From: Antedon mediterranea | Taxonomy: Eukaryota; Echinodermata; Crinoidea; Comatulida; Antedonidae | NCBI RefSeq assembly: GCF_964355755.1 | Contig: NC_092672.1 | Location: 32,732,501 to 32,796,500, forward strand | DNA: 64,000 nucleotides | Direction: 5' to 3' | Shown: positions 1 through 64,000 of the stretch, piece by piece | How positions within the stretch are numbered: the stretch's first letter is position 1 | Layout of the letters: every line of letters starts with the position of its first letter | Notes under the pieces: generated by a model | Seen by the model: only the letters and a program-made list of their open reading frames with translations | What the model was told of the DNA's origin: nothing | Database searches by the model: none | Position numbers and translations under genes: made by a program

Positions 1-60
1 TTACACCTGTGTGGTTACTTTGCTACAGGTACGGTAGTCTGCTTTAAGTTGCTGTTGTTG

Positions 61-240
61 CTAACGTTTTCCGTCTTCCGACATTACGCTTTCCACAATT
101 TGTTTCCATTTTTTTCTGTTTATGGCAGGATGGTTTGTTATTGTGTTAGTGTCTACTAGTCCTTGTAAGTCTTTCTTTATTTGATTCATCCAGTTATTTC
201 TTGGTCTTCCTATGGGTCGTTTTACTTTCGATCCTGTTAG
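61..240 (-). mobile_element. 3' end of an RTE-like LINE ORF2 (fragment)
   Basis: Read on the minus strand, the segment encodes the basic C-terminus typical of RTE/CR1-type retrotransposon polyproteins. It includes a KRPIGRPRNNWMNQI-like stretch and a KKWKQIVESVMSED-like stretch before a stop at 61-63. The element runs off the left edge and is 5'-truncated near position 245, so only the end of ORF2 is visible. A second, better-preserved relative lies at 48883-49580. The family assignment rests on the overall pattern (a GRP.N.W box followed by a W-containing tail). Confidence 0.6.
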
Positions 241-249
241 TTTCCTTCA

Positions 250-737
250 TTGTTTGTTTGATTGGTAGTCTGCTTTAACCCACCTATTAAATGCAGTATC
301 AGAAGTACCCTCTATGTAGAGGGGTAAAACCCCATCTATAGCTTCAATAGAATTTTTCTGGAGAAAGACTCCAAAACCCTTGTTCTTCTCATCTGCAATC
401 TGAAGTTTGTGTATCTTTGGAAACTTTACACAGAAAGTATTACTGAAATATTTTAATCCTTTGCTATTTCAATATAATACAGTAATACTCAAGGAGAGAC
501 CACTCAATTTTCAGAGCAATTTTTTTCCCAGTATCATATGAATATTCGGTAATACAGTGTCTCATATGTATCATATGCCTGTATCATGTAAGGTTAGGTT
601 AATGGTTAGGTTATATGGTCTATAATATAAGGCAATACATGTGAAACATGATAATTATGAATGATAATTAATAATTATTTATTATTTAACTTTGTTGTAA
701 ATTGTTTGTTATTTTTGTAAATGTATTGTTATTATAA
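250..737. other. non-coding stretch, no gene seen
   Basis: AT-rich sequence with a few short direct repeats around 530-600 (variants of a cagtatcatatg motif). I see no convincing exon, RNA gene or element terminus here. Upstream exons of the PARP gene beginning near 738 could lie here or left of the window, because no ATG is visible in its first exon. Confidence 0.4.
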
Positions 738-3700
738 GGTTCTTACTGCTGGTTTGGACGGCAAAGCTGTAGAAAAAGTCATGATTTTCGATCGGATTAC
801 AACAACCAGGTTTTAAAAAACTTTGGCATTGCCTTTCTGAGACATAATCAGTTGAAAACTCTACTTCGATGGAAGTGTCCACAGTTTACAGTACCAGAAT
901 TATGTGGACAATACAGAAGAAACATGGGCTGTGGCAAGGAACACTGTAGGTTTCTACATATATGCAGGTAAGAATATTTCACATGTATAATAGTTGCAAC
1001 CTCTGTAAAGTAAAAATTATTTATTTTATGATAAAATTAGTAAAATAATAAAAAGTGGTTCAGGTTCCTGGGCCGGATTGCCTCCAGTTGCCTCTAAATT
1101 TGGTAAAGATCCGTCTTTTAGTTTTTGACATTATCACACACACACAAATGAGGTAAATGAGGTAATAAAGTAATTATAACAAAACAAATATTTCATTTGC
1201 ATTGAACTTTCAAGCATCATGGTCAATCTTCAAGTGCTAGTTATGAGAATAAGAATCATAAAACTGCATAATAACAAATTCTGTTTCCAGAAGTGTTGTG
1301 ATGGAAACTTGCAGCTATGGAAAAAGATGCAAGTTTGCCCATGACATCTATCAAATAGAGTCTAATGTGGAATTACTGAATAAGTTTCAAATTAGCTATA
1401 GCTCGGATGATACCATCCGCTTGATCAAAGAGAGCGCCATCAGGGAATCTATCGACCTGATGTTGAGGTCTTGCAGAGTGACGGAGAAGATAATCAATGT
1501 AGTCAGGAAGAGTGCATCGATGAAGAAAGTCCAGAAATCAGTCCACCTATCTCTCCTATATTAATTACTCATAGGGATTTCGTTTCTCAAGAATACTCAA
1601 GAAGAGATACTTTTATTCATAAATCGGAACAAATGGTTAGACAAACAAGTTCAAAACATAATTTTGCTCCATTTAAATCAAACGTCCAAGATATGCCTAA
1701 GAGTTCTTCGGTAATGATTGCAGCTAAGCAATCAACACAATATGTTGCAAATAATGAGATACAACAGAAGTCATACCAAGTTCAACCACTACCTAGTACC
1801 AAAGGAGAAAGAATTACACAACATGCACCATACCAAAAACAGGACAATTTCCAAGATATACCAAAGATGTCTTCGGTAATGACTGCAGTTAAACCATTGC
1901 AATATGACATTGAAACTAATCTGTTAGAAGAAAATTCAGATATCCAGTCTGCATTCGTTTCTACAAGTCAAGTTCAACCACTATCTAGTAGTAGAAGCAA
2001 CGAAGAAAGAAACACATACACATACACATACAATCTAAGTCCAAAAAGTCCTTCATCAAACCTTAATTTCCAAGAAATGCCAACAAATTTGTCAGTTATG
2101 GCTGCAGCTAAACCATCAATATCACATATTGCAACTAATGTTTTAGAAATGAAGGTAGATTCTGCAAAGCAAGTTCAGTCACTACCTAGTAAAAAAAAAA
2201 AGAAATGGGTATTGCCAGATTCACAAAAAGTCCAATACAAGTGAAAATGAGAGAAATTTGCAAGGACTACCTGAAAGGAAACTGCAGTAGTGGCAGTATG
2301 TGTCATAAAATGCATTGTGATCTTCCTTATCAATGGCAAATGTCCATTAATGATAGGTGGGTTGACTTTGATGATAGATCAAATCTGAAAGTGGAAGAAG
2401 GATTTTGTGGAGAAATCACTGATTGTCCTCAGTTTCCTGTCAATACCACCACTACCAAGTTTTGGACTCTTTATTGCTTAAGCCTTACACTTTATCAAAC
2501 TAGTTGACAAAAAAAGTGTGATGTACCCAAATATGGTAGTGATATGCCCAAACATTTTTTTGTCACATAAAGTTTGATAGTGTAGACAGAGTTTTGGAAG
2601 TTTAAATTATGAGATTGTACAATCGAAGCAGCTGGTATTGCAAAGAAAAGTGTAGTTCAAGTTTTGTTTTTATATCTGCAAAATACATTCCATAACAAAT
2701 TTATTGCTTGCTGACTACAATCACTAAGTTCATCCTGTTTGATCTACTTTAGTTATAAGAATTATATGCAGTTGTATTTTTTGTATTTGAATCTGAATTT
2801 TGAAATGAATTAATGGCTCTTACTCTTCTTTTTAAACAAGGGATGTGTGTTTTGATAGCATGCTTGCATCTGATGGGTTGGACCTTATTTTAGTTGAGCG
2901 ACTGGAAGTCAAAGGTGATGAAGATGTTTCAGATGCCTATCTGGTATCTCCGTGGTCTTGGTATTGGCAGGATGAATGTGGAAAGTGGATTGAATATAGT
3001 GAACAGGTAGGCTTGTTTAAATATTCCATCTTCTCAACACTCCTCAACCAACAAAAAGAGAGCAATAGGCAAGTAGCTACAGTGTAGTACAGGGAAGAAT
3101 AGAGCAGGAGCAGAGAAGGATTGCTATTCATGCTCCAGCATGCAGTACAGTATTTTATATATTAGAACATGATTAAAACAAGATTAATTTCCATTTTTAA
3201 TTAGAATACCAAGCAGAGTGCACGATCAGACAAAGAAAGTTCAGATTTTGAAAGTTTGTTTAAAGCATATAAAAATGAAAATGGAAGTTTCAGCGTTAAA
3301 TTCAAGGCTGGTAATCAAAACTACACTTTGGACTTCTCTGCCATGAGCCAAACCAATGATAGATACCATACCAGAAAACCCGTCTGTCGAAGGCCAGTCA
3401 GACAGATAAAACCAAAGGATGTTGAGAAGTACAGAAAAGAAAAACCTTGGTAAAAAGACTAAAATGAATTATTTTTATTCATATTTCTGAAGTCAGAATT
3501 CATTATTTCTCCTAGATCATATATTTACTACCACATACTGCTATTTTCCACTCCATAGCGAGTACTCTCCCTCATCACACCCCACTGCAGTAGTTTAAAA
3601 TCTTCCCAGTACAAATTCTGGTTATTTTGATCCAGTACTCCCACCCAACCCATAAACTTGTTATTGTACACAATAACAAACATTTACTTTCCAAGTACTC

Positions 3701-4502
3701 AACCTGTAGCCAAGTAGTTTACTCTTGCCAGGAAAGTTCATTTCACTCTTTCCTGCTGTTACCTTTTTTGTTATATTATATACTTAGGTTACACACTCAT
3801 ACTTTCCCAAGGACTTGGGATACAACCATCAAAACAAAAACACATCGACTTGTAAAAGTGACTAAGGAAGCAAATAACGAAGAATACAGAGAAATCTCCA
3901 AATTATTTAAAAGAACTCTTCCAGATGGAGCAATAACTCGACTTGAACGAGTCCAGAATGAGATCTGCTGGGAAGCATTTGCACGGTAAATATTGAAATT
4001 GTATATTATATATATTATATGACTACTTTAAATATTGTGTCTATTGACCCTAAACTCTTTTTCATCAATTTATTTTTGTCTCACAAGGCAAAGAGAAACC
4101 ATGATGAAGAAAAACTCTCGTAGAAAAGTTGAAGAGCTCCAACTGTTTCATGGAACAATGCAGGATAAAGTTGATGATATCTGTCGTGATAATTTTGACT
4201 TTCGCTTGAGCGGGACACGAGTTGGGCATGTTTATGGACAAGGAGCTTACTTCGCAAAGTCAGCAAAGTATTCCAATGATTACGCTGAAAAAGACAGTGT
4301 TGGTAGGAAGAGGATGTTTGTTGCAAGAATTCTTGTTGGTAGCTACACAGTTGGCACAAAAGAGATGCACCGGCCACCGTTTAAAGACCCGGCAGATAAG
4401 TCAAAGGGGATGTATGACTCTTGTGTTGATGATGTCGCTAATCCAAGTATTTTTGTGGTGTTTGATAACCATCAGGTTTATCCAGAATATCTGATTACAT
4501 AA
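738..4502 (+). CDS. PARP A: CCCH/WWE/PARP ADP-ribosyltransferase (PARP12/ZAP-like), probably damaged
   Basis: Inferred exons are about 738-967, 1291-2458, 2841-3006, 3205-3449, 3788-3985 and 4088-4502. The order is: an N-terminal CCCH finger (C-x8-C-x4-C-x3-H, ending in FLHIC), a second finger piece (CSYGKRCKFAH) after intron 1, a long low-complexity linker, a third CCCH (CKDYLKGNC..CHKMH), tandem WWE halves (PYQWQ; PWSWYWQDECGKW), then the PARP catalytic domain. The catalytic domain shows LFHGTMQ and YGQGAYFAKSAKYS, which carry the NAD-binding His and Tyr. This is the architecture of PARP12/ZC3HAV1, interferon-linked mono-ADP-ribosyltransferases or RNA sensors. Oddities: the reading frame shifts between about 1411 and 1470 and again at an 11-A run (2191-2201), and TAA at 4500-4502 replaces the TAT seen in PARP B. 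The first exon has no visible ATG, so the 5' end is incomplete. It may be decaying, or it may carry assembly errors. Confidence 0.75.
2479..2592. mobile_element. MITE, GTCTACACTATCAAACT family (copy 1, partial)
   Basis: Starts near tatcaaactagttgacaaaa and ends tttgatagtgtagacagag. It carries the internal gtgatgtgccc / atatggtagtgatatg motifs shared by about a dozen copies across the window. It lies about 20 bp beyond the inferred donor at 2459, so the exon-intron border here has been remodelled by the insertion. Confidence 0.7.
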
Positions 4503-4727
4503 ACCATTTCATCGCATAGTACAACATTATCTAGGGCATCAAACATTCAACCATCTGGTAGTGCGACCTCCTACCAGTCAGCAAGAACTGTAGCAATGAA
4601 TTCAGCAAACTGGTATAACCCACCTACCAGTCGTTCTTCAAGTTCAAACCAACCATCTTACAATAGTCCAAGTAGTTCGCCAAGGAGGGACAGCAAAGCA
4701 GATAATAATAAATGCATTTGCATGTAA
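4503..4727 (+). other. open tail after the PARP A stop, ending in a CaaX-like box
   Basis: After the TAA at 4500-4502 the same frame stays open for 74 codons to TAA 4725-4727. The tail is Ser/Asn/Pro-rich and ends NNKCICM. It begins TISSHSTTLSRAS, which aligns with TISSHNKTLSRAS in PARP B, where the preceding codon is TAT. The long isoform of vertebrate ZAP also ends in a CaaX prenylation box, so this looks like a formerly coding lipid-anchor tail cut off by one substitution, or reached by readthrough. Confidence 0.6.
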
Positions 4728-6640
4728 TTTTCCGTCTAATGAATGGGAACCATCTACAGTAAATAGTGAAACCCGATTGTAAAATCCCAAGATAGCCCAA
4801 AGGCTAAAGGTGCCCGATCTCAAACTGCGCGAGAATAGACAGAGTAACAAATTTCTGGTTAGTGCTATTATAATATAAATATAATATATATTATAAATGT
4901 CTTCTCAATGATATGTTTGTATTCATTTCTTGTGAAATTTTTTGTTTATTGTAATATGTAAATAATTATTAATAGATTCAAAGTTGTGTATCTAAAATCT
5001 CCATTATTATCACCAACCCCACCAACCACCAATCCTGATTTCTTCCCTGCATCCACAGCAACGGCAGGTGCAGACAAGGGTTAGTACCATCGTCATCACA
5101 GCTATTTTTATAAATTTTCAAAACTAAAGCATTTTTTTAGTCAGTTAAATACACTAACTAATTTTTTTTAAATTTATCTCTTTTAAGGAAGAATAAATAC
5201 AAAGCTAAACTTAAAATTAACAATCGATTAATATTATTTAAGTGTATGATTGTAATATTTATGGTTTTGTGTGAATGACTAAGAATATATATCAATTTAC
5301 TTTATAGTAGTTAAGTTAATTCAACATTTGTTAATTTCTTTTAATAGTACAATAATAAAAAATTGTAATATTACCATTAATAGAGGATCTTACAAGAAGA
5401 AATTACTTATTACCCATAAGCTAAAAAAAAATGCACTTAAATATAAATATAACGTCATAACAATAAAGTTACAAATACGAATACAATTATTATTCTATAA
5501 TAAAGAAACATTTGGATTGCTCTTTATGACAATTTGTTTTTTTTTTCCCGATTCTTTTTGGGGTGTAAAAGCTTTTTGAAAGTTAAAAACATAAATACTG
5601 TATGATCGGTGAACAACATGAGTCACATTTCACAATAAAACCCAAACGCATTGATATAGCTGTACCCACTTAACAAATAACATCCATTTCATAAGCATTG
5701 AAGATTCGACAATTGATCTTATTTTATCATGTCGGGTGTAAATAGTTCTGAATATATTTTTGGTTAGTGTAGGGCGCAAACAAATAAATAGTGAAATTCT
5801 TCTCCAGTATCATTTCGGACTTTAAACTCGTGACCTAAATTAGACCTTTGGTCACTACCAGCAACCGTTCTGATACAAAATGTAGGCCTACACATTAACT
5901 CAAACAAAATTTACCCAGCAAGGTCATATTTCATGCATCTTTTTCAACATATTATGTCGACTTGATCCTTTATTACTTATTTTACTTATCTTGTGGTTAA
6001 TCGGCGATGGTTTAGGTGTTCTCTGAGGGGTAAATTCTACTGAGGTAGGTTTTTGAAACAGCTCTTTCTCAAATTGTCCAGGGAAGCCACACGCGGCCAT
6101 TACAAATGGTAATGTAAATATATAGACCCGAAATCACTGAATAATACAAATATAAATATTTTAGTATCCTATTACCGATAATATAAATAATATGTAATTG
6201 CCTGCCTGCCTGCCGGCCTTGTCTCCTTCATTGCCATTGTTCGGTACGACCAATACCATCTAGTATAGTTTTAAAATGTTATCAGCTGCATTAATGTTAT
6301 CTTTAATTTATATTAACTTTTTTCTACCAAAGACTTAACTATTTTTATACTTTTTTGTCATAGAACGTTCAACGTTCGCTCGGTATACGTGACGCAAACT
6401 TTTATATTTATGTATTCAAATCACTATTCGCCAATTTGTTTCCTTACAAATTGTATAAACCAAACAATTAAAAAAAATATAACATTAAACATGATTTTAG
6501 CATGTACTTTTAACATTTTATATTCTACATTATAAACCCTACCTGGCGTAGATTAGTATGCTAACAAATATTTGTATACATTCCAATTTTCAGAAATTTC
6601 AGAAGAAAATTATGAAATAAGTACTTTATTATTTTACAAC
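4728..6640. other. intergenic, with a 3' flank shared between the PARP copies
   Basis: AT-rich. Positions about 4976-5085 are closely similar to 12478-12575 downstream of PARP B (shared string accccaccaaccaccaat), marking the right edge of the tandem duplication. The remainder (5090-6640) has no recognisable gene. A short TGCC run lies at about 6200-6215. Confidence 0.5.
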
Positions 6641-8585
6641 ATGGCTGCATCAGGTACGATAGTTCTCCAATTTAAGATCTCAAATTTCACAAATCTTGAA
6701 TTTCAGCATACATCCATTCAAAGAAATAACATATTAGTGAACTTATTAAAATATTTAAACAAATATTTATTTTGCCATTGTAAAATGTTCTTTTCTATTT
6801 AGTACTTCTATTTTAAAATCATTTATAAAAATATATTATTTGTCTTAATTATCAAACCGTTTATAACATTTAATCTGTTTTCGCTATATAGAAGGACTTA
6901 ACCCATCTTTTAAACGAGTTTTAATAACCTTTTCAACTTGGTATGACGAACGTTCGCTTATAACGAAACTAAAAGTATTGTATCAAGGTAAAATTGCAGA
7001 AACGGACTTACACAATGCCTCAACGACGATGGACTTGCTGAATCAGTTAACTGATTCTGGAGATCTCAGTTCAACAGATTACACTATTCTTTGTGACACA
7101 ATAAAGGCCACTAAACAGTTTGGTATTATTCAAAAACTTCGAGTTCACATTCCATCTTTTCCTAATGTAAGAGAAGAAATCATTATTTCCAAGTTCAGTC
7201 ATCATCAACAAAACATTATGAATTTAGGAAATGAACTAATACAGGAAGAAGTGACAAAAATTGACAATATGTTCAATAATCCTCCAAAGAATCACCAAGA
7301 TGGATGGAATCTCCTTTTGGATTTACAGCATAAACAAATTATTTGTGAAGAAGAAGAGGAAAAAATGGATGGATTTATTAAGACCTTAGGTGATCTTGGA
7401 TTATCTCGCGCTGTAGCAGCTCTTACTAAAGGTACAATGTGATGAATTTATTGGAACATGCTTACATTATAGACAGTTATTTGAATGCAATATTTTTGCT
7501 GTTTACATAGTTTTTAAAATATTACTTAAATAATTTAAAACCGTCTATATATAATTTCAAACAATTGTAAATCATGTATGAAAATGGTTCTTATTAATCA
7601 TCAAAATATTTTAAATATCATTACAGGTGTTCAAATATCCGTTACTATGAAACGTAAGTCTGACCATGAAGATCATCAAGCTCCAAAAAGAACCCGTGTT
7701 CCCGCTGTATCTACACAAAGAAATCTTAATGGAAAACTGGAATGTTTTCAAAGCATTATTGATGAAATTCTGCGATCTTTACAATATACTCTATCTGAAA
7801 TTAGGCCATCGTTACTAAACGATATTTATGAAAATCTACAATCCTTACCACCTAGTCTTTCTGATAATACACCATCTGTACTTGGAACTATCGTTCAAAA
7901 TCTGAAGTCTTTACAAAACACTATTAATGAAAATCTACAATCATTACAAAGGACTCCTAATATTGAAAACAGGCCCGTGGAAAGACGTATTTATAAAAAA
8001 CTGCAATCATTACGAAATTTTCTTAAAAAAAGGAAACAATGTTTGTCAAATTTCACACCAACATTTTGTAAATACATAGGGGAACTAAACACTATGACTC
8101 AAGATGATGAACAGATATTATTTAGGATAGTTCAACTCCTGATTTCTTTCTGCCAAGGATATGGATGTGAATTAAGCAAGCTGGAACGCAAATGTATAGT
8201 TTTTACTTTTTCTGTACTGGACCCCATTGCTCTGGCTAATCTATGGAATATGTATCAAACGGGAGAGCTTCTTACAAAGCTATCAGAGATACTTATAGCG
8301 TCAAAGGAGCATCAGGAGACATTTCAAGTGGAATGGACAACAGAAATTGACAAAAACAAATACAAACAAGCACTTTGTATGCTTGAAGAAGAAGGTGAGA
8401 CAAATTTGCAATGCTTCAATCGAATGAACAAATATATTTTACAGGCATGTTATAATAAAGAATTTTACGAGTTATTTTTCAACACATGTGTAGGCTATAA
8501 AGGTTCAGTCGAATATCGCATTAGCCTAACAGCAATAACATTTACAAATAGTATAGATTCCAAATATATTAGAAAATCATCTTGA
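6641..8585 (+). CDS. death-effector-domain protein with nuclear localisation signal
   Basis: Inferred exons are 6641-6653, 6892-7431 and 7627-8585 (503 codons); the start is the first ATG, at MAAS. Residues about 10-90 form a DED-like helical bundle: FKRVLITFSTW, then LITKLKVLYQGKI, then TMDLLNQLTDSGDLSSTDY, the typical 'L..L...G.LS..D' pattern. Residues about 100-178 look like a second death-fold domain (WNLLLDLQHKQII...LGDLGLSRAVAAL). A bipartite basic signal (KRKSDHEDHQAPKRTR) follows at about 193-208. The C-terminal 300 residues are helical with repeated 'ENLQSL' segments and match no family I recognise. DED proteins act in caspase-8-type or innate signalling; the nuclear signal recalls DEDD-like proteins. 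The role is inferred from fold only. It lies immediately upstream of PARP B in the same orientation. Confidence 0.75.
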
Positions 8586-8846
8586 TGTTGCGTTGTGCAC
8601 ATATTCAACCTCTTGTCATAAGTTGTTTACCACAAATTTATGATACACATCAACGCATGTAGACAAAATAATATACATACAAAACAACCTATAGTAACGC
8701 ATGTGTTTGTCTACTTGGCATGTGCTGGTAATGCTATTTTGTTTGAAACCAAGTAAGATAAAACATTAGAAATTGATAAATTACAATACAGTCTGAGTTT
8801 TAGTATTTTATAACAATGGTATTTTATATTTTCTTTGTTTCTACAG

Positions 8847-11332
8847 TCCAAGATATGCCTTATTCACTAATGACTGCAGCTAAACCATCAACACAATATG
8901 CTGCAAGTAGTCGGATACAACGGAAATCATACCAAGTTCAACCACTACCTAGTACCAAAGAAGAAAGGATTACACAACCTGCACCATACCAGAAACAAGA
9001 GAATGTCCAATATATACTAATGAAGTCTTCAGTAATGACTGCAGCTAAACAATCAACACGATATGGTGCAAGTAATCGGACACAACGATACATCTCCCTC
9101 GACGAGGGGGGTGAATTCCCCGACGAGGTGGAAGTCATCCCCTTCGACGAGGGGGGTGAATTCCCCGACGAGGAGAAGATTGAAGAAATAGATTCAAAGG
9201 AAGTTCAGTCACAACCTAGTAACGAAAAAGAACAACCTGGGTAAAAAACTAATTGTCTTAATTATTTTTTTATATTGTATTCATAATAATTAACGTGTGT
9301 AGATCATACGCAGTTATTATTTATAACAACCCACCCATGACGGGTACCTTAACTCAAAGCACTCTAGTAGTTTAAAACCTTCCCAGTACAAATTGTGGTT
9401 ATGTTATCCAATATTCTCAACCCATAACCATCCGTATGGATGCGTGCAATAACAATGAATTTACTTCAACCTGTCGCTCAGTATTTTACTCTTGCCATGG
9501 AAGCTCATATCAGGGAGAAGCGTGTAATTTTACTCTTTCCTGCTGTTACCTTACAGTGTTATGTTATATACTTTATAGGTTACACACTTATACTCTCCCA
9601 AGGACTTGGGATACAACCATCAAAACAACGAAAACACATGAACTTGTAAGAGTGACTGATAGAAAAGAATACAAAGAAATATCTGCACTATTTAAAAGAA
9701 CTCTTCCAGATGGAGCAATAATTCGAATTGAACGAGTTGAAAATGAGAAATGCCGGAAAGCATTTGCATGGTAAATATTTATAATAATTATTATATGAAC
9801 AGTTTAATATACTGGTGTATATTTGATGTCGACACTGATTCCTCCTTCATTTACTTTACATTTTTTAAATATTTTCTCAGGTCATCTCTTCGACTCATTT
9901 TAACTTTTCTGAGGCATGCACTAATGCAGCTAATTTGTTTCAGTTGAGTTTCGGGTCGAAATGTGATGTTTTCCTTAGTTTTTCGAATAAATTCATGATT
10001 TTTTTTTATCTCACAAGGCAAAAATGCACGATGATAGGAAACTCTAACAAAGAGATTGAAGAGCTCCAACTGTTTCATGGAACAATGCAGGATAGAGTTG
10101 AAGATATCTGTCGTGATAATTTGGATTTTCGCTTGAGCGGTTCACGAGTTGGTAATATTTATGGACAAGGAGCTTACTTCGCAAAGTCAGCAAAGTATTC
10201 CAATGATTATGCTGGAACAGACAGTGTTGGTAGGAAGAGGATGTTTGTTGCAAGAGTTCTTGTTGGTAGCTACACAGTTGGCACAAAAGAGATGCCCCGG
10301 CCACCGTTTAAAGACCCGGCAGATAAGTCAAAGGGGATGTATGACTCTTGTGTTGATGATGTAGCTAATCCAAGTATTTTTGTAGTGTTTAATAACAACC
10401 AGTTTTATCCAGAATATCTGATTACATATACCATTTCATCGCATAATAAAACATTATCTAGAGCATCAACCATTTCATCTAGATCACAGCGGCGGCGGCA
10501 GGATCCTCCCGACGCGGAGGCTGAATTCCCCAACGAGGGGGCTGAATTCTCCGACAAGGGGGCTGAATTCTCCGACGTGGAGGCTGAATTCCCCGACAAG
10601 GGGACTATGCGAGCATCACTAGATTGGGGGCCAGAGAGGCTGCAGTGGCGCCAGAATCTTCCCGACGAGGGGGATGAATTCCCCGACGAGGGGGATGAAT
10701 TCCCCGACGAGGGGGCTATGCGAGCATCACTAGATTGGGGGAAAGGGAGGCAGCGGTGGCGCCAAGATCTTTCCGACGAGGTGTCTGAATACTCCGACAA
10801 GGGAGCTGAATTCCCCGACGAGGGGGCTATGCGAGCATCACTAGATTGGGGGTCAGGGAGCCAGCGGTGGCGCCAAGATCTTTCCGACGAGGTGTCTGAA
10901 TACTCCGACGAGGGAGCTGAATTCCCCGACGAGGGGGCTATGCGAGAATCACTAGATTGGGAGAAAAGGAGGCAGCGGTGGCACCTTCCCGACGAGGGGG
11001 CTGAATTCTCTGACGAGGAAGCTGAATTCCCCGACGAGGGGGCTATGCGAACATCACTAGATTTGGGGCCACAGAAACAGCGATTGCGCCAGGCTCTTCC
11101 AGACGCGGGGGCTGAATTCCCCGACGAGGGGGCTATGCGAGCATCACTAGATTGGGGGCCAGAGAGACAGAGATTGCGCCGGGCTATTCCCGACGCGGGT
11201 GCTGAATTCCCCGACGTGGAGGCTATGCGAGCATCACTAGATTGGGGTCAGGGAAGCGGTCAAGGGCCAGAAGGCGAAGGACCCCGGGTCCAGAAGAAGG
11301 CGAAGCCCCCGGAAGCATGCATTCTAGCGTAA
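8847..11332 (+). CDS. PARP B: tandem-duplicate ADP-ribosyltransferase with acidic repeat tail and CaaX-like end
   Basis: Exons 8847-9240, 9579-9770 and 10018-11332 are supported by AG/GT signals and homology to PARP A. Exon 1 matches the PARP A linker (VQDMP..TAAKPSTQY), then jumps directly to the donor that in A follows the WWE region. CCCH 3 and both WWE halves are therefore missing. The catalytic domain is intact: LFHGTMQ, YGQGAYFAKSAKYS, DSCVDDVANPSIFVVF, YPEYLIT. The tail continues for about 300 residues as imperfect 30-40-residue repeats (EFPDEGAMRASLDWG) and ends ACILA, a CaaX-type prenylation box. No ATG-bearing first exon is evident. The exon starts in phase 1, compatible with splicing from the phase-1 donor at 7431 of the DED gene, or from an unseen exon. 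A polyadenylation signal sits at 11391. Catalytic activity and prenylation are inferred. Confidence 0.75.
10500..11250 (+). repeat. GC-rich coding minisatellite in PARP B
   Basis: Imperfect repeats built on gaattccccgacgaggggg and atgcgagcatcactagattg, each full unit 100-120 bp and in frame, with about seven units. Two shorter copies of the same motif occur in the first PARP B exon at about 9094-9172. It is much more GC-rich than the rest of the gene, and the unit is absent from PARP A. Confidence 0.85.
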
Positions 11333-11390
11333 TTTGATGCCGTTTTATCCAGATTTAGGGTAGCCGACTGTTTCCATTTTTCATGGTATA

Positions 11391-11396
11391 AATAAA
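11391..11396 (+). terminator. polyadenylation signal of PARP B
   Basis: AATAAA about 60 bp after the PARP B stop codon, with T/G-rich sequence following. Confidence 0.5.
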
Positions 11397-11939
11397 ATAC
11401 TGTGTGCAAAACACATTGCACTAGGTCCGATGCGATGGTGCAAAAATCCATTCTTTCAATTTTAAAAATGAAGTGACCTTTAAAGTTCAATGTTCCTATT
11501 TTCAATTTTATCGGGTAAATTGTAGCATAGAATTGCGCTACAGTATATAAATCGAACGATTGATTGATTGATATAATTATATATAAACCTTATTTAGACA
11601 CAGGACTGATGTGCAGTACAACTCGTTCAATCAATATTGATTGTTTTTAGACAAGTTCGTGATATTACAAAAAAACCAACACCATATAAATGCGACAAAA
11701 AAGATAGAAAAAATTGAAATTGAAAAGACAAAAAATTACAGCAGACTCCCCTTCATCTGACACCTCTATGAGGGGTACACCATATATACTTCCTGTGTTG
11801 ATAGAAACTATACGCGAACGTAAACGTACCCACGGGCCAAGAGGTATATTGTTAATCGCAGAGGTATAGGCTAATTGCTGTCTGGAGATGCGGAACTGTA
11901 AAATGCGCAAAACAACACCCCTGGGCTGATTTGTAGGAA

Positions 11940-12280
11940 ATTTGTGAAAAGTAGAGCTGCTAGGTCCCCGGAAATTTAAATTATACATTGATGTATGAAA
12001 GGAAAACAAGTCTCCAGGGCCAACGCTACCATGTTGCGGCTGAACGAAGAAAATTGTGAAAAATAAAGCTGCTAGCTCCCTGGAAAATAGGCCCCTATTG
12101 ATAAATGATTCGAAATTACAAGTCTGCAGGACCAGCCCGCCATAGATGGTTGGGTGGAGCTAAGAAAATTGTGAAAAGTAGAGCTTCTAGGTCCCTGCAA
12201 AATGCAGTTTACATTGAAATATGAAACAAAATTATAGGTCTACAGGAGCTAAGACCATTTTGAAAAATATGCGGTTTTGG
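11940..12280. repeat. degenerate ~120-bp tandem repeats
   Basis: Three diverged units share the pattern 'aaagtagagctgctaggtcccc ... caagtctccagg' (near 11945, 12058 and 12175). They sit in roughly 1 kb that separates the PARP B stop from the flank homologous to PARP A and are absent downstream of A. 11400-11940 holds nothing else I recognise. Confidence 0.5.
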
Positions 12281-12580
12281 TCGTGAGGTTTAGGAGCAGA
12301 TATAGTAACACATTTTGGGTTAGTAACCAAAATTTAGCGCTATTTTAATATAGATATGATATATAATATACTGTAGATGTCTTTAAAAAAAAAGAAGTAA
12401 AAAACAATATTTTTTTGGTATTTCTTTCTTGCGTAATTCTTATTGTTAGTGTAAATCGTAATCATTTCTATTAGACTCAAAGTTGTGTAACTAAAATCTC
12501 CATTGTTTGTCATTAACCCCACCAACCACCAATTCTGATTTCTTCCCTGCATTCACAGTAACGGCAAGTGCAGCAGGGGT

Positions 12581-12762
12581 GAAACACACCTGTTCCGGCA
12601 CGGTTCCGGTCCGGCGAATCGAACGCCAATGTTTCGTTTTCACGATGCTCTACGCGGCTATGCGCCAATCGATATGCGCGTAGCCGCGTAAAAACAAAAC
12701 ATTGACGTTCGATTGGAATTGCCGGCGCCGGACCGGAACCGTGCCGGAACAGGTGTGAAAGC
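12581..12762. repeat. GC-rich foldback palindrome
   Basis: Left arm cacctgttccggcacggttc and right arm gaaccgtgccggaacaggtg are perfect reverse complements. The imperfect arms extend about 70 bp on each side of a short centre containing tacgcggctatgcgcc. This is probably a small foldback element. Confidence 0.7.
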
Positions 12763-13222
12763 AAAGATTATATAGCGCCGCTACGCGGCGCAAGATAGGT
12801 AACTGGGTGAGACCTTTGTAATCCATGGACGCCATTCCGGCGGACAAATTTGAACCGGAATAAAGTCGTTGTCAAGGCAATATCCACGATGTTTCGGTTA
12901 AAGAATGAAGTTGTCTAACCAAACATATCAATGTACGTAAACACACAGAATTAATCGGAAAGTGTCCAGATTCCAAAGAAACTTTTATTTTACTTTGTTT
13001 ACATAATTTCTTCCCTTTTCCATGAATCAATCATCAAGATGGTTAACCACAGATACTTCGAGGCGGACCGCAAAATTTAAACCATTTACATTTAAATCAC
13101 AATAATAACCTGTCCGCCCGAATGGCGTCCATGAATTTACTGGACGCGTAGTGTTATAAGATGGGAGCTTGGCAACAGTTACCTATCTTGCGCCGCGTAG
13201 CGGCGCTATACAATCTTTGGTG
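12763..13222. mobile_element. inverted-repeat element, gcgccgctacgcggcgc termini
   Basis: Termini aaagattatatagcgccgct... (12763) and ...agcggcgctatacaatcttt (to about 13219) are inverted repeats of roughly 45 bp. Inside is a second inverted pair, ccatggacgccattccggcg / gcccgaatggcgtccatg. No transposase is present. It abuts the preceding palindrome. Confidence 0.6.
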
Positions 13223-13544
13223 AAAGACCCATTAGTGATGCCATCCTCGTATAAAATTATAAACTAACTAAATCACTTTTTATTCAGCTCTCTCAAGAAA
13301 GAAGACATACAAATCAAAAACTAAACTTTCAAATTCACATTATAGTCCATGGGATTTAGCTAAAAAAATGACCCTTTTCTCACACAAATTGCAAGAAAAG
13401 TTTTTTTTGATGAAATGTGTTCTTTAGACAGTACTGAACACATTTATCAACGTTAGGACATTTTTCGACAACAGGAAGTAGCCTAATTTGCATAATTAAA
13501 AATGGCCGCCATTTTTAATAACGTACTCTGTATCTTGGGAACCG

Positions 13545-14090
13545 CTAGTCACAGATACTTAATTATGGTGTCAAAATCGTTAGAATATATGTTTTTATAT
13601 TCACTTTAATGAAAAAGTTTGTCCAAAAATGAATGGAAGTGCTATTTCTAACATTATTGACCTTTGACCTTGATTTATCATATCTCAGCAACCACTAATC
13701 GGAGATATACAAATTAGAGCTTAAATTGTTCAGAAACTACACATTTATATCCAGTCTAATGGCATGTTTTTGCAAAAAATGGCGGATTCTAACATTATTG
13801 ACCTTTGACCTTGATTTTTCATATCTTAGCAACCACTAATCTGAGAGACACACAATATGGCTCAAACTGTTCAGAAACTACATATTTATATTTAGTCTAA
13901 TGGCATGTTTTTGCAAAAAATGGCCGATTCTAACATTATTGACCTTTGAACTTTGCACTACATAAAATCGCATAACTTTGAAAATATAGTACATATGACA
14001 TTATTTTTAGTGTCAAATTATTCAGAACATACATGTTTCTATAGAGTCCAATGACACATTATGTCCAATAATGACCTATTGTATGGTTAT
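13545..14090. repeat. ~141-bp tandem repeat, three to four diverged units
   Basis: The phrase tctaacattattgacctttg recurs at about 13648, 13788 and 13929. It is followed each time by a catatctcagcaaccactaat-like stretch and ggcatgtttttgcaaaaaat. Units are 140-141 bp. No coding potential is apparent. Confidence 0.75.
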
Positions 14091-14238
14091 TAACATTTGA
14101 ACTATATTTGAAAAAGATTTTTAAACCCGGAATCTTCTTCATTATAATCAAAGAGTGTTTTGGTTCAGTCATTTTGGTGCTAATATTCCCACAAGAACAA
14201 GGTCAACAGAAAGCAGTACAGTATTTTTAGGCCTACGT

Positions 14239-14442
14239 AAGGGGGTAAATACTTATCAGTATTTTGATGTATAAATATTATATTATTATAAGGGAGTAAA
14301 TACTTATCAGTATTGTGATGTATAAATATTATATTATTATAAGGGGGTAAATACTTATCAGTATTGTGATGTATACATATTATATTATTATAAGGGGGTA
14401 AATACTTATCAGTATTGTGATGTATAAATATTATATTAGTAT
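14239..14442. repeat. 51-bp tandem repeat, four units
   Basis: Units start at 14239, 14290, 14341 and 14392 (aagggggtaaatacttatca...), nearly identical. Because 51 is a multiple of three, the minus strand shows a fake open frame with a 17-residue period. Confidence 0.9.
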
Positions 14443-14929
14443 GCGTTATAAATAAATTGCACATTTTTTTAAATTTTATATTGTGTTTTCGTTTACTGTT
14501 ATATCTCCGAAGAAAGTTAGTTTAAAATCTCAATGGTTAACTTACAAAGCACTTATATACGTTTCAAAAGTAGGTTTGTTTGTTTACGCTTGATTTTTTT
14601 GCAGCCACGTGTCACAACAACAATTTAAATGCCGTTCGCCCGGCCGATCCATCCACCACCGAGAGAGAGACCCAAATTCGACTCATATACTTGTGCGTGC
14701 GCGTAACTTGCGAACGTTCTTCTTATACCACACAGAGCGCGTAATTAAGAACGTGATACGTTTTCGTCGATTTTTAAAAACTGCATTACAGTTCCAGTGG
14801 TTGAACGGGGAGGGGGGTGGGCCGGATGTCCTAGCGGTGCATTGAAAATATATGTAAGTTTTGGATGATAATTAAAACAAAATAATAATTATAAGAAAAA
14901 TAAAATGTTGATGATGTTTAGAACGCAAT

Positions 14930-15370
14930 TAGGTAATAGGTCTAGCCTAGGCTTCCTCCTAGCTAGCTAGGCTAGGTCTAGGTAGGCCTAGCTAGGCCTA
15001 GCCTAGTAGTAGTAATCATTTAATTAGGCCTAGGCCTAGCCTAGAGGCCCCTAGGCCTAGGCTAGGCTAGGCCTACTTAAAGACCACTACAGTGTCAGTA
15101 GTCTAGGGCCTAGGCTAGGCCTTGGTAGGCTAGGGCTATTACTAATTACCTCTAAACTCTAGCATAGGCCGCCTAGCTAGCTGGCTTGTTTTAATAATTA
15201 AAAATGCTTTTTTTTATTTTATCAATTTCATAAAGGTAGCTGAACAGTCACATGCATAGGCCTATCTGTGTAACAATATTTATAACACATAGGGCCTAGG
15301 CTAGGCCTAGGTCTAGTAACAGATAGGCCTAGGCCTAGTCTAAGGCCTGGTATATCCCTTACTAGGCTAT
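14930..15370. repeat. TAGGCCTA-rich palindromic low-complexity tract
   Basis: Dense taggcctaggc / ctagctaggc words on both strands. Similar tracts lie at 26020-26330, 39770-39990 and 43150-43200. I know this style of repeat from several echinoderm genomes. No gene is seen from 14460 to 16340 apart from this tract. Confidence 0.7.
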
Positions 15371-16339
15371 ATAAACAAGTCACTCACTAAACCTATACGA
15401 CAAAAAGAGACTTCGTGTGAGAGCATACACGGTTGCCAAGGGTAATATATAATATTGTAATACGCAAATGATCACCATTGTTAGGATTAACCGCTCAGAT
15501 CGTTACGTTAGCTCAATCTTTTTTTCTTTTGTGCACAGGTATTATTGGCCTCGACTTCTGAAATCAATTCAATGCCGTCTAATCAACCATTGGGCCTACA
15601 TTGAGGAAGTTAAAAGAGTAATTTTTATAATTTGAGAAAGAAAAACAGTTTGTACAGTCGGACTCAATTTCTTATAGAAACAGGTAAGGGTGTATGATTT
15701 ACGGTACATTATTACCCCATGCAGCTGTTAAAATATACAGCGGCATGACATTTATAAATTCCTTCATAGTAGTGTGGACATGGATTTCAGATTCGTTATA
15801 TGATACAGTACGAACGAAGCCTTAGCTAATACTAGCCTAATTCTATGTGGAGAATTAAAGCAGGGATTATAATTGAGGATAAATAAAGTTCTGAAAAAGG
15901 TTATTTTGTTTTAAAGAACACTTAATAATAATAAAGAAATACGGTGTATTTTTATATCGGAAATATTTCAGTGTAATGCTATTATTTAGTATGACATGAT
16001 GTACTGTAAAGGTATGCAAATACGAAGTATATACTAGCTGAGAGTAATTTTGGCCTTTTGTCAATATAATGATAATAGCCTAGGCCTACATCAAATCACA
16101 CATATAACCGGGTACATCATGCATTATTGCGTGATTAAATTTGTCATTCATTTGTCTATTTAATTCATTTCCAATATTTATGTAGGTTTACATTTATAGG
16201 CTAGACTAAAAAAATGATCGACTGTATTTAGTGAATATACATAAAAAAATCATCAAATGCTGATTTGTCAGTTCATCAATTAATAAAGTATTACAACATC
16301 AATGTTTATTTATACTATTATTGCGTAATTGAGCGTCGT

Positions 16340-16590
16340 AAGCAAATTCTGACGCGCGGTGCTCTTACAATTTTCATCAGCATTTGAACGCGCCCGTAAA
16401 ATGATGTCTTTTTTTCAGTGCCGTCGATGGTTATAATAGGCCCCACAATTATTACCGTATTTTAGTATATTGTAAGTAATTTCAGCCACGTAATTGTCGG
16501 TGAGCACCACTAAGCTGACGCGCGCGTACGAGTTTCATCAGTATTTGGACGCGCGCGTATAAAACGCTGTCTTCGTGGCGCCGATGAGTA
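16340..16590 (+). promoter_or_regulatory. duplicated TATA-type promoter module upstream of FN3 protein 1
   Basis: Two related modules share 'gacgcgcg ... tttcatcag.atttg.acgcgc.cgta.aa' at about 16348-16412 and 16513-16575. The proximal one contains cgtataaaacg at about 16556-16566, a good TATA box roughly 140 bp before the coding start. The distal copy reads cgtaaaatg and has lost the TATA. Confidence 0.5.
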
Positions 16591-16703
16591 GGCCCAGTTA
16601 TCAATCTGTATTCTTAAAAGATAAGAAATATAAATCTGTAAGATTGAAACAAAAAATAAATACACATTTTCGTTTACTTCTTTCAAATAGGTCTATTGAA
16701 CAG

Positions 16704-17303
16704 ATGATGAAGACGTACGTTTCAACATGCTCATGCGCAGTAGTGTTTATATTACTTCTGACGCCAAGAAGCGCATTTGGGGCAACTTACGCATCAGACC
16801 TTACGTTGTTGAGCAAAACAACTACGTCACTAGCGATCTCGTGGACCGTAGCATCCGACAACACAACAGCAGATTATTACATAATAACAGTGGATGACTC
16901 ATCCAACGCGCGCGTACAAACAGTGAACATTACAGACCTGACGTTAAATAATTTTATGTTCACGAGTTTAGAACAAGCAAAAGCATATACGTTTACGTTA
17001 ACTACGTACGATTCAGATAATGCGGAAATTGGCTCGGATACGTTAAGAGTTTCAACCGTTTATGATACCTGGAACACGAAGGCTATCATCGCTATGGCTA
17101 TTGCCGGTTTTATCGTGTTATCCTTACTTGGAGCTAAAGTAATCGCCACATGTTGGAATCCAGATAAAAGTCAAGAAAAATGGAAAAAAGAAGTTCTAGT
17201 AGTGAAACAAAGAAAGAAAGAAGAAAAAAGAAGAAGAAAACCTGCTGTTTCAAACGACACGACGGAAGAGGATTTGGACGATAACTCCAACCTTCCAATT
17301 TAG
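16704..17303 (+). CDS. small type I membrane protein with one fibronectin-III domain (FN3 protein 1)
   Basis: 199 codons, single coding exon. The frame extends upstream, but the ATG pair at 16704 is preferred because it is followed by a clear signal peptide (MMKTYVSTCSCAVVFILLL...SAFG). Residues about 27-115 form one FN3 domain (SLAISWTVASDNTTADYYIITV; AYTFTLTTY). A transmembrane helix at about 122-150 (IIAMAIAGFIVLSLLGAKVI) is followed by a strongly basic, Lys-rich tail and an acidic end (EEDLDDNSNLPI). Several NxT/NxS sites lie in the ectodomain. An AATAAA lies about 60 bp downstream. It shares its architecture with the two genes at 20055 and 22444. It resembles a cell-surface receptor or adhesion protein; no specific family is recognised. 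Confidence 0.7.
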   Translation: MMKTYVSTCSCAVVFILLLTPRSAFGATYASDLTLLSKTTTSLAISWTVASDNTTADYYIITVDDSSNARVQTVNITDLTLNNFMFTSLEQAKAYTFTLTTYDSDNAEIGSDTLRVSTVYDTWNTKAIIAMAIAGFIVLSLLGAKVIATCWNPDKSQEKWKKEVLVVKQRKKEEKRRRKPAVSNDTTEEDLDDNSNLPI

Positions 17304-17446
17304 CCTAATTAATAACAAAACAACAAACAAACACTAGTTAACTAAAATTTCAACAAAGTAATAATAAATAAAATATTTATAGTCAACACTATTATAAGAT
17401 AATATAAACAAATAAAATATTAATATAGTATTTTTTTAAACTACAT

Positions 17447-18233
17447 TTAGTCCATGGACTGGAGGGGGTTACCGTGCACCCCCGACACAGTTAAACTTCT
17501 TTGGTATAATTTTCTTCCCACGATCGTGAACAAATCGATTAAGAATAAAAAATGACAATTTGTATATTAAACTGCAATTTTTAACTTGTTGACATTACAT
17601 TTTCTTATTCAATATGTCAGTAAGCACAAGTAAAACACAATTACGAAAAAAAAAATATTGAAAGTTGTACGTAGATACGATGTTGAAATTTGCCTTCTTT
17701 GTATATTAAAGTGAGTCTATAATGTAAATTGTATTCTTTTTAAAAATAATTGTGCTCAATAGACTAATTTTTACTATTTACTTATTTATTTAAGTTTGCT
17801 TCATATATAGAGTATTTATTGTTTTCTGTTTCATACCTTTAGTTGCTGTTGGTTTTGATGAAATAAAATAGAAATTGATCTATATTTTGACAAAAAATGC
17901 ATTTTTGCAAAAGGTCAGTGACCCTTAATAATCGTCTGATTAATTTTATTTAGATTTAAAAAAATGTATGCTACACAATGTTACCAATTTAATACTAATT
18001 AGATGTTTGATTCTTGGGTTATTAGGATAAATGTTACCCCATACCTCGAACAATATTTTGAAGATAAAACACTGATGATCATTACAAATAAAGCAAGTAC
18101 ATACAAGGCATCCCTATATTTTTCTTGTTAACATTGATTTTTTTCACTCTATATGCCTGTGGGAAGAAAATTACACCAAAGAAGTTTAACTGTGTTGGGG
18201 GTGCACGGTAATCCCCTCCAGCCCATCGACTAA
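17447..18233. mobile_element. 787-bp non-autonomous DNA transposon
   Basis: Terminal inverted repeats of about 70 bp: ttagtccatggactggaggg... on the left and ...cccctccagcccatcgactaa on the right. The repeats include cgtgcaccccc and gttaaacttctttggt. The interior is AT-rich with no open frame. The target duplication is unclear. Confidence 0.8.
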
Positions 18234-18321
18234 CTAGGCCTAAATATTTATTTAAACAAAGTGTAACATAAAAGTAGGGAATTAATTTTAATAAGATATT
18301 TAATACAAAGTTGCCTCATTA

Positions 18322-18467
18322 AAGCTCTGTCTACACTATCAAACTTTATGTGACAAAACATGTGATGTGCCCATATATGGACATGATGATATCATTATCA
18401 CTAGTGACCATATTTGGGCACATCACACTTTTTTTTCAAACTAGTTTGATAATGTAGACAGAGCTTT
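18322..18467. mobile_element. MITE, GTCTACACTATCAAACT family (copy 2)
   Basis: Complete copy with ends aaagctctgtctacactatc and gataatgtagacagagcttt. The internal inverted arms are gatgtgcccatatatgg / ccatatttgggcacatc. Confidence 0.9.
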
Positions 18468-20054
18468 ATGTTATAATGTAAATATTCATCATTTGTCGGT
18501 TATACGTAAATACATATTTCTTTATCGTTTTGATAAGCTATATATTTGATATTTTCAATGATATCAATGTTTTTTTTTTGATCTTTTTTTTCATTAATAA
18601 TTTTGTTATGTTCATTTTTCTTATATTATTTTGATTTTGTTTGGTTTCATTTTGTGTGTGTGAGTGACATAAATATTTGGGTTAGGTAATCTCTTATCTA
18701 TTTGTATTTGTCTTTGTTATTTTTATTTTATGTATATAAACGAAAAAGTGAACTATATTATTTCTTGTCTGTTTTTTTAGTTCAATAAAAACGTAAGATA
18801 CAAGATATAACTAAAACTGACGGTAAAAGTGGCCTAGTACGGTAACTTCTGTAAATTAGTTTTAAAATAAATGATTTGTTTTACCAACAACGCGATAACG
18901 AAAAAAAAATTGCGCTTTATTTAGAAGCGATTTGTTGTTTTAATATCCTGATTCAGTTCCAGCCAATCACAAAAGAGAGATAAATTGCGCTATTTTTTAA
19001 AACGTCATGTGATAACAGCCGGCCACATGCATGCAGCGCGCTGGCTATATCATCATCTACGTACTGTACCTAGCTAGCTAGGCCCGACTGGTCGGCTACG
19101 TACTGGTAGACTAGTTTTCTGGTTTGTATATGACAAATTTAATCTGAATTTGTATAATTACTATAGGCTAATGAAAAAATATCTGACAGGAAATAGGCCG
19201 CAAAAAATGGAATGAATGGTGAGTACAGTTTTCTCTAGGCCCTAGCCTATACTAGGCCTAGCCAGGCGCGCTTACCTACTTGTCACAGCCTTGTTGGGTG
19301 TGGCCTGCCTGCACCATGTCATGAATACACACAACAGGGAGTACAGGAGGAGCGGCGTTGGTCTAGGCCTAGTCTAGTATATACGGTACCGTACATTGAG
19401 ACTGTTTATCGTTGTTTGAGAGACTTCAATTCAATATTTAATTTTATTTATTAATCGTAACTTATCTTTATTCGATTACGATAGACTTTAATAAGTCTCA
19501 CCTAACATTAATAACAACTATACAGACAGGTAGCTAGAGTATAGACATATATGTGTGGACTCCTCATAGGCCTATTTGCTGGTTGATGAACATTGATTTG
19601 TCAAAACAAAGAGTCGTACCATTTACGCTATATAATTAAAGATGATTTATTAAAAACGTATTATCTTACAAATTAAACACAGGGCCAGCTTTACTATGAC
19701 CTCATAATTACATTTTAATTTTGGGTATACAGTAATTGAGTCGAATTGTCGATATCGCTTTCTCGGAAAGAAGAAGAATGAGTGTGGATTAAGTAATTAG
19801 TTAGTTGGCGTACACTGACGTCTGTTATCAACTCTCCTAATCTGTAAAACTTGGTCCAGAAGAAGAGAATGTGGTAATTTTCTGATGGTATAGCTCGTTT
19901 ATTTTTCTATTAGAAAGAGACCCCAGCCACCTATAGTTTCTTACATATTATATTTATTATTTTTAAAAAGCCTACAATTTCATAAATAATTATAAAAATA
20001 TGTTTTTTTAATTCAATTTTTGTTTTCATAAAATTTGTCGGTAATAGACAACAT
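18468..20054. other. intergenic between convergent FN3 genes
   Basis: AT-rich with T-runs, plus CpG and TAGGCC patches around 18960-19310. I see no exon, RNA gene or clear element termini. Confidence 0.4.
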
Positions 20055-20738
20055 TTACCCTATTTGCTGATTATGCTCTATTATCATAGGGCCTGGGTCA
20101 TCCATGCTCAAAGACCTAAACCCTAGATTGTCCATCCCCTCCGACCCTTCTGGGGTGTCATTATCTCTAGGAAACCCTGGATTGTCAATCCCCGCTGACC
20201 CTTCGGGAGTAGCGCTGGCTCTAGGAATCGTCTTCGCCTTTTTGTAGTTCAACTCTCCATCTGCTAATATCTGTTCCTGTGACTGTTTTATGACCTTATC
20301 TTTGTCTTTCTTGCAAACGAGGTCTAAGATCACAACAAGGAGAAACGTCACCAGAATGAAAGCTCCGACGAATATTGCCACGAACCTGTCATTTGTTTCA
20401 AAAGATTGACACGTAGTCGTGTTGGCATCACGCGTAGTGGAATCAAGGCTGAACGCTACGCATACGTCATAGCGTGTGCTAGAGTCTAAATCATTTAGCT
20501 CATATCTCATCTCGTCTAATTGTCTGTTAAAAACTTCATCTCCCGTATCGGTGTACAACGTCAGCCAAAACAACGGATGCGAAACGTTTGTCACTACTAC
20601 CTCTTGCGTTGTATTCCATGTAACGAGGGCTCTTTTTGCTCTCACGTTACCGATTTGTAGATTTTGGATAACGTTGTTACCATGTCCCAGTTGAGATGTC
20701 ACCATCAACAAGAATAAGCCTAGTCCAAATCTCAACAT
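20055..20738 (-). CDS. small type I membrane protein with one fibronectin-III domain (FN3 protein 2)
   Basis: 227 codons from the ATG at 20738 (MLRFGLGLFLLMVTSQLGHG signal peptide). An in-frame ATG lies further up at 20795, but an acceptor-like tract (tttcag) lies between, so the shorter start is preferred. FN3 domain at about 21-115 (ALVTWNTTQEVVV; RYDVCVAFSLD) with a Cys pair and NVS/NTT sites. The transmembrane helix at about 121-143 (FVAIFVGAFILVTFLLVVILD) is followed by CKKDKDK. The cytoplasmic tail has two related blocks, TPEGSAGIDNPGF and TPEGSEGMDNLGF, then SMDDPGP near the C-terminus. It is the closest relative of FN3 protein 3, with the same strand, the same helix motif and a shared DPGP tail. 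The ligand is unknown. Confidence 0.75.
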   Translation of the reverse strand: MLRFGLGLFLLMVTSQLGHGNNVIQNLQIGNVRAKRALVTWNTTQEVVVTNVSHPLFWLTLYTDTGDEVFNRQLDEMRYELNDLDSSTRYDVCVAFSLDSTTRDANTTTCQSFETNDRFVAIFVGAFILVTFLLVVILDLVCKKDKDKVIKQSQEQILADGELNYKKAKTIPRASATPEGSAGIDNPGFPRDNDTPEGSEGMDNLGFRSLSMDDPGPMIIEHNQQIG

Positions 20739-21605
20739 CTTCAGTCTCTGAAACAATACAATATCGTTATTGGATTTATTTTGTTGACCAATCATAGAAC
20801 ATTTATGCGGAGAGCGATGAATATTAAATTATGCGATTCCTGCTTTTTAAAATGCATTCGTCAGGCCAGCAGTCCCCCTTATTTGAGTGTCGTGAGTCAC
20901 TAGTCATACAACTTTACTGGTGGCACGAAAGAAAGATGCTTCTAAAATAAGAATGTTGACGGCCTACAGCAATGTATGATGGAGTAGTCTAACATGTACA
21001 CTAAACATTAAGCTTGGCGTCCCATTATGACGTAATGCTAACGACGCAGCGCAATATTTGTGTCCAATAATCACAAGCGATGGACTATTCGTACTAGAGC
21101 TTGTGCTTAAATTTGGTAGGGCCTACCTATTATAGATAAATGCTACTGTTCTTCATATTCATGAAATAAAAACAAAGCGTGGATATCATACCTTTTTAGG
21201 GCCAAATTGATTACTGCAATGCTGTTTTATTTCAACGTTTACATCAAAATATGACGTCTGTCCATTACTCGTTCATATAGAATTTATAATATTCTAGGCT
21301 ATTTTATTATTTATTTGCTATGCATGAATTATGAAGCAACAACAAGACAATGAATCCACTTGTGCTGGCAGTCAGTTCTTCAGTGTTGGTGATTCAAATA
21401 ACCCATTGAACCGTTCAGGTTGTGTGTAATTAACCAGAACGATAGTACGTTTGTACGAAACACAGAGGCTTACGGATAAGGACTGTTTCACACTATAGAG
21501 ATTCCACATATATACATACAAATAACCGTTCTCTATGCTGCGCGCGTTCTAACCTTGATACGGTACCTACTTTAGTGTACGCGTGCGCCAACTCACTGCG
21601 CATTG

Positions 21606-21979
21606 AGGCCCATTTACACAGGGCGATAACGATCGACGATAAATAGATAAACATACATTTTTAATTTCTTGGATAAAACGAAATAAATTAGAACAGTTTT
21701 CGTTCTACAACTATAGGATAATCATGTATGCTGTATTTGATGAAAATAATATTGTTTCAAATCCAATCAAATGACGTCATGATCAATAAAAACAATAAAA
21801 TCGTTGTATTGTAACGATATTATTGTTGTTACTAATCATGACGTCATTTGATTGTACGCGTGGAAATATTATTTTCACCTATAGTTTCTAGGATAAAAAC
21901 TTTTTAAAATTCTAGGTATGAAAAATGCATATTTATCTTTTTATCGTAGATCGTTATCGCCCTAGTGTAAATGGGCCTT
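21606..21979. mobile_element. 374-bp foldback MITE
   Basis: Inverted termini aggcccatttacacagggcg and cgccctagtgtaaatgggcct extend about 38 bp (gataacgatc). There is an inner inverted pair around gacgtcatgatcaata / taatcatgacgtcattt. No open frame. Confidence 0.75.
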
Positions 21980-21982
21980 AAG

Positions 21983-22149
21983 CGTGGTTCCCACTAGCGA
22001 CGCAACACAAGGACGTAACGCAACGCAAGTGAATTGACCAATCACAAGCGATGGCTTATTCGCTTGTGATTGCTAACTTCGGTTGCCATTGGTTAAAACG
22101 CTTGCGTTGCGTTTACGTCCTTGCGTTACGTTCTAGTGGGAACCAAGCT
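21983..22149. mobile_element. MITE with TTAA target duplication (gcgtggttcccactag family)
   Basis: Ends gcgtggttcccactagcgac and acgttctagtgggaaccaagc are inverted repeats, flanked on both sides by TTAA (21979-21982 and 22150-22153), which suggests piggyBac-type mobilisation. Internal inverted arms: aatcacaagcgatggcttat / cttgtgattgctaac. Relatives lie at 51707-51867, 52213-52612 and 53503-53695. Confidence 0.8.
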
Positions 22150-22443
22150 TTAACTCGTGTGTGTATACAACAAGTTCAAAATTAAATTCAACATATTAAT
22201 CAATTTCTAGTCATTTAGGTCAATATATTAAACATGGTATAATGAAGCATCTCACAGCCAAAGCTATGAAACGTTACAATAGCAAAATACGGAAAAGAAA
22301 TGCTTAAAGAAGACATGCAATAGTATAATACTTTCTCAAAATTATGTCCTAAAAATACAAAAGGATCCGCGACTTAAGAAACATTTTTCTAAGCACACCA
22401 GGGGAAGAGTTAATTTCATTCTTCCGTGAGGACACGAAGTATT

Positions 22444-23001
22444 TTATTTATTGTTGTTATATAAAGTTATGTTGGATGGTCCGGGATCTTCCATGTTGAT
22501 CTCTGTAAATAGCAGTTTCTCTTTCGTCTGTGACGCCCTGAAGTTTGCTGTGCCACCAGCAAGCTGCAGGTTCATTTGCTTCTGCTGTCGACTTGAATCA
22601 CATCGGCAAAGTTGGTCAATTAAAACAAGAAATAAAAACACGAACAAGATAAATGCTCCAACAATAATGGCGGCCAGTTTTGACTGGGAATACTTTGTAG
22701 TGAAATGTTGACAAGTTGGTACCGTACTGTTGTATGAAACGCAGACGGTATACTTTTCGCTAGCCCTAAGTTTTGTCGGCATGTATCGAAACACTTCCAG
22801 GCCTGAAATCACTTCTTCTGCAGTTGAAGCACTGGTTAATGTCAGGGTAGCATAATTGGTATCACTTTCTTCGGAAGCTTCCCATGAAATGAGAGCGCTG
22901 TGTACTTCGATGTTTGTAACTGTGATTTTATCAATTTGGATTGTGATGACGTCATCGAAGCAGGCGATCAGTAGGACGACCAAACACAATTTGAAGTTCA
23001 T
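22444..23001 (-). CDS. small type I membrane protein with one fibronectin-III domain (FN3 protein 3)
   Basis: 185 codons from the ATG at 23001 (MNFKLCLVVLLIACFDDVIT signal peptide). A longer frame reaches 23034, but an acceptor-like tttgtag sits just before the chosen ATG. FN3 at about 22-105 (HSALISWEASEESDTNYATLTL; KYTVCVSYNST). The transmembrane helix at about 112-134 (LAAIIVGAFILFVFLFLVLID) shares the VGAFIL core with FN3 protein 2. The short tail ends in an MEDPGPSN motif like SMDDPGP in protein 2. It probably arose by local duplication. Function unknown; presumed surface receptor or adhesion molecule. Confidence 0.75.
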   Translation of the reverse strand: MNFKLCLVVLLIACFDDVITIQIDKITVTNIEVHSALISWEASEESDTNYATLTLTSASTAEEVISGLEVFRYMPTKLRASEKYTVCVSYNSTVPTCQHFTTKYSQSKLAAIIVGAFILFVFLFLVLIDQLCRCDSSRQQKQMNLQLAGGTANFRASQTKEKLLFTEINMEDPGPSNITLYNNNK

Positions 23002-23034
23002 TTCTACAAAGATAATGTTGTTAGACCGAATCAA

Positions 23035-23850
23035 TAATTATCATCTTCATTAAAAAAAAATGATATCTATCCAATTGAATACCGTAAAACAAAAGAAGCT
23101 CCCTTGCACTCGTCTATCATTATAAGATAGTTTTAATCGTAACTTTGTTGAGGTCCGCGGCCAGTGAAAATTTACTAAAAGCACGAGAAAATCTTTTAAA
23201 ATTAGCTATAAGGTGAAACGTATAGAAATATAACAGGAACATCTTCAGTGAAAACAGCCAGAAATGTGTATTGGCTTTATAGAAATAATGATTTTCCTCA
23301 ATAATGAATGCAATTATATTGATAATATCGCTTACCGTAGTAAAAGTTGTTAGGATACCCTGCCTTCTGTCTTCTAACAGAACTTTAATTGTTCAGGGAC
23401 TTGGTAACAAAGTTTTAACCAGTACAGAAATCCTCTTTAAATCTTACTCTCTTTCATCCCAGGATATTCAATCCCACATAAAAATTACTGCACATTGGAG
23501 GTCTACCTTTTTTCCTCAGTCGCAGTTGGGGTAAAGGCATGCAAGTCGGCGTGAATCGATAATAGTAATAGCCTCATTTTGGCAATGTTTGAACTGTTCT
23601 GCTTTGAATAAGAATAGCATTATCCTTGTATTGTCCTTCGCATTGTCTCCATAGAATAGCTCCGTTACTATAGGATTGGGTAACATCTATTGGAATATTC
23701 ACAACGTCATGGTCATGTGATTGATCTGAGAATTGATGATATGTGTAAAAAAAGTATTAATACCATCGAGGATGAGTTGTTTGTTTATCAATTCTTTACA
23801 CTGACTTTGCGTTCGTTCTTGAACGTGAAGGCCTATATTAAAATGTACCC
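23035..23850. other. intergenic, no feature seen
   Basis: AT-rich sequence without a supportable exon. Probably upstream region of FN3 protein 3. Confidence 0.4.
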
Positions 23851-23851
23851 C

Positions 23852-23995
23852 TAAAGCTCTTTCTACACTATCAAACTAGTTTGACAACAAAATATGTGAT
23901 GTGCCCAAATATGGTAATCATATGCCCAAATATGGTAGTGATAATGATACGATGTTGCACATCATTTGTCACATTGATAGTGTAGACAGAAGCTT
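23852..23995. mobile_element. MITE, GTCTACACTATCAAACT family (copy 3)
   Basis: Ends aaagctctttctacactatc and acattgatagtgtagacaga, with the internal gtgatgtgcccaaatatggt motif. Confidence 0.85.
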
Positions 23996-24027
23996 GGTTG
24001 CACTACTGATTTGTTTAATACCTCAAG

Positions 24028-25588
24028 CAGTGGTGGCGCCAGGATTTCCCGGGGGGGCCGAATCCCCCCACGGGGGCCGTACGCGCGAAAGCGGGGGTGG
24101 GTTTGGGAGGGGGTATTCCCCCTCCCGAGCCTCAAAAAATTTTGAAAAAATAGATGCTTACACACTGTTTAATAGGCTAGAGCAACTGTTTCCATTACAT
24201 TTAATAACAATGTCACATAATAATGTAAATTTAAATAAATCTTTCCTAAATACTCTAATACGGATCTTTTTCGACGAACTAATAATAAACTTTGATCCGA
24301 AAATGCCTCGATAGTGCATGTGTTTAGTGTACGACTGTGCTTTGGTGGTCTGTTAACCTCAGATATATACCCTATAGCCGGGTGAATAACTCAATGTAAT
24401 TTAGTACCGTATACAATGATGATTGCCGTAATCGCCGTGTCTATAACACAAATCAATAAAATGCCGTTTTTTCGGCCGTGTACATAGAACAAGACATTTC
24501 ATGTTTATGTTATACCTATGAAATAATAATAAAAGAACATCATGTTTATCGTTTTTTTTTATCGTTTATACTGTATACCATTATATAAAAAACCTTCATA
24601 CGCGAGAAAAAAGTTCACGATATTACACTCTACTCTGTACAGGGGTGTAAATATACAGGTCCACGCTAACGCTTGCACACGGACCAGGGCGGAAAATGGT
24701 GTATTTTTTGGAGAGTGATGACGTCAGCATTCACACGAGGAGCGAGCTAAGAAAACGTGATGCTGGTAGTGGGATCAGTGCATGTGTTTTGAAAATAACT
24801 CAGTTGTGGGTATTTTCCGAAGATTTTAAATTGCGTTTTCTTTTTAGACTCTTGAATTCATAAATAGTTATTTCACTATGTAGGCCTATTTACACAACTA
24901 TAGCTCTAGCCTACTCTTCTTAAAAAGAGTCAAGTGCGTCGAATCCGCGTCTAGCGACGGTCATGGGTTTGGTGCATCTTTTTTTTCCCTTTAGAATTAA
25001 GGGAGGTGGCTAGCCACCCTATTCACCCACCTACCCTAGATCGAGATTTATGCGCGAAAAGAAACGTGACCAGACCCTGTTTTATGGTTCGGGCCAACCA
25101 ACCGACAGCGGACATATACGCGGTACACCAAGGGTTATTGGTAAATTGAAACAATTCGTAAACTGAACCGTGAGAACATAACTCGTACCTTTATCCCTGT
25201 ATGAACGTACGTCGATGCGTAGTTGCAAATGAATTTTCGATTTTCGCCTGGAATCTGAAAAATACACATTTTGGTCCCTGGATGTATGTCGACGCGTATA
25301 CCGCAGTGAGCCATGAAAGATTCGTACAAAGAGACACCGCCAGACAAATGCGTACCACATCATACCGTTTACTTCGCTGTCAGAGTATATCGTACGTACG
25401 TCAAAAATGGAATGCCGCAGTTACTTAAAATATATAGTAGTACACTTAATATGGTTTTATTTTTTACCAGAAAAGAAATGATCATATTTTTCTCCCCGAC
25501 AAATATGACCAATACTCCCCGACGGGGGGGCCAGCTTTCCCCGACGGGGGGCCCTGGCCCCCCCGGCCCCCCGCTGGCGCCACCACTG
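24028..25588. mobile_element. 1.56-kb non-autonomous hAT-like transposon
   Basis: Terminal inverted repeats CAGTGGTGGCGCCAG / CTGGCGCCACCACTG are flanked by a perfect 8-bp target duplication ACCTCAAG (24020-24027 and 25589-25596). An 8-bp duplication and a CAG-type terminus are diagnostic of the hAT superfamily. Near both ends are G/C-run subterminal repeats such as ttccccgacggggggcc. No transposase frame is visible, so it would have needed an autonomous partner. Confidence 0.88.
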
Positions 25589-25599
25589 ACCTCAAGCAT

Positions 25600-26394
25600 G
25601 GCATTTCGATGATTGTTGCGTTCTATGAAGTTTAGCCCATAAATATGCAGTATCTAACATAACAGGGAATTGAACCTCGGCCATTATGGTTCTTTGGTCT
25701 GGAGATACTGCAGTCACTCTGTACACTGAATGAATTGAAGTACAGTAGTGAGATTGAAATAGAATAGCGCCCTCTCTGGTTAAAAAATGACACGCGCGCG
25801 CCCGGCCGGTTGTTATTTAGTATCTTAGCAACCAACCAGGCAAATATAAATAACATCACATCGTATTTTTTTTTAGCAACAATTTTAGTGGTGGAAACGA
25901 CTTCAGAAAGGAAATTTATAGTTTGAAGTAGAATAAATAAAACAATTACAAGGTATTAAACGTTATTTTAAATCTTTATAAATTGTTACACCATGTTTAG
26001 ACCATCGTTTTTGTAAGGCTAGGATAGGAATATGCCATTAGTAGGGCTAGCTAGGCCAGAATAGATATAGGCCTAGGCCTAGCTAAGCCTAGCTAGGCCT
26101 AGCCTACCTAGGCCCTAGGCCTAGGCTATTTAACAGGCCAACAGCGCATCCGCTCACTGGACTGCTGGTAGCAGTTAAGTGATTGAACGAGGCCTAGGTA
26201 CGGTAGGCTTTTAGGTGCTAGGCTAAACAAACCAATCCAATATGGCAATTAATGATTGATTAATACTCCTAAATGGTCTACCTAGGCCTAGGCCTAGAGG
26301 CCCTAGTCCTACGCTAATAGTGTCCAATCCAATTGATTGATTGAAGAAGTTTGTTAAAAAAAAAATAAAGTTCATAAAATTGAAAAACAAAAAT
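25600..26394. other. intergenic with TAGGCC tract
   Basis: No gene recognised. 26020-26330 is a dense aggcctaggcct palindromic low-complexity tract like that at 14930. Confidence 0.45.
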
Positions 26395-26402
26395 GCGCCT
26401 GC

Positions 26403-27359
26403 CGGTCAGTCTAATTACCAAAAACAACCGAAAATAACCGAAAACAACCGAAAACAACCATAAACAACAAACAACAACCGAAAACAAAATAAAATAATCT
26501 AAATACCGAAAACAAATTTAGTATAACATTTTTTTTAATGTCGCCTTCTATTGATGGGTGTTTCTATAGACCATAACAGAGAGAAAACCGCATGCGGAAA
26601 AGCCAAGGAAGACCCTACGAAACGGTAGTGTGCACAAAATACAACTAAAAATCGTACAATCAATCAATGATAACATCGCATTTACTTACAGAATCTATAC
26701 AAATATATTAATTTTAGTCTTTCGATTTTTGATCCAGAAACGAACACATTTACTCCTCACAATAATATAATTGTGAATCACGTTAATCCATAGTATAGAA
26801 AGTAAATTGACTATGGTTAATCATGATCAATTTAATTATAGATATATAGATTTTCAAAGATAATAATACAAAAATGATATTTTTAAGAATATTGATAATA
26901 TTAGCGACTATAAGTATACTTAAAACCAGCTCACGATAAAGGATTCACAATAAAATCTATTCAGTAAAATTACCGTAGTCGATTAAATAACGTTTTTATC
27001 CTTAATCACTTCAGTATTAACTTGTGATGAAAACCGGGGACGAAAACGCAAAGTTAGGTAAAATGTAGTCTCGGCGTGTATTTTATTTTATTGAAGTACG
27101 ATTTTGAGTTGTATTTTAATTGTGCACACTACCATTTCGTAGGGTCTTCCTTGGCTTTTGCGCGCACGGTTTTCTCTCTGTATGGTCTTAGCTTTAGAAA
27201 CACCCATCAATAGAGGGCGACATTAACAAAAATATTATACAAATTTGTTTTCGGTATTTAGATTTTTTTATTTTGTTTTCGGTTTGTTTTCGGTTTGTTT
27301 TCAGTTGTTTGTGGTTGTTTTCGGTTATTTTCGGTTGTTTTCGGTAATTAGACTGACCC
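26403..27359. mobile_element. 957-bp DNA transposon with ~240-bp inverted arms
   Basis: Arms run from 26403 to about 26640 and from about 27120 to 27359. They begin GGTCAGTCTAATTACC, contain repeated aaaacaaccg units, and share tagggtcttccttggctttt with its inverse. An 8-bp duplication GCGCCTGC flanks it (26395-26402 and 27360-27367). The interior is AT-rich with no transposase. The 8-bp duplication suggests a hAT-like origin. Confidence 0.85.
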
Positions 27360-27647
27360 GCGCCTGCTGGCCATGATCGGGACATTGCATGGTCATCATG
27401 AATGCCATGAAATGCACGAATGGCCCTCTGCTGCAGTCTAGTGAGTAGGCCCTAGACAAGCTAGGCCTAGTTTTACTCTATTAATTTAAATTAGGCACAG
27501 AGTAAATACCTAATAGCTAAGCCTAGACCTAGTTAGTTGCTTATTAAAAAAGTTTGTTTATTGGTAATGGTATGTTAATAATAAATAAGCCTCTATTTGG
27601 TGCCTACTCAACTGTTCTTTTGATTGCTTATTTTACTTATATTTTAG

Positions 27648-30600
27648 ATGCCTCGTGGAGCACCAAGGTCAGCAAGCCGTCGATCAGATGCGAGTGACAT
27701 TGATGCTGATCAACAACTTGGTAATAATAATAATGTATTTATATTTAAAAAAAAATTATTATAAAAAGGTTACACTTGTGAGATCATTATTGATTTTTTT
27801 TTCTCCCTTTCCTGAGATAACATAGGTCTTGTCATTGACATTATACTTTTTGACTTTTAACTGAAGAGATCGACCATCAACTTATATCAGTGATCACATG
27901 TTTTTTATCAAACAGTCTGAAAAGTGTTGTAATTTTGTCCACAGCTGAAAATGAATTGGGGAAACTGCAAAGACAGTATAGGATAATGGAAGGGGACAGA
28001 AATGCCTACAGCATTGAGTCACAAGACCTCATACGCAAACAACTGTAAGTGTATTGTTCATATATTATTATAACTCCACTCCCTAAGACTTAAATGAGAC
28101 TTAGTTTATACTATCACGTAAAAATAATAAAATAATTGGCGAGTTTTTGCTCGCTGTTGGATGCATATGAAATTTTTTTAAATTACATTTTTCAGATCGG
28201 AGATCAAGACACTGGAAGCAGAAAAGGGAGAGTTGATGAAAGATTTACACCTCTCTGAAAGTAACACAAATATATCACGTGATGACAGCAACATTGGCAG
28301 GTTGCAGGTACTGCTAGAGGAAAGAGGTAAATACAAGCTTAACACGTTCACTAACTGGGACCGTAGTATACTCATCCCACAGGCTGTTTCACACATGTAT
28401 TCAAAGCTCGGTCTACACTATCGAACTAGTTTGTCAAAAAAAGTGTTATATATACCAAATATGGTAGTGATGCCCAAATATGTTAGTGATATGACATCAT
28501 CATGTCCATATATGGGCATATAACTTTTTTTTGTCAAACTAGTTTGATAGAGTAGACAGAGCTCTGTCGAACCCAGAGAGTCTTAAAATCCTCAGATTAT
28601 AGGAACCCTGGCAATACAGCTAATGTGGTTCGATAGTGTACTGTAGACAGAGCTAAAGAGTTTTGAAGTGGTATGGTGAACTTTAAAGGATCTATAGTAA
28701 CAAACATTGGTAACAATTTTTGTCACATAAAGTTTGATAGTGTAGACAGAGCTTAAGGATGAATGATTTATCAATATTTTGAATTACAGTATAATCATGA
28801 TGGTTTTATATGCATTTCAATGCTCGGAGTATGTTTTATATTTTATATATTTTTTTTTTGCAGATGAATATCGCAGAATGATAAATGAAGAGAAAAAACG
28901 ACAAAAGGAACTTGAAGGGATGACGAGAGAAAAGGAACGAGAGATACATAATCAACACAAGAGAATGGGTGGGGTACATGCGAGTCAACAGCACACTACT
29001 AAGACACAGAAGGCCATTAGGGTGAAGGAGAACCGACTGCACCAAGTAAGTACTGTATTTATTTAAATAAAGACCCCAGTGTGTTTATTCAAAGTGGGGA
29101 GTTTATTTCCTTGAATAAACGCCCTGCCACAATGTTTTGGATGAATCCATTATTGTTATTCATATTTATTACTGCTTTGCAGGCCAATGAAAAGTTCAAT
29201 AGTATGCTTACGGAAAACGCTGAATTCCGAGACAAGATTGACAGTCTTCGCGTTGAAAGAACACGTTTTGAGAACATACGCAAGAAACTTGAAAAGGTAA
29301 GTGAATCAACGTATACGTGTCGGCAATATATTAGTAAGAGCAGAAATTTATCAATATAATGTTAATGAAAAATATCGACATAGTGTAAGATCATCACAAG
29401 TGGAGAACATACAGTAATTATGAATACTTTTATATATGTATAATATACAGTACTGTACGTTATCCTACAATTTTACCATGAACTTGGTAGTTGGAACATT
29501 TACTTCATCTTAGTTTATTTCACATAACATATTATATATACATTTGTAATGATAAATAATAATACATTTTATTGTGTGTGGAGATTTCATTTCAATAAGC
29601 CATAATGGCTTTAAGTCTGAACCTCCAGATAAAACAAGCAATAAATATGATGAGCTAATAAATATGAAATGAACAGAAAAAAAACCAAATAAATAAGTTC
29701 TACTATATATATATATATAAACTATAATGCATAAAACTATGAATTAATAATTGTTTATATTTATGAATTAATAATTGTTTATATTTAAAATAAAAGTTCC
29801 ATAAATAAGGTCTATAATAAATAAAAGATGTCCTGCAAGGTGAAATACAATATTTTTCATAAATGAGATACTCTATTTGTAAAGGTATTTTCTAAACCTG
29901 CTCTAAGTTGTCTTTAAAAGTTTCTGTAGCAATTGTTTAATTGAATTTCATTTATTCTTCTTATAAAGGAAAGTGCTGACCTCCGTCAGCAAATTGGAGA
30001 GGTCATTGACCAATCCACTCAAGCATACGACTCGCGAGACGAAGCCCAGGCAAAGATCATTCTGTTGAAAGAAAAAGCCGATAAGGATTGTGCGCAACAC
30101 AAGGCGGAGATGAAAGAACTGCAACGCATCATCGATCATGACCGCCAACTGAAAGAATTTATGATGATAAAGAGTAGAGAGAGGGGTGAGGAAGATGAAC
30201 AGCTGATTGCATTGAGACAGAAACGAGGTACAGTCTGACAACAAAAGTGTGATGTGCCCAAATGGTAGTGATATCCACAAATATGGTAGTGATATGACAT
30301 CATCATGTCCATATATGGACACATCACATTTTTTTGTCTTATAAAGTTTGATAGTGTAAACAGAGCTTCAAAAATATATTATTAGCGATACCAATGTTAC
30401 TTATAGATCTTTAAAGTTAACCTTACCACTTAAAAATCCTTAAGCTCTGTCTACACTATCAACCTTTATGTGACAAAAAAATACAAACAAATAATATGCG
30501 ATTTCTATTTAATGTTTAAAAAAATAAATGATTGAGTCATACTCTTTGATGTCGTACTGCAGTAATGGTTACTGATTTTAATGATTGAGTCATACTCTTT

Positions 30601-33075
30601 GATGTCGTACTGCAGTAATGGTTACTGATTTTGTAAATTGTATTGTACAGTTGATATTGAATTAGCATCAATAAATGACTTTGGTACGGTAGACAAGAGT
30701 AAAAAAAAAATCAAATAATGGTAGTCTTTAGCGCCTAATACAATGTTTCTAAGCACTTTACACACAAAAATGATCCTTAAAATATCCTAATATAACCAAA
30801 AAAGAAAGAAAAGCAGAGGAACCATTTTGATGACCTGTCATATTTGATAATTTCAGAGGCTGAGGAAGACGAAAGGCGTCGACGAGAACGCCAAGAAGAT
30901 TCTATCGAAGCCTATGAAGATGCTTTTAAGAAGATTTCAGAAATCACAGGAGAGGATGATCTAAACAAGTTGGTTAACAAGTTTATCGAAGTTGAAGATC
31001 GAAACTTTGCTCTTTTCAATTATCTGAACGAACAGAATAATGAAGTTGAGAAACTACAAGATCAAATTGCGGAGGTTCGTACATTTAATTAGTATTATTA
31101 TCTATTGTTAATGATTTCTTTATTTGATGTTCCTCTTTCACGGCCAGCTCCTGTCTTAAAACCTTTGCCCTAAGGTTACTTTATGAGAGGAGTTTGTTCT
31201 TAAAGCTCTGTCTACACTATCAAACTAGTTTGACAAAAAAAGTGTGATGTGCCCAAATATGGTAGTGATATGCTTAAATATGGTATTGATATGACATCAC
31301 ATCATCATGTCCATATTTGGACACATCACATAATGTTTGATAGTGTAGACAGAGCTTTAAACTGTTCTTGACTGCAAAAACAGAAAGCTAATGTATTTTA
31401 TGTGAAAACAATTTCATGTGGTTTCTGTGTACGTAGTAATTTTATTCATAGTTTTTTTATTGTAATGTAATTATTTCAAATTCAAATTATCTAACAGATT
31501 AAAGATGAAATTAAAATGTTTGAGAGCCAAGGTGCAGAGATGGAGACACAACGCAAAACTATCTTAAAGAGTTTGGAAGAAAAACAAACAAATTCTGCAA
31601 AGGACGCTGATGATTTTGATTCCAAGACCAAGGGTGTAAATAAGATTTTGGATCAACTCAAAGCAGGTTTGTTATTAAATTATTTTTTTAATTTGTTATT
31701 CTCAATTTTTTTTTTTTTGCCAACCAAGTGATTTCAATCTCTATTCTTTTCAAAGATGACAACCCTGTTCAAATATGTACACAAGATACTCTGCATAAAC
31801 AGTAAAAAGTCTTATTACAAATCTTTGGGAGTCGAGTCTTGTCATGAGAAAAAAATCTTGACATCTGACAAGATTTGAACCTAAGACCCTTCGATTTGTA
31901 GGCCGACAAATTAACCACCAATCCACAAGTTCACTTAATACATATATTTATGTGTTTTTTTACTGTTTATAAATTTGTATCCATGTTATGATAGAGTATT
32001 GTATTATTTCAAAAAATTAAATATTATTTTTGTAGGTGTTGAATCTCTGTTCACTAAAATTAACTGTGATCGTTCTTCGATTGATGATATGCTTGGAAAC
32101 ACTGCTGGTGTTTCAGATGAAACCATAGTGCAGTACTTGGGATTGGTTGAACAGAGAACCAATGAGCTTCTTGCGGTTAACATCTATGTGGATAATAGAG
32201 TAAGTGGAGATCATACAGCAACATATGATACAACAGGGCTAGAGGGTCCAAGGGAAATTCCTTGGGAAATCCCACAGTGTCCATAGTAATCCTGAGTATC
32301 CTGGAGACTTTAGGGTAACCTACAGAGTCCAAGGGAAATTCCTTGGCAAATCCCACAGTGTCTATAGTATCAATCCTGAGTATCCTGGAGTACTTTAGGG
32401 TAACCTACAGAGTCCAAGGGAAATCCCAGAAATTCTTTGGGAAATCCCACAGTGTCTATAGTATCAATCCTGAGTATCCCGGAGACTTTAGGGTAATCTA
32501 TAGAGTCTAAGGGAAATCCCAAAAATTATTTTCGAAATCCTACAGTGTCCATAGTAATCCTGAGTATCCTGGAAACTTTAGGGCAATCTAGAGGGTCCAG
32601 GGGGAATCAAGGAGAGTGTAGGCGAAATCTTGGATATTTTGCGGAAATTACAGGAGAACCATGTGAAATCCTGAATGCCTAAATGTGAACATATACAATA
32701 TTTTTATCGAACTGTTATTATCATTTCATGTCTTGATATCAATTCTAACAATGTTATTTTTCTTAGAACTTGGATCATGAACCTCAACCAAAAGGTGGTT
32801 TACTTGGTAAAGGACCGGTACCAGCACCACAGCAGTTACTTATCATGGCACCGACTACTGGTGAAGATTACGACAGTGACCAAGGCTCTGAGCTAAGTGA
32901 AGATGAAAGCCGACCTTTGACACAGATGGAGTTAAAACAACGGATCATGAAAGGAGTTTTGAAGAAGGAGGCGGCAGCCGCTAGGAAAGGGTTCCAGTAC
33001 GACTTATCGGGCGCGAAAGAAATGAAACAGAAGCAATCTATGCCCGAAAAGAAGCGTGGTTCAACAAAACGCTGA
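27648..33075 (+). CDS. outer dynein arm docking complex coiled-coil protein (ODAD1/CCDC63-like)
   Basis: Ten exons: 27648-27720, 27945-28044, 28196-28326, 28864-29045, 29183-29296, 29969-30227, 30857-31074, 31498-31666, 32036-32199 and 32767-33075. All phases match and give 572 codons, close to human CCDC63 (563). The protein is almost entirely coiled coil (ENELGKLQRQYRIMEGDR; KEREIHNQHKRMGG; FNSMLTENAEFRDKIDSLRV). It then has the family's DDLNKLVNKFIEVEDRNFALFNYLNEQ block and a Ser/Lys-rich C-terminus (MPEKKRGSTKR). ODAD1/CCDC63 proteins anchor outer dynein arms to axonemal doublets in motile cilia or sperm flagella. An AG just before the ATG suggests an upstream 5'UTR exon. The introns carry at least four MITE copies and a SINE-like insert. 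Confidence 0.9.
28403..28564. mobile_element. MITE, GTCTACACTATCAAACT family (copy 4, ODAD1 intron 3)
   Basis: Complete inverted-repeat copy with ends aaagctcggtctacactatc and ctagtttgatagagtagaca. Half copies follow at about 28620-28655 and 28714-28755. Confidence 0.85.
30228..30369. mobile_element. MITE, GTCTACACTATCAAACT family (copy 5, directly at an ODAD1 splice donor)
   Basis: The element-like sequence (gtacagtctgacaacaaaag...) begins at the first base after ODAD1 exon 6 (ends 30227) and ends agtttgatagtgtaaacaga. The left end is truncated. A further half copy lies at 30441-30480. Confidence 0.7.
30523..30634. repeat. exact tandem duplication of ~53 bp
   Basis: The unit aatgattgagtcatactctt... 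through gttactgatttt occurs twice back to back in ODAD1 intron 6, apparently without mismatch, so it is recent. Confidence 0.85.
31201..31358. mobile_element. MITE, GTCTACACTATCAAACT family (copy 6, ODAD1 intron 7)
   Basis: Complete copy: taaagctctgtctacactat ... tttgatagtgtagacagagc. Confidence 0.9.
31861..31929 (-). repeat. tRNA-derived SINE-like head
   Basis: The minus strand reads ggattggtggttaatttgtc then ggttcaaatcttg. These match A-box and B-box (GGTTCRANNC) spacing of a tRNA-derived pol III promoter. It lies in ODAD1 intron 8. I do not see a foldable full tRNA with acceptor stem, so a SINE relic is preferred over a functional tRNA gene. Confidence 0.5.
32240..32650. repeat. ~85-bp diverged tandem repeat in ODAD1 intron 9
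   Basis: Four to five units contain 'gagtccaagggaaat', 'cccacagtgtc(c/t)atagta' and 'cctgagtatcctggag', starting near 32247, 32328, 32413, 32503 and 32592. Confidence 0.8.
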
Positions 33076-34327
33076 ATACTTCTTAATGAAATGTAGTGTA
33101 TAAATAAGTCACATATCCCTTTATTTAAAGTTTACAAAGAACCCTGGCTAGGCCTTGGTTCATGAATATACAGGCTGTAGTAAATACTAAACTGTAACCA
33201 TATTTTGATCCATGGTTAGATTATTATTGTTGTCTCATGTATTCATTTTAATGTGGTGTATGCACTTGTCAATTGTATGACCCCCGGGAAAGATGCATCA
33301 TGGTTGCGTCATTTACAAATAATTCCTGACGCAGGGGTGCGTCACATCAATGAACGATGGTGTGTCAATGTCCGTCACTTTACCACTCAAAATATCATAA
33401 ACAACATGGTCACAGTGCGTCAAACAGGTTGTATAATGGGTCATACAAATGACAAGTGCATTATAACCAGGTTGCAAAATAACATTAAGCCTTAAGCTCT
33501 GTCTACACTATAAAACTAATTTGACAAAAAAATTATAAAAATATAATAATGGTAGTGATATGACATCACATTGTTTGTCACATGAAGTTTGATAGTGTGG
33601 ATAGATCTTTATGAAAAGTATGTATATAATGAAACAAAATGTTACCTTTTGCACAATATTTTTTTAAAGTATGAACAGAATCAATTACAAATATTGAAAT
33701 GGGTTTTTTATTTGATTGACCGTATTCAAAAAGGGTAAAGTTTGTTTCACACTAAGCCTGGACTCCGGTGTAGTGTTTAACCATGTTTGATTCATGTCAT
33801 GACCCATTCCGCCAGCATACCAAATCCAGACACAGAGTGACTGTAGCTTAAAGCCTATGTATTGTAATTATTTTGTTAAAAGGAAATCAGATCAAATTAA
33901 AGTATTTAATATTTTTCCCCTTTTTTTTGTATAGCAATATAGCAAATAAGATATATTTTAATGTGTTTGCTTAGAACATATTTGTGCTTTTCATAAAAAC
34001 TGTCTCCCAAAACCAGAGTTTTCTTGATGTTCAAAGAGTCATTACCATTAAAACACATACAGAATACTGTATCTGTCCGGTATTGGAAACGTTGACTGAT
34101 GGTATACTACAACTTTAGGAAATCCTCCAAATATTATCCCATACCCTTGTATCATTGTTTATCCAAGATTGTTGAATATGTATGAGATAAATAAAAATTA
34201 TTTTCTAAAATATCAATTTTGGGGAAAATAGATTTCTGACATCCAATATGTTTGACATATAAGGTCACAGGAAATTGACTTTTGACCTTTCACTAACATA
34301 AACTTCATAATTACAAAAGGTCAACTT
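33076..34327. other. tail-to-tail intergenic region between ODAD1-like gene and ureG
   Basis: The two genes converge. The region is AT-rich and contains one MITE copy at 33493-33610 (taagctctgtctacacta ... gtttgatagtgtgg). 33260-33480 has GTCA-rich, repeat-like sequence. No gene is seen. Confidence 0.5.
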
Positions 34328-37300
34328 TCATGCACATTCCTGTGTCTTTTTTAAAGCTTTGACAATAAGATCGGCGATTTCTGGTATACCAACCATGTGT
34401 TTAGCTTGTGCAAATATCGTTGGCCCATCCTCCCGCATCAAACAAGAATCCCTCTCCATCACCTTAAAACAGTAACAAAATATATACTTTCAATAATTTG
34501 TTGCTATCTGTCATGCATTTAATTTTTGTTATATTTATCAGTAATGATTTGGTTTAATCATTTGCTCTTTAAAAAAATGATTGATTGTTCAGTGCTTTTA
34601 CAGGCTCCCTGCATTTTGAGCTATATTAATAAAACAAAATTAATTGTTACAAATTTGATTGTTACAATTTACAAAAATACTATGAACATATGTTTCTGTT
34701 TTTACAGTAGTAGGCCTACAGGCTACCTGTAATAGTGTGCAATTTTAATATTTATACCCACAAGACAGTATGTTACCTTTAGGTCAGCACCCACAGCCTC
34801 GGCCAAATCAGTTTTATTGATCACCAGAAGGTCACTTTGTGTTATGCCTGGTCCACCTTTCCTGGGAACTTTGTCTCCCCCTGAAAACGAACATGGAAAA
34901 TTTATATTAATTGAAGCACAACATAAAATATATCTTAATTTCATAGATTTATAGCCCATATTCAGAGCTTCCAGCTAGAATGCAACGGGATGTACGTGCA
35001 AAACACAAGTATTTGACTAGTTCGATAATATCTGACACAATTGTGATTGCTTAAAAACTGTTTGCGTGTATACTGGCAAAATCATGCTTAATATAGTCTG
35101 CAGGAAAGTTTTGAAACTAGGTCTGCTATGAAAACTGTGTATAAACTCTGTCTACACTATCAAACTAGTTTGACAAAAAAAGTGTGATGTGCCAGAATAT
35201 GTTTAAATATGGTTTCGATCCAACTCGGCCCTAAACCGTCTCGGCCAAAGTCAAGTCGGCCCCACGTCAAGTCGGCTCCAAGTCAACTCGGCCCCACGTC
35301 ACCTCGGCCTCACATTAACTCGGCCCCACATCAACTCGGCCTCAAGTCAACTCGGCCTCACGTCAACTCGGCCAAAAACTAATCCGTCAACTCGGCCTCT
35401 AAAAACTATGAAACGCAAAAAGTGCTAATATAGTAGTTAATATTATAATGGCAGGATATAGTACGGTTATGCCTACATAATAGACGAAATACAACGGAAA
35501 ATTCAATATAAATGATTATATAATATTAATTGATAGGTAGTATTTATTTATATTGTTTGAAACAAACAAATATTTCTTCACATTTTGTATACAGGAATCT
35601 GTCGAAGAAGACATTAAAAAAAATAATATTTAAACAATATACTTTGGTCTACAACTGTATATACATCAATATAAAAAGAATAAAATGACATTAAAATCAA
35701 AACAAATCAAAAGGCAAGAAAACAAATTGCATAAGCATTATGGGTATAGGTTACATGCACACACCCCAGACATGAATGTGCATTATTTTCAAATAGGCCT
35801 TACGGTTTTTTTTGTATGACATTTTTATTTTCATTTCGTTTAGTACTTCATAATTATTCATAATTAATACAGTACACCATGGGAAGAGAGAAATTTGCTT
35901 CCATAACAGTCCATAGGGAAGTGATTGTGATTTTATTGTATTTAATTATGGATTCATGAATTTGTCATGGTGTGTGTTGTTATACTATCATCGGGAATCT
36001 TGTGTCCCGTTTTGTAATATCATCTTTAATTAAACTAAAAAGAATAATTTCTTCCTCACTATCATCCGATGATCATCCAGAAACGACTGCTATTTTAACG
36101 TCACGTCACAAAACGGAACAGGTGTGAATGTTTAAAACGGAACGTTGAACGGGCGCGCGTCACATTGAAAAAACGGCGCCGTCCGCGAAACGGAACAGGT
36201 ACGGACGGTGGGAATGGCCCTTTAGGTGATCAATTTTATTGAACAATACAGGGCGCGGTGGGTGTTAAAAAACAGATGAGAATGCAAAGGCAATATTATG
36301 TTGTTTAGGAATTCCGTTGTTTTGGAATCAAACAATATGTTTTAGTTTTTGCTTGACAAAAAAAAAATACGCCATTTTTTCATGATGATTTCTTCAGTGT
36401 GTTTTAGATTAGTTTTTATGCTTGACAAAATAAAAATACACCATTTATTCATGATGATTTCTTCAGTGTGTTTTAGATTAATTTCCCATAAATGTATTCA
36501 TTGGATTCTCCATTATAATCAAATAACAAAAGTAATAAAAACAATTTGAATAGCGCACAATTGCAATAGAAATTTAACATGACAGAACATTCCGAATTTG
36601 TTTCCATAATCTCTTCGGTAGTTTGATTGACATCGTCAATAAATGTGTGAAAAGATTTTGTTACTGTAATATACCATTTTAATGTCACATATAGTTATTC
36701 ACTTTGACCGTGACATATTGCTAATAATTTGAGAGAGAATATATACAAAAAAAACCCATTTTTATTTTACTGTATTAATCTAATAATATCTATATAATAT
36801 ATAGGCCTTCTAAGAATATTTGCGATTATTTCTGGGAACATCCTCAAAATAGATCTAACAAACACATTACTGAGGGTTCTTACTGAGACAAACCAACCAA
36901 CAATATAAATAAAAATTACCTATCAATTAAACGAAAAACGATCAGCCAGTGTGTTATAATTTACATTGAAATTTCCGTTTTATTTCGTCTATTATATAGG
37001 CCTAACCGTACATATCCTGCAATTGTAATAAATGAACTACTATATTAGCACTTTTTGCATTCCATACTTTTTAAAGGCCGAGTTGACGGATTAGTTTTTG
37101 GCCGAGTTGACTTTAGGCCGAGTTGACTTGAGGCCGAGTTGACTTGAGGCCGAGTTGACTTGAGGCCGACTTGACTTGGGGCCGACTTGACGTGGGGCCG
37201 ACTTGACTTTGGCCGAGACGGTTTAGGGCCGAGTTGACCTGCACCCTTTAAATATGGTAGTGATATGACATTACCAAAAGTGTGATGTGCCAGAATATGT

Positions 37301-40046
37301 TTAAATATGGTAGTGATATGACATTACCAAAAGTGTGATGTGCCAGAATATGTTTAAATATGGTAGTGATATGACATTACCATTGGCACACCACATTTTT
37401 TTGTCAAACTAGTTTGATAGTGTAGATGAGGCTTTAGAACTAACCAGCAACATCAATGACATATATAATATAATCTGCAAGTTCTCGGCTAAAATTTGCA
37501 GCTAAGTTGTCCCCACCAGACTCAACGATAACAATTTCAGGTGAATAAATCTTACTAAGATCTTTAATCACTTCCATATTCACAGAATAATCCTGGAAGT
37601 AATGAAATAAAAAAGCTTTAAAATGGTTAAATAATGTTTGGCCAGTCTACACCCAGCTTTGAGACAATGCTATTGTTTTTAGCTTAGCTGTTCACACCTT
37701 TTGGGAACAATGATCTTCTCTATTAATAGTTTCCATTAGTTATTGTTTATTAGAAACAATGCTCTTCTGTAGAACCTTGTAATTGTTTTTCAGTAGCTTT
37801 CACACAAGTCCCACCAAGTTTCACTTAGTATACTCAGGGAAGAGTTAAATTACCTCTTCCCTGGTATACTGTATTCCTAGTTTCCTGGATTTTCCACATT
37901 CTCAGAACTAATAATACATACATGGTGTACGGCAAATTTATTTCAAAATGTAATACATTAGCTTATACGCATATCTTCATGTTTGCATCTTCCAAATCCC
38001 TTTCTGCGACACATTCATGAGCACTCATGCAAAAAACCCAGCAGACAAAAAATGGAAATCGCAGATATCGCTCTTGTAAGTGGAAATGGTAGCAGAATTG
38101 TTTTTTTCTCTGCGAAAACATTCATTCATTCTAGTGGAAAACAGGCTTTAGCTCCTACCTCACGTATAGCTGCATGAGGACACCCGCCTGTCTCGACCGC
38201 CCTCAGTCGTTCCTCTGGTAATGCCTTATTTCGTACCAGGAATTCCCAATCTTCTTTGGTAAAGATGTCGTTGGTAACTACGCAAAGGCTATTCTTTTCT
38301 CGTAGATGTGTACACAGACCAAGAACCAATGCTGTTTTCCCTGAACCAACAGGACCTCCTATACCAACAGTGAACGACCTCTACAAAAATATAAATAAAT
38401 ACCAAAAGATCTTTAACTGCAAGCCTGGATAAAAAATTTGTATAAAAAATGTAGAATACAGCAGAAAATCTGCTAAGGGGACAACTTTGAGACCAAAAAA
38501 AAAAATTCATCTCCTTCCCAAAATATTTTTGAAATCAAATTTTTGTTTTTCATGAAGGAGACCAAACAATAATAACCTACCGTAATAGAGGTCTCCCCCT
38601 GACTAATGGTTGGCCACAATTTTAAAAGATATATTACTGGTAAATCCTTGCATGAGCAGCTCAGCATTATCATACAGATTATTTGTATTACAAGTGGTGG
38701 TAATTTGTATATGTGTCTGTAAATTTACATTTTTGATAGCTGTGTTCACCTTGTACGATGTTTTAGTTCATTAAAAATGATTTTTCAGTGGTTAAAATTC
38801 ATTCACTGAAAAATTATTTTCTTTTTATTCAAGTATTTTATTTCGAGTGCAGTAAATATATAAATAAAAATGTTTTACAAAGCACAGACATGATTTACCT
38901 CTCGAAAATTTGTTCGTTTTAACGGCATATCTCGAGAAAGAAAGCTTCCTGGGTTTTCCATATGTTCATGAGTATGACCGTGTGTGTGACCATGCTCATG
39001 ACTATGGGTATGTGCATCATCATTACTGATATTTGTCAATCCAGCTGAAATCAAGAAATAAATGTTGTTTAATAATTTTGTGTCATTTTTGTTTATAGAG
39101 CAGATTTGCTGGGAACTGAAGTAAAATATTACTAGGATATAAGTACACTTACACTTAATGATTGATAGAATTAGTTCAGGCTAGTGCCTATTTGCTTTGA
39201 TGTCTAGTTTTTAGTCTCAACTTAAATGTGTTGACTGAGGGGGATTGAATAGCTGACTCAGGCAGGGCATTCTAATGTTTAATTATTCTGATTGAAAAAA
39301 ATTTATTTCTGCACAAGAGATTTGCTCTGAGTTTAGGATGATAAAGCTTCAGACTGAGACCACAAGTTCTGTTGTTATGACAGATGGTGAAGAACTATTT
39401 TCAATGACGTAACTCTTTATATATACGGCTCTGATGCAGAAAGATTATATAATAATAATAATTTGTGTAAACAACGTTTGGCAACCGAAATGTTTGGTCT
39501 AGCGTTAAGGATTTAACCAATCACACGAGCCCTCGGTCGAGGTCTTTATTTTATTATTATTATTGAGATGGCTAGGTTTAGTATATTTAGGAAGTAGATC
39601 GGCTATCTTGCAATTCTTTATAATAGAAAATAATTAGGGTAATGAATTATTCATGATTTCTGCCTTAACCTCATAGGAAAAAAAATAATGCATCCGGCCT
39701 ACAAACAATGCCTAATAGTACCACAGGTTACTATAGACTACTGTAGTATTATGTATATAGGTGCCTTAGATTAGGCTACATTTAGTACACACACAGATAC
39801 TTCTACTTATTCAGTGTACTTCTACTAGGCTAGGCCTACTACTACTAGGCTATATAGTTTTTATAGGCCTAAGCATGGGGTAGGAATAGCCCTCTATTCT
39901 ACTATAGGGTAGGGGGTACTGTAGTAAGCTACTAAAATACATAAATTAACAGTGTAATATAAGTAAGTAAAGACGCTAGCCTAGCTAGTATAAACCACCA
40001 TGTAAATAAACTTACCTCTAATAAATTCTACATTGTTTTTCGACAT
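34328..40046 (-). CDS. ureG: urease accessory GTPase UreG (nickel chaperone)
   Basis: Six exons on the minus strand: 40046-40016, 39044-38899, 38380-38159, 37592-37445, 34880-34777 and 34462-34328. All phases match and encode 261 residues. The N-terminus has a His-rich metal-binding stretch ([16 protein letters not shown]), followed by the P-loop GPVGSGKT at about 68-75. The invariant nickel-site CPH motif ([12 protein letters not shown]) is at about 126-128. Next come [30 protein letters not shown] and the guanine-specificity motif NKTD at about 204-207. UreG is a SIMIBI-class GTPase that, with UreF/UreH(D), delivers Ni2+ to apo-urease in the cytosol. Its client urease starts 357 bp away in the opposite direction. 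Intron 4 (34881-37444) was enlarged by a MITE that in turn received a 2-kb Mutator-like element. Confidence 0.95.
35143..37435. mobile_element. MITE, GTCTACACTATCAAACT family (copy 8), split by a nested insertion
   Basis: The left part (35143-35210, actctgtctacactatcaaa) and right part (37247-37435, ending agtttgatagtgtagatgag) are one MITE interrupted by the 2-kb element at 35211-37246. In the right part a ~53-bp block (tttaaatatggtagtgatat...) is tandemly duplicated. Confidence 0.85.
35211..37246. mobile_element. 2.0-kb Mutator-like foldback element with tandem-repeat arms
   Basis: Flanked by a 9-bp duplication TTTAAATAT (35202-35210 and 37247-37255). Inverted arms of roughly 300 bp: the outer part is a tandem array of 16-17-bp units (aagtcaactcggcctc variants). 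The inner part is unique but also inverted (ctaatatagtagtt..., taatagacgaaat...). The internal region has a ~65-bp direct repeat at about 36345-36480. No transposase. Long terminal repeats and a 9-bp duplication point to MULE/foldback ancestry. Confidence 0.85.
39472..39663 (+). repeat. copy of the tRNA-containing repeat (ureG intron 1)
   Basis: Contains ccgaaatgtttggtctag, cgagccctcggtcgaggtct and gaattattcatgatttctgc. It is the inverse of most of the element at 62983-63357. The tRNA-like box lies at about 39485-39550 on the plus strand. Confidence 0.7.
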
Positions 40047-40402
40047 CTTTGTTCCTAGTTTTTATAAGCCTATTTGATGAAAGATCGTGCCTTTCACATG
40101 CGCTGATGCTGCTATAGACTGCACAATGGCGCGGCATCATCCAGGGGTTCAGCTCCTCGCGTCCCTAGATATTTCATTGGGCAATCGGATTGGACAAAAA
40201 TCATGTTAGGTTTAATCACGTATATGTTTTATGCTTATTATTAATTTCAGTTACCAATACTGTGCCTGCTTTTATTTGGCTCTATAATTGCAGTAAATTA
40301 GGCCTAACGTACGTCACTATAGCTAGGTTACCTCGGCTCTTTCTACACTTACAAAAAGGCCTTAGCTAGACCTAGGCCTAGGCTAGGCCCAAGTTCTTTG
40401 AA
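40047..40402. promoter_or_regulatory. bidirectional promoter region between ureG and urease
   Basis: Only 356 bp separate the two start codons. The region holds an ATTGG pair near 40165-40190 (inverse CCAAT boxes), an acaatggcgcggc element resembling a YY1 site near 40120-40135, and a CpG-containing patch. No TATA box is obvious for either gene, although 5'UTR introns cannot be excluded. The layout implies coordinated transcription of enzyme and nickel chaperone. Confidence 0.6.
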
Positions 40403-43400
40403 ATGAAATTGAGTCCAAGAGAGCAGGAAAGCCTTCTGGTGCATCAGACTGGTGCTTTAGCCCAGAAACGATTGGCACGTGGAACAAAACTCAACCATCC
40501 AGAGGCTGTTATGCGCGATTTGAACGATTTGCGCAATTTGAAATTGCGCAAAAAAAATCCTTGCGCAATTTGAATTGAAACATATGTTTCAAATTGCGCA
40601 AGCAACGTATTAAATTGCGCAATAATCTGCAAATTGCGCAAGGTTTTTCGACAGATTGTGAAATCATGCACATCCATATTTTTATAGTAATTTCTAAGAA
40701 TGATTCAAAATTAAAGATAAATATCGCATTTCCTTATTTTAGTAGTGCAAATATTGTTATAAGTTAGCATACCGTCGAAGAACCGACGAAGGAAAACGAA
40801 GCGGTGGTGTTCCACCAGGCGGGCGCGGCGCGGGCGGCCGGCTATACTACTCTAGCCTAGCTAGGGTCTGGACTACTGATACTGACTAGGTTACATGGCC
40901 TAGCTTAAACTAATATTAAAAACTTAAAAAGTGAGTATTAAACATTATCTTCATTGAAATGGTCTTATTTATATAATAAAAAACTAAATTTTAAACTCCT
41001 CTGCCTAGGCCTAGCCTAGCCATGTATGGGAAAATTTACAGTTCGTTTTCAAATTGCGCAAAGGTGTCATATTGCGCAAGAACTATCTTGCGCAATTTAC
41101 AAATTGTGCAGCGCAATTTAAAATTGCGCAAAGATTTTCTTGCGCAATTTGAAATTGCGCAAGTTGATTGCGCAATTTGAAATTGCGCAAAAAAATCCTT
41201 GCGCAATTTAAAATTGCGCAAGAATTCTTTGCGCAATTTCAAATTGCGCAAGGATTTGTTTGCGCAATTTCAAATTGCGCAAATCGTTCAAATCGCGCAT
41301 AACACAGAGGCAGTTGCTTTGTTGTCTTGTCAGGTAATAATAATTGATCTTAAGCAATTATTTCCTTGTAAATTATGATCCTCATCATGCATTGACTGTC
41401 CTGTCGCAATTCACTAATTCAAAATTACACAATCCAATTATTACATTTAATATTAATTAACACATTGATTAAATATTGAAATATGTAGGCCTTAGGCCTA
41501 CTACTGTACTACTGTACTAGGCTAGTATATAAGTAGGTGTTATCAATTAAATTAAGACAAGAACCGTAACCCATTCCATAGCAATAATATTGGCAAGGGT
41601 TTGAGGCTCACTCTCACTTCTTTCTGGTTGTAGAAGAGTCTTTTTGCGGATAAGGACTATCGAACCATAATATTAATAGGTCCACATACACAAAATGCTT
41701 CTTTGCGCAATTTTAAATTGCGCAAATCGTTCAAATCGCGCATAACATTTGCACTTTAAAGTAGAACCATAGTTCAGTAGTAGGCGCTAGTTCCGTTTCG
41801 CACCTGTCGTTTATTTCGACTCAAAATTGGTTAAGTAACTTTATCGTGAGTACCACACCTTAGAATTAGGCCTCAAAAATACTTTTACGAAGGAGATCAC
41901 ACAAAAAGTAAAAAATAAATCCTTTAAATTGATGAATTTACAGACGTGTTTCTCGCACATCGGTTCGTGAATTTCGCATACTCCATGTTCAATGTTGTTG
42001 TTTCTATGGAGCGCCAAAAGAGCAATCATAATATTAATAGAGGGCTAAAAACTCAGTAAATTTCGTATATTTAATGCATTTATTGGTGAAAATTACGTTT
42101 AATTTTATCATATTTTGTCAATGTCAATGCAACAAAAATATTACTGTTGATACTGTACATGGTTTTTGCAGGAGCTTTTAGGAATGAAAATCGACAAATT
42201 TATCATCATATTACATGTACTGTAGGGGTATACCTTAATCTAAATAATAGTCTTACTCTTAGGCCTAGGGTTGGTTGCTATTTGACAACAGCAAATTATT
42301 AGCAGTAAAATGTTACAGCATTTTTATTGACAAAATATATTAAAATTAAACGTGTATTTCAATAATAAATGCATTAAAAGAAGACGCATTCCACTGAGGT
42401 TTTAACCATCTATTGTTGTTGCTCTTTTGGCGCTCCATAGAAACAAAAATATTGAACTTCGAGTATGCTAAATTCGCGGCGAACGGCGTATGCGAGAAAC
42501 ATGTTTGTAAAATCATCAATTTAAGGATTTATTTGTTACTTTTTATGTGATTCTTCTTCATAAAAGTACTTATGAGGCCCAATTTCAAGATGTGGTATTC
42601 ACAATAAGTTGCTTAACAATTTGGAGTCAAAAGGAAGTCGAAATAAAAACAGGTGCGAAACGGAACTAGCGCCCAGTAGTACTACAGTACAGATAGATAG
42701 AGGAGTATAACCCTGGTGTACCAGCTCACACTTCCATTGTTAAAGCCCCATTCCCTACGTTTTTTAGATCTAATTTAAGATCACAAACTATATTTAATGT
42801 AAAAATAATACTATATGGTCCTATTGCGATAACTTTTTTCGTCTTTAAACGGTTAAAAATGTGAAAAATAAGTCGATTTTAATAATTATATAGCGGCCTG
42901 CTATAAATCCCAAAATGCATTGCGCGCGGATTGATATTTTTGTTTTTCACCTGTAATTCGCCCACTTTTCGATCGATCGTGAGGCCAAAACAAATGGAAG
43001 ACTCCTAACTTTTCAGCGAAAATACCGGGTTTTCCCCAATTTGTATCAACGGAGTCTGGCAAAAATAGAAAGACAATTAATGCAGCAACTATACAACGTC
43101 AGGCTAGGTATATAGCTCGCGTACGATGTTCGTACGTTACCGATGTTTACCAGCTAGGCCTACAAAACTAAGCCTAGCTAGGCTAGGCCTAAGACCGTCC
43201 ACGAGAGGTCGATCGCCGCGAGCTACTTAGGTAGTGCATTGTTTCTCACTTTTTATCATAATTTACCATAAAACGTACATTTAAGACAAGAAATGACATG
43301 GTTTAATGTTTTTAAAGTGATATATATGTATAATTTTCCAAAAAACGTCCAAAATTGCAGGGAAGGGGTCTTTAATGGATTGAATTGAAAGATGAAATAG

Positions 43401-46400
43401 CAATTATAAATTGCGCAAGGAAATCCTTGCGCAATTTGAAATTGTATATTTTATTTACAAATTCATTATATATATTTTAGATACAAGAATTTGTTCGTGA
43501 TGGACGTCACTCTGTTGCTGAAATCATGGATCTTGGACGTAAAATGCTTGGTAGGGGTAGTTTTACTACGGTATTCATTTAAAGTTTTAAACCATACTTT
43601 CCTGTAGAAACAACAGCTGATTTTGATCACCAAAACTTTTTTTAATAAATGGTTTCTGTGGAGCAAATTTGAACTGTTATGCAATAGTGGTCCCAGTTTT
43701 GAAAAACTGATTTATTTTGAGTAAAAATTTATGATTTTTTTACAAACTATAAAATTAAAAATATGCCCTTTGTGCACAAAGATTTCACTATCATGTCAAC
43801 AAATTTTGTTTTATGATTCATTGGGATTATTTTTCATGTTGTCCTTCCCCTATACATTGATGTTGGGCATAATGTTGGGTCAGATGTTTAAAGTCCCATT
43901 CCCTACATTTAATGTAAAAATAATATACTATATGGTTCTATTGCGTTAACTTTTTTCGTATTTAAACGGTTAAAAATGTGAAAAATAAGTCGATTCTAAC
44001 AATTTAAGCAATCTGCTATAAATTCCAACATGCATTGCATGTGGATTGATATTTTTGTTTTTCTTCTGTGATTCACCTACTTTCGATCGATCGCGAAAGC
44101 AAAACAAATGGAAGAACTGTAACTTTTCAACGGAAATACCGGGTCTTCCTCAATTTGTATTAACGAATCTGCTAAAAAAAGAAAGACAATTAATACAGCC
44201 ACTAGACAATGCCAGACTAGGCCTATAGCTAGCGTACAATGTTTGTACATTACCATGTTTACCAGCTACTGTAGGCCTACAAAACTAAGCCTAGCTAGGC
44301 CTAAAGACCATACAGGAGAGGACATTCGACTTAAGCTATTTAGGTAGTGCATTGTTTCTCTCTTTTTATCATAATTTACCATAAAGACAAGGAATGATCT
44401 GGTTTAATGTTTTTAAAGTAATATATATGCATTTTTTTTTACAAAACGTTAAAAATTGTAGGGAATGGGTCTATAGAGTATCACGGTGCTGACATCACGA
44501 CGGTAGGTGGTGCTGCATGGTTGCTAGCGCAACCAAAAATGGGGTAGTAACAAAGTGCGAGGCAGCGAGGCAGGGAAGGCATGCGAGGCAAGTCAGAAAT
44601 TTATGCGAGGCATCGTTATACCATCATCAAAAAATGCGAGGCATGATTTTATCATTTCTCAAAATTGCAAAGCAGGAAATCACCGAAATTGAAGTAGCCT
44701 AGGCCTAGGCCCGCTAGGCTAGTTTCCTTTTGCACCTGCCTTGTATTTTAACCAACTTTATCCTGAATACCACAGCTTAGAATTAGTAGGCCTACTTTAA
44801 TGAAGAAAAATCACATAAAAGTAACAATAAATCCATTAAATTGGTGATTTTACAGACGTTGTTTTTCTCGCATTTCGCACACTCAATGTTCAATATTTTG
44901 GTTTCTATGGAACGCCAAAAGAGCAAAATTAATTAGAGGGCTAAAAACTCTGTGGAATCCATTTATATTTAACGCATTATTTGGTGAAAATCAAGTACAA
45001 TTTCAATAGATTTTGTCACTGTCAGTAAGGAAAAATGTTACTGTTGATGATGTACACGGTTTCGTTAACCTTTTAAAGAATAAAATAGAAAAATTCATCA
45101 TAATATCCTTAGTAGGATGCCCTAGGTCTAGACTAGGTAGTGATGTTGATTTAGGATCGATTATTATTCTTTGAAAACAGAACAGTATCAGCAGTAACAT
45201 ATTACAACATTTTTATTGACAAATTAACAAATATATTGAAATAAAACGTGTTTTTCACCAATAAATGCATGAGAAATTGACGCATTCCACTGAGTTTTAG
45301 TCCTCTATTATCGTTGCTCTTTTGGCGCTCCACAGAAAAACAAATATTGAACATTGAATAAGTGAAATTCGCGAACAGTGTGCGAGAAACACGCCTGTAA
45401 AATCATTAATTTAAGGATTTATTTGTTACTTTTTATGTGATTCTTTCATTAAAGTACTCATGAGGTATACTTCTAAGGTGTGGTATTCACACGATAAAGT
45501 TAGTTATCAAATTTGGAGTAAAAATACAAGCGAAGGAAACTAGCGCCAGGTTTATTAGTACGTACATGGACAACAATAAATAAAAATCGTTCGTAATATA
45601 CCTAGCTTACTAAAACAGGAATAGTGTATCATTATTAAATATTACACCAATTATTATTATATCAAAATTGATTAAAGTATTTTCTACATAGGCCTCTTAT
45701 CTAGGTTAGGGCTAAGCATATTAGCTAAAGTTTAATTTTAGGACTAGTATTACAATTGCCGGACGTAAGTCTTTTTTCACACGCGCTCCAGAATTCTGTC
45801 GCAATTTTTTTCTTTGCGGCATGTTATTGGATCGGCATATCAGTTACCTTTTATTCACCGCCAGTTATTGAACTTGTCCTGGCAATCGCTGTTCACCTTA
45901 TTTGCGAGAGAGGTACACGTGTTGTTCCTAGAGACTGGAATGTCAAAAATGTCTTTGGCACGCCGCTCAGAGAGAAGTCTGTGCGTTGCTGCTGAAACCA
46001 CGTGCTATAGGGGGGGGGGGGGGGAATGCACCACAATCCTCTGAGCGGAGGGCTGAATCATTCCGCTACCTGCTAAATAGTAAAGAGGGATTTTCCATCT
46101 CGCGGGTCTACCGGATCTAGGCGCAGGGGTGTGACAAAATATTATTTTCACTCTGCTATGTTCGAGAGACATGTGAGTGAACACGCTCGAAATGCCAACA
46201 AACATTGCAGTCATTTGATGAGTGTGTCGCTATAACAATTATTGTTTATCGAAAGTTGAAGACTGTCGTTCAGATTTTTGAACCGTAGCTAGGGCACTTT
46301 TGTAAAAGTAAAATTTGACACGATATGACTTGAATGAAAAAACAATCGTTACATAAAAATAAACAACATGATGAGTGTATACACGAATCTATTTAGATAC

Positions 46401-49400
46401 GCTTGTATCGATTGATTATTAGGCCTATAATATAGCATAATAGCACGTTAAGATATGCCTCGCACCTTTTTGAAATTGTAAACTATATGCCTCGCATGCC
46501 TCGCACTTTTGGAAATGATAAAATGATGCCTCGCACAAATATTTGGCATGCCACAAATGCCTCGCGTGCCTCGCTGCCTCGCACTTTGTCAACACTCCCA
46601 AAAATGCGTTCAACCTGCCTGAGTGACTCCAAGGTCACCAATAGTTTAGAATAGGCTTATTGAAGTAGTTATTTTAAAACATAATAATTTTCAATAAAAA
46701 CAAACTAAAATTTCAAAAGATCACAAAATATATGTTTTTAATAATCTATTTATTTTTCAACTACAGTTTAAGTTAAAAAAAATCAAGCTAAGATACATAA
46801 TTTGATAGAAATACAGATCTTTACAGTTTATCAACATAGTAGAGTTGAACGCATTTTGGGTTGGCTAGCAACCATGCAGTGCCCTCTATCATTGTGACGT
46901 CACACCGTGATACTCTATATATATTATTTTTAGTTGACAATCAAATGTGTTAAATCACATAAATGCTAACAATTAAAAAACCACTGGGGCAAAATCTAAT
47001 ACTGTATACCGGTACAAATAATGAATGTTTTATATTCGTGGAATGGTACAAATAATGGCATGAGGTGAATGATGAAATATAACTTTTCATCATTCACTGA
47101 ATGACATTATTTGTACCATTCCACGAATATAAAACATTCATTATTTGTACCGGAATAGTAGATTTTTCCCCAGTGATTTTTTTAATTTTCTAACGCAATC
47201 CGTCAACAACGTCGGCTGGCGACAATTCTCAAAATGTTTACAAAAAACTGAACGTGCATTAGAGCCGTTCATTATCACCATTAGATATCACTCATTTCGT
47301 GAGATAGGGCTAATTCCAAATGACATGTAACAAATACAAAGAATGAAAAATCTCTATTTAGTCAGTATGTAACTTTTGAACAGAAACTTGAATGATCTTA
47401 TTATTGAGTAATTTGTAACTATCATCAGGGTTTAGACACGTGTTACCTGGTGTGCCTGATATGATCCAGGATGTTCAAGTTGAAGCTACCTTTCCAGATG
47501 GCACCAAATTGGTTACTGTTCATGATCCTATTGCAACAGAATTCGGTAACATTCAGAATGCGTTATACGGTAGCTTCTTGCCAATCCCTGAGCAAGATCT
47601 GTTTTTACCAAAAGAAACGGTATGCTTATTTATCATTGAATATTCATTAAAACAACGGCAAAAAACTACATTCTACATTAATTTTTTAGATAAATGTACT
47701 AAACTAGTCATTATTATTATTATTTATTCAGGCAAAAGATACATTTTACAAAATATAATACAAATCAACAAATTAAACAAACACGATGTAAGAAGAAAAT
47801 ATAAAATCATAGTCACTAGCTGCCAGGAAAGCACAAAAGCAGCCTAAGCCACTGTCACCAATTAGTCATGCTTTATTACAAGCATTGGTGCTTGTTTGGT
47901 TGGTCAACATGTAGAATAAATCCCAGATCCTGGGATTAAAGTAAGCCTGTTTAATAGTAAGCTCTTTTTAAATTCAACCAACTGCTGTTGGCTTCAGATT
48001 TCCCAATTATGACTCGTCCCCAACCCTTAAAATGTTTTTTTTTGGTATAACTTCAGAACGTCTCAGCCGACTGGGTCGAGACATCCCTGCCCAAAACGTT
48101 CTAGGCCTAAAATATCCCTAATTCATTAACATACTCAATATACAAAATTGAGATTGGTGAAAAGGCTTGAGATTTTAATTGTGTGGTATGACAGCTTGAG
48201 GTTGATTCCGTGGGACATGACATGTACTGTATATATGTTGATGATAATAATTTAATTATTTAGGAGACAAATGGACAAGCTGATGCTTTATTAGACGTTC
48301 ACCCAGGTGAACTATTACACAAAGGTTCAAATGAACTAATAGAATTGAATTTTGGACGTCGTTCAGATGTGCTAACAGTCGTCAACACCTGCGATCGTCC
48401 CATTCAAATCGGCAGTCACTACCATTTTGTGGAAGCCAATAGGTATCTTATATTTGATCGGGTTAGAGCGTACGGAATGTCCCTTGTAAGTACATATTTT
48501 ATGCATTTTAAATTTGAAATAATTTTCATGAAACCCATAATTCTACTATATTGTTGTATAATATTCTTCCATATATACTGTAATGCATGCATAATTGATT
48601 AGATAAAGAGTCTTCCTGTGAATTGTACTTCATAATGTTCTTAAATTTTAACTGAAGTTATGGGTAACTCCTTTTTATACAGAACATAGCTGCAGGAACT
48701 GCTGTAAGATTTGAACCAGGAGAATCGAAGAATGTTTATCTTGTTGAGATTGGTGGAAATAGGTAAATAGAAACCTTTGTACCTTACAACATTCTTCTTT
48801 ACATGTAAAAATAATTAAAAGTAAGTAGTAGTTACCTATGTGAAATTGTAAAAGATAAAGAAGATGGTAGATATTCAATTCAACATTTATTTCGACCAAA
48901 ATCAACATCTCATCTCTCATCTCATCTCTCATCTCATAGCCTATTTCACCCACTGCTGTGTGAAGGCCTCCTCCAGCTGTTTCCATTTAGTTCTGTTCCT
49001 TGCCGATCTTTCCCATGTTGCCGTTTCCATGTACGTTGTTATGTCGTCATGCCGTCTTCTTTTTTGCTGTCCTCTTCTTCTTCTCCCTGTCCTCGGCTGC
49101 CATTCATTCAATCTCTTCGTCCATCTGTTGTCGTCTCTTCTGGCTATGTGTCCTGCCCATCTCCATTTCAGTTCTTTGATCTTTACCATGATGTCTTTGA
49201 CTTTTGTTCTTTTCCGTATCTCACTATGCTTTACTCTGTCTCGTATTGATAGATTTACCATTTTTCTTTCCATCGCTTTTTGTGTTGTTATCAATTTTTG
49301 TTCCATCTCTTTCGTTGTTGCCCATGTCTCTGCCCCATAAACTATAGTTGTTAGAACACATTGATTGTACACCCTGCTTCTTAGTGACATGGGAATGTCT

Positions 49401-52400
49401 TGGTTGGTCAGGATATGCTTGTGCATCCCGAAGCTTCTCCAACCTGCTTTTACACGTATTAATATCTCCTCCTCTGTGGTGTTGACCATTTTCAGAGTCT
49501 GACCCAGGTATTTGTATTTGTCAACTTTCTCAATCTGGTGATTGTCTATTGTTATTGTCTCTTGAGTCAACATATATGTATACAAACAAAAAACAACAAA
49601 GTATGATTTGGTCGATAGACGACATAAAGACTCAAATAAGTCACTGTTGCTTCTCATCATGACACATAATAATTACATAGCGTATGTAAACATAAAAACA
49701 ATTTTACAATCAATCACAAAAAAAACATTTAAAAAAAAAAAAAAAAAAAGTTAACAATATGGAACGCATTAAAAGCGCTAAGTTTTTTCAAACTGTTTAT
49801 GTAGTATATGATTTTGCTAACTGCAGAGTAATTCGTGGAGGAAACGGAATCGCCGATGGAGTTGTAACTCCAGAAAGACTAAGTTCGATAAAGGAGACAC
49901 TAGAACAGTTTGGACACAAAAAACAGGTAAGACTATTTTCTATCATGCATGTATAAGCATTCATTTTTTGCATTCTGCGTTTTTAACAGTATTTTAACAT
50001 AGTGTTTTTTAAATTTGATGTATTTTTATTTTTTTTAGTTTTATTGTCTTAATTATTTTTTATTATTTTAAATGGACCAATAATTAAAAACAATCTTAAA
50101 TGCATATTATTGGAAACAAAGCTTTAAACAAATTGGTGATGTTAGAAATGTGAAACATTTTAGCCACAACATCAAACACAACCACTTTTGTAGTATTTTA
50201 GAAGCAGCACAATTAAGTGGTGATTATTGTCAATAATTTTAAATTAGAATTATTAATTTTTATTCAGGAAGAAATCTTTCAAACAAAGTTTAATTTTATT
50301 TCCCCGATGATCTATGCGCAGACGTATGGTCCGACTATAGGAGATAAGGTATGTGTTTGATTAGACTCAGTGGCGTAATGCAGAGGCCTGAAGCCCTTAA
50401 GTGGCCCTCCAACACTGAAGTACTTGGGGAGTTCTAGGCTTTTTCAACATTTTTTTTATGAAGAGGGTGGGGAAAGACACAAAGTATTTAAGCCACAGCC
50501 CAACCCCCTCCAAGGTGGGACATGTGGCAAATCGAATTTAAGTAAATGGCACCCCTACATGGTCGAAAATGGTACTCGCGCACATGAAATTCATAGTCTC
50601 ACTAGTCTGGTTGGCCTAAAGCCTGTTTAGCCCCGCCTAATCTGCGCACGTTACTTGTGTGTTGCTCTTTATAAATTCAAAGCCATTATTTTATCTCCTA
50701 TTTGTGTTATTTTGTCATATCATTTGTAATTATTTGCTTTATATTATCAGGTTCGACTTGGAGACACAAGTTTGATCATCGAAGTTGAGAAAAACTTTGC
50801 AGTGTATGGGGACGAGTGCAAATTTGGTGGTGGCAAGGTGACTACTTATTAAACCATAGATTAATTAAAATCTAAATTATCGTATAAAATGGAAAGATCT
50901 TTAATGTTTTCAATTTCCAACTTAATTTTATCTAATTTTAAGATGCACTTTCATTTAAGGTTTTTCGGGAAGGCATGGGCCAAGCAGCACACGTGACTAG
51001 TGACGTTGCTTTGGATACGGTCATCACAAATGCTTTGATAGTGGACGCTGTCACTGGTATTGTAAAAGCTGATGTTGGTATCAAGGTAAAGATATCTTAA
51101 AGAGGAACTCCGGTTTAATATATTTGTGTGCACTTTAAGAATAATATTGAAGTCAAAATTAAATCAATACCAAATACTAGGTCCATTTTTCTAGTATAAT
51201 AATAATTTCCTATTCAGGGTACCCCCATTCAGGGAACACTTTCCATTGAAACGAACGAGGGGAAATATGTTTTTAGCACTATAGCCAACCTTAAGGGGAA
51301 ATCCCTATTAAGGGGATGCTTTTCCTCAACAATGGAAAATAGATTCTATTCAAGGGACACCTCTATTTAATGGACATTTATTAAATGTCCGTCTGCGGTG
51401 TCCCCTATGGGATTTACTGTATATTATGATTGTTTTGTTACATTCTGTTACTTGTATTAAATATAATGACTTTATTATTTGTTTAGAATGGATTCATTCA
51501 TGGAATTGGAAAAGCCGGCAACCCCGACACAATGGATGGTGTAAGCCCTGATTTGGTGGTAGGTGTTGGGACAGAGGTCATCGCTGGTGAGGGATTGATA
51601 CTGACGGCCGGAGCTATTGATTGCCATGTGCATTTCATCTGTCCACAGCTTGCTAGAGAGGCGATAGCTTCTGGCATCACAACTATGTTTGGTGGAGGAA
51701 CAGGTAAACGTAGTTCCCACTAGAGACGCAACCTACACAACGTAACAAACTGCCCTTCCAATGATTGTGTTTCCCCCGCCTGCGTGGTCTGCGTAAAATA
51801 AAACATTCGATGTTTGCAGCAATGTTGCGTCAATACGTTTCGTTGGTAGTGGGAACCAATAATACTCTTGGTCTTATTATTGATTATTTTGTATTTATAA
51901 CTGTCTTCACACAAAATTGCCCTTTGAAATTTTGTTATGTTATGCTGTGTTATGATAAATATGGCATTGAATCAATGGTCTTTGAATTGAAATCTATGTA
52001 AATCATCATATCATTTTCTTTAAGGTCCGGCTACAGGAACATGCGCAACGACATGCACACCAGGACCGAATCATATCAGAAATATGATTCAAAGTACGGA
52101 TGTTCTACCATTAAACTTTGGATTCACAGGTGAGATTCTTTAAAATAAAGATGCTATTGTTTTATGCTTTATACTTTAAAAGTATTGCTTATACTTACTG
52201 TACCCCTCTGTGCAGTAAAGCGTGGTGCCCACTAGATACGCAACGTAACGCAATCTACGCAACATGAAGCGTGGTTCCCACTAGCGACGCAACGCTAGGA
52301 CGTAACGCAATGCAAGTAAATTGACCAATCACAAGCGATGGCTTATTCGCTTGTGATTGCTAACTGTCTATAACTTCGCTTGTCATTGGTTAAAACGCTT

Positions 52401-55400
52401 GCCTTGCGTTTACGTCCTTGCGTTACGTTCTAGTGGGAACCAAGCTTAAGCAAATGCCCTACTAATAATTGTGTTTGCCCCCGTCTGCGTGAAATCAAAC
52501 CTCAAATGTTTGCAGCACTATTGCATCGTCTGTTCTCACTTGTGATTACGCAATACAGCATCTTGCGTCAGTACATCGTTGCGTTGCGTTCTAGTGGGAA
52601 CCACGCTTTAATATGATGCATATATGAAGAATAATTATGTGATTGTTTTTTACTAACCAGATTGATTACAGTATGTATTTCCATTTAATAATATTATAAT
52701 GTTATTGCTTACTCATTATAGGTAAAGGTAATACGAGCAGAACAACTGGACCCGTCCCTGAACTGGAGGAACAAATTGAAGCCGGAGCAATTGGGTAAGA
52801 ATAAAGTAGATACACGTAAATACAGTATTATTGTTAGTCTACTGGAGTGCTGTACGCGAACATAACGACCTTTCATTTTTTGCCATGTGAATACAAGCTG
52901 TTGAGTCAAAAAGTGCATTCTCATATACATAATGAGCATGCGCAGAATGACTAATGGTTTAATGGTTTTAAATTTATAAAGCGCAAAATACAAATATTAT
53001 TTATGCGCTGTTTAGCACAAGTGTAAAAATAAAAAAGTTGATGTGAAATAAACCAGGAAAATCCCTAATAAACCGAATAAATTGACCAAGACAACAACAA
53101 AAAAGTCCGAAAACGGAATCTCACATCACCACACTGTTTCACTAACTTACGTCAAGACAAGCTAGCTATTAGACTCAATAGCTGCGTAGTCATTAAAAGG
53201 GTGTAGTAGTGTACATACGTCCTGTCATTTGTGAACTTTTTATATTAATTAAAATAAATGGACTTTCTTGGTTCTAGTCTTAAACTACATGAAGACTGGG
53301 GATCCACTCCTGCTGCGATTGATACGTGCCTACGCGTAGCGGAGAAAATGGACGTTCAAGTGATGATTCACACTGACACGCTTAATGAATCCTCCTGTGT
53401 AGAGCATACTATTGAAGCATTTAAGGTAATATAAAAACACTATCTACAGGGTTTAGAATGGAGAGACTACCATCTGTAGTGTGGTTACATACACTTCTTC
53501 ATTTAAGCGTGGTTCCCACTAGGACGCAAGGTAACGCAACTATGTATTGACGCAGTATTGCGTAATTACAAGTGGGAACCGACGACACAACAATGCTGCA
53601 AACATCGTAGGTTTGATTTCATGCAGGCGGGAGCAAACACAATTATTGGAAGGTCATTTTCTTACGTTGCGTCGCCAATGGAAACCAAGCTTTATAGAGC
53701 ACTGGGGTAGCACTAACATTTCATTTTGTTTAGCCATTTGGCGAAAGTCGAAATATTTTTTTTAGTCAAATCAGTTTATCTATAGCCAAAATGGCTAAAG
53801 TCAAATTTTTTTATTTAGCCAAATGAATCGGTCATTAGCCAAAATTTAAAATTTTTGAAATATAGTGGTAAAAACATTTTAGTCAATTTATCTATGTCAA
53901 CAGGTCTATACACTGTTCCCTGAACATTTTCGTAAGGCATTGAGATAAAGAACCATTGGCCGTATTCACCAATCACACTTAAGTGAGATATTTCCCTTAA
54001 ATCCTAAGGATTTCCCTTAAATCAAGAAAATATTAAGGGTTTCACTTAAGTGGTATTCACAAAGGGTTTAAGGTTAAGGGAAACCCTTAACTTGGTCTAT
54101 TTTACCCTTAACTTTTAAGGGACCTCAGAGGTCCCTTAAAAGTTCCCTTAACTATTCAGTACCTTGGTTGTGCTGACGATTCTGTATGTGCGAGTACTAT
54201 GCCTACTTGTAGATGGCCCCAGTCCAGGCTAGGTAGAGATGCTAGGCCCCATGTTGGTCTGCCCACTAACCAGCCTAGGATTCATGTTTGGTTTGAGTAG
54301 CATCTAGACCTTTTTTTGCTGATCCCCACCCATACAAATTAGTCTATGCCTATATATTGATTTATTTTTTTTGTTTTGACTGCCATTATTTTTGTGGAAG
54401 ATGGCTTCCCATTTTGTTGTAACAGAAATTAGCCCCATTCTAGTGTAGGCTAGGTAGAGATGCTAGGCCCCCTGTTAGTCTGCCCAGTAACCAGCCTAGG
54501 ATGCATATGCCTCAATACAGACAGGTTTAGGCCTACACAGAATGTTGGTTTGTTAGTAGCATCTAGGCTAGACCTATTTTTCTTGATCCTCATACAAATT
54601 AGTCTAGGTTTAATATTCATTTGTTTTTGTTTTGACTGCCATCGTCTATACATTTTTCTCTTCATCCTCCCCGTCCCCCCAACCCCTTACTCTTTTTTTA
54701 AATATGCAAATTAGTTTTAGAGAGGAAAGTGATTGGACCATAGGGGAATTTAAATCCTCTGTGATTGGACAATGGGACAACTCATGAATATTTATGATTA
54801 TTTTTACCCTGAAGTTTTACCCTTACATTAAGTGTTTCCCTTAGGTAAGTGAATCCCTTAACTCATTTGTGAATACCCCTTAAGTGTTTCCCTTTGTTAA
54901 GGGAATTCTTAAATTTTAAGGGTAAGTATTTCCCTTAGCCTAAGTGAGATTGGTGAATACGGCCACATGCCTAAATCACTGTCACTGTATGATTAAAAAA
55001 AAATATTTTTTTTGTATTTTTTTTACATGATCAAAACAATTGTTCAAACTGTTTTTAATCATACAGCATTTATACAGTTATCAATTTAATAAGAAACATT
55101 TTACAGTTTTCTAAAATCCCCTGAACGCTATGTTACTTTTGTTTTTTACGCTTGGCTGGTCATGTTTGCTTGTGACGGCTTAAATTGGGTATGCTCAAGA
55201 GGTGCGAAAGTGCAGAACCGCCGGCCTAGGCCTACAAAATTATGTACAACAACGCAACGGTATATCGTATGCTAAAAATATTGAGGAAAATTCCTAGCAA
55301 ACGAACACTCGTATTGTTGTTAAACGTAAGATAATATAGGCCAAAGCACAGAGTACACGTCTTTCCATCCCTCAAGGCTGCGCCGAAGCATTTTTGTCAG

Positions 55401-58400
55401 GGCGAGAAATTTATCCGATTATTATTTATTTACACAACAACACAGAAGCCGGCGGCCGGCCCCGCTCAGATGCACGTGTGTGTTTAGCTAAATCCCCGTT
55501 AGACTCTACCATTTCCCGCATGTTGTTTTGTTTACACTGACGCACGAGGGAAGTTTATTAAGGGTAAAATATGAAACTACATTAAATTGGAAGACTCTAA
55601 AATGCATAACGCATACATTTTTGATTTCGATAAGATTAAGACGTCATTCATCGAAGATACTATAATGTTTCTTTTTAATCTGAAAAGTACACCCCTATCG
55701 AAAAATAGACAATCCCGGTAATTAGCCGACCGTCGGCTACGTAGTCGATCGTTTGTGCAGCGCACAACACGTGATAGTTTGGGTAGACTTCATCATCCAT
55801 GTGTCGTGTAACGTCTGTGCAGTCTACCTCTCTCTCTGCTATCTCCATCTTTTTGAAATAACAAAGAGACGCCTGGTACAACGAAACAAGTTGACGAAAA
55901 ATGGAGCTTGAAGTAAACAACATGATAACGAACAAAATAAATGCTTGGAGATCGACAAATGGACCTTTTAGTTGGACTTTATGCTTTCGCCAAAATGATT
56001 ATTTAATTATCTATTTTATGATATGTCATCGCCAAAATGGCTAAAGTAGCCGTTTTATTTTTCGCCAATCTAGAAACGTTTTCGCCCATGGCGACTTGGC
56101 GATCGGCCAGTGCGAGCCTAGGAGCAGACAATTAAAGCATGTGATTTTGTGAGTGAGTTTTTATCTTGCATAAGTGTAACATTTAATATACGTATGTACT
56201 ATCTTCAGGGACGTACTATTCACACATACCATTCAGAAGGAGCTGGTGGTGGCCATGCACCAGATATCATCAAGGTGTGTGGTGAAAAGAATGTGTTGCC
56301 ATCATCTACCAACCCAACCCGACCCTTTACCAAGAATACTATAGATGAACATCTGGATATGCTAATGGTGTGTCATCATTTAGATAAGTAAGTAGGCCCA
56401 ACATGACCTTTTACCAAGAATACTATAGATGAACACCTGGATATGCTAATGGTGTGTCATCATTTAGATAAGTAAGTAGGCCCAACACGACCTTTTACCA
56501 AGAATACTATAGATGAACACCTGGATATGCTAATGGTGTGTCATCATTTAGATAAGTAAGTAGGCCCAACATGACCTTTTACCAAGAATACTATAGATGA
56601 ACACCTGGATATGCTAATGGTGTGTCATCATTTAGATAAGTAAGTAGGCCCAACTCGACATTTTACCAAGAATACTATAGATAAACACCTGGATATGCTA
56701 ATGATGTGTCAACATTTAGATAAGTAAGTAGGGCCAACTCGACATTTTACCAAGAATACTATAGATAAACACCTGGATATGCTAATGATGTTTCATCATT
56801 TAGATAAGTAAGTAGGTCCATCTCGACCTTTTACCAATAATTCTATAGATGAACACCTGGATATGCTAATGGTGTGTCATCATTTAGATAAGTAAGTAGG
56901 CCCAACTTGACCTTTCACATAGATGAACACCTTGATATGCTAATGTATGTCATCATCTAGACAAGTAAGTAGAAGGTAGGTGGGGCCGATGCGACCCTTT
57001 ACCAATAATAATATTATATACCATTTAGATAAGTAAGTAGAATATGTATTATTGTATTGTTTCGAAATTACATTCAAGCTACTTTTGTTTAATTCGCATT
57101 AGGAATTTAAAGGAGGATGTAGCATTTGCTGAGTCCAGAATCAGAGCAGAAACAATCGCAGCTGAAGACATTCTACATGACATGGGTGCAATTAGCATGA
57201 TTTCGTCTGATTCGCAGGTAAAGTTTTACAAAGAAACAAACGGAGTTCTTATGTGTCATCTACAGTAGTTTAAGTGCTAAAGCTCTGTCTACTATCAAAT
57301 TTTATGTGTGACAAAGAAATGTGATGTGCCCATAATATGAACACGATGATGTCATATCACTACCATTTTAAGCATATCACTACCGTATTTGGGCACATCA
57401 CACTTTTGTTGTCAAATTAGTTTGATAAGTGTAGACAGATCTTAAAACTGAACCGTACTACTTTGTGAAAGTTAGAAAACTTAAACCACTCCTTGGCAAT
57501 ATAATCTGTGTTAATATGATTTGTTTTTGTTGTTTATGGTGATCGTATATAGGCAATGGGTAGGATTGGTGAAGTGATCGGGCGAACTTGGCAAACTGCA
57601 GATAAGATGAAAATATTTCGAAAAAGACTCAACGAGGAAACTGTAAGTTCAGTAGAATCTCTCCTTTCTGTACACCGCATATTATAGATAAACTTTGTTG
57701 TGTACCCTTAGGGGTTAACTGTAAATGTTATAATAATGTACTTTTGTTTTAATAGTCTATATGAAAATACAATTAAGTATTTCTTTATTCAATTGTCTTT
57801 GTAGGGTGATAATGACAACTACAGAGTAAAGCGATATATTGCCAAATATACCATTAACCCAGCTATTGGACATGGTATGAGCCATCTGATTGGTTCAGTT
57901 GAGGTAGGCCTAAATAAATACTTACTTTTTATGTTGTCTTTTATGTGAAGATTTTGTACCTGTGATCACCAAACATACTAAAGTGATATATTCCTTTAAA
58001 GATGCATTGTCCCCCAAAAACATGAAAAACTGAAAATTAAATCAGACTTTGAATAGGTTATTTTGTAGTTTTAGTAAAGTGAATCACTTCCGTAGGGCAG
58101 TTTTTTTTAGATAAATAAATTTGGATAAAGATCCAATTTTTCGTCAAAGTGGATAACTATTAAGTGACATTAAAATTCATATTCAACAAAAAAAAGTAAA
58201 CAATTAATTTTCAGGAGGACAATACATCTTTAATAAACACTTTACGTAAGATATGTCTTTATGTCATTACCAGTTTTTTTCACTAATAGCTAGCTGTTTA
58301 AATGTTAAGTGTTTCCCTTAGCCTAGTGTGAATACAGCCACAGTATCCTAATGCTCTGAGAGCGATTTAATATTGTTTACTTTACATTTTTCAGTGTAAA

Positions 58401-59955
58401 AAACTAGCCGATTTGGTTCTGTGGAAGCCAGCGTTTTTTGGTGCTAAGCCAGATATGATTATCAAAGGTGGACAGATAGCCTGGGCTCAGATGGGTAAGA
58501 TATAGTTTATGGAATTTATGAATCTTCCACAGACATGGGGTGTGCACCAGTAGTGGATCTAGGTTCTCAAATTGCTACTGAACCTAATTTCCTATCATTT
58601 GCATATGCATTATGAATGCCCCTCTTCATATCTGTAGTAGATGTGCACATTGAACGCGGACATAATATGGAAGGCCTACACAAACTTCTATAGCCGTTTT
58701 CTGATATCCAGCACAAATTATACGATCAAAAAACAATTATAATTGGAACATTTAATAATTATATTGTACACATATTGTTATTTGTATCCTAGGTATGCCA
58801 AACGCCTCGATTCCGACTCCAGAACCAGTAAAAATGCGAAAGATGTTTGGCGCTTACGGCAAATCAGTCGGTGAATCTTCAGTGATATTCGTATCCCAAG
58901 CCGCAGGTAGTGCAATCAAGGAAAAATATGGAATCAACAAACGTGCCGAACCAGTTCGAGGGTAAAAAAACAAATTAAAATATAAACAGCCCCAATAAAA
59001 AATGTATATTTTACTGATTTGTTTTACATTTTTAATAATTAATTTTTAATAATAACGCATAATTAACATAACAATAGTATTATACAGTAGTAGAAATTAA
59101 ATACAATTAAATCTCTGTCTACACTATCAAACTTTATGTGACAAAAATATGTGATGTGCCCATATATGGACATGATGATGATTGTCATAGCACTACCATA
59201 TTTGGGAATATCACTAACATATTTGAGCACATCACACTTTTTTGTCAAACTATTTTGATAGTGTAGACAGAGCTTAAGAAGACAATGATCATACAATAAT
59301 ACGTAATGCTACTGCTGATAAGCGGTCGGGGTGGAATAATCAGGAGATATGCATGGACTTCCTAGGGCTGGAATATAATATGTGTTTGGGGTACAGAATT
59401 TGAAAGTTTTACTGTTCAGTTTTTACAATAATTCTATTAATATTATATTGACGTTATATTTTACAGATGTCGGCATTTGACAAAACTTGACATGGTACTG
59501 AATAACTATCTTCCAGAAATTACTGGTATGTAAATATGATACGATATAAATCCAAAAGCAAAATACTGAAAAATGACAATGCTGTGAGTATCAGTGGCTG
59601 GATCTCAATGGAGATACAAAAAAAAGCGAAAAACTAAATCAAAACGATAAAGTAAAACAGCCAGAAAAGTTAGCATAGCTTTCGGGCAACACTAGCCCTT
59701 CATCAGTGCACTATGATACGATATAATATACATTTTATTGAAGAAGTATAACTTAAGACCGTGTTTCCGCATCCGTAACAAAAATTACTGAGTTTTTATA
59801 CCATCTCTATTTTTTATTTTTCAGTGAATCCATCCACGTACAAAGTACACGTTCGAGATCGAGTTGCCAGGGATGAGGAAGAAAAAGAACCAGAGCATTT
59901 GACTTGCCCTCCGGCCAATCGGTTGGCATTAGCTCAAAGATACTTCCTGTTTTGA
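40403..59955 (+). CDS. urease, fused gamma-beta-alpha chain (urea amidohydrolase)
   Basis: About 22 coding exons (40403-40507, 41310-41333, 43481-43550, 47429-47619, 48264-48485, 48683-48762, 49827-49926, 50268-50348, 50751-50837, 50960-51085, 51487-51703, 52025-52129, 52722-52794, 53278-53425, 56209-56387, 57103-57217, 57553-57642, 57805-57903, 58395-58494, 58793-58961, 59467-59525, 59825-59955) give 856 residues, close to plant ureases (~840). Gamma part: MKLSPREQE...[20 protein letters not shown]; beta part: [13 protein letters not shown]; alpha part from [20 protein letters not shown]. Bi-nickel ligands are visible: DCHVHF (H409, H411), carbamylated lysine in GLKLHEDW (K496, H498), H525 in MIHTDT, H551 in HTYHSEG, and Asp in SSDSQAMGR. 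The flap MVCHHLD is present too. It hydrolyses urea to ammonia and carbamate. Exon 1 is interrupted by a transposon that may be spliced. Confidence 0.95.
40507..41304. mobile_element. 798-bp inverted-repeat transposon inside the first urease coding exon (candidate intron)
   Basis: Termini TGTTATGCGCGATTTGAACG and CGTTCAAATCGCGCATAACA are inverted and extend through palindromic TTGCGCAATTTGAAATTGCG units, of which at least eight copies occur inside. A 7-bp duplication CAGAGGC flanks it (40500-40506 and 41305-41311). The interrupted codons [11 protein letters not shown] are contiguous urease gamma sequence. Unspliced, the frame stops at 40571-40573. GT at 40508-40509 and AG at 41308-41309 would remove it in frame, adding one Ala. 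A solitary related end lies at 41702-41747 and a fragment at 43405-43440. Confidence 0.85.
41783..42673. mobile_element. 891-bp inverted-repeat DNA transposon (urease intron)
   Basis: Ends GGCGCTAGTTCCGTTTCGCA and GCGAAACGGAACTAGCGCC, flanked by an 8-bp duplication CAGTAGTA (41775-41782 and 42674-42681). The inverted arms are about 270 bp and include tttctatggagcgccaaaag. No transposase. A diverged second copy is at 44711-45549. Confidence 0.88.
42741..43375. repeat. dispersed ~630-bp repeat, copy 1 of 2 in the urease introns
   Basis: Begins agccccattccctacg, contains aaacggttaaaaatgtgaaa and ataccgggttttcccc, and ends gggaaggggtcttta. It is directly similar to 43887-44471 (begins agtcccattccctaca, ends agggaatgggtct). 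The two ends are inverted (cattccct / agggaatg), so this is probably another inverted-repeat element. Confidence 0.75.
43887..44471. repeat. dispersed ~600-bp repeat, copy 2
   Basis: Same order of motifs as 42741-43375 with scattered substitutions and small deletions. It lies in the large intron between the urease exons ending at 43550 and starting at 47429. Confidence 0.75.
44472..46919. mobile_element. 2.4-kb inverted-repeat element with TGCGAGGCA repeats, carrying a nested insertion
   Basis: Ends TATAGAGTATCACGGTG and CACCGTGATACTCTATA, then an inverted ggttgctagc / gctagcaacc pair. Subterminal clusters of tgcgaggca (left, 44558-44645) and tgcctcgca (right, 46455-46590) are inverted. The 891-bp family copy at 44711-45549 sits inside. 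A 16-G run lies at 46011-46024 or slightly beyond. No transposase is recognised. Confidence 0.7.
44711..45549. mobile_element. diverged copy of the 891-bp element, nested
   Basis: Shares gcgccaaaagagca, gctcttttggcgctcca, gtttttctcgcattt and the terminal tagtttcc / ggaaactagcgcc with 41783-42673, but with worn ends. Confidence 0.7.
46982..47175. mobile_element. 194-bp hairpin MITE
   Basis: Near-perfect palindrome: arms CACTGGGGcAAAATCTA... / ...TAGATTTTTCCCCAGTG, continuing through ggtacaaataatgaatgttt and its inverse. The centre is near 47080. It lies about 250 bp upstream of a urease exon. Confidence 0.85.
48883..49580 (-). mobile_element. 5'-truncated RTE-like LINE, 3' end of ORF2
   Basis: The minus strand encodes the polymerase C-terminal part: [52 protein letters not shown] and [16 protein letters not shown], then a stop at 48941. 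It is followed by a (gatgagat)n-type short tandem tail (48905-48940) instead of poly(A), as in RTE elements. Antisense within the urease intron between exons ending 48762 and starting 49827. A related fragment lies at 61-240. Confidence 0.85.
51707..51867. mobile_element. MITE (gcgtggttcccactag family) at a urease splice donor
   Basis: Starts cgtagttcccactagagacg, three bases into the intron (donor at 51704), and ends cgttggtagtgggaacca. Only the first bases of the donor are therefore non-element sequence. Confidence 0.65.
52213..52612. mobile_element. nested pair of MITEs (gcgtggttcccactag family) in a urease intron
   Basis: An outer pair of ends (agcgtggtgcccactagata at 52218; ttctagtgggaaccacgctt to 52609) encloses a complete inner copy (agcgtggttcccactagcga ... 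ctagtgggaaccaagctt, about 52268-52446), nearly identical to the copy at 21983-22149. Confidence 0.75.
53503..53695. mobile_element. MITE (gcgtggttcccactag family), diverged copy
   Basis: Begins aagcgtggttcccactagga and ends caatggaaaccaagcttta, with ttaa-like flanks. In the urease intron after the exon ending 53425. Confidence 0.65.
53958..54964. mobile_element. 1.0-kb inverted-repeat element, GGCCGTATTCACCAATC termini
   Basis: Ends GGCCGTATTCACCAATC and GATTGGTGAATACGGCC are perfectly inverted, followed by arms rich in aagggaaacacttaag words. The interior has an imperfect direct repeat (aggctaggtagagatgctag at about 54220 and 54448). No transposase. A solo end relic lies at 58305-58340. Confidence 0.85.
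54965..56208. other. urease intron remainder, no gene seen
   Basis: AT-rich with a CpG-containing stretch at 55440-55810. Short gccaaaatggctaaagt words occur near 53790 and again at 56030, hinting at a further degraded repeat surrounding the element above. Confidence 0.35.
56310..57035 (+). repeat. 84-bp tandem array copied from a urease exon end with its splice donor
   Basis: The last ~76 bp of the urease exon ending at 56387 plus its donor (gataagtaagtaggccca) recur at a strict 84-bp spacing: donors at 56388, 56472, 56556, 56640, 56724, 56808 and 56892. Two worn copies follow near 56965 and 57032. Every full copy retains coding sequence for the active-site flap region and an aa|gtaagt donor. 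Use of a distal donor would read into TAA directly. Confidence 0.92.
57279..57444. mobile_element. MITE, GTCTACACTATCAAACT family (copy 9)
   Basis: Ends aaagctctgtctactatcaa and ttgataagtgtagacagatc, in a urease intron. Confidence 0.85.
59109..59276. mobile_element. MITE, GTCTACACTATCAAACT family (copy 10)
   Basis: Ends aatctctgtctacactatca and ttttgatagtgtagacagag, in the urease intron before the exon at 59467. Confidence 0.9.
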
Positions 59956-61005
59956 ACGATATTTTTGTTGGAATTATTAATAGATATGACATCATTGTAT
60001 TGAGCATAGCTTTCAATTACATTTCAATTATGTTGTATAAAAATTATCTGGGGATTCGAAGTTGTTTTTATATTACATAATGTGACAAATTGTTCATATG
60101 AAAGTATATACTGTAAAACCCCTCCTTTGGGACACCCCTGTTTAGGGGACATTTTAAGGAGGTTATACTATAATTGGTATTTGCACGGTTTAAGTGTGCT
60201 TGCATGCAACAATTGTATCATGTATGACCATATAAGAAATGTACGTACATGAGAGTATACCTACTGTATTGGTTAGATACAGTGTAATCTTATAAATATC
60301 TAGCTCTACATATTTGATTGCATATTCGTAGAATAATATTGATATTAAATATCCAATACTCAGATGTTTCAATTGCTTGATATAACTGTATATCGGTGGT
60401 GAAGAACTACATTAAAAGCAAGTAGTGGAGCATTATAAACTATAATATTAGACTGCAACTGACATACATTGTATGACAAATAAAAATAAAATAATTATTA
60501 TATTACTGTTAAAACACAAGAATGTAGATGAATTTTTATTGTAACAAATTAAAGTGGAATACCAGAGTATAAATACATTCCTTTTGTATTTACAATAGGA
60601 ATTTAAACGCGTGCCTAATAATCGACATCGCTTATTTCTTTTACTACTGGCCAATCACATGTCGACTTTTGTTGACGTCACTGGCATTGAATGGTGGCGG
60701 GATAGTTATAAACTCTTCAGAAAGTATGGTGTGTGGAAAACAACGTCTATCCCCTGCGTCTGCTCAGTAAAAGTCAAGGAATTACGTTGTTTTCATGATA
60801 AAAGCCCTGGAATATATGGATATCAGGGAAAAGTGTAGGCAACGATTGAATTTCAAGGCAACGCACGTACAATACATCCAAACAGTACAAAAAATGTAAG
60901 TATGCCTAGGCCTAGGCTCATAGAGTAGTAGCAATTAATAACAGAAGTAGTAGTGGTAGGTGGTGAATAAGTACGAGTTCTACAATGTGACCTAGGCTAA
61001 TTAAA

Positions 61006-61008
<3 letters not shown>
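59956..61008. other. urease 3' flank and presumed promoter of the next gene
   Basis: aaataaaaataaaataat at about 60478-60497 offers AATAAA signals for urease. 60600-60900 is less AT-rich, with ccaatcac and tgacgtcac (CRE-like) motifs. It ends in a possible 5'UTR donor (aaaatgtaagtatg) near 60897, consistent with a first non-coding exon of the gene whose ATG is at 63950. Confidence 0.4.
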
Positions 61009-61041
<33 letters not shown>

Positions 61042-62225
61042 TTCATTTCATCACATACATAATACAAAATTAATATATAAAGGCAACGTAACTATTAAAA
61101 CGATATAATACTCTCTCAAAAATAAGAGAGTAATGAAATTAAAGAAAAAAAAAAATAATGTATCGCAAAAATACACTTAATAATAATCATTTTGCTAATA
61201 ATATGGTTGCCTTGTATTTTTGGTAAATGTGAAATAAATGATTATAATTAAGTAATTGTTTTTTGATTTTGCAACTAAATATGTACCACTTTGTAATTAA
61301 AATTAAAATGTTTGCATCACTGTGTGTTTTTCCAAAACCAAAACATATACTTTCTTTGGTGATAATTAAGTTATTGTTGATATTTCGATACATATATTGT
61401 TTTACATTTTCCCAAATGTTCTTTACCAGATCACATTCAAAGAACATATGTAGCAGTGTTTCCTGCTTTTCCTTGCAAAAACTACACATTGGTGAATCGA
61501 CCTTTGACATCTTAAAGAGCATTGTATTTGTATAAATTATACGATGAATAAATTTAAATTGAACATTTTTTAGCTTAGTGTCATTTGTACAGGCGTGTAA
61601 ATTTGAGAAAAGGTTTTTCCAATTAAGTTTGTTGTCAAACTCCTTTTCCCATTTGGATTCAATTCCAATTGGCTCTTCAACATTTTTTAATATAATGTGT
61701 TTATAGATATAATGACAATTTCTCGTTTTCACAGAAATGAATGTCTGCAATTTGGATTCAACTTCATTCGTTGTGTTTATACCTTGTTCAATTAATTTCT
61801 GTTTCCAGAGCTTTGGAATTGAATTTACAATCTGGTGATATAATAAGAAGTCTGGTTTAAAATTATATTTTTGGTTAAATTCGTCTAGTTCTAATATTTT
61901 CCCTTCTTTGTTCACGATATCTTTTACATAGTTTACATTTTTAACCAACCAATTTTTTTCAACTTTAAATTCTCTTTTATCAAAACATGAGTTGTTCCAT
62001 AAAGATTGATTTAAGATGTCCTCTATCGTATACGGTTCTACAAAATTGTATTCACTCCACGCAGAGAGTATATCTTTATGGAACCTTTCAAATTGTTTTA
62101 ATATTTTTGAAGATTTAGAAAAGTTGGTTTCGAAAACAATATTTCCTCCAACCTTTTTAATCTTACTTTTTAAAAACACTTTCCACTTGGATTGATTTCC
62201 ATCAAGATATCTTTTCACCCAACAT
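61009..62225 (-). mobile_element. 5'-truncated LINE with poly(A) tail, C-terminal ORF2
   Basis: The minus strand carries about 340 codons of a non-LTR retrotransposon C-terminus with the zinc-knuckle-like CSFCKEKQETLLHMFFEC (C-x2-C...H-x4-C, as in zf-RVT). It is followed by 3'UTR and a 31-T run at 61009-61039, the poly(A) tail of an antisense insertion. The frame is intact to its stop at 61187, so the insertion is fairly young. Upstream reverse transcriptase is missing. Probably L1/Tx1-like. Confidence 0.8.
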
Positions 62226-62982
62226 GATTTGAGAGATGTACAGTAACTCTTAAAATGGATATGAAAGGGTTCCTAGCAATATCATTTTATTGGCTCAACG
62301 TGTAGATCAATCAGTTTTAAGCTTGCCATAGTCATACTTAATGTTTTGGAGGACGACAACGCCCTCAAAACGCCCCTGAGAAACCTGTGAAAAACTTTTT
62401 GTGACGTCACTAAAAGTTATTTTTGTATTACAGAGATAGGAATTTAGCAGTAAATCATTGATTGATGCAAAAGCATGGTAGTAATTACTTATCGCTTTGA
62501 TATTTTTATTCTTGGATAAGTATGTTAGCCTAATCGAATAAAATTAATTCATATTATCACCCATGTTTTTTTTTAAACGGATTTTAATTTCGTTTTTCAA
62601 GGCCACCTTTTACGAAATTCATAGCCAAATCAGGGCCAAATGCCTATCTTGCTGGGTACACGGAGTTATTTTGCGCATGCGTGAGAATCACAGAGTCGAT
62701 CACACCTTGGCCTCTCTCTCGACCCTCCTCTCGCGAGCGATGTTTATTTCGCTATTTATTATACACGTATTATTGAAACATTCATTTTATTATTATTTCG
62801 TTGTAATTAACTGAAATTGATGGAAATTCGTCCACATCGTCTTGTTAACACTAACATCGTTTTGAAGAAACGGTTGGACGAGTAAATGGTGTTTGACAAT
62901 GCCATGGCCTGGAGCTAGCTAGCCTACCTAGGTCTTTTTAGTAGTGATGACTGCTGGATACGGTGTTTAGTCGCCCGGCCAG
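62226..62982. other. intronic or intergenic, no feature seen
   Basis: No supportable exon or element termini. Probably first intron of the gene at 63950. Confidence 0.35.
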
Positions 62983-63357
62983 CGTGTTTTTTTTTTCCAG
63001 GACGAACGTGGGCAGAAGTCATGAATAATTCATTACCTTACTTATTTTCTATTATAAAGAATTGAAAGATAGCTGATCTACTTCCTAAATATACTAAACC
63101 TAACCCTCTAAATAATCTCTCTCAACTATTAAAAAAAACATGTTCATGAAAGACCTCGAACCGAGGGCTTCAGCGTAATAGGTTAAAGCCTTTACCACTA
63201 GACCAAACATTTCGGTTGGCAAACGTTGTTTACACTAATTATTTAATCTCTCTGCATTCTTATATAGCGCCCTCTATAATGTTCCCTATTATGTCATAAT
63301 TAATCATGAATTATTCATGATTCTGCCCACGTTCGTCCTGGAAAAAAAAATTACGCG
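62983..63357. mobile_element. 375-bp foldback element with an embedded tRNA-like sequence
   Basis: Inner inverted arms ccaggacgaacgtgggcaga / tctgcccacgttcgtcctgg, then catgaataattcat and its inverse, flanked by T- and A-runs. A 9-bp duplication CCCGGCCAG lies at 62974-62982 and 63358-63366. On the minus strand at about 63150-63215 it reads ggtctagtggtaaaggc ... cggttcgaggtc, resembling tRNA A- and B-boxes. A related copy lies at 39472-39663. Confidence 0.8.
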
Positions 63358-63949
63358 CCCGGCCAGAGGTGAGAGAGCGTATGCTCCTTGATGTATCGTT
63401 GAGGGTGTTAATGGCAGGCACAATTGTGTTACCGTATTATGTATATACACATTATTTATAAGTACGTTTATTAATATTGTTGTGTGCTGTAGTGTCCTGA
63501 CTCTAACGCATTATTAAAATATTTTTTTGTTAGTACATGCCGCCCTAGCTAGGCTAGGCAACACTGAATACTAAATATTAGGATTCCCAATAAAATGAAT
63601 AAAGGTGGATTTTCTCTAATGTAGTAATAACGCTTATAACAGGCCAGGCCTAGTTAGGGGTATTTGAGCTTGTATCATATACAGTAAATAAACAATTCAT
63701 TTGTATTTATACCTACCAACGGGTCTATAATTGGAGTGCAACTATGATAATTGATGGACGGGATAAGCAAATGTATTTATTGATAGGAATGGAAGCACAA
63801 ATTATAATATTAAGGTAACAGATACTGAGCATTGCTATTTTAAACTGATCAAACCTACATAATACATTATACTAAATTATTATTTTGTTTTGAGGGCAGA
63901 TAAACATGTGCTTATTCATTTTCATTTTTTCAGGTGAATAGAAAGAAAG

Positions 63950-64000
63950 ATGCCCAGCGTACTTTATAATAGATGCTACTTGGATCATGCTTGCACGATA
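63950..64000 (+). CDS. start of an unidentified gene, cut by the window edge
   Basis: A strong acceptor (ttttttcag at about 63925-63933) is followed by a short leader and ATG at 63950 in an aaagATG context, then 17 open codons (MPSVLYNRCYLDHACTI). Too little is visible to name it. The 5'UTR exon may be near 60850-60897. Confidence 0.4.
   Translation, partial: MPSVLYNRCYLDHACTI

Follow-up and report, generated by a model that had tools for sequence, protein, structure and literature searches.

A transposon inside exon 1 of a urease gene

The window analyzed here, a stretch of 64,000 nucleotides from the crinoid Antedon mediterranea, carries a urease gene on its forward strand at positions 40403–59955. 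The gene is modeled with 21 exons and 20 introns and encodes fused gamma, beta, and alpha domains. Its first exon is split by a non-autonomous inverted-repeat transposon with Ginger2-like ends, 798 bp in length (40507–41304). The 5′ part of the exon (40403–40506, forward strand) comprises the start codon and gamma-domain residues MKLSPRE...HPEA, and its translation matches positions 1–37 of PF00547 with 44.5 bits. The 3′ part (41312–41333, forward strand) ends at a genuine donor, CAG/GTAATA, at 41334. The element thereby parts the urease codons HPEA and VALLSCQ, and is flanked by a 7-bp direct repeat, CAGAGGC, with a left copy at 40500–40506 and a right copy at 41305–41311. The original prediction described just such an inverted-repeat element within the gamma exon, bordered by a perfect 7-bp repeat, and we confirm both features.

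The first and last 50 nt of the element form terminal arms that are 98% complementary, while its interior holds many TTGCGCAA repeats. It has no transposase-sized frame; the longest stop-to-stop frame touching it is 86 amino acids. When the element and one copy of the 7-bp repeat are deleted by script, HPEAVALL is regained and the gene encodes 850 residues with no internal stop. This empty-site protein aligns with the PDB ureases 4g7e (residues 1–817) and 3la4 (residues 1–818), both of them plant ureases. Two other accounts of the split exon were rejected. A pre-existing intron that the element later struck is ruled out, because only the 7-bp repeat lies between the conserved exon halves. A start codon supplied by the element is ruled out as well, as no ATG occurs in the open frame (41181–41310) that continues to the 3′ segment of the exon.

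A domain search of the 354-Mb assembly places urease gamma and alpha at this locus only. Among the urease maturation proteins, UreF has one exon-sized match elsewhere in the assembly and UreD has two. Since these matches are present and the urease frame is intact outside the insertion, the urease pathway seems to have been kept, a point that speaks against a disabled urease.

Two further repeats lie within the gene. A solitary right-end piece of another member of the transposon family occupies 41703–41747 in intron 1, ~400 bp past the insertion. In addition, the 3′ end of exon 14 and its splice donor (CATTTAGATAAGTAAGTAGG) recur in tandem in about eight copies with an 84-bp period (56313–56972), giving a row of identical donor-site copies.

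The transposon family and its target sites

A search with the 33-nt terminus, allowing at most one mismatch, returned 338 + 340 genome matches, or roughly 340 copies on the assumption of two ends apiece. We examined 116 loci: L001–L004 and 32 further best matches to the urease element, 40 loci from contig C1, 31 loci out of the top 40 matches for a longer subtype, and nine loci picked for atypical flanks. Excluding L003, L044, and L057 left 113 copies with both ends.

Target duplications in these 113 copies are mostly 4 bp long (87 copies, with 8 more showing one mismatch) and less often 5 bp (13 copies, plus 1 with one mismatch); 3 copies have neither, and the urease copy alone has 7 bp. Thus, 109 of the 112 non-urease copies carry a 4- or 5-bp duplication, some with a mismatch. 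All nine atypical-flank picks are among the 113, and eight of them have 5-bp duplications; without the nine, the same classes number 86, 8, 5, 1, 3, and 1 (n = 104). One of the 87, L018, also shows a 7-bp match, but it lies in a CTA repeat, and a 4-bp duplication is enough to account for it.

The 4-bp target profile, taken from 61 copies, is T-R-[YATR-like]-Y-A, and a purine before and a pyrimidine after the duplication occur in 82 of the 87 copies, so the family shows an RTATAY preference. Bao et al. 2010 (PMC2836005) report TGTNR ends, 4-bp duplications, and an RTATAY target for Ginger2, as well as 5-bp duplications for TDD-4 and TDD-5; PMC10045372 gives 4 or 5 bp for Ginger2. The urease element starts with TGTTA and ends with TAACA, in agreement with TGTNR, and its 50-nt arms stand at the lower limit of a terminal inverted repeat length of ~50–180 bp. 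On the basis of these ends, duplications, and targets, we call the family Ginger2-like and non-autonomous; elements of this kind would be moved by an integrase-type DDE transposase with matching ends. The family resembles Ginger2 and TDD elements in its TGTTA ends, its mostly 4-bp duplications with a 5-bp minority, its AT-rich RTATAY-type target, and its long terminal inverted repeats, whereas the urease element differs from them in its lack of a transposase, its 7-bp repeat, and a site without RTATAY.

Several features of the wider family were also observed. Among the listed places (100 of 106), 18 end pairs lack a T at −6 on both sides, and 13 of these, judged by their flanks, have 5-bp duplications (CCTAG, CATAG, CAACT, TAGGC, and others). 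The family thus has a second way of integrating. Two copies, L030 (C1) and L045 (C4), each with a 5-bp duplication, occupy the same position in another repeated sequence (GGCATAACAGGG/TATTCCCC), which suggests a hot site; an RNA-family search on these two loci gave 83 matches, with 0 at gathering score, and was taken to be uninformative. Two copy pairs, L078/L079 (C9) and L090/L094 (C6 and C10), have flanks in common, and for this reason their surrounding DNA was probably duplicated after insertion.

An irregular duplication and an identical sister copy

The original prediction described the 7 bp at the urease site as a perfect target duplication. Seven base pairs is not the length usual in the family, which is 4 bp (87 of 113). 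The urease copy is the only one of the 113 with a 7-bp duplication and no family target motif, its site having neither RTATAY nor a 4- or 5-bp duplication. Such a duplication points to irregular integration: the cut may have been staggered more widely, or an excised element may have been caught at a break that had a 7-nt overhang. More than one duplication length per family, together with TGT...ACA ends, is a likeness to IS481EU elements, for which PMC10045372 gives long duplication classes of ~15 and 25 bp from parabasalids; the urease family differs in having one 7-bp duplication against a background of mostly 4 bp.

A pattern search for one variant of the urease copy located a sister copy at C4:900386–903669. 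The two are the same at every base, over 489 + 315 positions that jointly cover all 798. The sister has an ordinary duplication, TATA. We therefore dropped a templated insertion from a CAGA-flanked copy, since the flank of the sister was evidently not copied to the urease site. The motif CGCGCATAACACAGA has four occurrences in the genome including the urease site, the other three having been compared only partially. Within the sister lies a 2,480-bp insert (C4:900875–903354; L117/L118), whose junctions read TTTAAAGATGTATT...AATACATCTTTAAA, as those of a TTAA-type element with AGATGTATT ends would.

Relative to 46 other copies of the 799-bp class, the urease copy seemed to have five private changes, and on that account it would have been one of the older members. 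This was rejected, as all five changes are shared by the C4 copy. The absence of any difference between the two sister copies over 798 bp indicates that the urease insertion is very recent. In simulations with 0.00125 substitutions and 0.0003 indels per site, the frame stayed intact with a probability of 0.47. With an insertion this young, the intact state of the rest of the gene says little about function.

An identical copy elsewhere, along with a 7-bp repeat and a target that depart from the family rule, could also be signs of an assembly or haplotype-merging error, with the insertion present on no chromosome. We regard this as extremely unlikely. Both ends of the element are complete, and its exact flank duplication, whose removal restores a conserved motif, is what a real insertion leaves. 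Furthermore, the C4 sister is split by its insert and flanked by TATA; thus, the urease copy is not simply this copy misplaced.

Splicing and the fate of the urease transcript

The original prediction proposed that the element may act as a new spliceosomal intron, with its donor at the second base of the element and its acceptor in the right 7-bp repeat. The sites are in place: a GT at 40508–40509 and an AG at 41308–41309, both on the forward strand, whose joining gives HPEA-A-VALL, with the frame exactly restored and one alanine added. In favor of this proposal, the gene model is otherwise intact, and Gozashti et al. 2022 (PMC9860276) describe introners that use one site of their own and one from the duplication, or that add codons. 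The urease element is like an introner in being a non-autonomous inverted-repeat DNA element in an exon, whose GT is its own and whose AG comes from the duplication. It differs in that its splice sites score at chance level and 3 of 113 copies were recognized in exons; in a survey of 835 genomes of animals and land plants, the same paper reports introners in two groups only, both of them animals. Transposons in exons can also be removed wholly or partly by splicing, as cited in PMC4120734 for Tc1 in Caenorhabditis elegans and dSpm in maize A2. These cases share with the urease element, which is known from sequence alone, a location in a coding exon and possible cryptic splicing.

Splice-site scores argue against the proposed intron. 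Matrices were built from the 20 urease introns, a number that limits them, and donors were scored both with and without general animal frequencies. The proposed donor, GCT/GTTATG, scores −3.71 where the weakest true urease donor scores 4.04 (leave-one-out), which bears out the weakness already noted in the original prediction, and it is matched or beaten by 74% of the 3,570 GTs on the forward strand of the window. Nor does GTTATG fit the U12-type donor consensus. The proposed acceptor scores −3.48 and is matched or beaten by 81% of the 3,444 AGs in the window; the weakest true acceptor scores −1.91 (leave-one-out), but the acceptor matrix discriminates poorly, as 67% of AGs equal or exceed even this value. 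By matrix score, both sites are thus no better than a random GT or AG. An AG two bases upstream (41306–41307) is better, at −1.19, but breaks the frame. The interrupted exon offers 12 GT/AG pairs that would keep the frame; the proposed one comes 10th, with nine of the other 11 scoring higher.

The geometry of the pair is also readily met by chance. With a 7-bp duplication, an element-borne GT and a duplication-borne AG would restore the frame at 285 of the 2,513 positions of the urease coding sequence (11%); with a 4-bp duplication, at 145 of 2,513. The presence of a frame-restoring pair is therefore weak evidence for an intron. In addition, in the predicted RNA fold the inverted ends pair into a long near-perfect stem (z = −17, 20 shuffles) that takes up the donor and the bases immediately 5′ of the acceptor, with the acceptor AG at the foot of the stem or just beyond.

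Copies in other exons show no such arrangement. Exons were sought by reading, by eye, the longest frames across joined flanks for 25 of 73 copies and, in a second set of 40 copies with two frames each, the longest 40; and by ranking all 113 by codon score and inspecting 22. This low-power scan recognized three of the 113 copies in exons: the urease copy, L006, and L073. In a trypsin-like gene (PF00089 Trypsin, E = 5e-7, above the Pfam cut-off), L006 (C1:3589779–3591177) lies 15 bases into an exon; its 5-bp duplication reads CGGTA on the coding strand. In L073 (C7:26259709–26261109), a coding-like exon has an open frame across the join, with a weak match to Cupin_8 (E = 0.022, below the cut-off) and TTAG before the element and TTAC after it; against solved structures, this exon gave no JmjC-type match, the best hit (E = 0.13) being unrelated. 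Nine other high-scoring peptides besides that of L006 had no Pfam match. By codon score, L073 ranks 46th of 113, and among 339 control points placed in the flanks the top scores equal those at the junctions, so that codon score alone proves nothing.

Past the element, one must go 21 bases in L006, and about 30 in L073, to reach the next AG on the coding strand; in both, it is outside the duplication. Therefore, neither copy fits a scheme of element GT and duplication AG, and insertions into exons occur regardless of splicing.

In light of these results, it is very unlikely that the urease element became a working intron in one step, by pairing a Ginger2-like GT with the AG of an unusually long 7-bp duplication to leave an active urease with one extra alanine. 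If it were spliced, however, the birth of an intron would have been caught young and segregating, with an identical sister copy known.

Cryptic sites might instead allow a partial rescue, for example from 40439 to 43481 or from 40452 to 41308, yielding a weak or altered urease. The sites involved are better than the proposed pair and keep the frame: the two donors score 3.6 and 3.0, and the exon 2 acceptor 9.4. The first donor, CTG/GTGCAT at 40439–40440 on the forward strand (score 3.6), joins exon 2 at 43481 in frame with the loss of gamma residues 13–42. However, both donors fall below the weakest true donor (4.0, leave-one-out), and both junctions remove gamma-domain residues that align with solved ureases. 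We consider such a rescue unlikely, though less so than the proposed intron.

The original prediction had left open a functional new intron or a polymorphic null allele. The weak splice sites, the single locus, the zero divergence from the sister copy, and the fact that L006 and L073 have no AG in the duplication copy to the right of the element favor the null allele over the intron. Our preferred reading, which we hold to be probable, is that a very recent Ginger2-like insertion disables the sole urease gene found, giving a null or near-null allele that is likely to be segregating and has no useful splicing. The non-autonomous Ginger2-like transposon has very recently entered exon 1, and transcripts, which we infer are not usefully spliced, would continue past HPEA into element sequence and reach a stop once 56 residues have been encoded; the in-frame stop that the original prediction expected without splicing does lie at 40571. 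Because of this early stop, the allele is most likely null or near-null. The insertion is probably still polymorphic in the population.

These results also carry a warning: frame-restoring GT/AG pairs around insertions are common by chance, since with a 7-bp duplication about one position in nine of this coding sequence would give one. As it likely stands, the locus is a single-copy urease that was knocked out recently and naturally by a family with near-identical copies, a case useful for genotyping and for dating a burst of transposition.
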